A stretch of DNA of 64,000 bases from Algoriphagus sp. (GTDB lineage Bacteria > Bacteroidota > Bacteroidia > Cytophagales > Cyclobacteriaceae): NCBI GenBank assembly GCA_018336015.1, contig JAGXQZ010000075.1:1-64000 (forward strand), in the 5' to 3' direction. The translations under genes and the position numbers were made by a program. The notes beneath the pieces are model-generated. The model did not search any database. It was not told the DNA's origin and saw only the letters and a program-made list of their open reading frames with translations. Below are positions 1 through 64,000 of this stretch, piece after piece (the stretch's first letter is position 1; every line of letters starts with the position of its first letter).

Positions 1-209
1 CTGTCGCTGCTGGCCAAATGGTTCGCAGACTCTTCGTAGCTGTAGCTGGCAGTTGCCGTACCCGCATTGATGTTGTTTGCGTAGCTTGCTGCAGGTGTCA
101 GATTCAATCCGCCCGCGCCGGTTACGGTCACCGTAGCCGGAGTGATCTCTGAACCGGTGTAAGTAAACGGTCCGCCGTTGATCGTTACCGTGGTAACGGT
201 CGGTGCTTT
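1..209 (-). repeat. MBG coding repeat, copy 2 (partial)
   Basis: This segment matches 451-659 with seven mismatches (87, 135, 141, 142, 143, 153, 173) over 209 bases. The period is 450 bp, or exactly 150 codons. The repeat may extend beyond the window. Confidence 0.9.
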
Positions 210-1874
210 GTTGATCACGATGTCAACCGATCCGCTTGCATTGTTGTAGTTGCCGGTCACATCGGTAAACGTCCAGTTTGCCGTGCCGCCAGGTACGTTG
301 GTGAAGGTTGCACCAAGGTCTAGACCTGCAAGGTCTTCGCCCATCACGCCTTTCGCTGTGCCGGTTGCTCCATGAGCTGTGCCGTCATAGGTTACCGTCT
401 TGCCTGTAACCACAATCGTTGCATCTGCCTTTCCGATCGTGAAGTTCTTACTGTCGCTGCTGGCCAAATGGTTCGCAGACTCTTCGTAGCTGTAGCTGGC
501 AGTTGCCGTACCCGCATTGATGTTGTTTGCGTAGCTGGCTGCAGGTGTCAGATTCAATCCGCCCGCGCCGGTTACGGTCACCGTGGCCGGTTCGATCTCT
601 GAGCCGGTGTAAGTAAACGGTCCACCGTTGATCGTTACCGTGGTAACGGTCGGTGCTTTATCAATATTCGCAGTCGTGTTGTTTACTGCTGTAAGCGTAT
701 AGTTTCCAACATCAGCGCCGCTTAAGGATGCTCCAGTTAAGGTTACCGTTTTTCCAATTCCTGCATTTGCATCATTAAAAGTTGCTGTGCCTCCAATTAA
801 AGTAACCGCATCAGGGGAAATCACCCCATTCAAAGTCCTAGTCAAGACCGTTGCACTCGTGTTGCCGTCGTATACCTTGTCGTCTGCAGTGAAATTGCCT
901 GAAATTTCCTTTTTGTTAACAGTTAAAGATGCAGGATTACTTGTAACAGGTGTACCACAACCGCCTGAAATAATTACTCGATATTGGTAACCAGACATGG
1001 CTACGGTTGGGTTTGAAACAGTCAATGTTTCAGAGTTAACTCCTGAATAGATGTCTCCATTAGAAATATTGGTAAAGCCGGAACCTGTATTCACTTGCCA
1101 TTGAAGAGTTTTGGTACCAACACCAGAGTACACTACAGAAAAACTTGCCCCATTTCCATAGGTGATTGATTGATTTGATGGCTGAGTAGATATCAATGCT
1201 GGAGAACAAAATAATTCGTAAACAGCATTTACATTTATTGCCACGCTTCCTCCACCAGTATTAAAACCAGAAGCAGGGGATGATGAAACAAGGCTGTATA
1301 AATTTCCACTTGAAGAAAGTGTGGATGGATAAGTATATGTTAAATTTTGATTTTGAATTCCTAATGCAGGCGTAGATGGTCCAGGGGTTGAAAACACAAC
1401 TGTTCCATCTCTTAAACCTTGACCTTGAGGATGGCTCCAATTTACAGAAACAGAAACTCCACTTGGCAAACCTGTAGTTGAAAAAGTAATATTCCCATCC
1501 GTAAAATAAGTGAAGGCAGTCGCACCCGTTGAATGCCCGATCGCATAGGCTGTAAAGGCAACTCCCAGGTGACGTTCCAGAATTTCGATCTGAACTGACC
1601 AGTTTCCATTTTCATCTACAGGAATACTTTCAAAGAAATAAGCATCCCCAAAATAGGGATCTTCCTCAATGTGGAGTTCAACGGTCTGATCTTGGGTCCA
1701 ACCCGAACCAGAGATTGTCGCAATCTCTCCAGGAAGGTAGTCGTCCTTGTCGGAGGTGATTTTAGGCTCATAAGCCTCCTGCCCCCAACTCTCCTGACTT
1801 ATCATCCCCGATAAGCCGATCGTCATAACCAGCATCAAAAGCCTGGTCCAATTCAGTAAAATTTTCTTTCCCAT
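1..1874 (-). CDS. MBG/YDG-domain repetitive surface protein, C-terminus beyond window
   Basis: The frame is open from the ATG at 1874 to the window edge, giving at least 624 residues with no stop. The N-terminus is a signal peptide (Lys-rich start, hydrophobic core around residues 8-26). Residues about 36-110 form a module of the type DKDDYLPGEIATISGSGW that is common at the start of bacterial adhesin-like proteins. An Ig-like stretch follows, then a YDG domain (around 320-400, motif KVYDGNT) and at least three MBG modules (from about 400). The first and third MBG modules are almost identical. The protein is probably secreted or surface bound, perhaps with a gliding/type IX C-terminal signal that would lie outside the window. 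Its ligand cannot be inferred. The MBG part (1-660) is visibly richer in G+C than the N-terminal half, which suggests gene conversion or acquired modules. Confidence 0.85.
   Translation of the reverse strand, partial: MGKKILLNWTRLLMLVMTIGLSGMISQESWGQEAYEPKITSDKDDYLPGEIATISGSGWTQDQTVELHIEEDPYFGDAYFFESIPVDENGNWSVQIEILERHLGVAFTAYAIGHSTGATAFTYFTDGNITFSTTGLPSGVSVSVNWSHPQGQGLRDGTVVFSTPGPSTPALGIQNQNLTYTYPSTLSSSGNLYSLVSSSPASGFNTGGGSVAINVNAVYELFCSPALISTQPSNQSITYGNGASFSVVYSGVGTKTLQWQVNTGSGFTNISNGDIYSGVNSETLTVSNPTVAMSGYQYRVIISGGCGTPVTSNPASLTVNKKEISGNFTADDKVYDGNTSATVLTRTLNGVISPDAVTLIGGTATFNDANAGIGKTVTLTGASLSGADVGNYTLTAVNNTTANIDKAPTVTTVTINGGPFTYTGSEIEPATVTVTGAGGLNLTPAASYANNINAGTATASYSYEESANHLASSDSKNFTIGKADATIVVTGKTVTYDGTAHGATGTAKGVMGEDLAGLDLGATFTNVPGGTANWTFTDVTGNYNNASGSVDIVINKAPTVTTVTINGGPFTYTGSEITPATVTVTGAGGLNLTPAASYANNINAGTATASYSYEESANHLASSD
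451..659 (-). repeat. MBG coding repeat, copy 1
   Basis: This is the partner of the repeat at 1-209. It is in frame within the same surface-protein gene, and identity stops abruptly at 659/660. Confidence 0.9.
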
Positions 1875-2327
1875 AGTTGTATCAAATAATTCACCTTAAA
1901 AACTGAGTGGGATCTGACCAATCCATAAAAAACTCGTGATCAATCCACTAAGTGAATTGACAAATATTGAAAGTAAATTGAATTTTTAAAATATATTAAA
2001 ACATTTTATTAATGTTTTTTTGCACTTTAAATACTGTTTTTCGTTTTAGGTAACATTTCATATCATTTTTAATTAAACAATTAGTAGTTTGAATACTCAA
2101 GGAAAACCGAATGCGGGATAGATAATACCTCAATCTCCATAGCTTTCAATGGACTATTTTGGGAAATACTTCTAGTCACGTAATCACACTTTACCGTCCA
2201 AAAAAATGCACTTACCGGTTAATTGAGCTCGGGATATTTTCAGATAAAAAGAGTTATTCCCAGGATTATAGGTTCTGCTCATGACTAAATCCCGATTTTT
2301 AAATTAATTTCCAGTAATTCGAAGTCA
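1875..2327. other. A+T-rich intergenic region, divergent promoters presumed
   Basis: About 450 bp separates the divergent surface-protein and secreted-protein genes. It is strongly A+T rich. I found no ORF, RNA or convincing repeat, and no exact TAnnTTTG element at proper spacing. The closest is TAGTTTG near 2088 on the plus strand, one base short. Confidence 0.5.
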
Positions 2328-2918
2328 ATGAAAAAATCACTGTTCGTTTCTCTTTTAATTCTTCTGTTTTTTCAAGAAGTAAAGTCTCAAAATCACTCAA
2401 TTTCTATCGAAACTGAGTTGGATAAATACTTTCAAGCCACCCAAAACAAGGACTGGAAGGCAGTCATAGATATGATCAATCCCAAGGTTTTCAGTTTTAC
2501 CGCAAAGGAACAAATGGTCCAACTCTATTCCCAAATGGAATCGGATGCCGGAATGGAAATGAATTTCACGGAAATGGAAATTCTGAAAATCAGAAAAGGG
2601 GTAGAATGGAGAGATACTACCTACGTGCCTGTAGACTATAAAATCACCCTAATCGTTGACCTAAATCCAAGCAGATACCAAGATCCTGACATGTTGAAAT
2701 CAATATCAACCGGTTTTGAAGTTGTCTACGGCGGTCAGGATATTTCTTTTGATAGAGAGCGGATGAGCTTTACGATCAGGGCAAAAAGCACACTGATTGC
2801 CTCTTCGCTGCTCAACTCGGAGCAATGGTATTTTGGAGAATACAAACCGACGGATCCAATCACCAAACTTATCTTTCCGGAAGAAATCTTAAAAAGATTG
2901 GAGCAGGGCTGGAATTAA
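2328..2918 (+). CDS. Secreted protein of unknown function
   Basis: This 196-residue protein has a clear signal peptide (MKK, hydrophobic core, cleavage near VKSQ). I do not recognise a specific family. The segment after the signal (ETELDKYFQATQNKDWKAV) resembles the first helix of small NTF2/SnoaL-like folds, in which a helix is followed by a curved sheet, but this is only a guess. It ends 63 bp before the ATG of the GH30 lipoprotein, so co-transcription is possible. Export to the periplasm is the only safe inference. Confidence 0.7.
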   Translation: MKKSLFVSLLILLFFQEVKSQNHSISIETELDKYFQATQNKDWKAVIDMINPKVFSFTAKEQMVQLYSQMESDAGMEMNFTEMEILKIRKGVEWRDTTYVPVDYKITLIVDLNPSRYQDPDMLKSISTGFEVVYGGQDISFDRERMSFTIRAKSTLIASSLLNSEQWYFGEYKPTDPITKLIFPEEILKRLEQGWN

Positions 2919-2981
2919 AGCTTCTTGTTAACTTTACCTGACTTCAAAAAAGTCTCTCTTACGACCTTATCTATTCATCCG

Positions 2982-4370
2982 ATGAGTTACAAATACCTCT
3001 CCCTTTCTCTACTTTTTTCAGTTTTCATATCCTGTAGCAAACCTACTCCAATACAGGAATTCTGGCTTACGGATCCTAAAGGAGGCGTTCTCTTTGAAAT
3101 GGTGAAGGAAGTGCAAAGTCCTAAAGATTCGCTTGTAACCATCGTGGTTGATCCAGAAACCACCTACCAAACCATGGATGGATTTGGTTTTACCTTGAGT
3201 CAGGGATCGGCCAAACATCTTTTGGCCATGAGCGATTCTGCCCGATCCGCTTTGCTTAAGGAATTATTTGGAAATGGAGACAAAGACATACGGGTGTCTT
3301 ACCTAAGGCTTCCTGTGGCAGCTTCCGACCTAAATGAGTTTCCTTTTTCCTACAATGACCTGAAGGATTCATTGGCCACAGATCCCGAGTTGAAAAACTT
3401 CAGCCTAAGTTACGATACCTTGGATGTCATTCCGGTCTTAAAGCAAATCCTGGGAATAAACCCCACTATCAAACTGATGGCTTCACCTTGGTCTCCTCCC
3501 AATTGGATGAAGGACAACAAAGACTCTCGGGGGGGATCACTATTGGAGGAATTTGAACCTGCTTACGCCCAATATCTGGTGAAGTACATCCAGGAAATGG
3601 AGAAGTTGGGTTTCTCGATCGAGGCTTTGACCATTCAAAATGAACCTTTACATCCAGGAAACAACCCATCCCTCCTGATGCATCCTGAACAGCAAGCCCG
3701 ATTTATTGGAAGACACCTGGGTCCTGCATTTCAGGCATCAGGAATCACTACCAAGATTCTGGTCTATGACCACAATGCCGACCGTCCAGACTATCCCATT
3801 ACTGTCCTGAGCGATTCAATAGCTAATCCATTTATTGATGGATCGGCTTTTCACTTGTATGGAGGACAAATTGATGCGCTTTCTGAAGTTCATCAGGCTT
3901 TTCCTGACAAGAACATTTATTTTACCGAGCAATGGGTTGGCGCTCCGGGAAGCTTAGAAGGAGACATCCCTTGGCATGTGAAAAATCTATTGATCGGCGC
4001 TCCCCGCAACTGGGCCAAAACTGTTTTGGAATGGAACCTCAGCTCGAATCCCGAACTTACCCCTCACACCGATCGAGGTGGATGTGAAAAATGTCTTGGC
4101 GCAGTTACCATTGATGGAGACTTTATTGCGCGTAATCCTGCATACTTCGTGATTGCCCATGCCAGCAAATTTGTGGATCCGGGATCATTTAGGATCGACT
4201 CAAGTGTTGCTGAAGGCCTTCCAAATGTAGCTTTCATCCGCCCTGACGGCAAAAAAGTCCTCATTGCTTTGAATGATTCTTCCCAGCCAATTCATTTCAA
4301 AATTCAGGAAAATGAAAAATTCATTTACGGCTCCTTAAGTCCCGGAGCTACCGGAACTTGGGTTTGGTAA
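2982..4370 (+). CDS. Glycoside hydrolase family 30 lipoprotein
   Basis: The 462-residue protein starts at the ATG at 2982. The frame stays open upstream to a TTG at 2925, but only the ATG gives a proper lipoprotein signal ending in FSVFISC, with Cys17 as the lipidated residue. The GH30 hallmarks are TMDGFGFTLSQG near the N-terminus, the acid/base Glu221 in IQNEP and the nucleophile Glu316 in YFTEQW. SPWSPPNWMK is another conserved block. The family includes glucosylceramidases and endo-beta-1,6-glucanases; the exact substrate cannot be read from the sequence. It is likely anchored in the outer membrane or periplasm. It converges on the oxidoreductase gene across a shared terminator. Confidence 0.9.
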   Translation: MSYKYLSLSLLFSVFISCSKPTPIQEFWLTDPKGGVLFEMVKEVQSPKDSLVTIVVDPETTYQTMDGFGFTLSQGSAKHLLAMSDSARSALLKELFGNGDKDIRVSYLRLPVAASDLNEFPFSYNDLKDSLATDPELKNFSLSYDTLDVIPVLKQILGINPTIKLMASPWSPPNWMKDNKDSRGGSLLEEFEPAYAQYLVKYIQEMEKLGFSIEALTIQNEPLHPGNNPSLLMHPEQQARFIGRHLGPAFQASGITTKILVYDHNADRPDYPITVLSDSIANPFIDGSAFHLYGGQIDALSEVHQAFPDKNIYFTEQWVGAPGSLEGDIPWHVKNLLIGAPRNWAKTVLEWNLSSNPELTPHTDRGGCEKCLGAVTIDGDFIARNPAYFVIAHASKFVDPGSFRIDSSVAEGLPNVAFIRPDGKKVLIALNDSSQPIHFKIQENEKFIYGSLSPGATGTWVW

Positions 4371-4378
4371 GCAATGAA

Positions 4379-4407
4379 AAACCCTCCAGAATCTTTCCGG
4401 AGGGTTT
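4379..4407. terminator. Bidirectional terminator
   Basis: A perfect 9-bp stem (AAACCCTCC / GGAGGGTTT) with an 11-nt loop lies between the convergent GH30 and oxidoreductase genes. It has A-rich sequence on the left and GTTTTAATTT on the right. Confidence 0.85.
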
Positions 4408-4432
4408 GCAGTTTTAATTTCGTACTTCCTAT

Positions 4433-5776
4433 TTACACTTTTGGCACCTGCCAGCCATTGTGGTAATTGGCTTTCATTAATTGGTTGGCATCTGCATCAG
4501 TAAATTGATTTTTGGCAGCATCCCAGTACACTTTCTTGCCTGTCTTGTAAGCAATATTTCCCATTTGGGCATTGATCGCGGCGACTGAACCGGTCTGAAT
4601 AGCGCACTTAAGCAACTTGGGATCGTTAGCGGTCATGGCCTCTACAAAATTGACCGCATGAAGGTCTAAAGCACTAGGTCCTGCAGGTCGGGTATGGGGT
4701 ACTTCTTCTACCTTTGGCTTTCGCTGACCGTCCACATTTTCGGTTTCAGGGATTACTTTCCAACCACCACGATTAACGACCAAGGTCGCATTGTTTCCAA
4801 CAAACGCAATACCTTCTGTGGTGCCGTAGTTTCCTCCGTCGATACCTGTAGCATGCTCCCATAGCATATTAAATCCGTCGTATTCATACACAGTCTGAAG
4901 GGTATCAGGCGTCTCAGAAGCATCATCTGGATAAGCAAATTTCCCACCTGAAGCCATCACTGATTTAGGAGCACTTACACCCATTGCATAGAGTGCAATG
5001 TCGATCTCATGAACTCCCCAATCCGTCATCAATCCGCCCGCATAATCCCAAAACCAACGAAAATTGAAATGGAAGCGGTTGGCATTGAATTCTCTTTTCG
5101 GAGCAGGACCCAGCCACATGTTGTAATCCACTCCAGTCGGAACTGGACCATTGGCTACTACAGGTACCGGCTTCATCCAGCCTTGATATGCCCAGCATTT
5201 CACCAGACGGATCTGTCCGAGTTTTCCGGACTTCACATATTGAATAGCCTGATCATATTGCGAACCCGACCGTTGCCACTGTCCAACCTGGACAATTTTG
5301 CCGTAGCGTTCTTGGGCTTTGACCATGATTTGGCATTCTTCAATGGTATTGGCTATCGGTTTTTCTACGTAGACATGCTTTCCAGCAGATACTGCATCTA
5401 CCATGTTCAGGCAATGCCAATGGTCCGGAGTACCAACGATCACTACATCGATATCCTTGTCCTCGAGCATTTTACGATAGTCTTTGTATTGCTTGGGACG
5501 GGTGCCACGGAGCTTGAATACATCCTCGCTTCGCTGATCGAGCACACTCTGATCGATGTCACAGATCGCCACACAATTGACTTGAGGTATTTTCAGGTGG
5601 GCATTCATATTGGACCAGCCCATTCCTTTACAACCGATTAAGCCGTAGTTGATCTGGTCATTTGGACCAATTGTCCTTGTGAATCGACCAAAATCAGCCG
5701 CAGTGAGAACCGATGGCATACTCAAACCGGCTCCTAGCAGCATGGTGTTTTGTATAAATTTTCTTCTTGAAGTCAT
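4433..5776 (-). CDS. Gfo/Idh/MocA family oxidoreductase with Tat signal
   Basis: This 447-residue NAD(P)-dependent sugar oxidoreductase opens with a twin-arginine signal (SRRKFIQ plus a hydrophobic stretch), so it is exported folded to the periplasm. The Rossmann fold starts near residue 43 with GLIGCKGMG, a G-x-G-x-x-G variant. The conserved EKP motif (VYVEKPIANT) is in the N-terminal third, and a GFO_IDH_MocA C-terminal domain follows with the DWGVHEID block. Periplasmic members of this group oxidise sugars or glycosides at C3. The neighbouring DUF1080 gene on the same strand (234 bp upstream) encodes the matching 3-keto-glycoside hydrolase type, so the two probably work together. The substrate is unknown. 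Confidence 0.92.
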   Translation of the reverse strand: MTSRRKFIQNTMLLGAGLSMPSVLTAADFGRFTRTIGPNDQINYGLIGCKGMGWSNMNAHLKIPQVNCVAICDIDQSVLDQRSEDVFKLRGTRPKQYKDYRKMLEDKDIDVVIVGTPDHWHCLNMVDAVSAGKHVYVEKPIANTIEECQIMVKAQERYGKIVQVGQWQRSGSQYDQAIQYVKSGKLGQIRLVKCWAYQGWMKPVPVVANGPVPTGVDYNMWLGPAPKREFNANRFHFNFRWFWDYAGGLMTDWGVHEIDIALYAMGVSAPKSVMASGGKFAYPDDASETPDTLQTVYEYDGFNMLWEHATGIDGGNYGTTEGIAFVGNNATLVVNRGGWKVIPETENVDGQRKPKVEEVPHTRPAGPSALDLHAVNFVEAMTANDPKLLKCAIQTGSVAAINAQMGNIAYKTGKKVYWDAAKNQFTDADANQLMKANYHNGWQVPKV

Positions 5777-5787
5777 GGTTTTTAGGT

Positions 5788-5985
5788 TATTGAGTTATTT
5801 GTTATTGAGATATTCACGATTTCAGATTTACGAATTACGAGATTCTGAGAAGTTTCAATCCCTTTTGCACAATTCGACAATTAATGGATTGAATCCAAAT
5901 TGGTGCATAACTCTAATTTATATGTCGTAAATCGTCATTCGTAAATCGTAAATTTTAAGAATCTTCATTCATAAATCGTAAATCA
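5788..5985. repeat. Degenerate inverted heptamer repeat region
   Basis: The left part holds a 15-bp tandem (GTTATTGAG plus six bases, twice, 5788-5817), followed by TTTACGAATTACGAG. The right part holds the heptamer CGTAAAT at 5926, 5940 and 5947, with the variant CGTCATT at 5933. A second block (CATTCATAAATCGTAAAT, 5966-5983) lies 30 bp after its twin at 5936. The left heptamers are inverted relative to the right ones. The array runs up to the stop codon of the DUF1080 gene. Confidence 0.65.
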
Positions 5986-6750
5986 CAACGGTCTCACCCA
6001 AATATTTCTAAATCTCACCGGATTGCCATGGTCTTGCAGCTTAATCGGCAACGCCTCAGCATGAGCCTTGTAGTTAGGGATCCCGATGTATTCAGTTGGA
6101 CCTTTTAGAATTACATTGTTTTGCACCACTACCCCATTGATCAAGACAGTCACTGTAGCAGGAGAAGTTACCATGCCATTTTTGTCAAAACGTGGAGCTT
6201 TGAAGATGATATCATAGTAATTCCACTCTCCTGGAGCTCTAAGTGGATTAACCAAAGGCGGATGCTGCTTGTAGATAGATCCGGCCTGACCGTTGGTGTA
6301 AGTCTTGCTTTCGTAGCTGTCGAGGATTTGCACTTCATACATACCCATTAGGAAAAAACCGGAGTTGCCTCTGCCTTGTCCTTCACCCACGATCTCGGTA
6401 GGTGCAGACCATTCCACATGGTACTGCGCATCACCAAACGGAAGCTTGGACTGGATATCTCCCTTTCCACGAACAACTACCAATTCACCGTTTTCGATTT
6501 TCCACTCAGCCGGCGCATTTCCATCTTTTGCAGAAACAAAGTTGTTGAGGCTTGTTCCGTCAAATAGCACGATTGCATCAGAAGGTGGAAGGTTGTTTTG
6601 AGCCCCCGGGGTGATTTTCGGTGGAACAGGCGTGTAAAATTCCGTCGCCTGAGGAGGCATGGGAGGTGGGGTTGGATTTTGCTGGGCTAGGGTCAATTGG
6701 CTCAACATCATACCGCTTGCCATCAAGGCAAGAGAAAATAATTTTTTCAT
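5983..6750 (-). CDS. DUF1080 (3-keto-disaccharide hydrolase) family protein
   Basis: The 255-residue protein starts at the ATG at 6750 (MKKLFSLALMASG), which gives a clean signal peptide cleaved after TLAQ. An upstream start at 6780 would put ten odd residues before it. The mature protein is one DUF1080 (Pfam PF06439) jelly-roll domain: IVLFDGTSLNNF, then WKIENGELVV, GNSGFFLMGMYEVQILDS and GEWNYYDIIFKAPRF, ending in PVRFRNIWVRPL. Members cleave glycosidic bonds of 3-keto-glycosides. It sits upstream of the Tat-exported oxidoreductase on the same strand and likely acts on its product in the periplasm. A second paralogue lies at 60565. Confidence 0.92.
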   Translation of the reverse strand: MKKLFSLALMASGMMLSQLTLAQQNPTPPPMPPQATEFYTPVPPKITPGAQNNLPPSDAIVLFDGTSLNNFVSAKDGNAPAEWKIENGELVVVRGKGDIQSKLPFGDAQYHVEWSAPTEIVGEGQGRGNSGFFLMGMYEVQILDSYESKTYTNGQAGSIYKQHPPLVNPLRAPGEWNYYDIIFKAPRFDKNGMVTSPATVTVLINGVVVQNNVILKGPTEYIGIPNYKAHAEALPIKLQDHGNPVRFRNIWVRPL

Positions 6751-6886
6751 AGTACAATAGATTATTTTAGGATACTTCACTAATCCAATAAATTACTGGA
6801 AAAAAGGTGTGAAACGAAAAGCCGTTGATGGATTTTTGATGGAATTGCCCTATTACTTTTCTACTTTTCTGAAAAAAACCACCGCT

Positions 6887-9427
6887 ATGCGCAGACCTTT
6901 ACTCGGACTGATTTTCGGCTTTTTATTCAGTTTACAAGCCTTTGCCCAGGAGGAATATTATTTCCCCGGAGAAAAATTTGATCCCGCTATCCCCTCACCT
7001 TCTCAGTTTTTGGGTTACCCAATCGGAGACTGGCACACGCGCTACGACCTGATTGTAAGGTACTTCGAAAAACTCGATCAGCTCAGCGAAACTGCTAAAC
7101 TGCAAACCATAGGTTACACTCATGAGCATAGACCCAAGGTCATCCTGACTATTGCCTCAGCCAAAAACATGGGTAATCTGGAGCAAATCCGCCAAAAACA
7201 ACTTCAATTGGCTGACCCATCTCAGCCAAAACCAACTGTAGCCGACATGCCTTCCATCATCCACCTTGGATATGGAGTTCATGGAAACGAGCCTTCATCT
7301 GCAGAAGCAGCCATGCTGACCGCCTATTGGCTGATGGCTTCACAGTCTGATTTGGCAAAGAATCTTAGAGAAAACTCCGTGGTTCACATCGACCCAACGC
7401 TGAATCCTGACGGGCGAGACCGACACAGCCTTTGGGCCAATTCCAACAAAGGTTTTCCGGCTGTCGCCGATCCTTTGGATAGAGAGCACAACGAAGCTTG
7501 GCCGGGTGGCCGAACCAACCATTACTGGTTTGACTTAAACCGCGACTGGTTACCACTCGCTCATCCTGAGTCTAAGGTAAAAGTCGAATGGTATCATCAA
7601 TGGTATCCTAACGTGACCACGGATTTCCACGAAATGGGTACCAACAGCACCTATTTCTTCGAACCTACCAAGCCTTACGGATCAGAAAATCCGGTGGTAC
7701 CGAGAAAGAATTACGATGATATCAATCCGCGATTTGCAAAGTATTTCGCCAAGTACATGGATCAGATCGGCAGTCTCTATTGGACCAAAGAAGTTTTTGA
7801 CAACAGCTATCCGGGATATGGATCGACTTATCCTGACATTCATGGCGGGTTGGGTTTGGTTTTTGAAACTGCCAGCTCCCGAGGCCATGTGCAAAGCAGT
7901 CAGCGAGGTGACATCACTTTTGCCTTTACCATCCGAAACCATGTCGTAAACTCGCTCGCCACCATGGAAGCTGCATTGGATAATCGGGAATACATGCATG
8001 ATTACCTACGAGAGTTTTTTCAAACTGCGGTGGCGGAAGGAGCCAAAGATCCTGCAAAAAATTATGTCTTCGGAGACGAATTTGATGAAAGCAGAAACAG
8101 ACTTTTTGTGCAGTTTCTTCTCGATCACAAAATCAAAGTCTTTGAAAACACAGCCGATTTAACTGCTTCTGGCCAGTCATTCAAAAAAGGAAAGTCTTGG
8201 GTAGTACCTACCAATCAACCCCAATACCGCATGGTGCGGACCATGTTTGAATATGTGAAAGAGTTTGCAGATTCAGTGTTTTACGATGCTTCTGCTTGGA
8301 CCATGGCAGCAGCTTATGGGATGCCTTTTGCGGCAGCGCCTACGGCAAAAGCAGGAAGCCAAGTCTCAGAAGTCAGAGCTCCTTATTTCGCATTTCCTGA
8401 AGGAAAAGCTTATGCTTACCTAATTGACTGGTCAGATTACTATGCTCCCAAGATGCTCTTTGAACTCCAAAAAGCAGGAATCCATGTCGAGTCTGTTCAC
8501 CGGGCTTTTTCTTCACAAACACAAGACGGAAAAGTGGATTTTCCCGCAGGAACTTTGTTGATTCCGATGGGCTTCCAAAAGCTCAGTGCAGCAGAAGTCA
8601 GTGTAAAAATCAAAGAATTAGCCGCCAAAAATGCCCAAAAAGTCTACGCAGTACAGACTGGATTAAACTTAAGTGGCATCGATTTGGGCTCCAATTTGGT
8701 ATCAGCGGTGCAACATCCAAAAGTACTGATGATGGTCGGTACAGGTATCAACGCCAATGAAGCGGGAGAAATCTGGAACCTGCTGGACCAGCATTTTGGT
8801 ATGCCGATCACCAAAGTGAATATGGAGCAATTTGGGCGTGTCAACCTTCACCAATATAACACACTGATCCTTCCTTCCGGCAGTTACAGTGCCCTTTCCG
8901 AAGGACAAGTCAATCATCTGAAAGATTGGGTAAATCGCGGTGGAACCATCATCTCCATGAAAAGTGCCTCCCTTTGGCTCAATCAAAAAGGTATCACCAA
9001 AGAAGAATCTGTGACCCTCAAAGACGAAAAAGAACCAGCTTCCCTCCCATTCAATACCCGCAATGACTTTGAAGGTGCCAAAGAAGTAGGAGGAAGTATT
9101 TACTTAGCCGATTTGGACTTGACTCATCCGATCGCTTATGGCTATCATCGAAAAAACCTCCCTGTCTATCGAAACACAGATATTTTCATCAAACCATCCG
9201 CAGACAAATACCTGACTCCGATCAAATACACGGCAAATCCTCATTTAGGAGGCTACATCTCAAAGAGCAACCTAGATAAACTAAAGCAGAGTGCTGGAGT
9301 AGTCATTTCCTCGGCAGGTCAAGGACGCGTTGTTCACTTCTTTGATAGCCCTAATTTCAGAGGTGCTTGGTTTGGCACCAACAAGGTGTTTTTGAATGCT
9401 ATTTTTCATGGGGATAACATGGATTAG
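6887..9427 (+). CDS. M14 family zinc carboxypeptidase, secreted
   Basis: The 846-residue protein starts at the ATG at 6887 (MRRPLLGLIFGF), which directly begins a signal peptide ending in AFAQ. The longer frame from 6809 would add 26 unlikely residues. The peptidase M14 zinc site is visible: His132 and Glu135 in VHGNEPSS, and third ligand His248 in DFHEMGTNS. Arg/Asn substrate-binding blocks (DPTLNPDGRD, DLNRDW) lie between. The C-terminal half is an extra region resembling a glutamine-amidotransferase-like fold (VLMMVGTGINANEAGEI, TLILPSGSYS), as seen in long Bacteroidota M14 proteins. It probably trims peptides in the periplasm. It is transcribed away from the DUF1080 gene and is probably monocistronic. 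Confidence 0.9.
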   Translation: MRRPLLGLIFGFLFSLQAFAQEEYYFPGEKFDPAIPSPSQFLGYPIGDWHTRYDLIVRYFEKLDQLSETAKLQTIGYTHEHRPKVILTIASAKNMGNLEQIRQKQLQLADPSQPKPTVADMPSIIHLGYGVHGNEPSSAEAAMLTAYWLMASQSDLAKNLRENSVVHIDPTLNPDGRDRHSLWANSNKGFPAVADPLDREHNEAWPGGRTNHYWFDLNRDWLPLAHPESKVKVEWYHQWYPNVTTDFHEMGTNSTYFFEPTKPYGSENPVVPRKNYDDINPRFAKYFAKYMDQIGSLYWTKEVFDNSYPGYGSTYPDIHGGLGLVFETASSRGHVQSSQRGDITFAFTIRNHVVNSLATMEAALDNREYMHDYLREFFQTAVAEGAKDPAKNYVFGDEFDESRNRLFVQFLLDHKIKVFENTADLTASGQSFKKGKSWVVPTNQPQYRMVRTMFEYVKEFADSVFYDASAWTMAAAYGMPFAAAPTAKAGSQVSEVRAPYFAFPEGKAYAYLIDWSDYYAPKMLFELQKAGIHVESVHRAFSSQTQDGKVDFPAGTLLIPMGFQKLSAAEVSVKIKELAAKNAQKVYAVQTGLNLSGIDLGSNLVSAVQHPKVLMMVGTGINANEAGEIWNLLDQHFGMPITKVNMEQFGRVNLHQYNTLILPSGSYSALSEGQVNHLKDWVNRGGTIISMKSASLWLNQKGITKEESVTLKDEKEPASLPFNTRNDFEGAKEVGGSIYLADLDLTHPIAYGYHRKNLPVYRNTDIFIKPSADKYLTPIKYTANPHLGGYISKSNLDKLKQSAGVVISSAGQGRVVHFFDSPNFRGAWFGTNKVFLNAIFHGDNMD

Positions 9428-9467
9428 GTTGAGAAAATGAGAGGATGAAAAGAGATTGAAGAATAAA

Positions 9468-9501
9468 AAATGGCTGTCGAACAGAGGTTCGACAGCCATT
9501 T
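9468..9501. terminator. Strong bidirectional terminator
   Basis: A perfect 15-bp stem (left arm 9468-9482, right arm 9487-9501, core GGCTGTCGAAC) has the 4-nt loop AGAG. A run of A precedes it and TTTCT follows. It separates the convergent M14 and TonB-domain genes. Confidence 0.93.
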
Positions 9502-9521
9502 CTATTCTGGGATATGGTCGA

Positions 9522-9932
9522 TCAAAGCTTGAATTGAACCGGCAATCTCATTCGGACTGGAACTGCTTTTCCTTCGATTTTTCCAGGAGTCCAGATTCCA
9601 CTGTTTTTTACCAGTCTTACAGCTTCTTCATCGCAACCCCCTCCGATTCCTCTGAGGACTTCAACAGAATCTACCTTGCCTTCTTCTCTTACAACAAAGG
9701 TAAGTACAACCAAACCTTCAACTCCTTTTTCTTTGGCATTAGCTGGATAAGTCAAATTTTCGGTGAGATACTTTATCCAAGCATCAATCCCTCCAGGAGG
9801 AACTGGCATTTCGGGCACTGTCTGATAGACACCATCTACCTGGGACAGGGTAGTTTGAGAAAAGGACTTTTGGCTAATCACTAAGCTTATGATCATCGAA
9901 AGCCCCAGTACAGAAAGAAGTTTTGTTTTCAT
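9522..9932 (-). CDS. Small periplasmic TonB C-terminal-domain protein
   Basis: The 137-residue protein starts at the ATG at 9932 (MKTKLLSVLG). It has a signal peptide cleaved near SFSQ, then a single TonB_C domain with YPANAKEKGVEGLVVLTFVV, VEVLRGIGGGCDEEAVR and a closing RMRLPVQFKL. No N-terminal anchor or proline-rich linker is present, so it is unlikely to be a classical energy-coupling TonB. It may be a soluble accessory that binds TonB boxes or wall components. It is the last of three adjacent paralogous TonB_C proteins (9522, 10046, 10921) on the minus strand. Confidence 0.85.
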   Translation of the reverse strand: MKTKLLSVLGLSMIISLVISQKSFSQTTLSQVDGVYQTVPEMPVPPGGIDAWIKYLTENLTYPANAKEKGVEGLVVLTFVVREEGKVDSVEVLRGIGGGCDEEAVRLVKNSGIWTPGKIEGKAVPVRMRLPVQFKL

Positions 9933-10045
9933 TTTGAAGAATTTTAAATGCAATAGTTAGAGTTGTGTTGAATTTTAGAGGTGACCGATTGAGGTATACG
10001 TATTCGTTGGACTTCCTATAGAAAGGAGAAATTGAAAGGCCAAGA

Positions 10046-10834
10046 TCAGTCTGTGGAAGACGGGGAAGAATATCCGACTACAACGAAATACTTTCCATAT
10101 TCTTCTAACATAGCTCGTTCGTTTAGTCTTTTTTTGAGTTCACTTGGTTCATCTGAATCCATTCTAAAAAGAATCGGAACCCGCATTCTGGCAGCTATAG
10201 GTTGACCATTTTGTCTAGCTGGAATCCAATCTGGAGCCTCTGAAATAACTCTCAATGCTTCTTGATCCGATTCGCCACCGATTCCTCTGAGCAATTCCAC
10301 ATCATTCACCTTTCCTTCCTCCGTGATTTGAAAAGTGACTACTACAATGCCTTGAATTCCTTCTTTGCGATCATTTGCAGAATACTTAATGTTTCTGGCC
10401 ACGAAACTATGCCAAGCATCTCTTCCTCCAATAGGCTGGGGAACTTCCTCTACCGAGTCAAGAACCTGATAAGCCGGTGCATCTTTGAATACGGATGGAA
10501 GTTGATTTTTTGTTGTTTTAAGACGGATTTTGAAGGGAGCATCTGTGTTTTTTACTTGAACCTCTTCGGTATCAAATCCGACAAAAGAAACCGTCAAGGT
10601 CGTAGGCAGCGAAGGAACCGTGATCGAAAAGTTACCTTTGAGGTCGCTCACTGTACCTGTGGTGGTCTGCTTGATCAAAATCGCAGCTCCTTTTACAATT
10701 TCATCTTGCTCATCGACTACGATTCCGGTTATTTTCACCGATTGAGCAGAACCTTGAGCATAGGCGAGTTGGATAAATCCAAAGTTGAGAATCCAAAAGA
10801 GGATCCATTTTGAGGTTACTTGGGTAGTTTTCAT
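10046..10834 (-). CDS. Carboxypeptidase-regulatory-like plus TonB C-terminal domain protein
   Basis: The 262-residue protein starts at the ATG at 10834 (MKTTQVTSKW); a TTG at 10873 only extends it artificially. A signal peptide ends near AYAQ. A CarboxypepD_reg-like domain follows (VKITGIVVDEQDEIVKGAA, DLKGNFSI, VSFVGFDTEEV), the same fold that begins SusC-type receptors. After a linker comes a TonB_C domain with IGGRDAWHSFV, KEGIQGIVVVTFQI, VELLRGIGGESDQEALR and RMRVPILFRM. Proteins of this layout occur beside M56/TonB genes in Bacteroidota, with no settled function. The domain order suggests a periplasmic adaptor. Confidence 0.85.
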   Translation of the reverse strand: MKTTQVTSKWILFWILNFGFIQLAYAQGSAQSVKITGIVVDEQDEIVKGAAILIKQTTTGTVSDLKGNFSITVPSLPTTLTVSFVGFDTEEVQVKNTDAPFKIRLKTTKNQLPSVFKDAPAYQVLDSVEEVPQPIGGRDAWHSFVARNIKYSANDRKEGIQGIVVVTFQITEEGKVNDVELLRGIGGESDQEALRVISEAPDWIPARQNGQPIAARMRVPILFRMDSDEPSELKKRLNERAMLEEYGKYFVVVGYSSPSSTD

Positions 10835-10920
10835 AAGATGAGCTGATAAGTTAAATATGAAACGATCACTCAATGAATGGACTCAACTAGTTAAGTGATT
10901 CAGGATATCACGTTTAATTT

Positions 10921-12336
10921 CTACTGATTTGACAAATATCCAATTACAGAGACTGCATCCGTCAGGCCTTTGCTGGTGACAGGAACTTCTGAAATCGAGG
11001 TTTTCTCTGGAGGAGTAATCCCTTTTTCGAGTTTGAATCGGATCGGTAACCTCATTCGGGTTTTTACGGCCCTTCCTCTTTGTCTACCAGGCTCCCATCT
11101 TGGAGCATTGGACACCACTCGGACGGCTTCTTCATCAGCGCCTCCTCCTATTCCTCGAAGTACTTCCACATTGTGAATAGACCCATCGGTATGAATTTCA
11201 AATACAAGTATCACAGTACCTTCTACCCCCCGCTGTCTGGCAACCAATGGATACCTGAGATTCCTAGCCAAGTAAGTATTCCAGCCGCTCATACCTCCTT
11301 CGGGGCTCGGCTGTTGTTCTACTATATCGAATATTTCATCCGCGTCTTCTATGATCAATAAAGGATTTACCTTTTGAACTTCTTCCTTTGGTACATCAGG
11401 TGCAGGATCGTCTGTCATTGGAACTTCAAGGATTGCGGGGAACTCTTTTTCCAATTCAACCACACTGGGTAGTAGCTCCTCCTTTTCACAGGAAAAAATA
11501 AATAGCAGCATTCCAAAAACAGGAAATAAAGCCAAAATTCGAAGCTTCTGAACTGAAGAAGACTTCCCTTTTGCCATCATGATAATCCTCTTTTTGGTCT
11601 GAAACTGATTGAAATTATTCATGAATTGCCATCCTGGCTTGGCAGTAATCAAACGAAGGAGAAGCGTGGCATATTCCTTAGGAGAAAAATACGATGTCAC
11701 CCCTTGGTCTGCTTGGTATTCATGAACTTCCCGTAGGGATCTCTCAAAAAGGTAAATCAAAGGATTAAACCAAAAGACCACTTTGACCATATTCACCAAC
11801 AGTAAATCCCAAGAATGCCTGTAAGCCACATGCATGGATTCGTGAAGGATGATTTGCTTTTGGGCATCGTCTTCCGGGTCAAAACTCGGCATCAAGATAT
11901 ATCTGAAAAATGAAGCCGGCACAAACTCAGGGTGCAAAGCGATCAAGTGACTTCCATGTCGGATTTTTTGAGCCTTACCTATCAGTCTTTGGGAGAGAAT
12001 AAACCCAAAAACCAGCCTTGCCGCCATCAGAATCGCACCTAGCAGGTAAATACCCACTGCTAGCCTAGACCATAGGGGTACTTGATCGGAAGTTAACGTT
12101 TCTTGTTCACCTACTTGAAATGCCGGAAGCGTCATTTCCCGAACCACATCTGCTCCTCCTATCCCAAAAACCTGAAAACTGAGTAAAGGAATAGTAAACG
12201 ACGAGGCCAAAAGCAGCAACAAAACTGCTCGATTCACTGCGAAAAAAGTCAGCTCGCTCAAAATCACCCTGTAAATCAACAAAGTTACTCCAAGACAAAC
12301 CGAAACCTCAAGTAGGTAAACAAGTAAGAAATCCAT
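10921..12336 (-). CDS. M56 (BlaR1/MecR1-type) membrane peptidase fused to TonB C-terminal domain
   Basis: The 471-residue protein has four predicted membrane segments: three in the first 130 residues and one near 275 (FPVFGMLLFIFSC). The M56 zinc motif is HESMH at 165-169, followed by FNPLIY. BlaR1-family proteins sense an outside signal and cleave a cognate BlaI-type repressor. Instead of a penicillin-binding sensor, this one carries a periplasmic TonB_C domain at about 350-445 (VEVLRGIGGGADEEAVR, RMRLPIRFKL). Its ATG overlaps the stop codon of the BlaI-type gene by one base (TAATG), so the pair is translationally coupled and almost certainly a sensor-repressor unit. The signal is unknown; no beta-lactamase is nearby. 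Confidence 0.9.
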   Translation of the reverse strand: MDFLLVYLLEVSVCLGVTLLIYRVILSELTFFAVNRAVLLLLLASSFTIPLLSFQVFGIGGADVVREMTLPAFQVGEQETLTSDQVPLWSRLAVGIYLLGAILMAARLVFGFILSQRLIGKAQKIRHGSHLIALHPEFVPASFFRYILMPSFDPEDDAQKQIILHESMHVAYRHSWDLLLVNMVKVVFWFNPLIYLFERSLREVHEYQADQGVTSYFSPKEYATLLLRLITAKPGWQFMNNFNQFQTKKRIIMMAKGKSSSVQKLRILALFPVFGMLLFIFSCEKEELLPSVVELEKEFPAILEVPMTDDPAPDVPKEEVQKVNPLLIIEDADEIFDIVEQQPSPEGGMSGWNTYLARNLRYPLVARQRGVEGTVILVFEIHTDGSIHNVEVLRGIGGGADEEAVRVVSNAPRWEPGRQRGRAVKTRMRLPIRFKLEKGITPPEKTSISEVPVTSKGLTDAVSVIGYLSNQ

Positions 12337-12707
12337 TAGCTGGAAGGTTTATCCATTTTATCAATCAAATCCTGCAATTCACTGATTTCTTTCTCAGAGA
12401 TATTTTTCTCTTTAACCATGAAGGATAAGAAGCTGCCCACGGAACCTCCAAAGAAGGTAGACACAAGACGATTAATGCTTCTTTTGCTGTATGCCTCTTG
12501 GCTGATGATCGGCTTGTAAATGTTTACAGTGCCGTACATACGGTGAGATAGGTATCCCTTCCGCTCCAAGTTGCGGACAGTGGATGCCAAGGTAGTGTAG
12601 GGCGGTTTTGGATCGGGTAGTTGCTCCAAAATGTCTCGGATCAATAGTTCGCCTTGTTTCCAAAACAAACTCATGATTTCCTCTTCGTGCTGATTTAACT
12701 CTTCCAT
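12336..12707 (-). CDS. BlaI/MecI/CopY family transcriptional repressor
   Basis: The 123-residue winged-helix regulator begins LNQHEEEIMSLFWKQGEL. The recognition region is YTTLASTVRNLERKGYL, and the C-terminal helices dimerise and contain the segment usually cut by the partner peptidase. It is first in the unit with the M56/TonB fusion (one-base overlap) and probably autoregulates it, perhaps along with the two TonB_C genes downstream. Its targets beyond this cluster are unknown. Confidence 0.92.
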   Translation of the reverse strand: MEELNQHEEEIMSLFWKQGELLIRDILEQLPDPKPPYTTLASTVRNLERKGYLSHRMYGTVNIYKPIISQEAYSKRSINRLVSTFFGGSVGSFLSFMVKEKNISEKEISELQDLIDKMDKPSS

Positions 12708-12737
12708 GCTAAAGCTTTTAAGTGGTTTTTCTTGTTG

Positions 12738-12754
12738 TTACGAATATTTAGTAA
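12738..12754. promoter_or_regulatory. Candidate BlaI-type operator
   Basis: An imperfect 17-bp inverted repeat, TTAC (9 nt) GTAA, lies about 30 bp upstream of the repressor start. Its position fits autoregulation. The family consensus TACAnnTGTA is not matched exactly. Confidence 0.3.
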
Positions 12755-12878
12755 TTCTATGATTTAGATTTTTTAATTGCAAGAAGTATTTTAAAAAAAG
12801 GAAACAGATGCAATTCAAAAATGAAAAAACCAGAACAATAAGCCGGTTTTTATACAGGAAGTTTTAACTTTTTAAATT

Positions 12879-13919
12879 CTAGTTTGTGTAGTATTTTTTC
12901 TTCAACCAGAATGCAAACCTGACCATTAAAATCAATGCAGGAACTTCTACCAAAGGACCAATCACCCCTGCGAATGCCTGACCCGAACTCAAGCCAAAAA
13001 CAGCGATTGCCACTGCAATTGCCAATTCAAAATTGTTTCCTGCCGCGGTAAAAGAAATTGCAGCATTTTGATCATATGGAGCTCCCATCGCTCTACTGAA
13101 AAAAAAGCCCATTACAAACATGACCAAGAAATAAACAAGCAATGGCAGGGCAATTCGAAGAACATCTCCGGGGATTTCAACCATCAACTCACCTTTAAGT
13201 GAAAACATAACTACTATAGTAAATAGCAATGAGACAAGAGTGATCGGGGCGATTTTGGGCAAATACTCTTCCTGATACCAAGATTCTCCTTTGAGCTTTG
13301 GTAAAATCAATCGGCTTAAAAGTCCGGCAAGGAAGGGAATACCCAAATAGACAACCACACTTTCCGCAATAGTTCCAATAGAAATGTCTATGATGGCTCC
13401 TTCGAAGCCTAACAAAGGAGGAAGTTTGGTAATAAACAGCCAGGCATAAAAGCTATATCCAAACACCTGGAAAATACTGTTTAGCGCAACCAGCCCCGCT
13501 CCGTATTCCGAACTACCCTCTGCCAAATCATTCCACACCAAGACCATAGCTATACATCTGGCCAAACCGATCAATATTAGACCAACCATGTATTCAGGGT
13601 AATCTCTGAGGAACATTATTGCCAAGAAAAACATCAACAATGGCCCAACAATCCAATTTAGAATCAATGAAATACTTAAAATCTTTACGTTTTTAAATAC
13701 TTGGGGCAGAAGCCTGTAATCTACCTTTGCTAAAGGCGGATACATCATCAAGATGAGGCCAATGGCGATAGGAATATTGGTCGTTCCACTACTCATGGAG
13801 TCGACCCAGGTAGAAAAGGATGGAATGAAGTATCCTAAACTCACACCTATCAACATCGCAAGGAAAATCCACCAGGTCAAATTCCTATCCAAGAATCCCA
13901 GGCTTTTTGGTCCGCTCAT
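12879..13919 (-). CDS. arsB: ACR3-type arsenite efflux permease
   Basis: This 346-residue inner-membrane protein has about ten helices. The ACR3 block [16 protein letters not shown] contains the conserved helix-4 cysteine needed for arsenite transport, and the later [14 protein letters not shown] block is also family-typical. It exports arsenite using the proton gradient. It is the last gene of arsR - DUF6428 - arsC-like - ACR3, and its ATG overlaps the previous stop by 4 nt (ATGA). The gene is also called acr3. The family assignment is firm. Confidence 0.96.
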
Positions 13920-14539
13920 AGGCCCTCCTTAACTTTTTGGAATACCACAAACAACTCTGCACCAATCTGATGTGAACGTTCGGAATACATTTTCTCCTCT
14001 AAATCAGTCCCATCAAAAGCCTTAGGATCTTCAAACCTAAGTGGAATTCTCACCTCAGCGCCAGGTATAAATGGGCAATTCTCATCTGCATGATCGCAAG
14101 TCATCACTGCAGCAAATCCCTTTTGTGCATTGATGGCATCATCATAGACTTTGGAAAATGTCGTAATCGGCTCCGAATCAGGCCCATGAAAAACAAAGTA
14201 AACGGGATTAGTCTCGCCTTTTTGCACCACTTTAAACCCATCTCTTCGAATGGCTGCCACCGCACGCTCATTGAATGCTGTCACTTCCACTCCACCCGAA
14301 TAGCAAAATGCCTCTATGCCAAAATAATCCGCAGCTGTCTGCCCCCAAATCTGTGAAAACTGGCTTCTGCGGCTATTATGCGTACAGATAAAGTTGAGAC
14401 GAACCTCCTCTCCGGCCCGAATCTTCCGAAGAATATATTCGACCATTGACTCAATGACAGGCATTCGTTCAGATGGTATCCTATTTATTGGGAGACTTTC
14501 AATGGTCTTTTGGAGGTCGGGATAAAAAGAATTTTTCAT
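13916..14539 (-). CDS. Arsenate reductase-like low-molecular-weight phosphatase family protein
   Basis: The 207-residue protein starts at the ATG at 14539; the TTG at 14554 adds five residues. The phosphatase P-loop Cx5R is Cys52 to Arg58 (CTHNSRRS), and the downstream block [16 protein letters not shown] carries two further cysteines. This is the long Bacteroidota form found in ars operons, annotated as protein-tyrosine-phosphatase or ArsC-like. It likely reduces arsenate to arsenite for the ACR3 pump with thiol relay through these cysteines. It overlaps arsB by 4 nt and follows the DUF6428 gene by 18 bp. Confidence 0.88.
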
Positions 14540-14557
14540 TTTGGTTTTGGTCAAGAT

Positions 14558-15031
14558 TTAGCAGCAACCTGAGTTTGGGGTACAGCAACCGGCTGAAGCA
14601 GTTTGCATACTGGAAAGGCGTAATTTTGGCTTTTCTGCAGGAATCCCACATTTATCCTTTGCAAGGCAATCCGTCATTTTCTTGGTTAATACAAAGGCTT
14701 CTCCATTAAAGTCGAGTCCATATTTACCAATTGTATCTCCTTGGTATTCTACCTCCACTTCTAAATCCTCTAAGCCCAACACCCGCTCTGAAAGCTCGAT
14801 GATATCCAACAGTTTTTTTGCACCTAAGCGATGATCATAATCTCCATCCTCCCAAAGCTGAAAATTGATGGATTTTTCATCTCGAACTGTGCCACCACAA
14901 TCGATGAATTTTTTCTGTACTTGCCCTACTTCCGTGATATGGAAGTGTGCAGGAACGGAAGTTCCATCAGGCAGCAAAAAGGTCAATTGACCAAGGTTTG
15001 GTAGTTGGGATTTGATTTCTGAGAGTTTCAT
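14558..15031 (-). CDS. DUF6428 family protein of the arsenic operon
   Basis: The 157-residue cytosolic protein begins MKLSEIKSQLPNLGQL, with conserved GTSVPAHFHITEVG and CGGTVRDEKS near residues 25-55. It ends in a cysteine cluster, AGCCTPNSGCC, that looks like a soft-metal or arsenite binding tail. The family regularly accompanies arsR and arsC genes in Bacteroidota but has no proven activity. The His and Cys residues suggest arsenic handling or delivery. It has its own copy of the ArsR operator immediately upstream (15044-15059), so it may be transcribed separately from arsR as well as with it. Confidence 0.85.
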   Translation of the reverse strand: MKLSEIKSQLPNLGQLTFLLPDGTSVPAHFHITEVGQVQKKFIDCGGTVRDEKSINFQLWEDGDYDHRLGAKKLLDIIELSERVLGLEDLEVEVEYQGDTIGKYGLDFNGEAFVLTKKMTDCLAKDKCGIPAEKPKLRLSSMQTASAGCCTPNSGCC

Positions 15032-15043
15032 AGTGATTTTATT

Positions 15044-15059
15044 ATTGCAATATTACGAT
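15044..15059. promoter_or_regulatory. ArsR operator, copy 2
   Basis: ATTGCAATATTACGAT matches the palindromic pattern ATCGnAAnnTTnCGAT, with one deviation, 13 bp upstream of the DUF6428 start. It is nearly identical to the operator upstream of arsR. Confidence 0.8.
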
Positions 15060-15077
15060 TGATAGATATAAATTTTT

Positions 15078-15416
15078 TTAACAGCAATCTCCAGAAGAGC
15101 AAGAATCGGTCAACTGATCAAACAGGCCATTAAATAAGGACTGAACCAGTTCCCACTTTTCTACATTCAGACAGTAATTGATGGACACCCCCTCGATAGA
15201 GCCTTTGATCAAGCCCATATCTTTCAATTCCCTCAAATGCTGGGAAATGGTTGCCTGTGCCAAGCCAAGTTCTTGGACCAAAGTACCGTTTACACAAGAT
15301 TTGGTCTTTGCCAAATATTGTAAAATGGCAATTCTGGCCGGATGCGCAAAGGCTTTGGCAAGGAGAGCTAATTGATTTTGCTCAGCAGTGAATAGATCTG
15401 ATTTGGTAACACCCAT
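15078..15416 (-). CDS. arsR: ArsR family metalloregulator
   Basis: The 112-residue winged-helix repressor has FAHPARIAILQYLAK, then Cys41, then the recognition helix LAQATISQHLRELKDMG (about 52-68). Cysteines at 41 and at the C-terminus (106, 111, 112 in CSSGDCC) are candidates for arsenite binding, a distribution unlike the compact CVCDL site of E. coli ArsR. It is the first gene of the ars operon and lies 7 bp downstream of a palindromic operator, so it is expected to repress itself and the operon until arsenite binds. Confidence 0.95.
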   Translation of the reverse strand: MGVTKSDLFTAEQNQLALLAKAFAHPARIAILQYLAKTKSCVNGTLVQELGLAQATISQHLRELKDMGLIKGSIEGVSINYCLNVEKWELVQSLFNGLFDQLTDSCSSGDCC

Positions 15417-15422
15417 AATTAC

Positions 15423-15438
15423 ATCGCAATGTTACGAT
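15423..15438. promoter_or_regulatory. ArsR operator, copy 1
   Basis: ATCGCAATGTTACGAT is a near-perfect palindrome of the form ATCG-n-AA-nn-TT-n-CGAT just upstream of arsR. It shares 14 of 16 bases with the copy at 15044, and the flank GATGGATA/GATTGATA is also conserved. Confidence 0.85.
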
Positions 15439-15485
15439 GGATATTTTTCTAAAAAAAGGCTGTACAAAAATTCTTTTTGAGTTTA

Positions 15486-16325
15486 TCAATCATACTTGGC
15501 CTGTATTAATACGGATCTTGTCAGCACTGGACTGACAACAAAATAGCCCAAGACTTCAGAATCACCACTGACTACTTTGATATTGGATTGTGGATTCTGT
15601 GGTGGAGGACTAAAAAGGCCCCCATCATTGAAAAGCAAATTGACCAACTGGTTTAGGTAATCGTAAGCATCTTTATTGAGTCGGTACAGCTCTAGTCTGA
15701 CTTCATCCTTTTCCTGAAAAGCATAGCCTAATTCAAGGCCCTCTTCAAAAAACCGAAGACCAAAGGTGTCATCGAACAACAAATAGTCATCCCGTTGATT
15801 CTTGAGTGTATCGTTTTCAATTACTCGAATTCGGTAATTGTTATTTTCAGTAAATGGAATCTTCCCATAGACTTTGATGTAGTAGCCTTCGTCGCGAAAA
15901 AGTCGCTTTTCTTCAAATTTCCAAGTCACACTATCCACGATAGGCGCTTCGAGCATGGTGCCCGCAGATTGAAACACTTTCCCTCGCCAATTGACATTCA
16001 GCTGATATCGCTCACCTACTCTAGCTCGCTCGGAAGGGTTATTTGCACGATAGGTTTTGGTTCCGTCTACATACCTGAAAGGAATGATTCTCCCCGTTCG
16101 TTCCACTTTGATATATACTTGTGCGTCGCTTATAGCTACATATTCGGCAGAGTCATAATAATTATTGGAAAGGGAAATTTTTACCTCATTGTAAATCCCC
16201 TGATCAGTCCAAAGGGCCTCGATCACAGGAATGCCTTCTTTGTTTTGATCCAAAGGCAAAAACACTTCTTCCTGACAAGAAGATAGCAACAAACTACTCA
16301 GCAAAAGCACCCAGATCGTTCTCAT
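15486..16325 (-). CDS. DUF4249 family lipoprotein
   Basis: The 279-residue protein starts at the ATG at 16325, which overlaps the receptor stop by one base (TGATG). A lipoprotein signal ends in LLLSSC. The family core is visible in PVIEALWTDQGIYNEVKIS, SDAQVYIK and GERYQLNV, ending in a segment with VSGDSEVLGYF. DUF4249 proteins pair with CarboxypepD_reg-type TonB receptors in Bacteroidota and are thought to be surface-exposed partners, in the manner of SusD-like lids. The substrate is unknown. Confidence 0.92.
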   Translation of the reverse strand: MRTIWVLLLSSLLLSSCQEEVFLPLDQNKEGIPVIEALWTDQGIYNEVKISLSNNYYDSAEYVAISDAQVYIKVERTGRIIPFRYVDGTKTYRANNPSERARVGERYQLNVNWRGKVFQSAGTMLEAPIVDSVTWKFEEKRLFRDEGYYIKVYGKIPFTENNNYRIRVIENDTLKNQRDDYLLFDDTFGLRFFEEGLELGYAFQEKDEVRLELYRLNKDAYDYLNQLVNLLFNDGGLFSPPPQNPQSNIKVVSGDSEVLGYFVVSPVLTRSVLIQAKYD

Positions 16326-18751
16326 CAAAATTGAAAATTATAAGTGAGTGAAGGTAAAAACGTGAACAAATAAGTCATGACCACTCCAGGTCTGGCGGAA
16401 AAAATTTCACCATCGGAAAGGGAAAAATTGATATCATCATTGAATATGGTGCGAAACTCATAGGCAAAAGGATTTTTCCTTCCATAAAGATTATAGACCC
16501 CAAAATTCCAACTTCCCCTCCATTTTCTCCCTTTGTCGGCATTTTTCCAAGTGACCGAGGCATCCATTCGGTGGTAGGCAGGAAATCTGTTTTGATTTCT
16601 AAAATCAGAATATAAAGGTACAGTCTGATTATCCACCACGTAAGAACCTACCGGAAAAGAAACCGCCTGACCAGAGGTATAGACCATGGTGAGACCCGCA
16701 GTCCAGCTCGGTGAAAACTCATGGTTGAGCACCAAAGTCACATCATGTGGCCGATCAAATCGCGGGTTATACGGTTGATTCCGGCTGATCCCATCGATTT
16801 GTCTCCATGCCCTTGACCAAGTGTAGGCTAGCCAACCGGTTGTTTTCCCCGTGTTTTTTCGAAGTAAAAACTCAAGCCCATATGCCCAACCTCTCCCTGC
16901 GAGAAGTTCTGTCTCGACCCTATCCGTAAACAGCACCTGAGCGCCATTTCTCAAGTCAATCACATTGTCCAAATCCTTATAATATCCTTCAAGAGAAACT
17001 TCCCATCTATTGGATTGGAAATTTTTGAATAACCCTAAGGAAACCTGATCACTTCGGATGGGTGGGGTAAAATTTCCTGCCAAAATCCATCGGTCTATAG
17101 GCAGTCCTGCCGAACTGTTGGAAGCAATCTGTACGTATTGAAAATTACGATTATAGGCCAATTTGACCGAAAACTCGGGGTTTATCAGGTATCGAAATGC
17201 TATTCTTGGCTCAAGTCCCTGATAGAATTTCATCGATTCCAACTTGCCAAATGCGAGCGAATCAGTCGGGTCTTGATTTGGTTCAGGCAAATCATTCGGA
17301 TAAAAATACTGGACACCCGAGCCCAGCTGATTGAAAAGCCCCCATCTAAGTCCTGCCTCCGTACTCACTTTTGGAGAGAAATCGTGAGCAAGTCCTAGAA
17401 AAAGATTATTTAGGATCCCTTGGACTGACCTGGTATTGATCGGGCTGATCGGGCTATCCGGTGCAGGAATCAAGTCTGTGGGCGCAAAGTGATATACTTG
17501 ATTATGTACTCCCCAATTTACCGTGGTTGGTTCATTGATAATCTTTGTCCAAGCAGCCTTTACTCCTGATTCTGAGAGGGAATTGGTCCATTCAAACCCA
17601 TTATCCCGATCGGCAAAATCAACTTTGTAACCATACCTCGAATGGTAAGCTTGCAGGTCGAAAAATGAACTTTCATTGGAAACCCTATTCCAATTCACCG
17701 CACTGACCCAATTGCTCCATCCGAGAGAAAACTGATTTTCCAATCCTAACAAATCGCTTCCTTGATAGGTACTAAGCGACAGTTTGTCTTTTTCCCCTAT
17801 CACAAAAGAAAACTTACCACTCAGGTCGTAAAAATTTAGCTTGTTGTTATTCAGATTGGGATCGGAAGACAATTTCAAAAACACATCTGCATAGGTTCTT
17901 CTGGCACTGAGAATAAAACTGGAATTCTTCCCAAACAACGGTCCGTCCAAAGAAAGGCGCGAAGAAATAGTCCCAATACCGCCTTCTCCGTGGATTTGGT
18001 CTTTTCCTCCTTCCCGCAAGCTGACATCAATCAAAGAAGATGCACGACCGCCAAATTGGGACGGCATATTTCCTTTGTATAAATCCACTTTTTTCAAAGC
18101 ATCGGGATTAAACACGGAAAAGACTCCGAAAAAGTGGGAAGCATTGTAGACAGGCGCACCGTCGAGTTGGACCAAATTCTGATCTGCCGAACCTCCCCGA
18201 ACGAAAAGACCGGTAGTCCCCTCCCCTGCAGTCTGTACTCCAGGCAAAAGCTGAAGACTGCGGAAGAGATCCACTTCTCCAAAAAGCGCCGGAATATTTT
18301 TGATGGTTTCGATAGGCACTGATGCTTTGCCAATCTCCAGGTTTTTCACTTGCTCATCGGGCCTTCTTTCCTGAATGATGACTTCCTGAAGAGAAAGTTC
18401 TTCGGGTTTTAGGAAAAATTTGATCCGTTTCTCTGCCTCTTTGGCTTGGATAACCCGAATGGATTTTTCATATCCTAAGTACGAAATGACCAACTTGGCT
18501 GGAAAAGTCACCGATTCCAGTGCAAAATTACCCTCTATGTCCGTGATTGTGCCTGAGTAAACTTGTCCCTCCCAATAGACGTTGGCACCAATGAGCGGTT
18601 CGGATTTCACAGCATCCAATACCTGACCGGTGACTTTGATTTTTGTCTGAGAAAACCCCTGATTGCCAAGTGTTAGTAATAAAAGAACACTCAGAATTCG
18701 GCAAAAGGACATGAAGTAAGGCGTTTTGAAGAGTACAGGATGCGAACGCAT
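16325..18751 (-). CDS. TonB-dependent outer-membrane receptor
   Basis: The 808-residue receptor has its first ATG at 18751. A second ATG at 18712 (MSFCRILSVLLL) gives a tighter signal peptide and is a real alternative start. After cleavage near FSQ comes a CarboxypepD_reg-like domain (VTGQVLDAVKSEPLIGANVYWEG), then the plug with LFVRGGSADQNLVQLDGAPVYN and GGRASSLIDVSLREGG, then the 22-strand barrel ending in TYNFQF with a terminal aromatic. It imports an unidentified ligand powered by TonB. It is co-transcribed with the DUF4249 lipoprotein. No other uptake enzymes lie in the unit. Confidence 0.95.
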   Translation of the reverse strand: MRSHPVLFKTPYFMSFCRILSVLLLLTLGNQGFSQTKIKVTGQVLDAVKSEPLIGANVYWEGQVYSGTITDIEGNFALESVTFPAKLVISYLGYEKSIRVIQAKEAEKRIKFFLKPEELSLQEVIIQERRPDEQVKNLEIGKASVPIETIKNIPALFGEVDLFRSLQLLPGVQTAGEGTTGLFVRGGSADQNLVQLDGAPVYNASHFFGVFSVFNPDALKKVDLYKGNMPSQFGGRASSLIDVSLREGGKDQIHGEGGIGTISSRLSLDGPLFGKNSSFILSARRTYADVFLKLSSDPNLNNNKLNFYDLSGKFSFVIGEKDKLSLSTYQGSDLLGLENQFSLGWSNWVSAVNWNRVSNESSFFDLQAYHSRYGYKVDFADRDNGFEWTNSLSESGVKAAWTKIINEPTTVNWGVHNQVYHFAPTDLIPAPDSPISPINTRSVQGILNNLFLGLAHDFSPKVSTEAGLRWGLFNQLGSGVQYFYPNDLPEPNQDPTDSLAFGKLESMKFYQGLEPRIAFRYLINPEFSVKLAYNRNFQYVQIASNSSAGLPIDRWILAGNFTPPIRSDQVSLGLFKNFQSNRWEVSLEGYYKDLDNVIDLRNGAQVLFTDRVETELLAGRGWAYGLEFLLRKNTGKTTGWLAYTWSRAWRQIDGISRNQPYNPRFDRPHDVTLVLNHEFSPSWTAGLTMVYTSGQAVSFPVGSYVVDNQTVPLYSDFRNQNRFPAYHRMDASVTWKNADKGRKWRGSWNFGVYNLYGRKNPFAYEFRTIFNDDINFSLSDGEIFSARPGVVMTYLFTFLPSLTYNFQF

Positions 18752-18854
18752 TAGAAAAATTAATGTTTGTTAATAAGCTCAATCTTTTGGATCAATCGCG
18801 TCCATTCGCATGTTTTTGGCTTTCAAAGTTAGGTTTAATTCTTAATTTCAGGCC

Positions 18855-19820
18855 ATGATTTGGGCATATCCTGACCTCAAACTTACCCTTCTGTTTGCAG
18901 GAATTTTCCTCCTGCTCTACTTGCTTTACATCACTCGCTTTTGGGCCATCAACCGTAAGCTGAAGGTGGAGAAGCAACGCCTGTTTACCAAACTGATCGT
19001 CAGAACAAGCTATTTTATCCTGTTCCTGATTGCCTTTGCAGGACCCTCGATAGGAAACTCTTTTAAGGAAGTAAAGGAAGAAGGTAAAGATATCTTTATC
19101 GCAATTGATCTGTCTCAATCTATGGTAGCCACAGACATTGCGCCAAATCGCCTGAAAAGGATTCAATTTGAACTCAAAGAATTGCTCAAATCCTTTCCTT
19201 CTGATCGTATCGGATTAATCATTTTTTCCACAGAAGCCTTTCTTCAGTTGCCTCTCACCTACGATCAGGCGGTAGCCAACTTGTATATCGACGGTCTCAA
19301 CATTGGATTAGTTCCCAACCTAGGTACAGACCTCAACACTCCTCTGAAAATGGCATTGGAACGGTTTCAAAATGATCAAAGCCAAGAGCTCAAGTCGAGA
19401 TCAATTGTCCTGATTTCGGATGGAGAACATTTTGGAGATGATCTGGACGGTATTGCAGGCGACCTGATAGAAAATGGAATCAAGGTCTTTTCCATAGGTA
19501 TCGGTACGGATGAAGGAGGCCAAATGCCTAGAGGTAACGGAATGGTTCTCGATCCTCAGACCGGCAAGCCTGCCTTGACCAAACTCAACCGGGACCCTCT
19601 CCAATACATTGCCAATGAGACCGGCGGCCAGTATTTTGAGATATCCGACCAAACCCAAGAAATGGGAGGCTTAATTTCCGCCATTGAGAATCTGGAAGGC
19701 GGCGTCTCCAATACCCGAATAGTAGAAGCAAGTTCTAACAAATACTTCTACTTCCTCTTGGCAGCCTTGGGCTTGGCCCTCTTGGACATGATTCTTCCCA
19801 TCAAAACCATCAAACTCTGA
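18855..19820 (+). CDS. VWA-domain membrane protein, BatA/BatB type
   Basis: The 321-residue protein has two N-terminal membrane helices (residues about 8-27 and 50-70) and a final helix at about 300-318. In between is a von Willebrand A domain with an intact metal site: DLSQS for DxSxS, the threonine in LGTDLNTPL and the SDGEHFGDD loop. It belongs to the Bat aerotolerance set. It starts the three-gene operon with two TPR proteins. The usual MoxR, DUF58, second VWA and BatD genes are not here, so this is an incomplete Bat cluster. The function (stress tolerance or envelope assembly) is inferred from family only. Confidence 0.9.
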   Translation: MIWAYPDLKLTLLFAGIFLLLYLLYITRFWAINRKLKVEKQRLFTKLIVRTSYFILFLIAFAGPSIGNSFKEVKEEGKDIFIAIDLSQSMVATDIAPNRLKRIQFELKELLKSFPSDRIGLIIFSTEAFLQLPLTYDQAVANLYIDGLNIGLVPNLGTDLNTPLKMALERFQNDQSQELKSRSIVLISDGEHFGDDLDGIAGDLIENGIKVFSIGIGTDEGGQMPRGNGMVLDPQTGKPALTKLNRDPLQYIANETGGQYFEISDQTQEMGGLISAIENLEGGVSNTRIVEASSNKYFYFLLAALGLALLDMILPIKTIKL

Positions 19821-20464
19821 TGAGCTGGAGTAAGGTAATCGTCGCGACGCTACTATTGATCCCATCTTCTTGGACAAAGGTAAGCCGCTTGAATGAAGCC
19901 ATCGAAAAGGCAGAAAAAAGCTACGCAGAAGCCCGTTATGAAGACGCTGTAAAGGATCACCAGTTACTTGTGGATGAATTCCAGTACAGTTCATTTGCTT
20001 TGGATTTTGACTTGGGACTAAGTCATCATTATGCCACTCAGGTGGACGAGGCCTTGACCTTTTATGATCTGGCAACCCAAAATCCGGATAAAGTTTTAGC
20101 TTCTTTCGCATACAATCAGGCCGGAGTTATTTTGGGGTACAAGAAGGAGTACCAAGCAGCTTTGAGTAAATTTCAATCTGCCCTCATTCAAGATCCGCTC
20201 AACGAACAGGCTAGATACAATTACGAGCTGTTGGCCAGATGGCTGAAAAGAGATGAAGAACGCAAGCAACAGGAACAGAACAAGCCCGAGCCTTCAGAGT
20301 TTGCTAAAAGAAAAAAGGCAGAAGCTGACCGTTTGGTAGAACAATTCCGTTTTAAAAATGCGTTGAATCTGTTGGAAGAAGCCTTGGCACAAGATTCCAC
20401 CGTGGCAGCTTATCAGGATTTTATGACCACCCTAAAAGAAGTTGTAGAAATCGATGAAAATTAA
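19820..20464 (+). CDS. TPR protein, BatC-like
   Basis: This 214-residue protein has a hydrophobic N-terminus (VIVATLLLIPS) and tetratricopeptide repeats at about 28-150 (AEKSYAEARYEDAVK, SFAYNQAGVILGYKKEYQAALSKFQSALIQDP). A charged helical segment and a last TPR-like pair follow (NALNLLEEALAQD). The ATG overlaps the VWA stop by one base (TGATG), so translation is coupled. It is probably a periplasmic or membrane-tethered scaffold partner for the VWA protein. Confidence 0.85.
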   Translation: MSWSKVIVATLLLIPSSWTKVSRLNEAIEKAEKSYAEARYEDAVKDHQLLVDEFQYSSFALDFDLGLSHHYATQVDEALTFYDLATQNPDKVLASFAYNQAGVILGYKKEYQAALSKFQSALIQDPLNEQARYNYELLARWLKRDEERKQQEQNKPEPSEFAKRKKAEADRLVEQFRFKNALNLLEEALAQDSTVAAYQDFMTTLKEVVEIDEN

Positions 20465-21062
20465 ATTGACTGGTCTTCTTTTGGCTTTTTCCTTCTTTCT
20501 TGCTTGGGAAGGAATGGCTCAAACCGCAGGTGATTACTTTAACCGTGCCGCGAGGTCTTATGTGAAGACTGAAAAAGAACAAGCACTGAAAGAGGTAAAT
20601 GATGGCTTGAGTAAATTTCCCAATGATGCCAAACTGAAAGCTCTCAAGGAAAAGCTGGAAAAAGAACAAGAGCAAGAACAACAGCAAAATCCTCAGGATC
20701 AGCAGCAGCAAAACCAGCAAAATCAGGATCAAAAAAGCGAAGGAGAACAGGGAGAGTCCAAGTCTGATCAAAAAGACGGAGAGCAAACCAACGAGGACAA
20801 AGCCAAGGAAGGTCAAAAAGGTGAAAATCCATCCCAAAAAAGTGAGGAAGCCGGCCAAAACGCCAACGATCAAATGGACGCTAACTTAGCCGACCGACAG
20901 AAAAAGCTCGAAGAGATGCGGGAAAAGCTGAAGTCCATGAACCTCACTCCAGAACAGGCTGCTCAAATCTTGGAATCCATGAATTCCGCAGAGCTTAGAT
21001 ACATTCAAGAAAATAAGAAAAAACCAACCCAAAGACCAAAGAAGGGATTGCCGGATTGGTAA
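20454..21062 (+). CDS. Secreted low-complexity Q/E/K-rich protein of the Bat operon
   Basis: The 202-residue protein overlaps the previous gene by 11 bp. A signal peptide ends in EGMAQ, a single TPR-like motif follows (AARSYVKTEKEQALKEVNDGLSK), then about 90 residues dominated by Gln, Glu, Lys and Asp, and finally a helical pair (ADRQKKLEEMREKLKSMN, EQAAQILESMNSAELRYIQ). The last block is typical of the C-terminus of BatC proteins, so the BatC role may be split between this gene and the preceding one. Confidence 0.8.
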   Translation: MKIKLTGLLLAFSFFLAWEGMAQTAGDYFNRAARSYVKTEKEQALKEVNDGLSKFPNDAKLKALKEKLEKEQEQEQQQNPQDQQQQNQQNQDQKSEGEQGESKSDQKDGEQTNEDKAKEGQKGENPSQKSEEAGQNANDQMDANLADRQKKLEEMREKLKSMNLTPEQAAQILESMNSAELRYIQENKKKPTQRPKKGLPDW

Positions 21063-21070
21063 TAAGCTGG

Positions 21071-21126
21071 AAGACCGAAGACGGTAGACCGAAGTTACTT
21101 CCGTCTTCGGTCTTCGGTCTTTTATC
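21071..21126. repeat. Inverted heptamer array forming a terminator-like hairpin
   Basis: The array reads in exact 7-base units: AAGACCG AAGACGG TAGACCG AAGTTAC TTCCGTC TTCGGTC TTCGGTC TTTTATC. The first half is the inverse of the second. The stem 21071-21084 pairs with 21101-21114 over 14 bp. The T-rich end on the plus strand makes it a good terminator for the Bat operon. Confidence 0.8.
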
Positions 21127-21150
21127 TTTAAACTAAACCCAAATACTAAC

Positions 21151-22332
21151 ATGATCAAAGAAGTATACATCGTCTCCGCGGTGAGGACACCACTCGGAAG
21201 TTTTGGCGGAAAATTAGCTGGCATGACAGCCATCGAACTTGGAAGCATCGCCATCAAAGGTGCATTGGCCAAATCTGGCGTTGCCTCAGAAGCTGTCAAT
21301 GAAGTGTTTATGGGCAATGTAATTTCAGCTAATCTCGGTCAGGCACCTGCACGTCAGGCAGCCATCGGAGCCGGAGTCGGATATCATGTGCCCTGCACCA
21401 CGGTCAATAAGGTATGCGCCTCCGGAATGAAAGCTGTCATGCTTGCCGCCCAATCCATCATGCTAGGAATCAATGAGGTGGTAGTGGCTGGTGGCATGGA
21501 AAGTATGTCCAATGTGCCTTATTATGTCCCAAAAGCAAGATTTGGATACAAATATGGCAATGCAGAACTAGTCGATGGATTGGTAAAGGACGGACTTTTC
21601 GAAGTGTACTATAAGTTCCCAATGGGCAACTGTGCTGAGAATACTGCCAAAGAAATGAACATCACCCGTGAGCAGCAAGATGCCTATGCCATCCAATCTT
21701 ACCAAAGATCTGCGGCAGCTTGGGAGGCAGGTATGTTTAAGGATGAAATTGTGCCGGTGGAAATGCTTGGAAGAAAAGGGGAAACTATCCTAATGGAAGA
21801 AGACGAAGAATTCCGAAACGTGATGTTTGACAAAATCCCTTCCCTCAAGCCGGTTTTCGACAAAAATGGAACGGTTACCGCTGCCAATGCGTCCACCATG
21901 AATGACGGAGCTTCGGCTTTGGTCTTGGTCAGCAAAGAAAAAGCAGAGGAACTTGGCTTGAAGCCTTTGGCTAAAATCAGAGGCTTTGCAGACGCTGCCA
22001 CCGATCCGCTTTGGTTCACCACGGCACCTGCTTTGGCCATTCCAAAAGCTCTAAAGCATGCAGGGATATCAGCTGAAGAGGTTTCTTACTACGAAATCAA
22101 CGAAGCTTTTGCAGCGGTGGCAATTGCCAATCAGCGAGAATTGCATTTGGACAATGATCGACTCAACGTATTTGGAGGGGCAGTTTCCTTAGGTCATCCA
22201 CTGGGTGCTTCCGGTGCCAGAATCATTACCACCCTCACCTCAGTACTTCACAAAAAATCCGGTGAGATCGGCGTCGCTGGCATCTGCAACGGCGGTGGCG
22301 GTGCTTCAGCGATCGTGATTGAGAAAATGTAA
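21151..22332 (+). CDS. Acetyl-CoA C-acetyltransferase (thiolase)
   Basis: The 393-residue cytosolic enzyme has the full catalytic triad: Cys89 in NKVCASGMK, His349 in GHPLGASGAR and Cys379 in CNGGGGAS. The length is exactly typical. It condenses two acetyl-CoA to acetoacetyl-CoA or runs in reverse in fatty-acid and amino-acid breakdown. It stands alone between two hairpins and may feed the HMG-CoA lyase product acetoacetate, encoded 12 kb away, but that link is only inferred. Confidence 0.96.
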   Translation: MIKEVYIVSAVRTPLGSFGGKLAGMTAIELGSIAIKGALAKSGVASEAVNEVFMGNVISANLGQAPARQAAIGAGVGYHVPCTTVNKVCASGMKAVMLAAQSIMLGINEVVVAGGMESMSNVPYYVPKARFGYKYGNAELVDGLVKDGLFEVYYKFPMGNCAENTAKEMNITREQQDAYAIQSYQRSAAAWEAGMFKDEIVPVEMLGRKGETILMEEDEEFRNVMFDKIPSLKPVFDKNGTVTAANASTMNDGASALVLVSKEKAEELGLKPLAKIRGFADAATDPLWFTTAPALAIPKALKHAGISAEEVSYYEINEAFAAVAIANQRELHLDNDRLNVFGGAVSLGHPLGASGARIITTLTSVLHKKSGEIGVAGICNGGGGASAIVIEKM

Positions 22333-22358
22333 TTCCTAAAATTCCCCCTTTAACATCA

Positions 22359-22391
22359 AAAAGCCCCGAATTTCGAAGATTCGGGGCTTTT
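22359..22391. terminator. Bidirectional terminator
   Basis: A 13-bp stem (AAAAGCCCCGAAT / ATTCGGGGCTTTT) with a 7-nt loop lies between the convergent thiolase and ApbE genes. Confidence 0.92.
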
Positions 22392-22415
22392 GTTGTTTAA
22401 TCCTTTTCAAATCAA

Positions 22416-23450
22416 TTACTGCGAGGAATCGCTTTGCTCCACTTTCGGGAAACCCGAAGTGAACTCCATTTGCAATTTCCCCTGACCTCCGATGACAAAC
22501 ATGGCCTCCACTCCCGGGAGTTTTTCCGCCAATTCTTTGGCCTTTTCAGGTCCCATTGCCATAAAAGCTGTGGCCAAAGCATCTGCCTCGGTAGCTGAAT
22601 TTGCCAAGACTGAAACGGATACCATGGAGTGACTCACCGGAAAACCAGTCAACGGATCCACGATATGTGCCCGTCGATTTCCCTGCTCGTCCATGTAAAA
22701 TTTGCGGTAATTACCTGAGCTGCTGATCCCTCTCCCATCCAATTCAACCTTGGCCAGCATCGAACTTCCTATGCCCAATTCAACCTGTGCCGGATCCTCA
22801 ATTCCAATGGTCCAAGTCGTTCCTCGGGGATTTTTACCTTTTGCTTTCATCTCCCCTCCTATTTCCACCATGTAATTTTCAATACCAGCTAAATTCAACA
22901 CTTCGGTCAGCTTATCGATGGCATAGCCTTCTCCTATTCCCGTGATGTCGAGTTTGACACCTTCCTCAGCTGCTACGTAGCCTGAGTCCAAACGAATGAT
23001 CTTGGATTCAAATCCAATCAGTCTTTTCAATTCCGCCACTTTTAAAGAATCCATCGATTCTCTGGCCTCAAAAGAAAATCCCCAAGCTTTCAATAGTGGG
23101 AAAAGGGTAGGTTCAAAAAAACCATTACTCAGTTGATGGTATTTCATCGAAGAGTCCATCATATCCCGAAAAGTAAAAGAAGGATTGATCAGCTTTCCGG
23201 TATTGTTAAAACTCGACACCTCTGATTCTTGGATGTAGGAGTTGGAAGCGCTGTTGATGATAGCAAAAACCGAATCAAACTTAGGTTGAAAATCCAGTTT
23301 TAAATTACCCACCTGAATCCGGTAATAGGTACCAAAGATTTCTCCTTCATACGTTTTGAATTCCTGTTGCTTTTCCTGTGCGCAGGAAAAAAAGATCAAT
23401 AGTCCGGCAAAGGGTAAAATTCGGGAGAGTAGCATATTTTTGACTTGCAT
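22416..23450 (-). CDS. apbE: FAD:protein FMN transferase
   Basis: The 344-residue lipoprotein (signal ending LLIFFSC) may start at the ATG at 23450 or at the one five codons in (23435). ApbE features are GTYYRIQVG near the start, LDITGIGEGYAIDKL, MVEIGGEMKAKG for flavin and the metal-binding HIVDPLTGFPVSHSMVSVSV plus ATEADALATAFMAMG. It attaches FMN to threonine in flavoproteins such as Na+-NQR or RNF subunits outside the cytoplasmic membrane. Its target genes are not in this window. Confidence 0.95.
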   Translation of the reverse strand: MQVKNMLLSRILPFAGLLIFFSCAQEKQQEFKTYEGEIFGTYYRIQVGNLKLDFQPKFDSVFAIINSASNSYIQESEVSSFNNTGKLINPSFTFRDMMDSSMKYHQLSNGFFEPTLFPLLKAWGFSFEARESMDSLKVAELKRLIGFESKIIRLDSGYVAAEEGVKLDITGIGEGYAIDKLTEVLNLAGIENYMVEIGGEMKAKGKNPRGTTWTIGIEDPAQVELGIGSSMLAKVELDGRGISSSGNYRKFYMDEQGNRRAHIVDPLTGFPVSHSMVSVSVLANSATEADALATAFMAMGPEKAKELAEKLPGVEAMFVIGGQGKLQMEFTSGFPKVEQSDSSQ

Positions 23451-23489
23451 TTAGAGTCTGAAATTGGAAGCGTCCAGTTAAATTTTGGC

Positions 23490-23497
23490 CAAAAATA
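23490..23497 (-). promoter_or_regulatory. apbE promoter -7 element
   Basis: On the minus strand this reads TATTTTTG, an exact match to the Bacteroidota -7 consensus TAnnTTTG, about 40 bp before the apbE start. No TTG at ideal -33 spacing is seen. Confidence 0.5.
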
Positions 23498-23551
23498 GTC
23501 AAATTGCCTTCCTCGGACGTTAATTTTCCGTAATCTTCCCGCATTCACCCC

Positions 23552-24691
23552 ATGGTAATTCCTTCAATTCCATTTTTGAATTCCATCACAGGAAAAATCA
23601 AAGCTGTTCCAGTCTTTACCTTAATAGCCCTGTATTTGGTTTCTGTTCCAAATTCTTTTGGCCAAGACACCGTCCGCACCTATTACGATGAACAATCCCT
23701 TCAAATCAAGGAAGTGCTTACCAAAATCAATGGTAAGGCTGAAGGTCCTGTTTGGCTTTACGATCCAACAGGAAAGTTGATACTGATCGGACATTTGAAA
23801 AATGACAAACGAGATGGTGCTTTTTATGATCTGGATCCTGATTCTGGAGATACCTTGAGAATCATTCATTTCAGGGAAAATCTCAGAGAAGGAAAAGCCC
23901 TCAGCTTTCATCCTGGTGGGCAGCTCAGTCAAGAATCCACTTTTGTAAACAATCAACTGGAGGGCGAAGTCATTTCCTATTTTCCTGATGGAAAGATTCA
24001 GGACAAAACCACATTCAAAGGCAATAAACCTGACGGCACATCAACCTCTTTTTTCCCCAATGGAAATCCAAAGTCGAAAACCCAATTTCTGGCAGGACAA
24101 TACCACGGTGTCTCTGAGGAATACGACGAATCCGGAAATCTTTTATCCAAAATCACCTATTCAAAAGGCATTCTTAATGGACCTGAGGTGACCTATTATC
24201 CTGATGGTCAACTGAAATCCCAGCGACAGTTCATCAATGGCGCTTTGGATGGAACTTATGTATTGAATTATCCGGACGGTAAACCAGAGCGTCGAGGCAC
24301 CTACAAAAAAGGAAGTCCGGAAGGAGAAATGATCGAATACTTTCCCAATGGAACGATCCGAATGAAGGCAGTTTATGCGAAAGGTATCCCGATTCAGCCT
24401 ATCCTTTACTTTCATGAAAATGAATCGCTCAGGCTTAGGATGACCATGGATGCTCAGGGTGAAAAAATCAAAGAGGAAAGCTTCTATCCCTCTGGGAAAC
24501 CCTTTTCCACCGTCTTTTTCAAAATGGGAATAGAAGAAGGAGAAGTGAAAATTTTTCATGAAAACGGAAATATTCAAGAAATCAGAAATTACACCAAAGG
24601 AAGGCTGAATGGCGAGCGCAAACTTTTTGATGAAAAAGGAGAATTGATCCGTATGGAAGTATATGAATTCGGAAATAAAATCAATAAATAA
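23552..24691 (+). CDS. Secreted MORN-repeat protein (YwqK-like)
   Basis: The 379-residue protein has an N-terminal hydrophobic signal (VFTLIALYLVSV, cleavage near FGQ), followed by about eleven 23-25-residue MORN_2 repeats of the type GxxxxYYPDGxxKxxxxFxxG across residues 60-375. Databases often call this family a toxin-antitoxin YwqK antitoxin, but nothing here supports such a role. It is more likely a structural or binding repeat protein of the envelope. It stands alone, divergent from apbE. Confidence 0.85.
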   Translation: MVIPSIPFLNSITGKIKAVPVFTLIALYLVSVPNSFGQDTVRTYYDEQSLQIKEVLTKINGKAEGPVWLYDPTGKLILIGHLKNDKRDGAFYDLDPDSGDTLRIIHFRENLREGKALSFHPGGQLSQESTFVNNQLEGEVISYFPDGKIQDKTTFKGNKPDGTSTSFFPNGNPKSKTQFLAGQYHGVSEEYDESGNLLSKITYSKGILNGPEVTYYPDGQLKSQRQFINGALDGTYVLNYPDGKPERRGTYKKGSPEGEMIEYFPNGTIRMKAVYAKGIPIQPILYFHENESLRLRMTMDAQGEKIKEESFYPSGKPFSTVFFKMGIEEGEVKIFHENGNIQEIRNYTKGRLNGERKLFDEKGELIRMEVYEFGNKINK

Positions 24692-24725
24692 GCCACAAGG
24701 CTAAGCATAGGGAAATAGGTTTTTC

Positions 24726-24733
24726 TATTTTTG
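24726..24733 (+). promoter_or_regulatory. purC promoter -7 element
   Basis: TATTTTTG is an exact TAnnTTTG match 17 bp upstream of the purC ATG, which implies a very short leader. No clear -33 TTG was found. Confidence 0.5.
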
Positions 24734-24749
24734 CCCAAACGAATTTCAA

Positions 24750-25691
24750 ATGAGCAACGCCATCAAAGAAACCCACTTTACATTTCCTGAACAGGTGGGT
24801 TTTTACAAAGGAAAAGTAAGAGACGTTTATATTTTTGAAGATCAGCTAGTCGTAGTTGCATCGGATAGAATTTCCGCATTTGACGTGGTTCTTCCCCGCC
24901 CCATACCTTTCAAAGGACAAGTGCTCAATCAGATCGCTGCAAGTTTCCTAAAAGCCACTTCTTCTATCGTACCCAACTGGGTGACAGCAACCCCTGACCC
25001 CAATGTGACTATCGGAAAGAGATGTGAGCCATTCAAGGTGGAGATGGTCATTCGTGGCTACCTAGCCGGACATGCTGCAAGAGAATACAAAGCCGGCAAA
25101 AGAGTGCTTTGCGGTGTTACCATGCCAGAAGGGATGAGAGAAAATGATCCTTTCCCTGAGCCAATAATCACACCTACTACCAAAGCATCCGAAGGACACG
25201 ATGAAGATATCTCAAGAGAAGATATTCTTGCGAAAGGCATCGTCAGCGAGGCTGATTATGTGATTTTGGAAAAATACACCCGAGCGCTCTTCAAAAAAGG
25301 TCAGGAAATGGCCCGTGAAATGGGATTGATTCTCGTAGATACCAAATACGAGTTTGGAAAATATGGTGACGAAATCCTTTTGATCGATGAGATCCATACG
25401 CCGGACTCCTCAAGATATTTTTATGCAGATGGCTATGAAGAAAACCAGGAAAAAGGTTTGCCGCAGAAACAGCTTTCCAAAGAATTTGTAAGGCAATGGT
25501 TGATAGCCAATGGATTTCAGGGTAAAGAAGGTCAAAGCGTACCGGAAATGACCGATGAAATTGTGGAAAGCATCTCCGATCGCTATATTGAGCTTTATGA
25601 AAACATCACCGGAGAAAAGTTCATCAAAGCTGAAACCGGCGCAATTGAATCTCGAATCGAAAAATCAATCCTCGCATATTTAACCAAGTAA
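24750..25691 (+). CDS. purC: Phosphoribosylaminoimidazole-succinocarboxamide synthase
   Basis: This 313-residue purine-pathway enzyme joins CAIR and aspartate with ATP to give SAICAR. Its blocks include [25 protein letters not shown] split at the usual place ([15 protein letters not shown]), [16 protein letters not shown] and [20 protein letters not shown] with TPDSSR. The length matches the longer bacterial type rather than the 240-residue form. It is followed within 16 bp by the STAS gene and probably shares a transcript. Confidence 0.97.
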
Positions 25692-25706
25692 TCCAACTAA
25701 GCTACC

Positions 25707-26084
25707 ATGAAATACACAATCGATAAAAAAGAGCAATACGTAGTTTTCTCACCGATGGAAGAGAAAATCGACTCTTTATTAGCACCCAAATTAAAATCAG
25801 AACTATTGACCATCCACGCTGAAGGATACGCCAACATCGTTTTGGACATGAGTTCTGTGAAATACGTAGATTCCAGTGGACTAAGCGCACTGCTGGTAGG
25901 TGACAGAGAATTTGGAAGAAACGGCGGGATCTTTTTGATCTCAGGAGTGCAGGAGCATGTCATGAAGCTGTTGAAAATCTCCATGCTGGATAAAAAGCTA
26001 AAACTCGTAAACAGCCTGGAAGAGGCAGGTGAGGCTGTTTTCATGCATGAAATCGACGGAGGCGAAGACGAGGAGGAAGCTTGA
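25707..26084 (+). CDS. STAS-domain protein (anti-sigma factor antagonist type)
   Basis: The 125-residue protein has the STAS core NIVLDMSSVKYVDSSGLSAL, where the serine pair in VDSSGL is the normal phosphorylation site of SpoIIAA-like proteins. It ends in an acidic tail (GGEDEEEA). No anti-sigma kinase or SpoIIE phosphatase gene is adjacent, so its partner is elsewhere. Its stop codon overlaps the TTG start of the RNase Z gene. Confidence 0.9.
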   Translation: MKYTIDKKEQYVVFSPMEEKIDSLLAPKLKSELLTIHAEGYANIVLDMSSVKYVDSSGLSALLVGDREFGRNGGIFLISGVQEHVMKLLKISMLDKKLKLVNSLEEAGEAVFMHEIDGGEDEEEA

Positions 26085-27013
26085 TCCCCGAGTTTGAAGT
26101 CACCATCTTAGGAAATACCTCTTCCATCCCTGTACATGGAAGAAATCACACTGCCCAAGTCATCAGATTTGGGCAGGAGTGTTTATTACTGGACTGTGGC
26201 GAGGGCACGCAGATTCAAATGCGGAAATTCAAGATTAAGTCTTCACGGATTTCGCATATTTTTATTTCCCACCTGCATGGAGACCATTACTTGGGACTGA
26301 TTGGTTTGCTTTCCAGCTACCATCTTTCCAAGCGAACACAGCCTTTGAAAATCTTTGGTCCTCAGGGTTTGGATGAGATCATTACCTCACATTTCCGATG
26401 GAGCAATACCCGATTGGCTTATCCATTGGAATTTATTCAAACTCATGACGATGGATTAAATCTATTGCTTGATCATCCCCGGTTTTCGGTTTACAGCTTT
26501 CCGTTGAGCCATCGGATTCCGACCACTGGCTTTTTGATCAAAGAAAAACAAGGTCTCAGAAGCCTGATTAAAGAAAAACTACAGGAAAATAAAATCCCGC
26601 TTCAAGCCATTCACGAAATCCGAAGTGGAAGGGATTTTACCGATGAACTCGGAAATGTTTTTCGAGTAGATGAATATGCTCACCCTTTGCCACCCCTGCG
26701 TAGCTATGCTTTTTGCTCAGACACGAAATTTGAACCCACACTTAGGACCTTTCTCCGAGGAGTAGATTTACTGTATCACGAATCCACTTTCATGGAATCA
26801 GATGCCCAACGAGCGGCAGACACCTTTCACTGTACAGCCAAGCAAGCAGCAGAAATTGCAAAAATAAGTGAGGTGAAAAACTTGTTGTTGGGGCATTTCT
26901 CATCCCGATATGTAGATTTAACCGAAATGTTGGCAGAGGCTCAAACAGTTTTCACCAATTCAACCTTAAGCGAAGAAGGCAAAACCTACCCCATCCTTTC
27001 TCATCATGAATGA
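26081..27013 (+). CDS. rnz: Ribonuclease Z, TTG start
   Basis: The 310-residue tRNA 3-prime processing endonuclease of the metallo-beta-lactamase fold starts with TTG. No ATG precedes it in frame after the upstream TGA at 26048, and the next ATG would remove the conserved N-terminus (VTILGNTSSIPVHGRN). The metal motif HLHGDH is at 64-69, followed by LLDCGEGTQIQ at 36-46, the SDTKFEP block and the late HES and GHFSSRY motifs. The TTGA overlap with the STAS stop implies coupled translation at modest level. It overlaps the next gene by 8 nt. Confidence 0.95.
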   Translation: MIPEFEVTILGNTSSIPVHGRNHTAQVIRFGQECLLLDCGEGTQIQMRKFKIKSSRISHIFISHLHGDHYLGLIGLLSSYHLSKRTQPLKIFGPQGLDEIITSHFRWSNTRLAYPLEFIQTHDDGLNLLLDHPRFSVYSFPLSHRIPTTGFLIKEKQGLRSLIKEKLQENKIPLQAIHEIRSGRDFTDELGNVFRVDEYAHPLPPLRSYAFCSDTKFEPTLRTFLRGVDLLYHESTFMESDAQRAADTFHCTAKQAAEIAKISEVKNLLLGHFSSRYVDLTEMLAEAQTVFTNSTLSEEGKTYPILSHHE

Positions 27014-27797
27014 AATTCAACACAGCCGCAAAACCAACCTATTTATCATCCTTGGATCTATATTTCTGACCAATGCGATCTTGGCTGAAATCATTGGGGT
27101 GAAAATCTTTTCAGCCGAGAAAACATTGGGTTTTGAGCCAGTCAACTGGACTTTCTTTGGAGAATATGTCTTGGACTTCAACCTGACAGCAGGTGCGGTG
27201 ATTTGGCCGATTGTCTTCATTACCACAGATATCATTAATGAGTATTTTGGAAAAAAAGGAGTTCGGAAAATCAGTTTCATCACGGCAGGCTTGATCACTT
27301 ATGTATTCCTTACCATCAGTTTAGTGACCGTTTTGGTACCAGCTGATTTTTGGTTAGATGTCAATTCTCAGATGCCTGATGGCTCCAGTTTCAATATCGA
27401 TTATGCCTTTAATACGATTTTCAGACAGGGCTTGGGGATCATTTTAGGATCACTTACTGCTTTTTTGCTGGGTCAACTAATCGACGTGTTTGTATTCCAA
27501 AAACTTAGAGCTGTCACCGGACCCAAGATGATTTGGCTGCGAGCAACAGGTTCTACCCTAGTCTCTCAGTTTATTGATTCTTTTGTCGTGTTAGGGATTG
27601 CCTTCTACTTGTTTGGCAATTGGAGTATCAGCCAGATTGTGGCGGTAGGCCTGATCAATTATGTGTACAAATTCTCTGTGGCAGTCCTACTTACTCCTGT
27701 TTTGTATGTGGCTCACGGAGTGATTGACCGATATTTGGGAAAAGATCTTGCCGAAAAAATGGCCAAGGAGGCTTCGGCTGATCGGTCGTTTTTGTAA
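27006..27797 (+). CDS. Queuosine precursor transporter (YhhQ/VUT family)
   Basis: The 263-residue inner-membrane protein has about six helices. Family blocks are AEIIGVKIF at the first helix, GAVIWPIVFITTDIINEYFGKKGVRK split over helix 2, ATGSTLVSQFIDSFVVLGIAF and NYVYKFSVAVLLTPVLY. It imports preQ0 or preQ1 for queuosine in tRNA. It overlaps the RNase Z gene by 8 nt, linking tRNA 3-prime maturation and tRNA modification in one operon. Confidence 0.93.
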   Translation: MNEIQHSRKTNLFIILGSIFLTNAILAEIIGVKIFSAEKTLGFEPVNWTFFGEYVLDFNLTAGAVIWPIVFITTDIINEYFGKKGVRKISFITAGLITYVFLTISLVTVLVPADFWLDVNSQMPDGSSFNIDYAFNTIFRQGLGIILGSLTAFLLGQLIDVFVFQKLRAVTGPKMIWLRATGSTLVSQFIDSFVVLGIAFYLFGNWSISQIVAVGLINYVYKFSVAVLLTPVLYVAHGVIDRYLGKDLAEKMAKEASADRSFL

Positions 27798-27868
27798 AAG
27801 AATTGTGAAATTTTTATTGAGATTTTTTATAAATTACTCTTATTCAGATAATTAAATCAGCAAAACCA

Positions 27869-28084
27869 ATGAATACCCTATCAATCAAGGTACAAATTGA
27901 TGACTTATTGGATTCCTTAAAGAAACTTTCGAAAGATGAAAAGGAAATCATTTGGGCGTTTTTAGAGGCCGAACTTAAAAAAGACGAAGTTTCTGATTCA
28001 AAAACCATCTATTTGGCTTCAGAAAAGTCACTTGCTCAAGATTGGCTAAATGAGGAAGAAAATAAGGCATGGAAAGATTTATAA
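27869..28084 (+). CDS. Putative antitoxin of a type II toxin-antitoxin pair
   Basis: The small 71-residue acidic protein contains LDSLKKLSKDEKEIIWAFLEAEL, a helical pattern often seen in short antitoxin partners, and ends in a tail with DWLNEEENKAWKDL. I cannot name the family. The assignment comes from context: it precedes a PemK/MazF-like gene and overlaps it by 16 bp. Confidence 0.65.
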   Translation: MNTLSIKVQIDDLLDSLKKLSKDEKEIIWAFLEAELKKDEVSDSKTIYLASEKSLAQDWLNEEENKAWKDL

Positions 28085-28398
28085 AAGGTGAAATCGTTGT
28101 GGTTTCTTTTCCTTTTTCACATTTAAGCGCCTCAAAAAGAAGACCTGCTTTAGTTTTAGCGTATGCTGAAAATGGAGATTATCTCTTATGTCAAATCACT
28201 TCAAAAAATGTCAAAGATTCTTGGGCTATTGACTTACCTGAAAATGAAATTATTGATGGCGAATTATTCAAATCGAGTAATATCAGACCAAACAGGCTTT
28301 TCACAGCGGACCATTCAATCATACTTTATAAAGCAGGAAAAATAACTTACGCTATACACCAAAAAGTAATTGATGCTGTGGTGAAACTAATTTCATAA
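28069..28398 (+). CDS. PemK/MazF-like toxin
   Basis: The 109-residue protein opens with KGEIVVVSFPFSHLSASKRRPALVL, the characteristic GDIVLVxFPFS-KxRPALVL pattern of the CcdB/PemK barrel (shown here in parts: EIVVVSFPFS, KRRPALVL). Later segments DYLLCQITS and NIRPNRLFTAD fit the family. It is likely a sequence-specific endoribonuclease neutralised by the preceding gene product. The pair is small, A+T rich and lies between housekeeping genes, as mobile addiction modules often do. Confidence 0.85.
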   Translation: MERFIKGEIVVVSFPFSHLSASKRRPALVLAYAENGDYLLCQITSKNVKDSWAIDLPENEIIDGELFKSSNIRPNRLFTADHSIILYKAGKITYAIHQKVIDAVVKLIS

Positions 28399-28526
28399 CT
28401 GAAATTTGCCCATTTTCAATAGTTAGAATCCACCAAATTTCAAACTTGTCAAAAGCCTAAAACCAAATATATTTCGCTTTCAACCCCTGAATTTTACAGA
28501 ATATTCTAAAAACTTTTGAACAGGGT

Positions 28527-28557
28527 TTGGTTTTCGGAATTTTTCATCCTACTTTTG
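28527..28557 (+). promoter_or_regulatory. Promoter of the DEAD-box helicase gene
   Basis: TTG at 28527-28529 and TACTTTTG at 28550-28557 match the -33 and -7 elements of Bacteroidota housekeeping promoters, with 20 nt between them. The expected leader is about 65 nt and starts at a small hairpin (CGTCAA/TTGACG, 28561-28574). Confidence 0.8.
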
Positions 28558-28630
28558 CAGCGTCAATTTTGACGTAGCTATTTTTCGAGCCGTGAATCCT
28601 TACTGTCGCTTGTCTGGGATTTAGGAGTAC

Positions 28631-30469
28631 ATGGCAAGAAAAAGTAAGGAAACATTCATGGAAAACACAATTAAATTCTCAGACCTGGGGATTTCAGAAG
28701 AAATCTTGCGGGCCGTGGAAGAAATGGGTTATACAACCCCTTCCCCCATTCAATCACAAGCTATTCCTTTCGTATTGGAAGGACGCGATGTCATCGGTCA
28801 GGCTCAAACCGGAACCGGAAAGACAGCAGCTTTTGCCATTCCAATCATCGATCTGGTAGATCCTGAGTTCAACAGACCTCAGGCGATCATTCTCTGTCCT
28901 ACCCGTGAACTTGCCGTTCAGGTAGAAGGAGAAATCCAAAAATTGGCCAAGTATCACAAAAAAATCAGTTCAGTAGCCATCTACGGCGGCGAATCCATCG
29001 ACAAGCAGATTCGTACGTTGAAAAAAGGTGTCCAGATCGTAGTAGGTACTCCTGGCCGTGTGCAAGATCACATGGATAGAGGAACACTCAGATTGGAAGA
29101 CGCCGGAATCATTGTCCTTGACGAAGCAGATGAAATGCTAGACATGGGATTCAGAGATGATATTGAAGCGATCCTACAGGAAATGCCTGAAGAAAGACAG
29201 ACTGTCTTCTTCTCTGCTACGATGGCCAAGCCAATCATGGACTTGACCAGAAAGTATCAGACCAACCCTGAAATCATCAAGGTCGCTAAAAACGAACTTA
29301 CTGTTTCCAAAATAGATCAGGTTTACTATGAAGTAAAACCTTCTTTGAAAATGGAATTGATGGTTCGTCTGATGAATATCAACAACTACGCCCTCAGCGT
29401 AGTCTTTTGTAACACCAAGCGCATGACCGATGAGGTAACAGAAGGCTTGGGTGCCAGAGGAATCCTAGCCGAAGCACTTCACGGTGATCTTTCTCAGGCA
29501 CAGCGTGACAAAGTGATGGGCAAGTTCAGAAAAGGACTTTGTACTGTATTGGTTGCAACAGACGTAGCGGCAAGAGGTATCGATGTGGACAATGTGGAAG
29601 CTGTATTCAACTTCGACATTCCATTGGACGAAGAATACTACGTACACAGAATCGGTAGAACAGGCCGTGCCGGCAAATCCGGAACAGCCATCACCTTCAT
29701 CACTGGTCGTAGAGAAACCATGAAATTGAGAGACTTGGAGCGTTATACCAAGGCTTCTATCAATAAAATGACTCCTCCATCAGTGATTGAATTGGTTGAG
29801 TTGAAAAAAGCTCAATTGGTAAAAGACGTACACCGCGTATTGAGCAAGGAAGAAAACAACGAAATCTTCGAATCTACCATCAGCCAACTGGTAAAAGAAG
29901 GTTTGACACCAGAGCAGATTTCTCTTGGTCTCTTGAAAATGGTGATGGGAGATGCCGTGAAAGAACTGAAAGATCAGGACTTTGGTATCGAAACAGCCTA
30001 CGGTGACCGTAGAAGAGAAGGCGGACGTGACGGAGGTCGTGAAAGCAGATTTGGTGATCGCAGAGAAGGTGGTAGAGGAGATCGTTTTGAAAGAGGTACA
30101 AGAAGCGGTGGAGACCGTTTTGAAAGAGGTCCAAGAAGCGGCGGAGACCGTTTCGAAAGAGGAAGCCGTTTTGGTGATAGAAAAGAAGGCGGAAGAGACT
30201 TCGCTCCAAGGACAGAACGTACACGTGATGCCAATATGACGCGTCTATTCCTCAACTTAGGCAATAAAGACAGAATCCGTCCGAATGATATCGTAGGTGC
30301 AATCGCCGGAGAAACAGGCGTACCAGGCAAAAGCATCGGCGGCATTGACATTTTTGACAACTTCTCCTTTGTGGATGTGCCTCAGAAAGACGCTGAGCAC
30401 GTTATCCGAGTAATGAAAAACAACACCATCAAAGGAAAGACCGTAAACATGGAAATTTCTAAAGGTTAA
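28631..30469 (+). CDS. DEAD-box ATP-dependent RNA helicase, CsdA/DeaD-like
   Basis: The 612-residue protein starts at the ATG at 28631; the ATG at 28661 (MENTIKFSDLG) is an alternative. All helicase motifs are present: the Q-motif block FSDLGISEEIL, AQTGTGKT, PTRELA, TPGRV, DEAD, SAT, ARGIDV and HRIGRTGRAG. Residues about 460-530 form an Arg/Gly-rich linker with repeated GGDRFERG units. A DbpA-type RNA-binding domain follows (TRLFLNLGNKDRIRPNDIVG, IDIFDNFSFVDVP). It likely remodels rRNA or structured mRNA in ribosome assembly or cold adaptation. It is monocistronic with its own promoter and terminator. Confidence 0.96.
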   Translation: MARKSKETFMENTIKFSDLGISEEILRAVEEMGYTTPSPIQSQAIPFVLEGRDVIGQAQTGTGKTAAFAIPIIDLVDPEFNRPQAIILCPTRELAVQVEGEIQKLAKYHKKISSVAIYGGESIDKQIRTLKKGVQIVVGTPGRVQDHMDRGTLRLEDAGIIVLDEADEMLDMGFRDDIEAILQEMPEERQTVFFSATMAKPIMDLTRKYQTNPEIIKVAKNELTVSKIDQVYYEVKPSLKMELMVRLMNINNYALSVVFCNTKRMTDEVTEGLGARGILAEALHGDLSQAQRDKVMGKFRKGLCTVLVATDVAARGIDVDNVEAVFNFDIPLDEEYYVHRIGRTGRAGKSGTAITFITGRRETMKLRDLERYTKASINKMTPPSVIELVELKKAQLVKDVHRVLSKEENNEIFESTISQLVKEGLTPEQISLGLLKMVMGDAVKELKDQDFGIETAYGDRRREGGRDGGRESRFGDRREGGRGDRFERGTRSGGDRFERGPRSGGDRFERGSRFGDRKEGGRDFAPRTERTRDANMTRLFLNLGNKDRIRPNDIVGAIAGETGVPGKSIGGIDIFDNFSFVDVPQKDAEHVIRVMKNNTIKGKTVNMEISKG

Positions 30470-30497
30470 TTTGGTTATAGGTTAATTTGGTTTAAAG

Positions 30498-30527
30498 GCA
30501 CAATTCTAAATGGATTGTGCTTTTTTT
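30498..30527 (+). terminator. Rho-independent terminator of the helicase gene
   Basis: The stem GCACAAT / ATTGTGC, extended by a C-G and a G-U pair, is followed by seven T residues. Confidence 0.9.
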
Positions 30528-30547
30528 GTGTTCATATCCTTCTACCC

Positions 30548-31252
30548 ATGCAGCTGTTTTTTCAAGATCACATCTCCGAGCCTATCACCACGCTAAGTGA
30601 GGAAGAATCCAAACATCTGATTCGCGTCCTTCGCAAAAAGCAAGGTGATGCCATCACACTTACAGATGGAAAAGGGTTGGTCTACGAATCGGTGATTTTG
30701 GATGCAAATCCAAAAAAAGCAAGCCTGAAAATTCTGAGTAAAACAGAAGCAGAGGTAGATTCTTTTTGTATTCACTTAGCAATAGCACCTACCAAAAATC
30801 CCGACCGAATGGAATGGATGGTGGAAAAAATTACCGAAATCGGGTTTCATGAACTGACCTTGATCGAAACGATGAATTCCGAACGAACTTTTCTCAAAAC
30901 CGATCGACTTCAGAAAAAAATCATTTCAGCTTGTAAACAAAGCATCAAATTCAGAACCCCGAGAATCAATCCCAGCTGCAAATTCAATGATTTAATTAAA
31001 TCAAATGAATTTATTGATTTTCAGAAGTTTATTGCTTACGTTGATGAAGACCAAAAGCATCATTTGATGGATTTGGCAGAACCTGGAAAAAAGTACCTTA
31101 TCCTAATTGGACCCGAGGGAGACTTCGATCCAAAGGAAATTCAACTTGCTTTTCAATCAGGTTTTCAGGCTGTCTCCTTAGGGAAAAGTAGGCTTCGCAC
31201 CGAAACTGCAGGTCTTTCTGTGGTACAAATACTTCAAGTAGTAAACCGATAA
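30548..31252 (+). CDS. rsmE: 16S rRNA (uracil1498-N3)-methyltransferase
   Basis: The 234-residue enzyme starts at the ATG at 30548 (MQLFFQDH). The frame upstream overlaps the helicase terminator and is not used. RsmE features are the N-terminal PUA-like part (EESKHLIRVLRKKQGD) and the SPOUT knot with IAPTKNPDRMEWMVEKITEIG, then LILIGPEGDFDPKEI and the final SLGKSRLRTETA for AdoMet binding. It methylates U1498 of 16S rRNA in assembled 30S subunits. It is a single gene. Confidence 0.96.
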   Translation: MQLFFQDHISEPITTLSEEESKHLIRVLRKKQGDAITLTDGKGLVYESVILDANPKKASLKILSKTEAEVDSFCIHLAIAPTKNPDRMEWMVEKITEIGFHELTLIETMNSERTFLKTDRLQKKIISACKQSIKFRTPRINPSCKFNDLIKSNEFIDFQKFIAYVDEDQKHHLMDLAEPGKKYLILIGPEGDFDPKEIQLAFQSGFQAVSLGKSRLRTETAGLSVVQILQVVNR

Positions 31253-31289
31253 AATCAGGTTTTTTTCTTTGGTTTACTTGAAGTGAAGC

Positions 31290-31319
31290 TTGAAGTCAAC
31301 TGCGATTTTCCTATTTTAG
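31290..31319 (+). promoter_or_regulatory. Candidate promoter of the merR-dprA unit
   Basis: TTG at 31290 and TATTTTAG at 31312-31319 are separated by 19 nt. The -7 element departs from TAnnTTTG at one base. Confidence 0.35.
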
Positions 31320-31379
31320 ATTGTTTTTAGAACCCACCTCAATTAGGGGTTTTTGTAACTCAACATTAAACATAATCCT

Positions 31380-31733
31380 GTGCCTTACAAAGAGCGAGAT
31401 ATAGAGAAAAAATACTATTCCATCGGTGAAGTGGCGGATATGTTTAAAGTGGCCGCTTCATTGATTCGCTATTGGGAGGGTGAATTTGAAATCATCCGAC
31501 CTAAAAAGGATAAAAAGGGAAACCGTCGCTACACCAAAGACGATATCCAGAAAATCCGGTATGTCTATCACTTGGTAAAAGAAAAGGGCTATACCCTTCA
31601 AGGTGCACAGGAAGTGATCGCCTCTGGAAAGCAACAGGGATTTGATAAAGTAGCAGCAGTACAGAAACTTCAGGAAATCAAGGATTTTTTAATCAATCTG
31701 AAGCATGAACTTTCCTCCCGATCAGGATCTTGA
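31380..31733 (+). CDS. MerR family transcriptional regulator, GTG start
   Basis: This 117-residue protein starts with GTG; no ATG lies in frame close upstream. The MerR winged-helix domain is YYSIGEVADMFKVAASLIRYWEGEF, shown as SIGEVADMF and LIRYWE, with NRRYTKDDIQKI and LVKEKGYTLQGAQEVI. The C-terminal helix is short and there is no metal-binding Cys or effector domain. It is a common Bacteroidota single-domain MerR with unknown targets. It overlaps dprA by 29 bp, so the two are translated from one message. Confidence 0.9.
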   Translation: MPYKERDIEKKYYSIGEVADMFKVAASLIRYWEGEFEIIRPKKDKKGNRRYTKDDIQKIRYVYHLVKEKGYTLQGAQEVIASGKQQGFDKVAAVQKLQEIKDFLINLKHELSSRSGS

Positions 31734-32832
31734 GCAGCTCCGATATCATTTAGCACTTGCCGTGGCCCCCAAAGTGGGCCCAACACTTTTTAAAGCAATC
31801 GTCGCTTACAGCGGTTCGCCAAAGGATTTCTTTAAACTCACCAAAGGAAAGGCTTCCAAAATCCCTCGAGTGGGAGAAAAACTGCTGGAAATTCAGAAAA
31901 ACGAATCCAATTTGCTTGGTATGGCAGACGACGTTATCAATACTTGCCAAAAAAAAGGTATTCAGATTCATAGTTCAAGTTCATCGCGATTTCCTCAACG
32001 ACTGAAGACCATAGAAGACTCTCCTGTCATCCTTTTTTCTCAAGGGAAAGGTGAGTTGAATTTCGACCGGAATATAGGAATCGTAGGTACCCGAAGCGCC
32101 ACCAACTACGGGAAAGCCATCACCAAAAAAATCATCGAAGACCTTCTGCCCTATCAGCCCGTCATTATCTCCGGGCTAGCTTACGGAATTGACATTGAGG
32201 CTCATCGGGCCGCCCTTCAAGTCGGACTCCCAACGATAGCCATTATGGGCTCACCGATCGATCAAATCTATCCTGCCGCACATAAAAAGACAGCCGAACA
32301 GCTTCAGGAAACAGGCCTTCTTGTTTCCGAATATGCTCCGGGAAGTAGAATGGTTCCCGGTAATTTTCCCGCACGAAACCGAATCATTGCAGGTCTTTCG
32401 GATGCACTGATTGTGGTAGAAGCTGCCGAGAAAGGCGGGGCTTTAATTACCGCTGAGATCGCCTACAGCTATGATAAGGATGTTTTTGCAGTACCCGGAA
32501 ACCTCCAATCTACTTATTCGGAAGGGTGCAATCAGCTAATTAGAAAGATGAAAGCTTCGATCTATACCGGACCGGGAGACATTGCCGAGGCTCTATTTTG
32601 GAACAAACCGGGAGAAGAAAAGATCAAAAAACCAACATTGGATTTAACCGGGAGGGATGAAGAAGAACGATCTATCCTACTTCACCTACAAGAAAAAGTC
32701 GAATCTGAAATTGATCTCATTTCTTACGCCACAGAGATCCCATTGGGTATTCTTTCCTCCAAATTGCTCTCTCTGGAATTTGAAGGAATCGTCAAATCGC
32801 TTCCTGGGAAGAAGTTTAAGTTGATGATTTAA
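31705..32832 (+). CDS. dprA: DNA-processing protein DprA
   Basis: The 375-residue protein has an N-terminal helix-hairpin-helix region (LALAVAPKVGPTLFKAIV), a central Rossmann-like DprA core (GIVGTRSATNYGK, ISGLAYGIDIEAH, SEYAPGS, FPARNRIIAGLSD, EKGGALITAEIA, VPGNL) and a C-terminal winged helix. It loads RecA on incoming single-stranded DNA during natural transformation. It follows the MerR gene with overlap. Its stop lies 5 bp from the stop of the convergent Uma2 gene. Confidence 0.97.
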   Translation: MNFPPDQDLEQLRYHLALAVAPKVGPTLFKAIVAYSGSPKDFFKLTKGKASKIPRVGEKLLEIQKNESNLLGMADDVINTCQKKGIQIHSSSSSRFPQRLKTIEDSPVILFSQGKGELNFDRNIGIVGTRSATNYGKAITKKIIEDLLPYQPVIISGLAYGIDIEAHRAALQVGLPTIAIMGSPIDQIYPAAHKKTAEQLQETGLLVSEYAPGSRMVPGNFPARNRIIAGLSDALIVVEAAEKGGALITAEIAYSYDKDVFAVPGNLQSTYSEGCNQLIRKMKASIYTGPGDIAEALFWNKPGEEKIKKPTLDLTGRDEEERSILLHLQEKVESEIDLISYATEIPLGILSSKLLSLEFEGIVKSLPGKKFKLMI

Positions 32833-32837
32833 GCCGA

Positions 32838-33440
32838 TTAGGTTTCAAAGATATCTTCCAAATTGAGGCTAAAGCCATCAATACAGGAGGATTGCACTTC
32901 ATCGCCTGCTACATACAAACCTGAGGATTGATATTTTCCATCGACTAAGGTGTAAATCAACAGGGTTTGTTCAGAAGGATGAATAACCCAATACTCTTTT
33001 ACTCCAGATTCCTCATAAATCTCGTATTTCACTTTCAGTTCCTTTCTGTTATTTCCTGGTGAAAGGATTTCGACCACCAAGTCTGGCGCACCTATGCAAC
33101 CTGCTTCATCCAACTTGCTTTCATCGCAAATCACACATAAATCTGGCTGGACAACAGTATCGATATCCTTGTTCTTTTTAGATTTTACAGGAAGCCTCAC
33201 ATCAAATGGAGCCTGAAATACTTGACAAGGCTTCCCTTTCAAAAAAATTAAGAATGCTGATCCGAGCCTCAATGAGACTTTTTGATGACTCATACTTGGT
33301 GCTGTAGCTGCCCATTTATACACTTTTCCGCGGATCAATTCGACCATCTCATCCATCTGCCAAGTAAGGTAGTCGGCATAGGAATAACGACCGTATTCGA
33401 TATCGGGCTCATTTACAGTATGAAGCTTGTCATTTTCCAT
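32838..33440 (-). CDS. Uma2 family (DUF820) restriction-endonuclease-like protein
   Basis: The 200-residue protein carries the Uma2 blocks: YADYLTWQMDEMVELIRGKVY, here as WQMDEMVELIRG, then AAPSM-like ATAPSMSHQ, QPDLCVICDESKL, GAPDLVVEILSPGNNRKEL with the PD-(D/E)xK acidic and lysine residues, and GVKEYWVIHP. The family is widespread and its cellular role is unknown. There is no partner gene here. Confidence 0.9.
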   Translation of the reverse strand: MENDKLHTVNEPDIEYGRYSYADYLTWQMDEMVELIRGKVYKWAATAPSMSHQKVSLRLGSAFLIFLKGKPCQVFQAPFDVRLPVKSKKNKDIDTVVQPDLCVICDESKLDEAGCIGAPDLVVEILSPGNNRKELKVKYEIYEESGVKEYWVIHPSEQTLLIYTLVDGKYQSSGLYVAGDEVQSSCIDGFSLNLEDIFET

Positions 33441-33480
33441 AAGGGAATTTAGTACAAAGTAGGATTAGAAAAAAAAGAGG

Positions 33481-34032
33481 CTATTTCCCTTTAAGCCGTC
33501 TCACCACTTTAGGAAAATACCAAAGGTAAAATCCACTGATCGCCAAAAAGATCAAACCTATGGAAATCAAAGTCGAATAGGTAAGCTTTGCCCCTTCGTC
33601 TCCTGTCGTGTAAAAATCAATGATGCTGCCATCGTGAACTTTTTCGATCCAGTCCGAATGCCGTGTTCCAACTGATAAAACCTCTCCCGAAAAACCATCC
33701 ACCTGTACTTCGGTAAAATGGGTTTTAAACGTCACCTTCGCCGTACCTTTATCTGGTCGGATATCGATTCGATCCACCTCGGGATCTCTGCCAAGCTTCC
33801 GCATTTCCTCCTCCCCGATCTTGACCATTTGAGATGGCAAAATCCAGGTTCCACTTTCTACTTTCGTTTCCAAAGTTGGAGGCAGGAGTTCAGCCTTCTT
33901 TTTCCAAGCCAACAATATAGAAGTAACCCCTATCAAAAGGAAAAAGACAATCAGCGGAATACCCAGCCATTTGTGCATGCTGCGGAGCCATCGAAGGGCT
34001 TTGACTTTACCTTGTACCTTAAAATCAGACAT
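33481..34032 (-). CDS. PepSY-associated transmembrane protein
   Basis: The 183-residue protein starts at the ATG at 34032; a TTG precedes it. It has a cytoplasmic basic start, a first helix (LGIPLIVFFLLIGVTSILLAW, residues about 21-41), a periplasmic PepSY-like region with VDRIDIRPDKGTAKV and VDGFSGEVL, and a second helix near the C-terminus (LISIGLIFLAISGFYLWYF). Such proteins occur in iron-uptake and reductase systems; no such genes are adjacent. It lies 4 bp downstream of the HMG-CoA lyase gene. Confidence 0.88.
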   Translation of the reverse strand: MSDFKVQGKVKALRWLRSMHKWLGIPLIVFFLLIGVTSILLAWKKKAELLPPTLETKVESGTWILPSQMVKIGEEEMRKLGRDPEVDRIDIRPDKGTAKVTFKTHFTEVQVDGFSGEVLSVGTRHSDWIEKVHDGSIIDFYTTGDEGAKLTYSTLISIGLIFLAISGFYLWYFPKVVRRLKGK

Positions 34033-34035
34033 CAA

Positions 34036-34887
34036 TCAAGAGTTAAATACAAATCTGGCAAGTTTCAATGATTCAGTGAGTTCTGACTTATTCAACCCAA
34101 GGTCATATCCTTCTTTTTCCAACGTCTCTACCATCACCTCAGTAGCCATATTTCCCACCAAATCATCCTTGGCCATAGGGCAACCTCCGTAACCTTTGAG
34201 CGCACCATCAAAGCGATGACATCCACCCTTCAAGGCTGCCATTACTTTTTCTTCAATCGAATCAGGCCTACTATGCAAATGAGCTCCAAACTGAATTTGA
34301 GGAAAAGCTTGGGTATTCACTTTGAAGAGTTCGGTGATCAATTCGCTTGTTGCTGCTCCGATGGTATCCGAAAGAGAAACTGTCTCAATCTGGAGTTGGG
34401 CCAATTTCTCCACAAACTCTGCAATTAACTCTGGAGAGTAAGGATCGCCATAAGGATTGCCAAAACCCATGCTGAGGTACACTACCTGTTTTTTGCCTTT
34501 GGCTTCGCAAAGATGTTGAATACTTTCTACTGTCTTGAGTGCCTCAGCAATGCTGGCATTGGTATTCCGTTGCTGGAACGTCTCAGATACCGAAAGTGGA
34601 AAACCTAAAAAGTCTATTTCCTGAAAGTGAAGCGCATCTTCTGCCCCTCTGACATTAGCCACAATAGCTAAAAGCTTTGATTTGGCTTTATGCAAATCCA
34701 GCATCTCTAATACCTCTGCCGTATCCCGCATTTGAGGGATCGCTTTAGGACTTACAAAACTCCCAAAATCTAGGGTATGAAAACCGACTTCTAAAAGCTG
34801 ATTAATGTAAGCGGCCTTGATGGCAGTATCTATAAAATCAGGGAGCCCCTGCATGGCATCCCGTGGGCATTCGACCAACTGAATCAT
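34036..34887 (-). CDS. mvaB: Hydroxymethylglutaryl-CoA lyase family protein
   Basis: The 283-residue TIM-barrel enzyme starts at the ATG at 34887, which gives MIQLVECPRDAMQG, the normal family start. The 31 residues before it in the open frame are not homologous. Active-site features are VECPRDAMQG, TVSLSDTIGAATSELI and FGAHLHSRPD, and the signature cysteine is in KGYGGCPMAKDDLVGN. It cleaves HMG-CoA to acetyl-CoA and acetoacetate in leucine breakdown. The PepSY gene follows almost directly. Confidence 0.93.
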   Translation of the reverse strand: MIQLVECPRDAMQGLPDFIDTAIKAAYINQLLEVGFHTLDFGSFVSPKAIPQMRDTAEVLEMLDLHKAKSKLLAIVANVRGAEDALHFQEIDFLGFPLSVSETFQQRNTNASIAEALKTVESIQHLCEAKGKKQVVYLSMGFGNPYGDPYSPELIAEFVEKLAQLQIETVSLSDTIGAATSELITELFKVNTQAFPQIQFGAHLHSRPDSIEEKVMAALKGGCHRFDGALKGYGGCPMAKDDLVGNMATEVMVETLEKEGYDLGLNKSELTESLKLARFVFNS

Positions 34888-34941
34888 GGCCGAAGATAGG
34901 CAGAATAGAGAAATTGCCTGAAAAATTGGGAAGAATGGTTG

Positions 34942-34974
34942 AAATCTTTGGGATTTCAAAAACCCCAAAGATTT
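34942..34974. terminator. Hairpin 1 of a tandem pair after the met operon
   Basis: A perfect 11-bp stem (AAATCTTTGGG / CCCAAAGATTT) with an 11-nt loop lies upstream of mvaB and downstream of metF. T-rich tracts flank it weakly, so its role as terminator or palindromic repeat is open. Confidence 0.65.
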
Positions 34975-34988
34975 AATCAATCAAAGTA

Positions 34989-35019
34989 AACATTCGAGGT
35001 CTTGAAGACCTCAAATGTT
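34989..35019. terminator. Hairpin 2 of a tandem pair after the met operon
   Basis: A long stem (AACATT, one mismatch, GAGGTCTT pairing to AAGACCTC and AATGTT) starts right after the metF stop codon. It is probably the met operon terminator, or a dispersed palindromic repeat. Confidence 0.7.
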
Positions 35020-35020
35020 A

Positions 35021-35971
35021 TCAAAACACCTCCTTAGCCACTTTATAAGTCGCATCCGCCTTACTCATCGTGTAGAAATGCAAAGAAGGCACATTTGCAG
35101 CTACTAACTCCTTGCACTGCTGGATGGACCAAGCGATTCCCACTTCTTTCACCTCCGCATTGGTTTTGCACTTCTCGAGTTCATCGGTCAAGGCATCAGG
35201 CAGGTCCAGGAAGAAAGTTCGAGGGAGCATGGTAATCTGGCCCAAGGTTGTAATGGGCTTAATTCCCGGAATAATAGGCACATCGATGCCCGCTTCACGG
35301 ACTTTAGCTACATATTCGAAATACTTCTGATTGTCAAAAAACATCTGAGTCACGATGTATTCTGCACCTTTATCGATCTTTTCTTTCAGGTACTTCAAAT
35401 CAAACTTCATCGAAGGCGCTTCAAAATGCTTCTCCGGATAGCCTGCCACACCCACACAAAAGTCTGTATGAAAACTATTCTCAGTTTCTTCATGCAGGTA
35501 TTTTCCGTTGTTCATTTTCACAATCTGCTCCACCAACTCGCTGGCAAAACTGTGTCCATCAGGTTCTGCTGTAAATCGCTCAGCCTTAGGAGCATCTCCT
35601 CTTAAGGCCAAAACATTGTCTACCCCGATAAAATTGAGATCAATCAGGACATTTTCTGTCTCCTCTTTGGTAAAACCTCCACAAAGCACATGTGGGACCG
35701 CATCTACCTGAAATCGGTTCATGATTGCCGCACAAATCCCAACTGTACCCGGACGCTTTTTAGTACTCACTTTTTCCAGTAGTCCATTAGGATGTTTCTT
35801 GAAAATGTACTCTTCCCGATGGTAAGTCACATCCACAAAAGGAGGATTAAACTCCATCAAAGGAGCAATACCTTCGCAAAGTTCTTTCAAACTTTGTCCC
35901 TTCAAAGGAGGAAGAATTTCAAATGAAAAAAGCGTGGATTTTGCGTTTTTTAAGTGCTCGGTAATCTTCAT
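35021..35971 (-). CDS. metF: Methylenetetrahydrofolate reductase
   Basis: The 316-residue flavoprotein reduces 5,10-methylene-THF to 5-methyl-THF. Blocks [11 protein letters not shown] (catalytic Glu), [43 protein letters not shown] and VTQMFFDN follow the family order. The ATG overlaps the MetH stop by 4 nt (ATGA), so it supplies the methyl donor for the enzyme encoded just upstream. It is the last gene of the SAM-riboswitch-controlled operon. Confidence 0.97.
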
Positions 35972-38670
35972 ACTGTTTGATTCTCTAATTGTTTGGATGG
36001 CGTGTAGGCCAAATTTGGGGAAAGCAGACGCTCAGCTTGTTCGATCGAAATCCCCTTTCTCATCGCATAGCTTCCAACTTGGTCTTCGGCAATTTTACCC
36101 AATCCAAAGTATTTAGACTCTGGATGACCGAAGTAAAACCCAGAAACAGAGCTGGTCGGATACATCGCAAAGCTTGAAGTTAATGTGATGCCTACGGTGT
36201 TTTCGAGATCCAAGAGTTTCGCAATAGTTTCTTTTTCCGAGTGCTCAGGACATGCCGGGTAGCCTGGTGCAGGTCTGATACCCGGATATTCTTCACGGAT
36301 CAATGACTCTGTATCAAGTCCTTCCTCTGTAGAATAGCCCCAATATTCTTTTCTCACTATCTCGTGTACATACTCTGCAGCTGCCTCTGCTAATCTATCG
36401 GCCAATGCTTTGAATAGAATGTCATTGTAGTCGTCTCCTGCCGCTTGGAACTCGGCCAATTTAGCTTCCATTCCCAAGCCAGCTGTCACCGCAAAGCAAC
36501 CTAGGTAATCTGTCTGATCAGGATGCAGGTAGTCTGCGAGTGATCGGTTAGGCACTCCTTTACCTTTCTTTCCTTGCTGACGCAAAAAGTGGAATCTGGC
36601 AATCTCAAAGTTCTCATCATTCGGTTCAAAGACAACCGCATCATCCTGCTTTCGCTGAACAGGCAACAAGGTGAAAACCGCCTTGGCAGAGAGCCAACGC
36701 TCCGCAATCAATCGGTCCAACATGGCTTGCGCATCTGCGAAAAGCCGCTTTGCCTCGTCTCCTACGATTGGATCTTCGAATATTTTTGGGTATTTCCCAC
36801 TAAGCATCCACGTGCTGAAGAATGGTGTCCAATCGATGTATTTTCTCAATACCGTCAAATCCAGATCTTCCAAGACAGTTCTTCCCAGCTTTTTAGGCTT
36901 CACCGGCTCAAATGAACTCCAATCAATTTCTACTGGATTGGCCTTAGCCTCTTCGTAGCTGATGAGTTGTTTCACAGACTGCTTAGCCTCGTGCTCCTCG
37001 CGGAGCTCACGGTAAGTAGCTTTTATTTGCTTGTGATAGGCCTCCTTGGTTTCCTCAGAGATCGCCTCACCTGCGATGGGAACAGACTTACTCGCATCAG
37101 TCACGTGAACTACTGTTCCGGAATAGACCGGATCAATCTTCACCGCTGTGTGAATTCTGGAAGTAGTGGCTCCCCCGATCAGCAAAGGAATCTTTAGGCC
37201 TTGACGCTCCATCTCAGAGGCCACATTGACCATTTCATCCAAAGAAGGCGTGATCAAACCGCTCAATCCTATGATATCAACCTTATTTTTGATTGCTTCA
37301 TCGATGATTTTCTGTGCATCCACCATTACACCGAGGTCGATGATTTGGTAGCTATTGCAGGCCAATACCACTCCAACGATGTTTTTACCGATGTCATGGA
37401 CGTCACCTTTCACGGTGGCAAGCAGGATTTTCTTCAAAGAAGATGCCTCTTGTCCTTCTTCCGGTAAAGGCATGAAGGGCTCGAGATAGGCTACTGCCTT
37501 TTTCATCACCCGTGCCGATTTTACTACTTGAGGAAGGAACATTTTCCCTTCTCCAAAAAGATCACCTACCACATTCATCCCGTCCATCAGAGGGCCTTCG
37601 ATCACCTTCAGCGGATTAACTAATTCAAGCCTTGCCGCTTCAGTATCTTCAATGATAAAATCCAAAATTCCCTTCACCAAGGCATGCTCGATACGCTTTG
37701 ATACAGGCTGAGATCTCCAAGCTTCATTTACCACCTCTTTTTTATCGGCAGCTTTTACAGTTTCTGCGAAATCCAACAATCGCTCGGTCGCATCTTCCCT
37801 ACGATCAAAAAGAACGTCTTCGACACGCTCCAAAAGATCCTTTGGGATATCCGCATAGACTTCCAACATAGTTGGATTGACGATACCCATGTCCATCCCA
37901 TGATGAATCGCATGATAAAGAAAAGCAGCATGCATGGCTTCCCTTACTCGGTCATTTCCACGGAAGGAGAAGGATACGTTACTTACCCCACCACTGACCT
38001 TAGCTCCCGGGAGGTTTTCCTTAATCCATTTGGTAGCAAGGAAAAAGTCAAGCGCATTTCTGCGATGCTCTTCCATACCCGTAGCTACAGGGAAAATATT
38101 CGGATCAAAAATGATGTCCTGAGGATTGAATTTGACCCGATCGACCAAGATGCGGTAGCTGCGCTCGCAGATTTCTTTTCTTCGCTCGTAAGTATCAGCT
38201 TGACCCTTTTCGTCAAAAGCCATCACGACCACGGCAGCCCCAAACTTCTTGATCGTTTTCGCCTGCTGTATAAATTCTTCTTCCCCATTTTTCAGGGAGA
38301 TAGAATTCACAATCCCTTTTCCCTGAACACACTTCAAACCTGCCAAGATGATGCTCCACTTGGAGCTATCGATCATGATGGGAATACGACTGATCTCTGG
38401 TTCGGAAGCAATCAAATTAAGGAATCTGACCATCGCAAACTCACCGTCCAGCATCCCCTCATCCATGCAGACATCGAGCACCTGAGCACCGCCTCTCACC
38501 TGATCCAAGGCAATTTCCAGCGCTTCATCATAGTTTCCGCTGAGGATAAGTCTGGCAAATTTCTTCGAACCGGTGATATTGGTTCGCTCGCCGATGTTGA
38601 CAAAATTGATTGTCGGGGTGAAAACCAAAGGCTCCAAGCCTGAGAGTTTCAAATAGTCCTGCTTAGGCAT
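35968..38670 (-). CDS. metH: Methionine synthase, pterin/cobalamin/activation domains (split MetH)
   Basis: This 900-residue protein lacks the homocysteine-binding barrel and starts directly in the pterin domain ([20 protein letters not shown]). The cap and cobalamin-binding domains follow ([19 protein letters not shown] contains the DxHxxG lower-ligand motif, with [13 protein letters not shown] and LLIGGATTS). The C-terminal AdoMet activation domain is marked by [16 protein letters not shown]. The missing barrel is encoded by the gene just upstream, which overlaps by 8 nt. Together they make cobalamin-dependent methionine from homocysteine and methyl-THF. Confidence 0.97.
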
Positions 38671-39718
38671 TGCTTCCCTCCTCTTCTAGTTCTTCTTCAA
38701 TTTTTCGTGGCTGAAATTCCGCCGCCATTTTTGCCAAGGCTTTAATATGCTCAGGGGTTGTACCACAGCATCCGCCTAGAATATTTAGCATGCCTTCCCT
38801 CAAAAAGTCTCGCACCTGGTCCGCCATCTCATTTGCCCCCTGATCGTAAGCACCAAACTCATTGGGAAGTCCCGCATTGGGATAGGCCGACACATAGAAT
38901 GGTGCTTTTTGAGAAAGAACCTTTAAGTAAGGTCTGAGCTCTTTTGCTCCCAAAGCACAATTCAAGCCCACTGAGAGCAAAGGAACGTGAGAAACGGAAA
39001 TCAAAAATGCTTCAGTCGTCTGACCTGAGAGTGTTCTACCCGAAGCATCGGTAATAGTGCCCGAGATCATGATCGGCACTCCGCCTTCTTTGGGATCTAA
39101 GGGAATTCCTCTTCCTTCATATACTTCCTGCACTGCATACAAGGCAGCTTTGGCATTCAGCGTATCGAAGATGGTCTCAATTAAGATGATATCTGCCTCC
39201 CCATCCAACAAGCCTCTCACTTGCTCAGCATAGGCCTCTGCCAATTGGTCAAAAGTAATCGCTCGATAACCGGGATCATTGACATCCGGGGAAATCGAGG
39301 CAGTACGATTGGTCGGGCCCACTGCGCCTGCTACAAAACGTGGTTTGGAGGGATCGTTTGCTGTAAACTCATCAGCTACCTCTCTTGCCAATTTGGCTGA
39401 CTGAAAATTGATCTGATAAGCCAAATGAGACAATCCATAATCTTCCTGAGCAATGGTCGTTCCTGAAAAAGTATTGGTTTCGATGATGTCAGCCCCTGCC
39501 TCCAAATATTCCTTATGGATAGCCTTAATGATATCAGGTCTACTCAAAGACAGTAAATCGTTGTTTCCTTTTAGCGATTTGGGATGATCCTTCAACTCAG
39601 GTGTTCTGAAATCTTCCTCAGAGAGTTTGTAACGCTGAATCATGGTGCCCATGGCCCCATCTAGGATCAAAATTCGGTTTTGAATGGATTGAAGGAGGGA
39701 TTCCGTTCGGTTTTGCAT
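38663..39718 (-). CDS. Homocysteine S-methyltransferase half of split MetH
   Basis: The 351-residue protein starts at the ATG at 39718 ([10 protein letters not shown]); the longer frame runs back into the leader. The barrel carries [46 protein letters not shown], the zinc cysteine in [11 protein letters not shown] and the pair in [11 protein letters not shown]. It binds and activates homocysteine as the N-terminal module of MetH does. It is the first gene of the met operon behind the riboswitch. An acidic tail ([11 protein letters not shown]) might serve as the contact to the second half. Confidence 0.95.
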
Positions 39719-39788
39719 CTTGTAATAAGTCAATTCAAAAAGGCAATCGAGCAAAACACGGAGAAAATAACTAACTATTCTTTCTTCC

Positions 39789-39886
39789 GCTCATCTATTT
39801 CCGGCATTTCCGGAACGGGAGTTAGCACCTTGTAGACAGGTTGCTAAGACGTCGCAGGGCCCTTCCCTCGGTCTTTCTCGATAAGC
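39789..39886 (-). ncRNA. SAM-I riboswitch (S-box leader)
   Basis: Read on the minus strand, the element starts GCTTATCGAGA and ends GATGAGC. These pair as P1 over 7 bp, including one G-U. Between them are AGGGAAGGGCCC, TTAGCAACC and AAGGTGCTAACTCC, which are the conserved core of SAM-I riboswitches including the kink-turn and SAM pocket. It ends about 70 nt upstream of the split-metH start. No strong terminator stem is obvious after it, so the control mode (transcription or translation) is unclear. Binding of SAM should switch the operon off. Confidence 0.95.
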
Positions 39887-39891
39887 CGAAG

Positions 39892-39899
39892 CAAAAGTA
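39892..39899 (-). promoter_or_regulatory. met operon promoter -7 element
   Basis: On the minus strand this reads TACTTTTG, an exact TAnnTTTG match placed so that transcription would start at the first bases of the riboswitch. The -33 element is weak. Confidence 0.65.
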
Positions 39900-39986
39900 A
39901 TATCTAATCTTCAATAAACAGGAGATTTAGGGGACAAAATGAAAATTCTTGACTGGTTTTTTTGAAAAAACAAAAGCTTTTCAGCC

Positions 39987-41303
39987 TTATGGCCTTAAGC
40001 CTATTCCAAAGGTTAAAAAGGGCGCGGACATGTAATCAGTCATCGGTAATCCCCCCAATTTATACCCAGGAAATCCTGCCTCATACCCTCCCGAGGCCGT
40101 GATCACCAAATCAAAAAACTTTCTTTCCGTCATAGGTATGCCATATTCAAAAAGAATTTCGGGTTTAGCCATCAGTCCTGCAGTTTTAAGATACCCATCA
40201 AAATACCGTTGTTCGACTAGCTCAGGGAAATCGGGTTTTTCATTTGCTGAAAGCGTATATCTGAGATTACCAAATCCCAATCCAGCCATAGCACCGATTG
40301 CAAAGTTTTTATACTGAAAGAATTTATAACCCCCGTTACCATAAACTCGAAGACTGTTTAAGCTGTGGGTTTGAGAATTGCTGGCCCGACCATCCATCGC
40401 AAGATTGAAGACATCCACACCATAGAGCATTCCATCCGTTTCGCCAAGTATCCGCAATCCCCAGTTACTAGGTTTTCCTTGTAGCGGCTGATAACCATTT
40501 TCTTCCAATACAGCATTGAATTTATCCGGTGAAGAAAAATGAATACCCCTGATCAAAGAAATTCCGATTGTAGCGTCTTTATAGAAAAAATTGCGATCGG
40601 GCAATGAAATTCCAGCTCCTACTCTCACAAAAGCACCCGCTTGAGCATTGTCAAATGCCAGACCATTTATGGACCAACTTCCCTCAAAGGGACTGAAGGA
40701 ATACCCAACTTTGGCTAGGATTTCCAATGATTCTTTCCGACCGGGCAGATCAAAATCATAGCTAGCTTGAAAACCAATTTCTGTCAAAAAATCCCCAAAT
40801 CCGTTTGTTCCCTTCTGGATGTCATTTTTTCGGAGAATAAAACCTCTTCGCGGACTTTGTAAAAAAGAATTGAGATCAGATTCTTGTTCAGAAGGCAGCA
40901 TCTGAAAATTCATATAACCCATACCTAGGGACATGTAATGAATCAACTGGAATTTTCCTTCTTCTGTCAATGAATAGCCCACATTCAACAAAGCTCTGGA
41001 GGTCCGATACTTGATATCAAACTGGTCAAATTCACTGGTTTTGCTTTGATGCTGAGTCAGTTCAAAGCCAACCACAAAATCATTAACTCGAGTCTGATAA
41101 CCCAAACCATAGGTACGGTATCTATTTCGAAGCGGTGAGAGTCCTCGATCCGAAAGAAGCTCATTGAACTGTCTGATTTTAGCACCTGAACTGCCCGTGA
41201 AGCCATAAAACGAGGATCTTTTTTCCATCAGTTTTTGAGCTTGAACAGAATAAGCAAGAGCTAATGTCAAAAAAACAGGAATGATACGCTTAAGGTAATT
41301 CAT
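39987..41303 (-). CDS. Putative outer-membrane beta-barrel protein
   Basis: The 438-residue protein has a signal peptide (MNYLKRIIPVFLTLALA, cleavage near VQAQ). Many alternating aromatic and hydrophobic strands follow, such as FVVGFELTQHQSK and YGVDVFNLAMDG, with turns rich in Gly and Asn, and it ends in FLTFGIGLRP. I do not recognise a named family. Predicted features suggest a barrel of more than ten strands. It is flanked by the met leader and the giant histidine kinase, both on the same strand, with separate transcription likely. Confidence 0.7.
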   Translation of the reverse strand: MNYLKRIIPVFLTLALAYSVQAQKLMEKRSSFYGFTGSSGAKIRQFNELLSDRGLSPLRNRYRTYGLGYQTRVNDFVVGFELTQHQSKTSEFDQFDIKYRTSRALLNVGYSLTEEGKFQLIHYMSLGMGYMNFQMLPSEQESDLNSFLQSPRRGFILRKNDIQKGTNGFGDFLTEIGFQASYDFDLPGRKESLEILAKVGYSFSPFEGSWSINGLAFDNAQAGAFVRVGAGISLPDRNFFYKDATIGISLIRGIHFSSPDKFNAVLEENGYQPLQGKPSNWGLRILGETDGMLYGVDVFNLAMDGRASNSQTHSLNSLRVYGNGGYKFFQYKNFAIGAMAGLGFGNLRYTLSANEKPDFPELVEQRYFDGYLKTAGLMAKPEILFEYGIPMTERKFFDLVITASGGYEAGFPGYKLGGLPMTDYMSAPFLTFGIGLRP

Positions 41304-41373
41304 TGATTTGGTTTAAAATGGTCGGCTAGATTTGGCCATTTCCTACTTGACAAAATTAATGCTAAACCAAAAT

Positions 41374-44300
41374 TCAACCCTGATCTTTTGAATTCAAAAC
41401 CTTACTTATTTTCTCATACAACACTTCAGGAGAAAATGGCTTGGGTACAAAATCATCAAATCCTGCCTCATTCAATTCATCTTTTACTTCATTGTAGGAT
41501 GCTGCTGTCAAAGCCAAAATCGGAACATGGGACTTTTCAAGAATCTTATTCTGGCGGATAGAAGTAGCCACTTCAAAACCGTCCAATTCGGGCATTTGCA
41601 AATCAAGGAGAACCAAATCAAACGAATGTTGCTCAAAAATCTCCAAGGCCTCTTTCCCGTCACTTGCGATAAAGAGTTGGCCCGCATTCCATTTGGTCAA
41701 AAATTTACGAATCAAAATCTGGTTGACCACATTATCCTCTGCTACCAAAATGGATGCTTTTTCCAATGATTTAGAGTTGGAAGGTGTGGAGCTTTCTGCC
41801 TCTTGTTTTGGTTGGACCAACTGCTCAAAAGGAATCGAAAATTCAAATACACTTCCCCCTCCTGATCTATCTGTCAGCTTGATATGACCTCCATAGAGCT
41901 CAACCAGTCGTTTGACTATCGCCAATCCCAAACCAGTGCCTCCATATTTTCTAGTAGTAGAGGAAGATGCCTGAGTGAATGCCTCAAAAATGCTTTTCTT
42001 TTTGGCATCCGGTATCCCTATTCCGGAATCTTCAAATCGGAATTTGATTTCAGTTTTACCTTCTTTTACATTTTCTCTTAAAAGCGAAATTCTCACAAAA
42101 CCCCTTTCCGTAAACTTGACGGCATTCGAAACCAAATTATTAATTACCTGCCCGAGGCGAAGTGGATCGCCGATCAAAGTTTCCGGAATAGCTTCGTCGA
42201 TTTCACAGCTGAGCCGTAAGCTTTTTTCATTAGCCTGAAAACTATGTGAATGAACAATCCTGTGTACGACATTTCTCAAATCAAAGGAAATTCGCTCCAA
42301 TTCTACTTTTCCAGAATCAATCTTATTGTAATCCAGGATATCATTGATCAGAGCCATTAGATTCTCGGCTGAGAATTGAAGGGTTTTAAGGTTTTCCAAT
42401 TGGTCAGGCCGTGGATTTTCTTCCATCAGAAAATGAGTTAAGCCAATCACCGCATTCATTGGCGTGCGGATCTCATGGCTCATCACGGATAGAAACTGCG
42501 ACTTGACCAAAGACGCCTGTTCTGCCTTTTCTTTGGCTATTCTGAGCTCCTGTTCTGCTTCTTTTAGCTTTGACACATCACGCGCAATCCCGGTGTAAAA
42601 GCGCTGCTGTCCAGATTTGTCCTGAATCAGTTTACCATTGGAGCTGAAAACCCTGTAGGTACCATTGCGATGTCTAAGTCTAAACTCCAAAAACTGAGTT
42701 GAGGAAAGCAGATCTTTCTTCTCCTCCAACATGACCCGAAACTGATCAAGGTCATCAGGATTCAAAAACTCAAAAATACTTCTGCCAGTCACTTCTTCAG
42801 AGCTGTAATCCAGGAATTGCTTCACATTTGGAGATACATACTGCAGCATGAATGTCTCGGAGAGTGAAAAGATTATTTCGGTCGATTCCTCCACCAGGCT
42901 CCTGTATTTTTCCTCAGAATTGATTAAATCCTGCTTGGCCTGATGCTCCTCCTGTATGTCCCGAATGATGCTGAGAGCATATTGCACCTGATCATTTTCT
43001 ATAATTGGACGGATTATTCGATGGTAGTGCCTTCCATTGAGGGAGAATTCCGACTCGACAATTTCCCGATCAAAATAGACCCTATCGAGGAGCTGACTCA
43101 CTTGTTCGTAAGAAGTCAGCTGAAGTTCGCTGAGATGCTTACCTTCAAAATCTTCCCTTCTCAAGCCCCAAGCGGCAAAATTGCTGCCTTCTGCCAAAAT
43201 GTACCTTCGCTGGGAATCAAGAAGAAAAATATTTGTCCTCGGTATGTTGGACGCCAATACCCTGTATTGCTTGTCTCTTTCTTTTTGAATCGTATCTATC
43301 CGCTTTCGATCGGAGATATCCTGAAAAAGGCCCTCATGCAAAATGATGTTTCCAATATCATCTTTTACATCAGAAGTACGATCCTCTACCCAGATGAACT
43401 CCCCTTGTGTGGTTCTGATTCTGTATTCCCCAGAAAATGATTTAATCCCCTCTTGAACCGTCTGAATTCTAGCCAGGTCCAAGATGACTTCTTTGTCATC
43501 TGGATGAACCAAATTAAGAAATGAAACCTCATTTCTAATCAGGTAGTCGGCGTCGTATCCAAATCTATTGATGTTGTCAGAGATGTATTTAATCCGGTAT
43601 TCATCGCTGGGGTCAACTCGAAAAAGAACAACGGGGCTATTTTCAATGATCAACTTTGCCCTTCGGGCCACCTGCTCTGATTTGTACTTCTCTGCAAGAC
43701 TATGAAGAATGAATGAATAACCGATTTTTTCTTCCCCTTCTGAAAATATTGGCTGTAAAGTCATTTCAAAAGGGGATGCCTTTGAATGGAGAGTTTTGAT
43801 AAATTGTTCAGATTTCCAATTTTCTTTTTGATTCAGAGATTCAGCAATCTCTTTGAGATCCTCATTTTCTCTCCAATCTATCTCTAGTAAATCCTCAAGC
43901 TGACCCCTAAAGGACTGGGCAGTCTCTGGACAGCAGAGTTGCACCGCCGCTTCGTTGAGATAGATCACTTCCAGGGAAAGATTTGTGACTACAATTGGAT
44001 CGGAAACCTGTGCAAGGATTTGGGATTGCAATCTCAGATATCCATCTGCAGCTCTTTTATGTGTGATATCTGTACAAAACCCGTATATCTCCAATCCTTG
44101 GCTGAGGTAGTCGCGCTTCCCTTCAATCTCGTAACTGATGTGCTTTGATTTGCCATCTTGAGCTGTAATAGTAAACTCTCCCGAAGTGCGCTGGAGATTT
44201 TCAGAGGCCAGCTTGAGATTTTGAATGAATTCCTTGCGAAATGGCTTGTCTATTTTGTAAATCAAAACCGCAAAATCCGTGATAACGGGTCGATCACCCA

Positions 44301-45678
44301 TCCCAAGGAGCTTGGACAATCCGGCTGAAAAATGAAATCGCTTGTTATGAGCCCCAAACCTCCACGAACCTGAGCTGGAAAGTATTTCAGTGTTTGCAAG
44401 TAAGTTTTCATTTCGCTGCAGCCTCCTCATCATTTGACTGCCAAGGTATGCTCCAGCCAATATATCCCCCAATTGCTTGAAAACCTGAATTTCCTTTTCT
44501 TCAAAAAAGAAAACTCCCTGAATAAATTCGAATTGGATGATCCCCAGGAGTCTTTGACCGGAAATGAGTGGAACCAGAAGCATTTTACGTTCTACCTCTT
44601 CCCTGTTCAGTTTGGATTTAAGCTTTAAGGTTCTTAGAATAACTTTTCCGTTCTCCAATTCACTCTTGACCGAATTAATCAGCCCAAAATACCTTGGGCT
44701 AGCCACCGTAGATTGATCTCCAGATTTAGTCCAGTGATTCAAAATTTCCAATTCGCGAGTGTCTCGGTTTATGATGAGAATTTTGGATTCCTCAGCCTGA
44801 AGCATTTCTCCAAACTGTACTAAAGCTTTGTCAAACTCATCTTCCAAATTAGACCAGCGACCATTGATCAGCTGGGCTGATATCCAATTGATTTGATTTT
44901 CGATCTCATACCTACGCTGAAGCGATTGCTCAGTGAGGATAAAATCAGTGATGTCTCTCGAACTGAAGAGGATCCCCTGAATTTGAGGATGATCAAGAAG
45001 GTTTCTGGCAAAACTCTCCAGGTAGATTCGCCTACCTGTGGAAAGGTTGATCCAAAAATCCAAAGCCACTTCTTCGTTTGAATTTAGAATTTCATCAAAG
45101 CTACCCTTGACTATTTCGAATATGCCAGCTGCTATGAACTCCTTATAGTTTCTACCCAAGAGATCAGAGGCAGGAATACCGATATTTTTTTCTACCGAAT
45201 TACTGACGTAGAGGTAATTCCCGTCCTGATCGAAAATAGCTATCAGGTCATGGTAATTGGTAAGAATACTCTGCATGTATCCATACTCCCGACCTAAAGC
45301 ATCTTCAAGGGCATCCTGTCGAGTTTGAACAGAATCGTCAGTTTTTTGGATCTTTTGACCTTTCGCAATCAAAAAACGAGATGAATAACTTGATGGCAAA
45401 GGGGTAAAACACCATTCATGCAATACATCCTGATCGGATTTGGTGGTAAGTGGAACTTGAACTTTTGGCAAGGATCCCTTTCCTTCCAAGAAATAATTTT
45501 CAAGGACAAGTAGATGAGCTGGTTGCCTAAAATAGTCTTTCCAATTGTCCCCTATGGAAACAAAATTCTCCAGAAAATACCTGTTGAAAAAAATAATCTC
45601 GTCAGAGTCCATTAAAAAAAGTGGTTCTTCGAGTTGATTGAAAAAGTCCGAAATATCGAATTGTTGAAATTGATCCAT
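41374..45678 (-). CDS. Hybrid multi-PAS sensor histidine kinase/response regulator
   Basis: The 1434-residue protein starts at the ATG at 45678; a GTG five codons upstream is less likely. It has no membrane segment. The domain order is two PAS, one GAF (about 265-410), five more PAS domains, HisKA with phosphorylated His1068 in SHEIRTP, an ATPase domain with NLVSNAVKFT, DSGIGIP and GTGLGLAIVKRL, and a receiver domain with Asp1359 in LLDLQMPELDG. No output domain follows, so phosphate is probably passed to an unlinked phosphotransfer protein. The signals are unknown; the number of PAS domains is at the high end even for Bacteroidota. Confidence 0.95.
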   Translation of the reverse strand: MDQFQQFDISDFFNQLEEPLFLMDSDEIIFFNRYFLENFVSIGDNWKDYFRQPAHLLVLENYFLEGKGSLPKVQVPLTTKSDQDVLHEWCFTPLPSSYSSRFLIAKGQKIQKTDDSVQTRQDALEDALGREYGYMQSILTNYHDLIAIFDQDGNYLYVSNSVEKNIGIPASDLLGRNYKEFIAAGIFEIVKGSFDEILNSNEEVALDFWINLSTGRRIYLESFARNLLDHPQIQGILFSSRDITDFILTEQSLQRRYEIENQINWISAQLINGRWSNLEDEFDKALVQFGEMLQAEESKILIINRDTRELEILNHWTKSGDQSTVASPRYFGLINSVKSELENGKVILRTLKLKSKLNREEVERKMLLVPLISGQRLLGIIQFEFIQGVFFFEEKEIQVFKQLGDILAGAYLGSQMMRRLQRNENLLANTEILSSSGSWRFGAHNKRFHFSAGLSKLLGMGDRPVITDFAVLIYKIDKPFRKEFIQNLKLASENLQRTSGEFTITAQDGKSKHISYEIEGKRDYLSQGLEIYGFCTDITHKRAADGYLRLQSQILAQVSDPIVVTNLSLEVIYLNEAAVQLCCPETAQSFRGQLEDLLEIDWRENEDLKEIAESLNQKENWKSEQFIKTLHSKASPFEMTLQPIFSEGEEKIGYSFILHSLAEKYKSEQVARRAKLIIENSPVVLFRVDPSDEYRIKYISDNINRFGYDADYLIRNEVSFLNLVHPDDKEVILDLARIQTVQEGIKSFSGEYRIRTTQGEFIWVEDRTSDVKDDIGNIILHEGLFQDISDRKRIDTIQKERDKQYRVLASNIPRTNIFLLDSQRRYILAEGSNFAAWGLRREDFEGKHLSELQLTSYEQVSQLLDRVYFDREIVESEFSLNGRHYHRIIRPIIENDQVQYALSIIRDIQEEHQAKQDLINSEEKYRSLVEESTEIIFSLSETFMLQYVSPNVKQFLDYSSEEVTGRSIFEFLNPDDLDQFRVMLEEKKDLLSSTQFLEFRLRHRNGTYRVFSSNGKLIQDKSGQQRFYTGIARDVSKLKEAEQELRIAKEKAEQASLVKSQFLSVMSHEIRTPMNAVIGLTHFLMEENPRPDQLENLKTLQFSAENLMALINDILDYNKIDSGKVELERISFDLRNVVHRIVHSHSFQANEKSLRLSCEIDEAIPETLIGDPLRLGQVINNLVSNAVKFTERGFVRISLLRENVKEGKTEIKFRFEDSGIGIPDAKKKSIFEAFTQASSSTTRKYGGTGLGLAIVKRLVELYGGHIKLTDRSGGGSVFEFSIPFEQLVQPKQEAESSTPSNSKSLEKASILVAEDNVVNQILIRKFLTKWNAGQLFIASDGKEALEIFEQHSFDLVLLDLQMPELDGFEVATSIRQNKILEKSHVPILALTAASYNEVKDELNEAGFDDFVPKPFSPEVLYEKISKVLNSKDQG

Positions 45679-45872
45679 AGGATTAAAACTCACTCCCCTA
45701 ACTTGGGAAAACTTTTTAAGAGAAAAAACTACTTTTTAAGAAAGGCATTTCCTTTATCGGGTTACAATTTTGTAAAAGATCAGAAGGTTCACATCATGAA
45801 TTGACCTAAAAGGCAAAACTTTTTACCCCAGCACTCGTGACAATGCTAGTTAAATCTTAAACAAACCCCATT

Positions 45873-46193
45873 ATGATTATTTCCACTACCAGCACACTCC
45901 AAGGTTATCACATTGACCAGTACTTAGGATTAGTCTCCGGTGAAACCATCATCGGCGCGAATATTTTCAAAGATTTTTTTGCAAGTATCACCGATATCGT
46001 AGGTGGTAGATCCTCTGCCTATGAACAAGTACTCCGCGAGGCTAAAGCTACTGCCATGGCTGAAATGGAAATGCAGGCCAGACAGTTTGGAGCTAATGCC
46101 ATCATCGGTATTGACCTAGATTATGAAACCATCCGAGAAGGCATGCTAATGGTCACCGTCAGTGGAACTGCAGTAAAGACTACAAAACTATAA
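45873..46193 (+). CDS. UPF0145 (YbjQ) family protein
   Basis: The 106-residue cytosolic protein has the family blocks [20 protein letters not shown], split as YLGLVSGE and IGAN, with [17 protein letters not shown]-like helix [16 protein letters not shown] and [13 protein letters not shown]. The family forms pentamers and is described as a putative heavy-metal-binding domain, with no proven function. It stands alone, divergent from the kinase gene. Confidence 0.9.
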
Positions 46194-46198
46194 CACAA

Positions 46199-46220
46199 AA
46201 GCCCTGAAATATCAGGGCTT
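46199..46220. terminator. Bidirectional terminator overlapping a coding end
   Basis: The stem AAGCCCTGA / TCAGGGCTT with a 4-nt loop is followed by ATTTATTT. The right arm is also the last two codons and stop of the convergent 2Fe-2S gene. Confidence 0.88.
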
Positions 46221-46454
46221 ATTTATTTGCGAAAGAACAACATCCAAAGTGGCTTTTTTGCAAAAATGATCTCCTACAATTACCACCGGAGCAGATTTGC
46301 ACATATCCATACATTGGGTTCTTATCAGCTTTACATTGCCTTTTAAGTCACCTGACTTTGCAGACTCCTTAAGTTCTTTCCTCAGCGATTTACCTCCGGA
46401 TTTTTTACAATCCGATCCTGTACAACAAAAAACCAAGGTCTTTGAGTGCTTCAT
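46212..46454 (-). CDS. Thioredoxin-like [2Fe-2S] ferredoxin domain protein
   Basis: The 80-residue protein starts at the ATG at 46454, which overlaps the DUF819 stop by one base (TGATG). The cysteine pattern VFCCTGSDCKKSG and RTQCMDMCKSAPVV fits the thioredoxin-like 2Fe-2S ferredoxin fold found in NuoE-like proteins and (2Fe-2S) domain orphans. It probably acts in electron transfer. It shares an operon with the DUF819 permease, but no functional link is known. Confidence 0.88.
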   Translation of the reverse strand: MKHSKTLVFCCTGSDCKKSGGKSLRKELKESAKSGDLKGNVKLIRTQCMDMCKSAPVVIVGDHFCKKATLDVVLSQINKP

Positions 46455-47707
46455 CACAAACCGGATATCCACTGCATCATCAAGCCACTCAGGTAAGCGC
46501 CATAGGTGCCTGCAGCATAACCCAACACGGCTAATAACACTCCTACTGGTGCCAACGACGCATCAAATGCCGAAGCAACAATAGGGGCAGACGCTGCACC
46601 ACCCACATTTGCCTGACTTCCTACGGCCACATAGAAAAACGGCGCTTTGATGATCCAAGCTACCACTATCATGATCAGCACATGGAATACAATCCAAATA
46701 ATCCCGATTAAAAATAAAATAGGATTATCCAACACGGCGCCAAGATCCATTTGCATCCCAGTAGTAGCCACCAACACGTAAAGAAGAACTGAACCCATTC
46801 TGGAGGCTCCTGCTCCTTCCAATTCCCGAGCTTTGGTAAAGGAAAGAAGCAAACCCGCTGTCGTAGCAATCACCACAATCCAGAAAAAAGCTGAATTCAA
46901 GGAATACTGATCCAGTTCTGGATAGTTAGTCCCAAACCAAGGTGCGATGTAGTCGGCTGCAAAATGGGAAACTCCCGTGACTCCAAAACCAATTCCGAAA
47001 ATCAGCATGGTATCCTTTAGACTCGGGATCTTCATAATCCCTTCTCGAAACTTAGCGATTCGGTCCCTCAATTCATAAATAGCAGTGGTATCTGCTTTTA
47101 GCAGTTTGTCCAGCTTTTCAGGTTTGGCAGCCCAATAAAGTAAAAAGGCCATCCACAGGTTGGCAACCAAAACATCTACCGCAATCATTTGTCCAAAGAG
47201 TACCGGACTTGCACCAAATACCTCCAGCATCGCTGTCTGATTGGCACCTCCTCCAATCCAGCTACCCGCGATGGTCGATAATCCTCTCCATATTTCATCC
47301 GGCCCAGTACCCGCATAGATATCCGGATAAATCAAGCCAACAACAATCAAAGCAAAAGGTCCTCCGAGCATAATCCCTACCGTGCCCGCCAAAAACATGG
47401 TCAAGGCTTTGGGCCCCAGCTTCAATATTCCTTTAAGATCAATACTGATCGTAAATAGCACCAAAGAAGCAGGCAACAAATAGCGGGAGGCGACTTTATA
47501 TAAATTGGAAGACTCTCCTGAAATCAAGCCCAAGGAATTGAAAACTGCCGGGATGAAATAACACAGGAGAACTGTAGGCACATAGGTATAAAACTTAACC
47601 CAAAATGGATGCTTACTCGCTGAAGTTGCAAAAACAAAGGCTAAGGTCGCCATGAGCAGACCAAAAACTACTGCATCATTGGTCAATAAAGGAGTGCTTT
47701 CTTCCAT
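46454..47707 (-). CDS. DUF819 family membrane protein
   Basis: The 417-residue protein has about eleven helices. Family marks are SRYLLPASLVLFTISIDLKGIL (shown in part as LLPASLVLF), TIAGSWIGGGANQTAM and GSQANVGGAASAPIVASAF near the C-terminus, in two inverted halves that recall sodium-coupled carboxylate transporters. The substrate is unknown. It is co-transcribed with the small 2Fe-2S protein. Confidence 0.9.
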   Translation of the reverse strand: MEESTPLLTNDAVVFGLLMATLAFVFATSASKHPFWVKFYTYVPTVLLCYFIPAVFNSLGLISGESSNLYKVASRYLLPASLVLFTISIDLKGILKLGPKALTMFLAGTVGIMLGGPFALIVVGLIYPDIYAGTGPDEIWRGLSTIAGSWIGGGANQTAMLEVFGASPVLFGQMIAVDVLVANLWMAFLLYWAAKPEKLDKLLKADTTAIYELRDRIAKFREGIMKIPSLKDTMLIFGIGFGVTGVSHFAADYIAPWFGTNYPELDQYSLNSAFFWIVVIATTAGLLLSFTKARELEGAGASRMGSVLLYVLVATTGMQMDLGAVLDNPILFLIGIIWIVFHVLIMIVVAWIIKAPFFYVAVGSQANVGGAASAPIVASAFDASLAPVGVLLAVLGYAAGTYGAYLSGLMMQWISGL

Positions 47708-47765
47708 AATTTGGGCTTAATTTCTAAGTACAACAATACCAACAAAAGCCCAAAAAGACCAATTT

Positions 47766-48404
47766 CTAGGCCTTTTTCCCTTCCAATAGGTGAATCAATT
47801 CACTCAGGATCATAGCCGTAGCACCCCATACTATCTCTCCATCAATTTCAAAGTAAGGTGTTTCCAACTGTAAACCTCCACCTAAATCAAGCTGAGTTCG
47901 TTTTCTGATTTGGGGTTGAAAAATTGAGCTAACTTCAGTTCTGATGATTCGAGCCACTTCCTTTTGCTCAGGTACCAAGTATGGCGTCTCGGCTAGGAAT
48001 CCTACCACAGGAGAAACCAAAAAATTACTGGTCGGAATATACAAATCTGATAGTCTTCCCAATACTTCCACCTTTCCGGCCTCAATTCCAATCTCCTCTT
48101 CTGCTTCTCGGAGTGCGGTAAAATACACATCCGGATCATTTGGCTCTACTTTTCCTCCTGGCAAAGCTACTTGACCACTATGGACACCTGGGTATACAGG
48201 TCGTTTAATCAGCGGAAAAAAACCTTTTCCATCCTCAGGAAAAAACAAAAGAAGGACAGCACTTTTTCGGTGATTGTCTGGGATTTTTGGAGAAAATCTC
48301 CTCATATCCACCGGTAGTGGCGACATGTGAAGATGAGCATCCATTCCCGGCAAAGGGTTTTGAAAAGCTTTAGACAACAGTTCTTTTAAAAAATCAATTT
48401 CCAT
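47766..48404 (-). CDS. NUDIX hydrolase, CoA pyrophosphatase type
   Basis: The 212-residue protein has the CoA-specific upstream motif near LIKRPVYPGVHSGQVALPGG (shown in part as HSGQVALPGGK). The NUDIX box GGKVEPNDPDVYFTALREAEEEIG carries the metal ligands in REAEEEIG. It cleaves CoA and CoA esters to 4-phosphopantetheine and 3,5-ADP. It overlaps the upstream lipoprotein gene by 11 bp. Confidence 0.93.
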   Translation of the reverse strand: MEIDFLKELLSKAFQNPLPGMDAHLHMSPLPVDMRRFSPKIPDNHRKSAVLLLFFPEDGKGFFPLIKRPVYPGVHSGQVALPGGKVEPNDPDVYFTALREAEEEIGIEAGKVEVLGRLSDLYIPTSNFLVSPVVGFLAETPYLVPEQKEVARIIRTEVSSIFQPQIRKRTQLDLGGGLQLETPYFEIDGEIVWGATAMILSELIHLLEGKKA

Positions 48405-49074
48405 TTGTGGAAAGGTCCAATCCCTTCAGCCTACGACTCAGATACGATTCAGGAGAATACTCACCAACCACCTTTTTCAATTTAAATTGGCTCAACAGAT
48501 GCTTGTCAGTACGAATAAGCCAAAGCATGGGTCTAAATCCTTCATCCTCCTGAAAATATCCCATGACCAAAAACTCACTCGGACTCAACCAAAGGCCTTC
48601 TTCAAACATCCCAGAAGGTCCCATAAAGAGCAAACGCTCCTTCATTCCATCCGCCCGATACCAAATCACTTCTGAGTCAGGATTAAGGTAAGGCTTATCC
48701 AATCCGTCTTGTGCTTCAATTTTATAAGAATAAATATCGACGGTACCATTGCCTTCAGGATGGGCAAACTGGTAAGGAAAAAGAGGATCTCCCACCAGAA
48801 TAGGATTTTTTTCAGGCATTTCCATAGGATCTATGGAGTCCGTAAATACCCACTCAAATTCCTCCATTGCCATGTTGATACCTTGGCTTGTCCAATGCGA
48901 TTTCCAGGCTGATTTTTGACTGAGACCGAGTTCTAACTTTTGAAAAGTTGCCTCCATGGACTCCTTAGATGGTTGGGTATCCATCTTTTCTTCCTCAACA
49001 GATTCTTTCCCGCTGCAGGATAAAACCATTAGTACGAGGACAGCAAATAGATAACTTTTCTGAATTGAGGTCAT
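48394..49074 (-). CDS. Lipoprotein of unknown function
   Basis: The 226-residue protein has a lipoprotein signal (VLVLMVLSC). The rest has many Trp residues (SAWKSHWTSQG, EFEWVF, VIWYRADGMKERLLFMG), which suggest a small beta-rich domain. No family is recognised. It precedes and overlaps the CoA pyrophosphatase gene by 11 bp, so the two are transcribed together. Confidence 0.72.
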   Translation of the reverse strand: MTSIQKSYLFAVLVLMVLSCSGKESVEEEKMDTQPSKESMEATFQKLELGLSQKSAWKSHWTSQGINMAMEEFEWVFTDSIDPMEMPEKNPILVGDPLFPYQFAHPEGNGTVDIYSYKIEAQDGLDKPYLNPDSEVIWYRADGMKERLLFMGPSGMFEEGLWLSPSEFLVMGYFQEDEGFRPMLWLIRTDKHLLSQFKLKKVVGEYSPESYLSRRLKGLDLSTNGN

Positions 49075-49215
49075 AATAAAAACTATGAGCTATGAAACTA
49101 AGCTAAGGAAAGGAAAAAACAAATCGGTCAATTCGAAATTGAATTACAGAACACCAATAAGAATTAAAAAAATAATTTAAATCTGATCAGGAAAACTGGC
49201 CATTCAGTCTAATTT

Positions 49216-49722
49216 TTAAAATGTGTTCCCACATATAGCCAATTGGTCAAGAGCAAACTTGGCTGTTGATTTTGGACCAATATTACCCGAGGCGAGAATC
49301 ACTCCGTAATCAGGACCTTCGTTGGCCAGGTGGATTTTGATATGCCCATCAAAGGATTTCATCGATTCGAAGGTAAGTTTGGAACCATTAGACAAAATTC
49401 CCAAGACAGTCACAGATTCCAGACTTCTGGCAGATACTGGATTCAGCAAAAAAGCAATCGGGCTGTCCTTCTGATCGTAACTTCCAAAATGCAAATGAGC
49501 AGGATAGGTATAATCCGTGTTAGCTGTTGATCCATCCATTCGTAAAGTCATCTCCAAGCCACCATTGGTCATTTCTCTGATCAGCACCTTTCCTCGAAAA
49601 TTATAGGTACTGGATTGATGTAAAGAAAACTCCAATTCTTCACCCGTGTAATTTTCTTCCTTAGACTCCGAACATGAGGTAAAGAAAAGAGCTGCTAAAA
49701 AAACAAGAAGTAACTTTTTCAT
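49216..49722 (-). CDS. Lipoprotein of unknown function, CHRD-like pattern
   Basis: The 168-residue protein starts at the ATG at 49722 (MKKLLLVFLAALFFTSC), which gives a standard lipoprotein signal; the longer frame is not credible. The body has YPAHLHFGSYDQKDSP and ILASGNIG, reminiscent of CHRD domains with their AHIHxG motif, but the match is weak. It is probably a cell-envelope protein. Confidence 0.7.
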   Translation of the reverse strand: MKKLLLVFLAALFFTSCSESKEENYTGEELEFSLHQSSTYNFRGKVLIREMTNGGLEMTLRMDGSTANTDYTYPAHLHFGSYDQKDSPIAFLLNPVSARSLESVTVLGILSNGSKLTFESMKSFDGHIKIHLANEGPDYGVILASGNIGPKSTAKFALDQLAICGNTF

Positions 49723-49848
49723 GGATTGCCAGTTTTGAGCTAAAACGAAGAGCATGTAGATGCTGTTCATTTTTCTTCTAAAATTATCAATTTCGCCCGC
49801 AAAGCAATTCTTCCTTCTCATCAAATCCGGTTAAAGCAGCGCTCAATC

Positions 49849-51441
49849 ATGAAAAATTTTGCGGAGTTAATTACTAGACTGGATCAGTCCAACAAAACCG
49901 GAGATAAACTCGAGGCTTTGGAATCCTTTTTTAAAACAGCATCTTCTGAGGATCAAATCTGGGGAATTGCAATTTTCTCGCATCGAAGACCCAAACGTCA
50001 AGTTAATACACGCCAATTGCGAACCTGGTGCCAAGAACAGGCTGGCATACCCGATTGGCTATTTGAAGAATGTTACCAATCCGTGGGGGACCTTGCCGAA
50101 ACCATCGCACTCCTGCTTCCTCCTGCTCATTCCAGCCATGAGAAAAACTTATCCGAATGGATTGAAGACCTAAAATCACTTGAAAATCAAGGAGAAGAAG
50201 CGAAAAGGAATTTCATTCGCTCTTCCTGGGATTGTCTTGATCGAACAGAGCGATTTGTTTTCAACAAACTAATCACCGGAGGATTCCGAATTGGCGTAAG
50301 CCAAAGCCTTATCATTCAAGCCCTCGCCAAGCACCTTGGAGTAGATAAATCACAAATCGCGCACGCCTTGATGGGAAATTGGGATCCCGAACAAACCACC
50401 ATGGAGATGCTAAGATCTCCTGTAGGAGTGACCAAAGACAGTTCCAAACCCTATCCCTTTTTCCTCGCGCATCCCTTAGAAGTTTCCGTTTCCGAATTGG
50501 GTGATATCAAGGAATGGATTGCTGAATGGAAATGGGACGGTATTCGGGGGCAGTTGATCCGCAGAGAAAATCAATCCTTCATCTGGAGCCGTGGAGAAGA
50601 ACTGGTCAATGAGAAATTTCCCGAAATCTTGGATTTGGCGGCAAGCCTTCCCGACGGCACTGTCTTGGATGGAGAAATCATCGCTTTCCAAAACGGTCTC
50701 CCACTCCCTTTTTCAATTCTTCAAACTCGCATTGGCAGAAAAAACATTAGCAAAAAACAGTTGCAGGATGCTCCCGTAAGCTTTATCGCTTATGATATCC
50801 TCGAATGGGAAGGCCAAGCTATTCGAAGCTGGCCCATGCACCAACGAAGAACGCTTTTGGAATCACTCCATCAGTCCAATCCGCATCCCCGATTCGAGCT
50901 TTCCCAACGCGTGCAAGCCCAGTCCTGGGAAGAACTGACCCAAATCAGGCAGTCCTCAAGGGATTACCTAGCCGAAGGTCTAATGCTGAAAAAGGCCTCT
51001 TCGAGCTATGAAACCGGACGAAAGCGTGGAAGCTGGTGGAAATGGAAAATCGAACCCTTGACCATCGATGGCGTCATGATCTACGCCCAAAAAGGCCATG
51101 GTCGCAGGGCTGATTTGTACACGGATTACACCTTTGCCGTTTGGGATGGAGAAGCATTAGTTCCTTTTGCCAAAGCGTATTCGGGATTGACCGATGCAGA
51201 AATCCGAGAGGTGGATGCATTTGTCAAGAAAAACACACGAGAGCGATTTGGTCCGGTTCGTACTGTCTCAGCTGAATTGGTATTTGAAATTGCATTTGAA
51301 GGAATTCAAGACAGCCCTCGTCACAAAAGTGGGATTGCATTGCGATTTCCTCGAATTTCACGCTGGAGAAAAGACAAACCCAAGGAGGAGGCCAACACGT
51401 TGGAGGACCTCAAAGCCTTGCTAAAGCAGTATGGAGGATAA
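49849..51441 (+). CDS. ATP-dependent DNA ligase (Lhr-associated type)
   Basis: This 530-residue ligase has an N-terminal DNA-binding domain (DCLDRTERFVFNKLITGGFRIGVSQ split as LITGGFRIGVS), a nucleotidyltransferase core with adenylated Lys228 in EWKWDGIRGQ, then DGEIIAF, YDILEW, EGLMLKKASSSYETGRK and the motif V lysines in WWKWKIEP. An OB-fold follows (LVFEIAFEGIQ). It matches the ligase commonly named cisplatin-damage-response ligase, which is encoded with an Lhr-type helicase, an MBL exonuclease and an MPE phosphoesterase. Only the helicase follows here. It overlaps that gene by 11 bp. Confidence 0.94.
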   Translation: MKNFAELITRLDQSNKTGDKLEALESFFKTASSEDQIWGIAIFSHRRPKRQVNTRQLRTWCQEQAGIPDWLFEECYQSVGDLAETIALLLPPAHSSHEKNLSEWIEDLKSLENQGEEAKRNFIRSSWDCLDRTERFVFNKLITGGFRIGVSQSLIIQALAKHLGVDKSQIAHALMGNWDPEQTTMEMLRSPVGVTKDSSKPYPFFLAHPLEVSVSELGDIKEWIAEWKWDGIRGQLIRRENQSFIWSRGEELVNEKFPEILDLAASLPDGTVLDGEIIAFQNGLPLPFSILQTRIGRKNISKKQLQDAPVSFIAYDILEWEGQAIRSWPMHQRRTLLESLHQSNPHPRFELSQRVQAQSWEELTQIRQSSRDYLAEGLMLKKASSSYETGRKRGSWWKWKIEPLTIDGVMIYAQKGHGRRADLYTDYTFAVWDGEALVPFAKAYSGLTDAEIREVDAFVKKNTRERFGPVRTVSAELVFEIAFEGIQDSPRHKSGIALRFPRISRWRKDKPKEEANTLEDLKALLKQYGG

Positions 51442-53887
51442 GCGACTAAAAATCGGACTGGAGTACTTTCAAAAGAAAGGCTGGACTCCCTTTCCTTTCC
51501 AAATCCAAGCTTGGCAAGACTTTTTGGACGGAAAATCCGGATTGCTCAATGCACCCACTGGTTCTGGAAAGACCTTTGCACTTTGGTTTCCGGCACTTTT
51601 AGAATACATCGAAAACCATCCTGATACTTGGCAAAAACCTCAAAACAATGGAATCCAGCTTATTTGGGTGACGCCGCTTCGGGCTTTGGCACAAGATCTC
51701 CAAAAGGCCATGCAAGAAGTCTGTGAGGTGATCGGGCTACCTTGGCAAGTGGCTGTACGAAATGGAGACACCGACGCCAGAACTCGCTCAGCCATGAAGC
51801 GAAGGCCTCCGGAGTGTTTGATCACTACACCGGAGACGTTGCACATTCTGATTTCTCAAAAGGATCACAAAGAACTCTTCCAAAATCTTAGCGCCGTAGT
51901 CGTAGACGAATGGCATGAACTGGTGGGAAATAAACGCGGCGTACAAGTGCAGTTGGCATTGGAATACATGCAAAGTATCAACCCCAACAGATTCAAGCGT
52001 TGGGCAGTATCAGCTACCATCGGCAATCTAAGCAAAGCCGCTCAAACTCTTTTGGGCAGCAACCTTCCTGTCCACATCGTGAAAGCCAAGGTGGAAAAGG
52101 AGATTATCCTCCATTCTGTTTTTCCGGAGGAAATAGAGAAATACCCGTGGTCGGGGCACTTGGGAATCAAGCTGATGGATCAGGTGATCGAGATCATTGA
52201 GGGAGGTAGATCTGTGCTTCTTTTCACCAATACCCGTTCGCAAACAGAGATTTGGTACCAGAAAATATTGGAAGCCCGTCCCGATTGGGCAGGTTGGATT
52301 GCCATGCATCATGGTTCGCTAGACACCTCCGTAAGGGCTTGGGTAGAAAATGCGCTTCATGAAGGCATACTCAAGCTGGTCGTTTGTACCTCAAGCTTGG
52401 ACTTGGGTGTGGATTTCAGACCTGTGGATCGGGTGATCCAGGTGGGAAGCCCGAAGGGAGTTTCGCGATTTGTACAGCGAGCAGGCCGGGCAGGTCATCA
52501 GCCTGGATTACCTTCCGAGATCTACTTTGTGCCGACCAATTCGCTTGAATTGATTGAAGCGGCGGCTCTAAGAAGTGCGATTGAGCAGGAAGAAATGGAG
52601 TCTCAGTTTACGCCCGAACTCCCCTACGATGTGTTGGTTCAGTTTTTGGTCACCTTGGCAGTAGGTGATGGGTTTGATCCAAAAGTGATTTTCCCGATAG
52701 TGAAAAAGACTTCTTCTTTCACCAAACTTTCCGATCAAGAAATTCAATGGGTGATGGATTTCATTACCAAGGGTGGTGCATCACTGGGCAGCTATGAAGA
52801 TTTCCTCAAAGTAGTGGAAGATGAGGATGGAAAGTATCGGGTGAAAAGCAAGAAAATAGCCATGAAGCATCGCCTCAGCATGGGTACCATTGTGAGTGAT
52901 GTGGCCCTGAAAGTGAAATTCAAAAACGGCACCTACCTGGGCACTGTCGAGGAATACTTCATTTCCAAACTGAAAACAGGCGACCGTTTTTTCTTTGCCG
53001 GAAGGAATCTGGAGTTGCTTCAGGTAAAAGGACTTGATGTCTTTGTCAAAGTCACCGAAAAGAAAACCAGCAATGTGGTGAGTTGGATGGGTGCAAGAAT
53101 GTCGCTTTCCTCCATGCTTTCGCACAAAATCAGGGAAATTTTCCGGGAATACAACCAAGGAATCATCCGCTCGAAGGAAGTACGAAAGGTCTTACCGATT
53201 CTGGATTTACAGAGTAAGCTTTCCATCGTCCCGGACGAAAACACTTTTCTTATCGAATCCCTACAAAGTCGGGACGGATATCATTTATTTTTCTATCCTT
53301 TCGAAGGGCGCATGATGCACGAGCTGATGAGTGCGCTGATTGCCTACCGGATTTCTCAGAGATTCCCCGTTTCGCTCAATATGGCGATGAATGATTATGG
53401 TTTTGAGATTCTGTCAGATGTGCCCATTTCGGCTGAAGAGATTTTTGAGGAGGATATTTTCAGCCTAAAAAATATTGAAGATGATATTCTTCACTGTGTG
53501 AATGAAAGCGAGATGTCACGAAGGAAATTCAGAGAGATTGCCAGCATCGCGGGTTTAGTTTTTCAGGGTTATCCTGGCAAACCCACCTCCTTCAAGCACA
53601 TCCAGGCTAATTCAAGTTTGCTCTTCCAGGTCTTTGAGCAGTACGATCCGTATAACCTTCTACTAAAACAGGCACGCGAAGAAGCGCTGAATCAACAAAT
53701 GGAACAGGAGATGTTTATCCAAGCGATGAAAAAACTGAATCGCTTAGAGATCGTTGTGAAGCATCCAACTCAGTTTACACCATTCTCTTTCCCGATCATG
53801 GTGGACAGACTCAGCCGAACCAATATTTCTTCCGAAAGTGTGGAGGACAAAGTGGCTAAGATTTTGGCACAAATGGAAATGGACTGA
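51431..53887 (+). CDS. Ligase-associated DEXH-box helicase (Lhr-core-like)
   Basis: This 818-residue SF2 helicase has Walker A APTGSGKT at 41-48, WVTPLRALAQDL, TTPETLHIL, a DEWH box (VVVDEWHELVG), SATIGN, VCTSSLDLGVDF and QRAGRAGHQPG. The Lhr winged-helix and core region follows. It partners the upstream ATP-dependent ligase and likely acts in DNA repair or recombination. The exonuclease and phosphoesterase usual in this cluster are not in the window. The stop lies directly against the stop of the convergent trkH gene. Confidence 0.95.
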   Translation: MEDKRLKIGLEYFQKKGWTPFPFQIQAWQDFLDGKSGLLNAPTGSGKTFALWFPALLEYIENHPDTWQKPQNNGIQLIWVTPLRALAQDLQKAMQEVCEVIGLPWQVAVRNGDTDARTRSAMKRRPPECLITTPETLHILISQKDHKELFQNLSAVVVDEWHELVGNKRGVQVQLALEYMQSINPNRFKRWAVSATIGNLSKAAQTLLGSNLPVHIVKAKVEKEIILHSVFPEEIEKYPWSGHLGIKLMDQVIEIIEGGRSVLLFTNTRSQTEIWYQKILEARPDWAGWIAMHHGSLDTSVRAWVENALHEGILKLVVCTSSLDLGVDFRPVDRVIQVGSPKGVSRFVQRAGRAGHQPGLPSEIYFVPTNSLELIEAAALRSAIEQEEMESQFTPELPYDVLVQFLVTLAVGDGFDPKVIFPIVKKTSSFTKLSDQEIQWVMDFITKGGASLGSYEDFLKVVEDEDGKYRVKSKKIAMKHRLSMGTIVSDVALKVKFKNGTYLGTVEEYFISKLKTGDRFFFAGRNLELLQVKGLDVFVKVTEKKTSNVVSWMGARMSLSSMLSHKIREIFREYNQGIIRSKEVRKVLPILDLQSKLSIVPDENTFLIESLQSRDGYHLFFYPFEGRMMHELMSALIAYRISQRFPVSLNMAMNDYGFEILSDVPISAEEIFEEDIFSLKNIEDDILHCVNESEMSRRKFREIASIAGLVFQGYPGKPTSFKHIQANSSLLFQVFEQYDPYNLLLKQAREEALNQQMEQEMFIQAMKKLNRLEIVVKHPTQFTPFSFPIMVDRLSRTNISSESVEDKVAKILAQMEMD

Positions 53888-55339
53888 TCAATTGGCTCTC
53901 CAGAAAAACGGAGTGAATAAAATCAGAATCGTAAACAATTCAAGTCTTCCCAAGAGCATCAAAAACGACAGCATCACTTTAGCCTGTGGAGAAAAGAATG
54001 CAAAATTATCGACTGGACCCACATCCCCAATGGCAGGTCCAACATTGCCCAAACAGGTGGCTACCGCACCTAAAGATGTTGCAAAATCATACCCCATCAA
54101 GGATATCACCAAAGATCCCACCACGAATGTGATCAGATAGATGAGCAAAAAGTTCATGATGTTATTGATGATCCTCCCTGTTACTCGTTCTCCATTGATA
54201 ATCAAAGGAACAACTGCTCTAGGGTGAACAATCCGCTTAAACTCTAGCCAGGTATTTTTCAAGAAAGTAGCGTGACGAACAAACTTGATCCCTCCTGCCG
54301 TAGAACCAGCAGATGCACCCAAAAACAATAGCATAAAACATATAAAGGCCACTCCTTGACCATATTGGGTATAGTCATCTGATACGAAACCTGTGGTCGT
54401 AATCAGGGAAACCACTTGAAACATCGCTTTACGCAAGGAAAACTCCCAACCGTAATCAGACTGAGCATAAATCGGTACGAACAAAATGAAAGAAAGCATG
54501 ACTACCGCTAAAGCGTAGGATTTAAACTCATCACTTTTCAATATCCGACTAAACTTACCCACCAGTCCAAAGTAAATGAGGGTAAAGTTCGTACCCGCTA
54601 AAAACATAAATACCACTGCAGTATACTGGATAAATGGATAGGCATCATAGTATGCCATAGAGGCGTTTTTTGTTGAAAAACCACCTGTAGCCAAAGTTGT
54701 CAACGCGTGATTTACTGCATCATACAAGGTCATACCTCCTACCCAGAAAAGAATCGCAGCGGTAGCTGTTAGGCCCACATATACATACCAAAGACGCTTG
54801 GCAGTTTCCGAAATTCTCGGATGAACCTTATCAGAAGTTGGTCCTGGAGATTCGGCCACAAAAAGCTCAATACCACCGATCCCCAAAAGAGGAAAAATCG
54901 CAACGGTCAATACAATGATTCCCAATCCACCGATCCATTGAGTCATGCTTCTCCAAAAAAGCAAGCCCTTGGGCATTGCCTCGATATCAGTCAAAATTGA
55001 GGCACCCGTGGTAGTTAATCCTGACATGGTCTCAAAAAGTGCATCCGAAACACTGGTAATTTCTTTGGAGAGGATAAATGGAAGCATCCCAAATCCTGTC
55101 ATAAAAATCCAGCTGAGGGCTACAATGAGGTATCCTTCCCTCTTTCTCACAAATTCATCTTGCTTTGAAAATGAAAAGAAAAGTGCCATTCCTATGAATA
55201 ATGAGATGGCTGCTGAAATCATGATGGGAGAAGAATCTTCTCGATAGATCCATGAAATGGAAGCAGCTGGAAGCATTAGCACTCCTATTAAGAACAAGAG
55301 CGCTCCCATGATTTTACCGATGGCCTTGAGGTGAATCAT
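53888..55339 (-). CDS. trkH: Trk potassium uptake membrane subunit
   Basis: This 483-residue channel-like protein has four pore repeats, visible as ETMSGLTTTGASI, HALTTLATGGFST, SLITTTGFVSDDY and VATCLGNVGPAIG with the selectivity glycines. It moves K+ across the inner membrane with TrkA as the gating partner. trkA is directly upstream with 3 bp between the genes. Confidence 0.96.
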   Translation of the reverse strand: MIHLKAIGKIMGALLFLIGVLMLPAASISWIYREDSSPIMISAAISLFIGMALFFSFSKQDEFVRKREGYLIVALSWIFMTGFGMLPFILSKEITSVSDALFETMSGLTTTGASILTDIEAMPKGLLFWRSMTQWIGGLGIIVLTVAIFPLLGIGGIELFVAESPGPTSDKVHPRISETAKRLWYVYVGLTATAAILFWVGGMTLYDAVNHALTTLATGGFSTKNASMAYYDAYPFIQYTAVVFMFLAGTNFTLIYFGLVGKFSRILKSDEFKSYALAVVMLSFILFVPIYAQSDYGWEFSLRKAMFQVVSLITTTGFVSDDYTQYGQGVAFICFMLLFLGASAGSTAGGIKFVRHATFLKNTWLEFKRIVHPRAVVPLIINGERVTGRIINNIMNFLLIYLITFVVGSLVISLMGYDFATSLGAVATCLGNVGPAIGDVGPVDNFAFFSPQAKVMLSFLMLLGRLELFTILILFTPFFWRAN

Positions 55340-55342
55340 GCC

Positions 55343-56689
55343 TTAATGAAACAGTTTTTCCAAAGAAACTTTTGCCTCCGGCAAGGCAAAAACAATGGCT
55401 TTATCCCCTATTTGTAGTCTAAAATCACCATCAGGAATATATACTTCTTCATCTCGGATCACTCCTGCTACCAAGGCTGTCTCCGGAAAATGCAGTTCTC
55501 GTATCGGGTGCTTGGTCAAACGGTTGGTTTTGCAGACACTGTATTGGATAAATTCCGCATCGACCCCATAGATTCCGGATACAGCATCCACCGTACCTTT
55601 TTTAAGGTATCTGGAAATCTCATTGGCTGCCACCAATCGTTTGTTGATCAGAGAATCGACTCCAATACTATGAGAGATGTGGATGTATTCTCGGGTATCT
55701 ACATGGGCAATAGTCTTATAAACTCCGTGATTTTTAGCCGAAAGACTAGTGATGATATTAGTTTCAGAAGATTCGGTAAGTGCCAAAAATGCATCCATTT
55801 GCTCCAACCCCTCTTCCACTAGCATTTCGATATTTTTATAATCCCCATTGATGACCAACGTATTCGGAAGGTGCTCGGCTAGCCATTTGCAACGTTCCTT
55901 TTCTTTATTCACCAAGGTGACGCGGTATTTATCCTGAAGCTTAATGGCTGTGGTGACTGCCATATCATCTCCACCGATAATCATGATATTTTTGATCTTG
56001 ACCTTTTTTTGGCCAAGAGCCTCAATGATTGATTCTGAATTTTTCTTGTAAGAAATAAAATAGGCATGATCATTATTTCTCAGAATAGTATTTCCTCTGG
56101 GAATAATGGTCTTTTGATCCCTTACAATAGCGATAATCCGGATGTCCTCATAAATCGGGTTGGACTTGGTATCCATGATTCGCTGATTGACCAGTGGATT
56201 GTATTGGTCAAGGGTAATCCCTACAATATTGAGTTTGCCTCCGCCAAAGTCAAAAACCTCCGTAAAGCTGGAGTTTTCAATCATGTTAAAAATCTCTCGC
56301 GAACAAAGCATAGTCGGAGAAATTAGGTTGTCAATACCCAAATTATTGAAATAAGGGACATTGTCTTCCTTGAGGTAAGTATGGTTTCGAACCCTAGCCA
56401 TCACCCGTTTAGCACCTAATTGCTTGGCAAGTAAAGCAGTCACAATATTGGTTTTTTCGGAAGTCGTAACTGCCAAGACCATTTGAGCTTGGTCAACATT
56501 AGCTTGCTGCAAAATATCCAGAGAGGTAGCGTCTCCTTGAATGGTCAGCACATCCAGCTTGGAAGCTGCATAATCCAAGACATCACGTTCGGTATCAATC
56601 AGGGTGATATCCTTGTTGTCATAACTCAATCGCTCAGCGAGGTGATATCCCATATCTCCAGCGCCTGCGATCACAATACTCATTCCCAT
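55343..56689 (-). CDS. trkA: Trk potassium transport NAD-binding subunit
   Basis: This 448-residue cytosolic protein has two RCK_N/RCK_C pairs: VIAGAGDMGYHLAERLS starts the first Rossmann fold, and IMIIGGDDMAVTTAIKL starts the second at about 235. Both have the TALTESSETN-like segments where nucleotide binds (AVTTSEKTNIV, ALTESSETNII). It binds NAD(H)/ATP and gates TrkH. It is first in the two-gene operon. Confidence 0.96.
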   Translation of the reverse strand: MGMSIVIAGAGDMGYHLAERLSYDNKDITLIDTERDVLDYAASKLDVLTIQGDATSLDILQQANVDQAQMVLAVTTSEKTNIVTALLAKQLGAKRVMARVRNHTYLKEDNVPYFNNLGIDNLISPTMLCSREIFNMIENSSFTEVFDFGGGKLNIVGITLDQYNPLVNQRIMDTKSNPIYEDIRIIAIVRDQKTIIPRGNTILRNNDHAYFISYKKNSESIIEALGQKKVKIKNIMIIGGDDMAVTTAIKLQDKYRVTLVNKEKERCKWLAEHLPNTLVINGDYKNIEMLVEEGLEQMDAFLALTESSETNIITSLSAKNHGVYKTIAHVDTREYIHISHSIGVDSLINKRLVAANEISRYLKKGTVDAVSGIYGVDAEFIQYSVCKTNRLTKHPIRELHFPETALVAGVIRDEEVYIPDGDFRLQIGDKAIVFALPEAKVSLEKLFH

Positions 56690-56805
56690 AGAGGCAATTC
56701 TGGTGATCGAAGAAGTGGCAAAATTAAATGCTTTACCTGTGGTTTTCAGGATTTAAGCCACTTTGTTTTCAAAACTTCAGAAAAGGTAAGTAAACAACCG
56801 AATTG

Positions 56806-56827
56806 AAAAAGCCTTTCGAGGCTTTTT
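56806..56827. terminator. Terminator after rmuC
   Basis: The stem AAAAAGCCT / AGGCTTTTT with loop TTCG is flanked by A and T tracts and could serve both strands. It separates rmuC from trkA on the minus strand. Confidence 0.88.
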
Positions 56828-56850
56828 TTTAGAATCAGACAAGGATTCCA

Positions 56851-58092
56851 TCAGTCATCCAATAGGTCTTTGGACTGGGCTTCAGGGAGTTCTTGGATTT
56901 CTTTAAGCTTACGCTGAATCACCCTCGTCCGCACTCCCACCAACTTGTCCAACTCCGAATTTGCCTCGGTGAGTTTCTTTTGGGTTCGTTCCAGCAATTC
57001 TCCAAACTTCCCAAATTCAGTCTTAATCGCTCCCAAGACCTGCCACACTTCCGCACTTCTTTTTTGGATGGCCAAGGTGCGAAATCCCATTTGAAGGGAA
57101 TTTAAAATTGCCGAAAGCGTTGTTGGTCCGGTGACAATGACTTTGTAATCCTGCTGCATCTGCTGGGCTAGCCCTGGTTCCCTAAGGATCTCTGCATAAA
57201 GGCTTTCTACTGGAAGAAAAAGAATGGCAAAATCTGTTGTACCGGGGGGATGAATGTATTTGGATTGGATATCAGCAGCTGATTTTTTTACTGCTTTGAT
57301 CAGTTCGGCTCGGGAAAAGTCAATCGTAGTTTTGTCATTGGCTTCATAAGCATCTACCAATCTCAAGTAGGATTCTTGAGGAAACTTGGAATCAATCGGT
57401 AACAATACAGCCTCTTCCTGACCGGGCATTTTGATGGCAAACTCCACCCGATCTCTCGAGCCATTCACAGAAGCATTGACAAGATATTGATCCGGAGAAA
57501 GCAGGTTTTCCAAGATGGCCTGAAGCTGGTATTCACCCAACACCCCACGACTTTTTACATTTGTCAAGACTCTCTTGAGATCCCCCACTCCATTGGCTAG
57601 GCTTTGCATTTCACCCAGACCCTTTTGGACCGCTTGAAGCTGATTACTTACCAGCTCAAAGGATTGGCCTAATCTGGTTTCGAGTGTTTTTTGTAGCTTT
57701 TCGTCAACAGTCTCTCGAATCTTCTCAAGTCGCTCTTCGGTATTCTTGACCAGTTCCTCTTGTCTACGACTGAGCTCGGAAAGCTTTTCACGCTGCATGT
57801 TGCTGAGATCCTGCATCGATTGTCTGACAGTGTCCCCAAATTGTCTCAAGGCTTCATTTTGATCTTTGGAACCTGATCGTTGGTTTTCAAAAACCAATTG
57901 AAACTGTCGAATCAGATTTTCTGAGGACTCTTTCCTTGCCTCAGTCAGAGCCAGATTGATGTCTCGATTGATGCGTTGGAGATCATCTCGAAGAAGTTGA
58001 TTTTCCTTTGACTTATTTCTTCCTGAAAGGAAAATTAAAATGAGGGCCACCTGCGAGGCCAACAAAAGATAAATCAGAAATTCAATCTGCAT
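56851..58092 (-). CDS. rmuC: DNA recombination protein RmuC
   Basis: The 413-residue protein starts at the ATG at 58092 (MQIEFLIYLLLAS). It has an N-terminal membrane anchor (residues 4-21), a long coiled coil to about 185 (QREKLSELSRRQEELVKNTEERLEK in part) and the RmuC nuclease-like domain with SRGVLGEYQLQAILE, DSKFPQESY, HPPGTTDFAILFLPVESLYAE and GPTTLSAILNSLQMG. It limits inversion at short inverted repeats in E. coli. It overlaps the upstream alpha/beta hydrolase gene by 11 bp. Confidence 0.95.
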   Translation of the reverse strand: MQIEFLIYLLLASQVALILIFLSGRNKSKENQLLRDDLQRINRDINLALTEARKESSENLIRQFQLVFENQRSGSKDQNEALRQFGDTVRQSMQDLSNMQREKLSELSRRQEELVKNTEERLEKIRETVDEKLQKTLETRLGQSFELVSNQLQAVQKGLGEMQSLANGVGDLKRVLTNVKSRGVLGEYQLQAILENLLSPDQYLVNASVNGSRDRVEFAIKMPGQEEAVLLPIDSKFPQESYLRLVDAYEANDKTTIDFSRAELIKAVKKSAADIQSKYIHPPGTTDFAILFLPVESLYAEILREPGLAQQMQQDYKVIVTGPTTLSAILNSLQMGFRTLAIQKRSAEVWQVLGAIKTEFGKFGELLERTQKKLTEANSELDKLVGVRTRVIQRKLKEIQELPEAQSKDLLDD

Positions 58093-59098
58093 AAGCCACT
58101 TGTTTGGGTGGCTCAAGATAGTTTTTTCTTACTTCTACCCCGAGAAAGCTTAGGTATTCTGCGACAGACTCCGTCGGGATTTCCTCCATGGGCACATGAC
58201 CTGCTTCCTCAAAGATCACCAGATTAGAACCTGGAATGGCTTTTTCCAAGGCCTGACCTTGTGCAAGCGGAATCCAGGTATCCTTCGCTCCCCAAAGTAT
58301 CAAAGTCGGCATCGCAATTCGGTCAAACTGGATTGAGGAAGCTCTAGGTTGAGTCAAGCGGTCGATCGTAGCCTGCCTATTTCCTTCCCTTAGCAGCAAT
58401 TCATAGTACCTCGTGACCGCTTGATCCGTGACTTTTTTATCAACCCCATAGACCTCTTTCATGTTCATCGCAAACAAAAACTTAGGCGTGCACTTCAGAA
58501 GTATTTTGGAAAAAATTGGGTTGGTCGCCACTTTAAAAATCCACGCACCACCACCTCTTTGCTGAGTTTGGGTAGAATCGAGCACTCTTGTATCTCTCCT
58601 AGGTGCTCCGGAGGCATCGATCAGATTCAATGAAAGTACCCTATCCGGACGATCAGAAGCTACTTGCAGCGCAACAGCCCCACCCATGGAATTGCCCGCA
58701 AGGTGAAATTTGGGAAGATTTAGCTTTTCTGCCAGTAAAAGCACCAAGCGACTGTAATCCTCAATTGAATATCGCTTCAACTCATCCGGGCCAGTCAATC
58801 CATGCCCGGGAAAGTCCAACGAGATCGTCATGTAATACGGACTCAACTCTTGCTGCCATACCTCCCAAGTATGAAGGGAAGAAAAGCTGCCATGAAGTAA
58901 AAAGATAGGCTCACCCTCTCCCAGAAATCGAACATGGACATTTACTCCATCGACTTCTATAAAATGAGACTGTGGAGTAAGGTATTTTTCGTTTGCTTCA
59001 TCAGCGGAAATATCACTTCTGAAGAGCAAAGCCAAAAAAAACACCAAGGAAAGCACCACCAAAGCGAGTACTTTCAAAATCCGATTAACCCAACGCAT
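58082..59098 (-). CDS. Membrane-anchored alpha/beta hydrolase
   Basis: The 338-residue protein starts at the ATG at 59098 (MRWVNRILKVLALVVL), followed by one transmembrane helix. The hydrolase fold is complete: oxyanion block FLLHGSFSS, nucleophile serine in LAGNSMGGAVAL, acidic residue in WGAKDTWIPL and histidine in EEAGHVPMEE. It probably faces the periplasm. The substrate is unknown. It is divergent from the Nramp-like gene and upstream of rmuC in one transcript. Confidence 0.9.
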   Translation of the reverse strand: MRWVNRILKVLALVVLSLVFFLALLFRSDISADEANEKYLTPQSHFIEVDGVNVHVRFLGEGEPIFLLHGSFSSLHTWEVWQQELSPYYMTISLDFPGHGLTGPDELKRYSIEDYSRLVLLLAEKLNLPKFHLAGNSMGGAVALQVASDRPDRVLSLNLIDASGAPRRDTRVLDSTQTQQRGGGAWIFKVATNPIFSKILLKCTPKFLFAMNMKEVYGVDKKVTDQAVTRYYELLLREGNRQATIDRLTQPRASSIQFDRIAMPTLILWGAKDTWIPLAQGQALEKAIPGSNLVIFEEAGHVPMEEIPTESVAEYLSFLGVEVRKNYLEPPKQVAYAD

Positions 59099-59175
59099 GC
59101 TATAATTTTTCCAAGTGGTAAACAAAACCTACAAAAAATCTTCCCAAATCTCTATTTTCCCGAAAACTTCCATCC

Positions 59176-60402
59176 GTGAACCCAAAAAAAATCCTGGCAT
59201 CCATAGGTCCCGGTCCCTTAATCACAGCAGCATTTATCGGCCCCGGCACTGTTACGGTTTGTACATTGGCAGGAATCCGATTTGATTACACTTTGCTTTG
59301 GGCACTGGTGCTAAGCATTGTAGCCACAGTTTTTCTTCAGGAATTATCCGGAAGATTGGGAATCGTGACTGGAAAAGACCTTAGCGAACTAGTACGATCG
59401 CAGAAAGGAAACAAAAGCATTCGAATAGGAATCATAGCCTTGATTCTGATTGCGATCGGCCTTGGAAACGCTGCCTATCAAGGTGGAAATATCTCAGGAT
59501 CAAATCTAGGCTTAGGGATTTTTTTGAAATTCCCCGTTTGGAACATGGGGCCACTTTCGATTCAATCAGGCAATCTGACTATAGGAATACTCGCCTTGGT
59601 GCTGCTCTGGTCGGGCAATTATAAACGACTCGAACAGCTTTTGGTAGGCTTGGTCCTACTCATGTCAATTGCCTTTTTAGGTACGTCGATCTTGATCAAA
59701 CCTGATTTTGGCTTGCTTTTCCATGGCTTTATTCCCTCTTTTTCTACAGAAAAATTCCCCACGATCGTAGCCCTGATCGGTACCACCGTCGTTCCTTACA
59801 ACCTATTTCTATACGCTAGCCTAGTCAAAAAACAATGGAAAAATGCAGATGACCTTCCAAAAATGACCAGGGACATCAGTATATCTGTGATTTTGGGCGG
59901 AATTGTATCCATGGCTATTTTGGTTGTTGGGGCAGCCAACCCGTCTGAAAATTTGGAAACAGCACAAGATATCGCACGAGGTCTGACGGGAGTTTTTGGG
60001 GCATTTGGCACTTACTTAATGGGATTTGGCCTCCTCGCCGCCGGACTTACTTCCTCTCTCACCGCACCACTTGCCGGTGGATTGGTGATTTGCGGGATAC
60101 TAGGGTGGAACCAAGACATTCGATCCAAATCGATGAGAGCAAGCATGGGAGGCATTTTGCTCTTAGGAATTATTTTCTCCTCCTTTGGCATCAAGCCCGT
60201 CACATTGATCACTTTGGCACAACTCGCAAATGGTGTACTGCTACCGGTAATCAGCGCATGGTTGATTTGGGCAGCAAGTCAAAAATCCCTTCTTGGATCT
60301 CGTGCGTTGAGTTCAAAAGCTATTGTATTTGGATTAGTTATTTGGCTGATCACACTCATACTTGGTCTCAAGAGTGTTGGGGCTGTCATGGGTTGGTTTT
60401 AA
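59176..60402 (+). CDS. Nramp-family transporter with noncanonical metal-site motifs, GTG start
   Basis: The 408-residue protein has about eleven helices with the Nramp fold. The start is GTG. In place of the DPGN motif of helix 1, residues 22-25 read GPGT (AAFIGPGTVTVCTLAG). In place of the MPH of helix 6, the sequence reads VPY at 206-208 (TTVVPYNLFLYAS). Both sites bind metal in classical Nramp proteins, so the substrate or mechanism may differ. The following helices (SGNYKRLEQLLVGLVLLM) are normal. It stands alone. Confidence 0.9.
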   Translation: MNPKKILASIGPGPLITAAFIGPGTVTVCTLAGIRFDYTLLWALVLSIVATVFLQELSGRLGIVTGKDLSELVRSQKGNKSIRIGIIALILIAIGLGNAAYQGGNISGSNLGLGIFLKFPVWNMGPLSIQSGNLTIGILALVLLWSGNYKRLEQLLVGLVLLMSIAFLGTSILIKPDFGLLFHGFIPSFSTEKFPTIVALIGTTVVPYNLFLYASLVKKQWKNADDLPKMTRDISISVILGGIVSMAILVVGAANPSENLETAQDIARGLTGVFGAFGTYLMGFGLLAAGLTSSLTAPLAGGLVICGILGWNQDIRSKSMRASMGGILLLGIIFSSFGIKPVTLITLAQLANGVLLPVISAWLIWAASQKSLLGSRALSSKAIVFGLVIWLITLILGLKSVGAVMGWF

Positions 60403-60564
60403 TGATTGTATTTTTCAAAAAATTATAAACCATCTATCACAATACTTTATACAAAAAGACAACATCAAGTCCATTTGGTAGAAATCACTTTGATTGAATC
60501 AAAAAAACATGAACTTGCCTATTCTGAAATTTTCCTCTGCCATCAAACAACAAACCCTTCACCT

Positions 60565-61314
60565 ATGAAACGATTCACTTTACTTTCCAGTCTGCTTTTT
60601 GTGGTTGCATTCTCTCTGGCTTCACTTGCCCAACAAGCAAGCTATCTGGGTACCAAGCCTCCAAAAGGCGCCAAACTGTACCTCGATGGCACCAAAGAAT
60701 CGCTTCATAAAAACTGGAAATATTGGGAAGGGCCTCGTTTTTCGGGTGAAATGCCAATCAAATGGCCTGAAACCATTGATCCTGTAGATGGGAAAAAGGC
60801 GATTTCATCCAATGATCCTGCCGGTGCCGGAGGAAAGTACGGAGCTGCAGACATTGTGACAAAAGACGAATTCAGAGATTTTGAAGCCCACGTCGAGTTT
60901 TTGATCTTGAAGGAAAAAGGAAACAGTGGCGTTTACCTTCAAAACCGCTACGAAATCCAAATTCTGGATGGAGATTATGGCCTGCATGGCATGGCCGCAG
61001 TGATTAATGAAAAACTTCCTTCACAACAGGCTTATAATGGCGTTGGAAAGTGGAATGCCTACGATATTAAGTTTCGTGCTGCCCGATTTGAAAATGGAAA
61101 ACTGACTGAAAAAGCCAGAGTCACTGTTTTCTTCAACGGGGTAAAAATCCATGACAATGTCGAAATCCAGCAAGTTTGGGGTGGGCCTAATTCCGGCATC
61201 GATGGTGGAAATGATGGAGGAAAAGGCATCACTGATACCCCAGGTGGTCTAAAACTTCAAGCCGAAGGCCATGATGTGCTCTATCGCAATATTTGGATTA
61301 AGGCGGTGAAGTGA
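60565..61314 (+). CDS. DUF1080 (3-keto-disaccharide hydrolase) family protein, second copy
   Basis: The 249-residue protein starts at the ATG at 60565 (MKRFTLLSSLLF); the longer open frame to 60406 lacks homology. A signal peptide ends near SLAQ. DUF1080 features include GAKLYLDGT, EFRDFEAHVEFLILKEKGNSGVYLQ in part (KGNSGVYLQNRYEIQILDG), GKWNAYDIKFRAARF and VLYRNIWIKAVK. It is a paralogue of 5983-6750 and lacks an adjacent oxidoreductase, so it may act on products made elsewhere. Confidence 0.92.
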   Translation: MKRFTLLSSLLFVVAFSLASLAQQASYLGTKPPKGAKLYLDGTKESLHKNWKYWEGPRFSGEMPIKWPETIDPVDGKKAISSNDPAGAGGKYGAADIVTKDEFRDFEAHVEFLILKEKGNSGVYLQNRYEIQILDGDYGLHGMAAVINEKLPSQQAYNGVGKWNAYDIKFRAARFENGKLTEKARVTVFFNGVKIHDNVEIQQVWGGPNSGIDGGNDGGKGITDTPGGLKLQAEGHDVLYRNIWIKAVK

Positions 61315-61317
61315 GTT

Positions 61318-61424
61318 AGTGACCAGTGATCAGTGAACAGTGGTCAGTCGCAGTAATCAGAAGCTAGTCAAAGCAAATAGTGACAGTTCTTGTAAATAGT
61401 AAAAAGTGATCAGTCGCAGTCAGT
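61318..61424 (+). repeat. Left heptamer array (AGTGATC units)
   Basis: Units from 61318 read AGTGACC, AGTGATC, AGTGAAC, AGTGGTC, AGTCGC, AGTAATC. A second block at 61405-61424 reads AGTGATC, AGTCGC, AGTCAGT. It starts 4 bp after the stop of the DUF1080 gene and is the inverse of the array at 62063-62116. Confidence 0.85.
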
Positions 61425-61481
61425 ACAATGAGAATGTAGAGAACATCAGCTCGTAAAATCATTGAGGAATTTTGGTTTTGG

Positions 61482-61515
61482 GGGTCAGCTTAGTAGTAAT
61501 AGCTGACCCATTTTT
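61482..61515 (+). terminator. Hairpin terminator
   Basis: The perfect 9-bp stem GGGTCAGCT / AGCTGACCC with a 10-nt loop is followed by ATTTTTCT on the plus strand. It would end plus-strand transcripts and also lies just after the four-helix-bundle stop on the other strand. Confidence 0.8.
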
Positions 61516-61526
61516 CTATTAAGATT

Positions 61527-61907
61527 CTAGCTTTTAGGTTGAAGTTTTGATCCGAATTTTTCAGGATTAAGCATCATGAAATTCAATAGTTTTCCTATTT
61601 CAATCACCTCAGAAACCAATCTTTCGTGGGTAACTCTTTCGATATAATCACATGAAAATGCGAATTCAAGCCAAACATGAGTTTCACTATTCTCCATATC
61701 AGCATCACTAAGTTTTGAAATGAAGTGGGCTTGATACTTTCTTTTTCGATAAGATTCTGCAATACAAGCACAAACTGACCTGCTAGATCTCCTTATTTGA
61801 TCTGTTAAAGAATATTTTTCTTCTTTTGGAAAACCTTTGGAGAGTTGAAAAATCTCCATCGAAAGCTTGAATGCCTTTTGATAGGCTAAAAGTTCTTTGA
61901 AGTCCAT
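61527..61907 (-). CDS. Four-helix-bundle protein (S23/IVP family)
   Basis: This 126-residue protein begins MDFKELLAYQKAFKLSMEIF, followed by KGFPKEEKYSLTDQIRRSSRSVCACIAESYRKR, shown in part as LTDQIRRSSRSV, AESYRKR. Then come LSDADMENSETHVWLEFAF and a last helix. The family is encoded in 23S rRNA intervening sequences of several bacteria and resembles Avd of diversity-generating retroelements. Here it is free standing, A+T rich and enclosed by inverted heptamer arrays, which suggests an element of its own. The biochemical role is unproven; members bind nucleic acid. Confidence 0.93.
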   Translation of the reverse strand: MDFKELLAYQKAFKLSMEIFQLSKGFPKEEKYSLTDQIRRSSRSVCACIAESYRKRKYQAHFISKLSDADMENSETHVWLEFAFSCDYIERVTHERLVSEVIEIGKLLNFMMLNPEKFGSKLQPKS

Positions 61908-62062
61908 GTTACTATTTTGGCCTTAATAAATCTAACAAAAAATAGCCTAAACTTTTAATAAACTCACGCTATTACTAGATCCTATAATTAAGGTCCTCAC
62001 CCGTGGAAATATCCTGTTATAACCTGCACTATATTAACTCAGACTGACCAATGTGCTCAAAA

Positions 62063-62116
62063 CTGTGACTGATCTTTGATCACTGTGACTGATCACTGAC
62101 CACTGCGACTTCTCAC
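62063..62116 (+). repeat. Right heptamer array (GATCACT units)
   Basis: The plus strand reads in units of six or seven: GTGACT, GATCTTT, GATCACT, GTGACT, GATCACT, GACCACT, GCGACT, TCTCACT. These are the reverse complements of the units at 61318-61424. The array ends at the base before the stop codon of the HIT gene. Confidence 0.85.
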
Positions 62117-62509
62117 TCAAAATCCTAGTCGGATGGTAGAAGCAATTTCTGCCAATTCCTCAGGACTCAGTTTTAACTTAGGTCTGGTAAAATTGATGTC
62201 ATCCATCGTCCTCAAGGGTACCAAGTGAATGTGCACGTGGGGAACTTCCAAACCAATCACTGCCACACCGATTCGGGTGCATTGAATGGTCTTGTCCATA
62301 GCTTTAGCCACTGTTTGGGCGAAAAGGTGAAGGGCTGCCAATTCATCAGGCTCCATAGCAAAAATATAATTCACTTCTCGCTTGGGTACTACCAACACAT
62401 GGCCTTTAACCAAAGGCATGATGTCCAAAAATGCGATGTGCTGCTCGTCCTCTGCAATGATTTGAGCGGGGATTTCACGGTTGATGATTTTGGTAAAGAT
62501 GCTTGCCAT
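62117..62509 (-). CDS. HIT family nucleotide hydrolase/transferase
   Basis: The 130-residue protein has the histidine triad HVHIHLVPL at 91-99, preceded by FLDIMPLVKGHVLVVPKREV in part (IMPLVKGHVLVVPK). It is of the Hint branch and likely cleaves adenosine phosphoramidates or related nucleotides. It follows greA by about 55 bp with a terminator between them. Confidence 0.95.
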   Translation of the reverse strand: MASIFTKIINREIPAQIIAEDEQHIAFLDIMPLVKGHVLVVPKREVNYIFAMEPDELAALHLFAQTVAKAMDKTIQCTRIGVAVIGLEVPHVHIHLVPLRTMDDINFTRPKLKLSPEELAEIASTIRLGF

Positions 62510-62523
62510 AACTTTTCAGAATT

Positions 62524-62551
62524 AAAAAATCCCGATAGACCTACCGGGATT
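62524..62551 (-). terminator. greA terminator
   Basis: On the minus strand, AATCCCG pairs with CGGGATT and a run of six T follows. It lies between greA and the HIT gene. Confidence 0.88.
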
Positions 62552-62562
62552 CGATAAGATAG

Positions 62563-63036
62563 TTAATACGTGATTTCGAGGATTTCGAATTGAAGTGTTC
62601 CTGCAGGAGCATTGATCTCAGCAATCTCGCCTACTGTTTTACCAACCAAACCTTTTCCAAACGGAGATGCCAAGGAAATCTTGCCCGCTTTCAAATCGGC
62701 TTCTTCCTCTGAAACCAATTTGTAACTCACGGTCATTCCATTTTTTACATTTTTAATTTTAACTGTGCTAAGAATACCCACTTTGGAGCTATCCATCTGT
62801 GAATTGTCCAACACACGCGCATTGCCTACGACAGCTTCCAACTTAGCAATTTTCAATTCGAGAAGGCCCTGAGCATCTTTTGCAGCATCATATTCAGCAT
62901 TTTCGCTAAGATCACCTTTGTCTCTGGCTTCAGCGATCTGACGCGCAATATCTGCTCTTCCTTTGGTCTTCAATTCCTGAAGTTCATCTTTCAATCTCTT
63001 TAGTCCCTCTTCGGTGTAATACTGTACTTTTGACAT
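62563..63036 (-). CDS. greA: Transcription elongation factor GreA
   Basis: The 157-residue protein starts at the ATG at 63036 (MSKVQYYTEEGLKRL). It has the N-terminal coiled coil with the acidic tip in GDLSENAEYDAAKDAQG, then the C-terminal FKBP-like domain with ISLASPFGKGLVGKTVGEI. It rescues backtracked RNA polymerase by stimulating transcript cleavage. The start at 63081 in the longer frame is not conserved. Confidence 0.97.
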   Translation of the reverse strand: MSKVQYYTEEGLKRLKDELQELKTKGRADIARQIAEARDKGDLSENAEYDAAKDAQGLLELKIAKLEAVVGNARVLDNSQMDSSKVGILSTVKIKNVKNGMTVSYKLVSEEEADLKAGKISLASPFGKGLVGKTVGEIAEINAPAGTLQFEILEITY

Positions 63037-63191
63037 AGCTAACTGATTTTCGAAAGGCACAAAAAACAAAGTAACGGTCACTTGTCGGAGACCGTTACTT
63101 TGTTTTTGCCTTTATGTACGTTGCAAAGATAGGAAAGCATTTCGACAAAGCAAGCCACAAAACACTGCGAAAAAGCCCAATTTGAGGGATT

Positions 63192-64000
63192 TTAATTCCT
63201 GAAGGCCTTTTTGATTTGTTTCACCAAAACCTCGTTGATCTTGATATATGACTCAAAAGTCCAACCAGCCACATGGGGGGAAAAAATCACGTTTTCCCGC
63301 TGAGCCAACCGTTCAAATCCTGCTTTTTGTGAGGCTGAGAATTTCTGAAACTTCTCATTTTCCAACACATCCAACACTGCCCCTTTGAGGACTCCCTGAT
63401 CCAAAGCCTGATTGAGTGTCTCAAAACTGATTACCTCACCTCGTGCGGTATTGATCAGCCAAAATGGTTTGGCAAAGCTTTTCAGCTCTTCTAACGTAAA
63501 AAAATCTCGGGTTTCCGGAGTCAATGGCACATGGATACTCAAGACATCTGCTTCAGCTTTGACTTTTTCCCACATCACTTCATGTACGGTCTCCGTACCA
63601 AAATCGACCTTGTATTTATCATAGGCTAAAACTTGGACGCCAAAGCCCTTCAACCTCTTGGCAAAAGCACTTCCCATATTTCCATAGCCAAAAATGCCTA
63701 CCGTTTTCCCCATCAGCTCATGGCCACGGTTCCCTTCTCGATCCCAAATTCCCTTTCGCACTTCTTGGTCAGCTTTTGGGATATGGTTAAAGAGAGCCAA
63801 AAGACCCCCGATGGCATGTTCGGCCACCGCATCCCGATTTCCTTTTGCTGCGTGAAAAAGCTTTACTCCACGATCATTTAGGTAATCGAGATCAATCTGA
63901 TCCAAGCCTGCCCCTGCTCTTCCGATAAATTTCAGCCGGGTGGCTTTTTCCAAAAGCTCTCGATCCATAGGAGTTTTTGACCGAATGATCAATCCTTCAT
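63192..64000 (-). CDS. D-2-hydroxyacid dehydrogenase, 5-prime end beyond window
   Basis: At least 269 codons are open to the window edge; the TTG at 63992 is not a real start. The NAD-binding fold is VGIFGYGNMGSAFAKRLKGFG in part (GIFGYGNMGSAF), with catalytic residues in LINTARGEVIS (Arg), DVLENE (Glu) and SPHVAGWT (His). FIGRAGAGLDQIDLDYL precedes. It resembles phosphoglycerate dehydrogenase-like enzymes without the ACT domain. It is likely to oxidise or reduce a D-2-hydroxyacid; the substrate is not evident. About 45 N-terminal residues should lie outside. Confidence 0.93.
   Translation of the reverse strand, partial: EGLIIRSKTPMDRELLEKATRLKFIGRAGAGLDQIDLDYLNDRGVKLFHAAKGNRDAVAEHAIGGLLALFNHIPKADQEVRKGIWDREGNRGHELMGKTVGIFGYGNMGSAFAKRLKGFGVQVLAYDKYKVDFGTETVHEVMWEKVKAEADVLSIHVPLTPETRDFFTLEELKSFAKPFWLINTARGEVISFETLNQALDQGVLKGAVLDVLENEKFQKFSASQKAGFERLAQRENVIFSPHVAGWTFESYIKINEVLVKQIKKAFRN

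Follow-up and report, generated by a model that had tools for sequence, protein, structure and literature searches.

Inward-facing heptamer arrays around an S23/IVP gene of Algoriphagus and around related genes across the S23 family

The S23/IVP gene and its arrays

The window, i.e., the whole stretch of 64,000 nucleotides analyzed here from Algoriphagus sp. (contig JAGXQZ010000075.1, in a genome of 4.46 Mb), carries one S23/IVP gene between two arrays of AGTGATC-type units that are reverse complements of each other and run inward (Table 1). This layout had been given in a preliminary description of the locus and is confirmed by the sequence, by TRF (period 7 at 61318-61348 and 62068-62105) and by protein profiles. 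In 61318-61354 and 61397-61420, the left array follows the series AGTGACC, AGTGATC, AGTGAAC, AGTGGTC, AGTCGC, AGT and so on, some units of the arrays being 6 bases long. Both arrays are present as described, except that the left one has a decayed middle at 61355-61396, and the longest inverted pair (61331-61373 with 62063-62105) spans 43 nt with 74% complementarity. The arrays do reach close to the stop codons of both neighbors, as that of the left gene ends at 61314 and that of the HIT gene begins at 62117.

Table 1. Coordinates of the arrays, the S23/IVP gene and adjacent features in the window.
Feature	Position	Strand	Basis or remark
3-keto-disaccharide hydrolase ORF, left neighbor	60406-61314	+	PF06439
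Left array, AGTGATC-type units	61318-61424	+	points towards the gene; middle decayed
Hairpin GGGTCAGCT/AGCTGACCC with T run, which may end transcription of the left neighbor	61482-61517	+	sequence; also in the RNA fold
S23/IVP four-helix-bundle gene, 126 aa	61527-61907	-	profiles, AlphaFold model, Foldseek
Right array, reverse complement of the left	62042-62116	-	points towards the gene
HIT gene, right neighbor	62117-62509	-	PF01230

Among ORFs of at least 60 aa, the S23 gene stands alone between the arrays, with no transposase or reverse transcriptase gene; the earlier statement that the arrays enclose this gene and nothing else thus holds for ORFs, while a short hairpin with a T run also lies there. 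A conventional transposon was rejected because the unit has no transposase ORF. A chance pair of repeats was likewise rejected, given the survey of arms described below and the genome-wide matches to AGTGAYCAGTGAYCAGT with at most 2 mismatches, which number 49 (some overlapping) versus 5 when the query is reversed. Folding of the array-to-array transcript, proposed as a check in the preliminary description, gives paired arms for 61314-62120 on the minus strand (MFE -215.2 kcal/mol, z -3.21), and none of 20 shuffles was as stable.

The protein is a member of the S23/IVP family by both profile and fold tests. It matches PF05635 (4.2e-31, 107.7 bits, cut-off 33.8) and TIGR02436 (3.1e-28, 98.2 bits, cut-off 24), and the AlphaFold model of the monomer (pLDDT 95.8) has the four-helix-bundle fold, with Foldseek returning 2gsc (TM 0.84) and 2rld (TM 0.76). 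These two solved relatives have five chains each. The accessible text of one source describes the S23p of Xanthomonas as a homopentamer, and the function of S23/IVP as unknown (PMC4990558). The nearest named relative of the window protein is from Algoriphagus sp. AK58 (Bacteroidota, 91% identity), and the family is matched in 116 of 148 Bacteroidota genomes, with up to 15 copies per genome. The window protein also resembles Avd of the diversity-generating retroelements (DGR) in structure (4dwl, TM 0.76, E 0.011). It scores 38.3 against the Avd profile NF033474 (cut-off 80) and 39.4 against the bAvd profile (cut-off 40), and a DGR identity of the unit was rejected since both scores are under the cut-offs.

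Inverted arms, repeat units and gene orientation across S23 loci

Nine S23 matches over the Pfam cut-off occur in the window genome, and inverted arms with a local score of at least 18 flank six of them (L001, L003, L004, L005, L007 and L009). The arms of L002 and L006 are weaker (17 and 16), and the decayed copy L008 has none; in-frame stops are present in L006 and L008. The units differ within this one genome, i.e., GAAGACC, AGTGATC, GTTCGGG, AGTTGNA (7 and 8 mixed), AGAGATT and ACGAGTT. The survey sample comprised 119 S23 loci, of which 9 are from the window genome, 30 from the genus, and 80 are named loci, taken as the top-ranking 80 among 143 relatives in a search with the window protein, with titles that include Bacteroidota, Chlorobi, Cloacimonadota, Planctomycetes, Calditrichaceae and Marinimicrobia. 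Two loci with short flanks (L097 and L151) were left out and 117 kept.

Counted over these loci, which share descent and come from overlapping sets (the window gene is L003 and its orthologue L072), inverted arms scoring at least 18 flank 87 of 117 S23 genes versus 9 of 329 other ORFs of the same loci (own 6/9, named 57/78, genus 24/30). The controls gave 10/117 versus 15/329 without complementing, and 5/117 versus 1/329 when the arms were only reversed. A period of 7 in both flanks (at least 20 of 28) was found at 32 of the 117 S23 genes and at 7 of the 329 other ORFs; any other period from 3 to 13 occurred in at most 1 of 117, with the harmonic 14 in ten and 15 in three. The arm threshold was reached by 12 of the 25 loci tested among 28 new ones of a phylum-wide set, and 14 of 20 further S23 genes of the genus have arms; flanks cut from the longest ORF miss the arms of L002 and L004, which scored 17 and 20 in the main survey. 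The arrangement is thus common around S23 genes, not universal. Arrays are not equally frequent around unrelated genes, and the window locus is one example of a family-wide arrangement rather than the special case it had been taken for. Similar arms at other S23 loci also led us to reject a unit peculiar to the window. A scan of a phage collection gave no S23 locus, and one of viral contigs gave a single distant locus.

A plasmid search with the window protein returned 38 records, of which 36 are cyanobacterial. Ten cyanobacterial plasmid loci were read, and eight have inverted arms of at least 17; the best period is 8 in six, 9 in one and 7 in two, with none in the remaining one. The unit in these plasmids is mostly an octamer of the AGCAGGGG type rather than the expected CARTNNN heptamer, and the known heptamer was seen at none of the ten loci. 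The S23 genes of L300-L307 on such plasmids have inverted G-rich arrays, most of them with units of 8 bases, and integrase genes adjoin L303, L306 and L307. One plasmid locus of Picosynechococcus sp. PCC 7003 (L309, 1486-1842) has its S23 gene, which is flanked by short inverted arms, within a type III-B CRISPR operon, with cmr2/cas10 on one side and cmr3 on the other.

The repeat unit follows the lineage of the protein. From 149 loci, 146 matched the S23 profile, 144 had both flanks, 126 had a unit in both arms, and 121 non-identical proteins were left for comparison. Across these, which span phyla, protein identity and unit similarity are correlated (Mantel rho 0.62, 0 of 1000 permutations as high), with mean unit similarity rising from 0.70-0.71 below 30% protein identity to 0.95 above 80%. 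By eye, most relatives of the window protein, from several phyla, have CARTNNN as their unit and six of these relatives (four Pedobacter and two MAGs) have GGAGTTN, AGTNGTA appears at 45-49% protein identity, and more distant S23 lineages have GTACNAA, AGTATCA and AAGANNC. An AGT core is present in 70 of the 126 units, the next being CAG (35). A within-genome check on twenty S23 genes (part of those present) from four more genomes, together with seven from the window genome, showed that, where a unit can be seen, S23 genes of one genome differ in it and homologues in other genomes share it. No recent gene copying inside a genome is seen, since the S23 genes of a genome are diverged (median 29% identity, highest 73%, n = 64 pairs). 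For the L004-type gene of G045 and G000, the proteins of which are 95% identical, horizontal transfer was considered and set aside, as the flanks are syntenic and descent is the simpler explanation.

Because the unit follows the protein lineage, the protein probably recognizes its own array, which makes the recognition of the flanking repeats suggested in the preliminary description probable on sequence grounds. Positions 71, 74 and 105, which fall in helices 3 and 4, separate CARTNNN (41 proteins) from GGAGTTN proteins (6) and are candidate specificity positions, which are only a lead as they are confounded with descent. The idea that a paired stem is the recognized feature is so far unsupported: arm-to-arm mismatches show no bias towards G-U wobble (170 versus 192, p 0.27), so that arm pairing itself does not look conserved. 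What does look kept in the arms is the fixed bases and the inward direction.

The orientation of the S23 genes is also biased. The upstream neighbor is co-directional in 144 of 152 loci with an ORF of at least 90 aa on each side (4 loci with the neighbor beyond 500 bp were set aside), and by one and the same method in 60 of 66 S23 genes versus 72 of 113 other genes (p 4e-5). Because of this co-directional neighbor, the S23 gene probably depends on read-through transcription from upstream.

Gene-less arrays and variable junctions

AGTGATC-type arrays without a gene occur elsewhere in the window genome, several of them forming short hairpins where a gene ends (by eye, in 7 of the 15 array loci viewed). 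At 21070-21121, the window has a hairpin without a gene, built of GAAGACC-type units like those of the S23 gene L001; one ORF ends before it at 21062, and a thiolase-like ORF begins after it at 21151. A gene-less inverted array of ACGAATT / TCGTAAA type, resembling the arms of the S23 gene L009, lies at about 5827-5990, between the minus-strand ORFs 4433-5776 and 5983-6780. A de novo scan over 400 kb of the genome found 4 inverted events of period 7 and none of period 5, 6, 8, 9 or 10, although even this looser scan misses short hairpins visible by eye; a stricter one-side scan over 400 kb found no inverted arrays.

Across 59 genomes of the genus, the class of array goes with the matching class of S23 gene. 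The classes were set by hand (class I at least 57% identity, with partial matches of 61% over 77 residues unused; class II 43-53%, with a decayed copy in G027 counted; class III at least 61%, with a decayed piece in G009 counted). In counts that ignore the kinship among the genomes, class I arrays are present in 16 of 18 genomes with matching S23 versus 16 of 41 without, class II arrays in 13/13 versus 4/46, and class III arrays in 25/25 versus 21/34. The six mismatched pairs of classes gave Fisher p values of at least 0.076, although a rank test on one of them gave 0.036 (class II arrays, class I S23). Part of this association is due to the gene's own arms. When these are removed by coordinates, class II remains at 11/13 versus 4/46 (p 3e-7), and class III is still associated after subtracting 8 matches per genome (p 0.00094), whereas class I fades (p 0.026 after subtracting 4 per genome and 0.067 after 8). 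Arrays are also present where the matching gene is not: G017 has 5 class I array matches and no PF05635 match, and G024, G033 and G037 have 45, 18 and 30 class I array matches without class I S23. The array pattern AGTACNA has 84 to 153 matches in six small incomplete genomes of the genus (G002, G004, G006, G010, G012 and G050; 2.2-2.8 Mb), and its reversed control has none.

At the HIT 3' end, 56 genomes of the genus had a match and 30 loci were read. Only 4 of the 30, the window included, carry a class I S23 element, which together with the lack of any Rfam family match in 58000-64000 bears out the description of an IVS-like unit outside rRNA. The empty site that had been proposed as a thing to look for in relatives is present in six of the 30 loci, which have both neighbors of the window gene with no S23 between them, and the gene is thus not found in the same place in all relatives. 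One of the six (G058, with neighboring proteins about 94% identical) carries a gene-less GTAAGTG hairpin there, and similar hairpins are seen by eye at the HIT 3' end in G039 and G027. A GTAAGTG-class S23 gene is present elsewhere in G058 and G039; in G027 its only possible sign is a decayed S23 relative of 53% identity. The other 23 loci have neither element nor such a hairpin, and many of them have a terminator-like hairpin (by eye).

At the trpE-trpG junction, 29 loci remained after one mis-cut locus (L255) was dropped. Eleven carry an S23 element from one of two families, three carry remnants and fifteen none, which requires at least 7 changes of presence or absence on the trpG tree, a single-gene tree with many weak forks. 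The remnants are a 5' gene piece, a lone array and a shortened gene (L248, L253 and L265). Of the sisters G034 and G047 (trpG 95.5% identical), one is occupied and the other has an 11-bp gap, and the sisters G022 and G015 (trpG 97.5% identical) carry different S23 families. Over the final three 60-bp steps of trpE, starting with the nearest one, mismatches number 15, 0, 0 for L256/L260 and 12, 1, 1 for L242/L243, as would fit an element that was imported together with a short stretch of flank. For L242/L244 (12, 8, 2), import of the element with its flank would fit weakly, and L270/L269 (6, 14, 8) does not appear to fit. Four pairs of empty loci have, by inspection, no such mismatch step near the junction, and no target-site duplication was seen by eye with occupied and empty trpE-trpG junctions side by side. 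When G023 is compared with G055, the stretch enclosed by the arrays has the opposite orientation (511 bp, 82%), while both flanks are colinear at 87%. On the other hand, several elements are syntenic between species, and these look old.

These data can be set against other explanations. The S23 protein could be a host regulator and the arrays its binding sites in mRNA, for autoregulation at its own gene and, where scattered, for a regulon, so that the scattered arrays would not derive from a selfish element. The match between array class and S23 class and the position, by eye, of scattered arrays at gene ends agree with this, but S23 genes that come and go at junctions between close relatives, decayed copies (L006 and L008 with their stops, and the trpE-trpG remnants) and arrays in genomes that have no matching S23 argue against it, and we consider it unlikely. 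More doubtful still is a reading of the arrays as ordinary repeat tracts or terminators that lengthened through slippage and hairpin-mediated copying, and in which an S23 gene merely settles; neither the tracking of protein lineage by the unit across phyla nor the different units of S23 genes in one genome would be explained in this way, in spite of the capacity of the arms to pair and the terminator-like hairpin often seen by eye at the HIT 3' end of array-less relatives.

Proposed S23 elements and known systems

We consider it probable that an S23/IVP gene, together with inward arrays of its lineage's own unit, mostly of 7 nt, forms an IVS-like element. We read these elements as likely residents of transcribed junctions, with array-only derivatives. 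We infer binding, the nature of its target (RNA or DNA) and the way in which the element moves: an S23 oligomer would bind several consecutive units, either in the RNA of the read-through transcript or in DNA, and this binding would maintain the element or help its spread. Speculatively, each subunit might take up a single unit, in keeping with arms that are only a few units long. Part of the spread at the trp junction may be ordinary homologous recombination of the flanks. Movement in the form of RNA, copied by a reverse transcriptase from elsewhere much as the related Avd acts with the reverse transcriptase of DGR, would agree with the Avd-like fold, the weak Avd profile matches, the strong orientation bias and the recruitment of a bRT-Avd complex by a structured spacer RNA (accessible text of PMC12875486), but it appears very improbable, as the unit itself has no reverse transcriptase and the orientation bias may equally reflect a need for read-through transcription.

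Returning to the S23 element with its own arrays, a wider proposal is offered tentatively, as one that may well not hold. S23/IVP might be a large family of proteins that read arrays by a code particular to each class, often AGT as the core with further bases that differ between classes, and each protein with its own unit would be an enzyme-less mobile element dwelling in transcripts. These elements and their gene-less remains would then make up much of the intergenic heptamer repeats of bacteria, and the rRNA IVS would be one landing site. The function of S23 and the agent of the heptamer repeats would become one testable question, namely which protein reads which unit. If true, nature would offer many variants of a protein-to-nucleic-acid code, as well as a small selfish element that brings no enzyme.

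The logic is similar to that of REPIN/RAYT, in which a protein and a matching repeat class are accompanied by gene-less copies in the genome. RAYTs are HUH-type nucleases, whereas the S23 unit has no transposase and S23 is its only gene. The likeness to Avd lies in the four-helix fold, and the differences are that the window protein falls under the Avd cut-offs and that no reverse transcriptase lies between the arrays.

Known intergenic heptamers, such as GGGAATC of Xanthomonas and GGGGA(C/T)T of Nostoc (PMC4692102), TAACTGA of Beggiatoaceae (PMC4679880) and those of Geobacter (PMC2700814), are like the present arrays in being dispersed, tandem, in part inverted and mostly intergenic. In the accessible text of these sources they are described without an agent and, unlike the arrays found here, with no mention of a link to S23. 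In the literature searched, largely without subscription papers and bioRxiv, no S23-heptamer link was found beyond the IVS of Coxiella, as far as the accessible text of the sources goes, and the family-wide association between S23 genes and arrays was not found there either.

Among the closest known systems is this rRNA IVS with an S23p ORF; in Coxiella burnetii it carries terminal inverted repeats, and its ORF is preceded by two or three heptamers in tandem (accessible text of PMC4990558). It shares with the window unit S23 as the sole gene, stem-forming terminal inverted repeats and heptamers before the ORF, and would be the case of such an element sitting in 23S rRNA. The window unit differs in lying outside rRNA, without an Rfam match and with protein genes on both sides, and the S23 units described here differ in having arrays on both sides, a unit class that tracks the protein, and gene-less arrays elsewhere.
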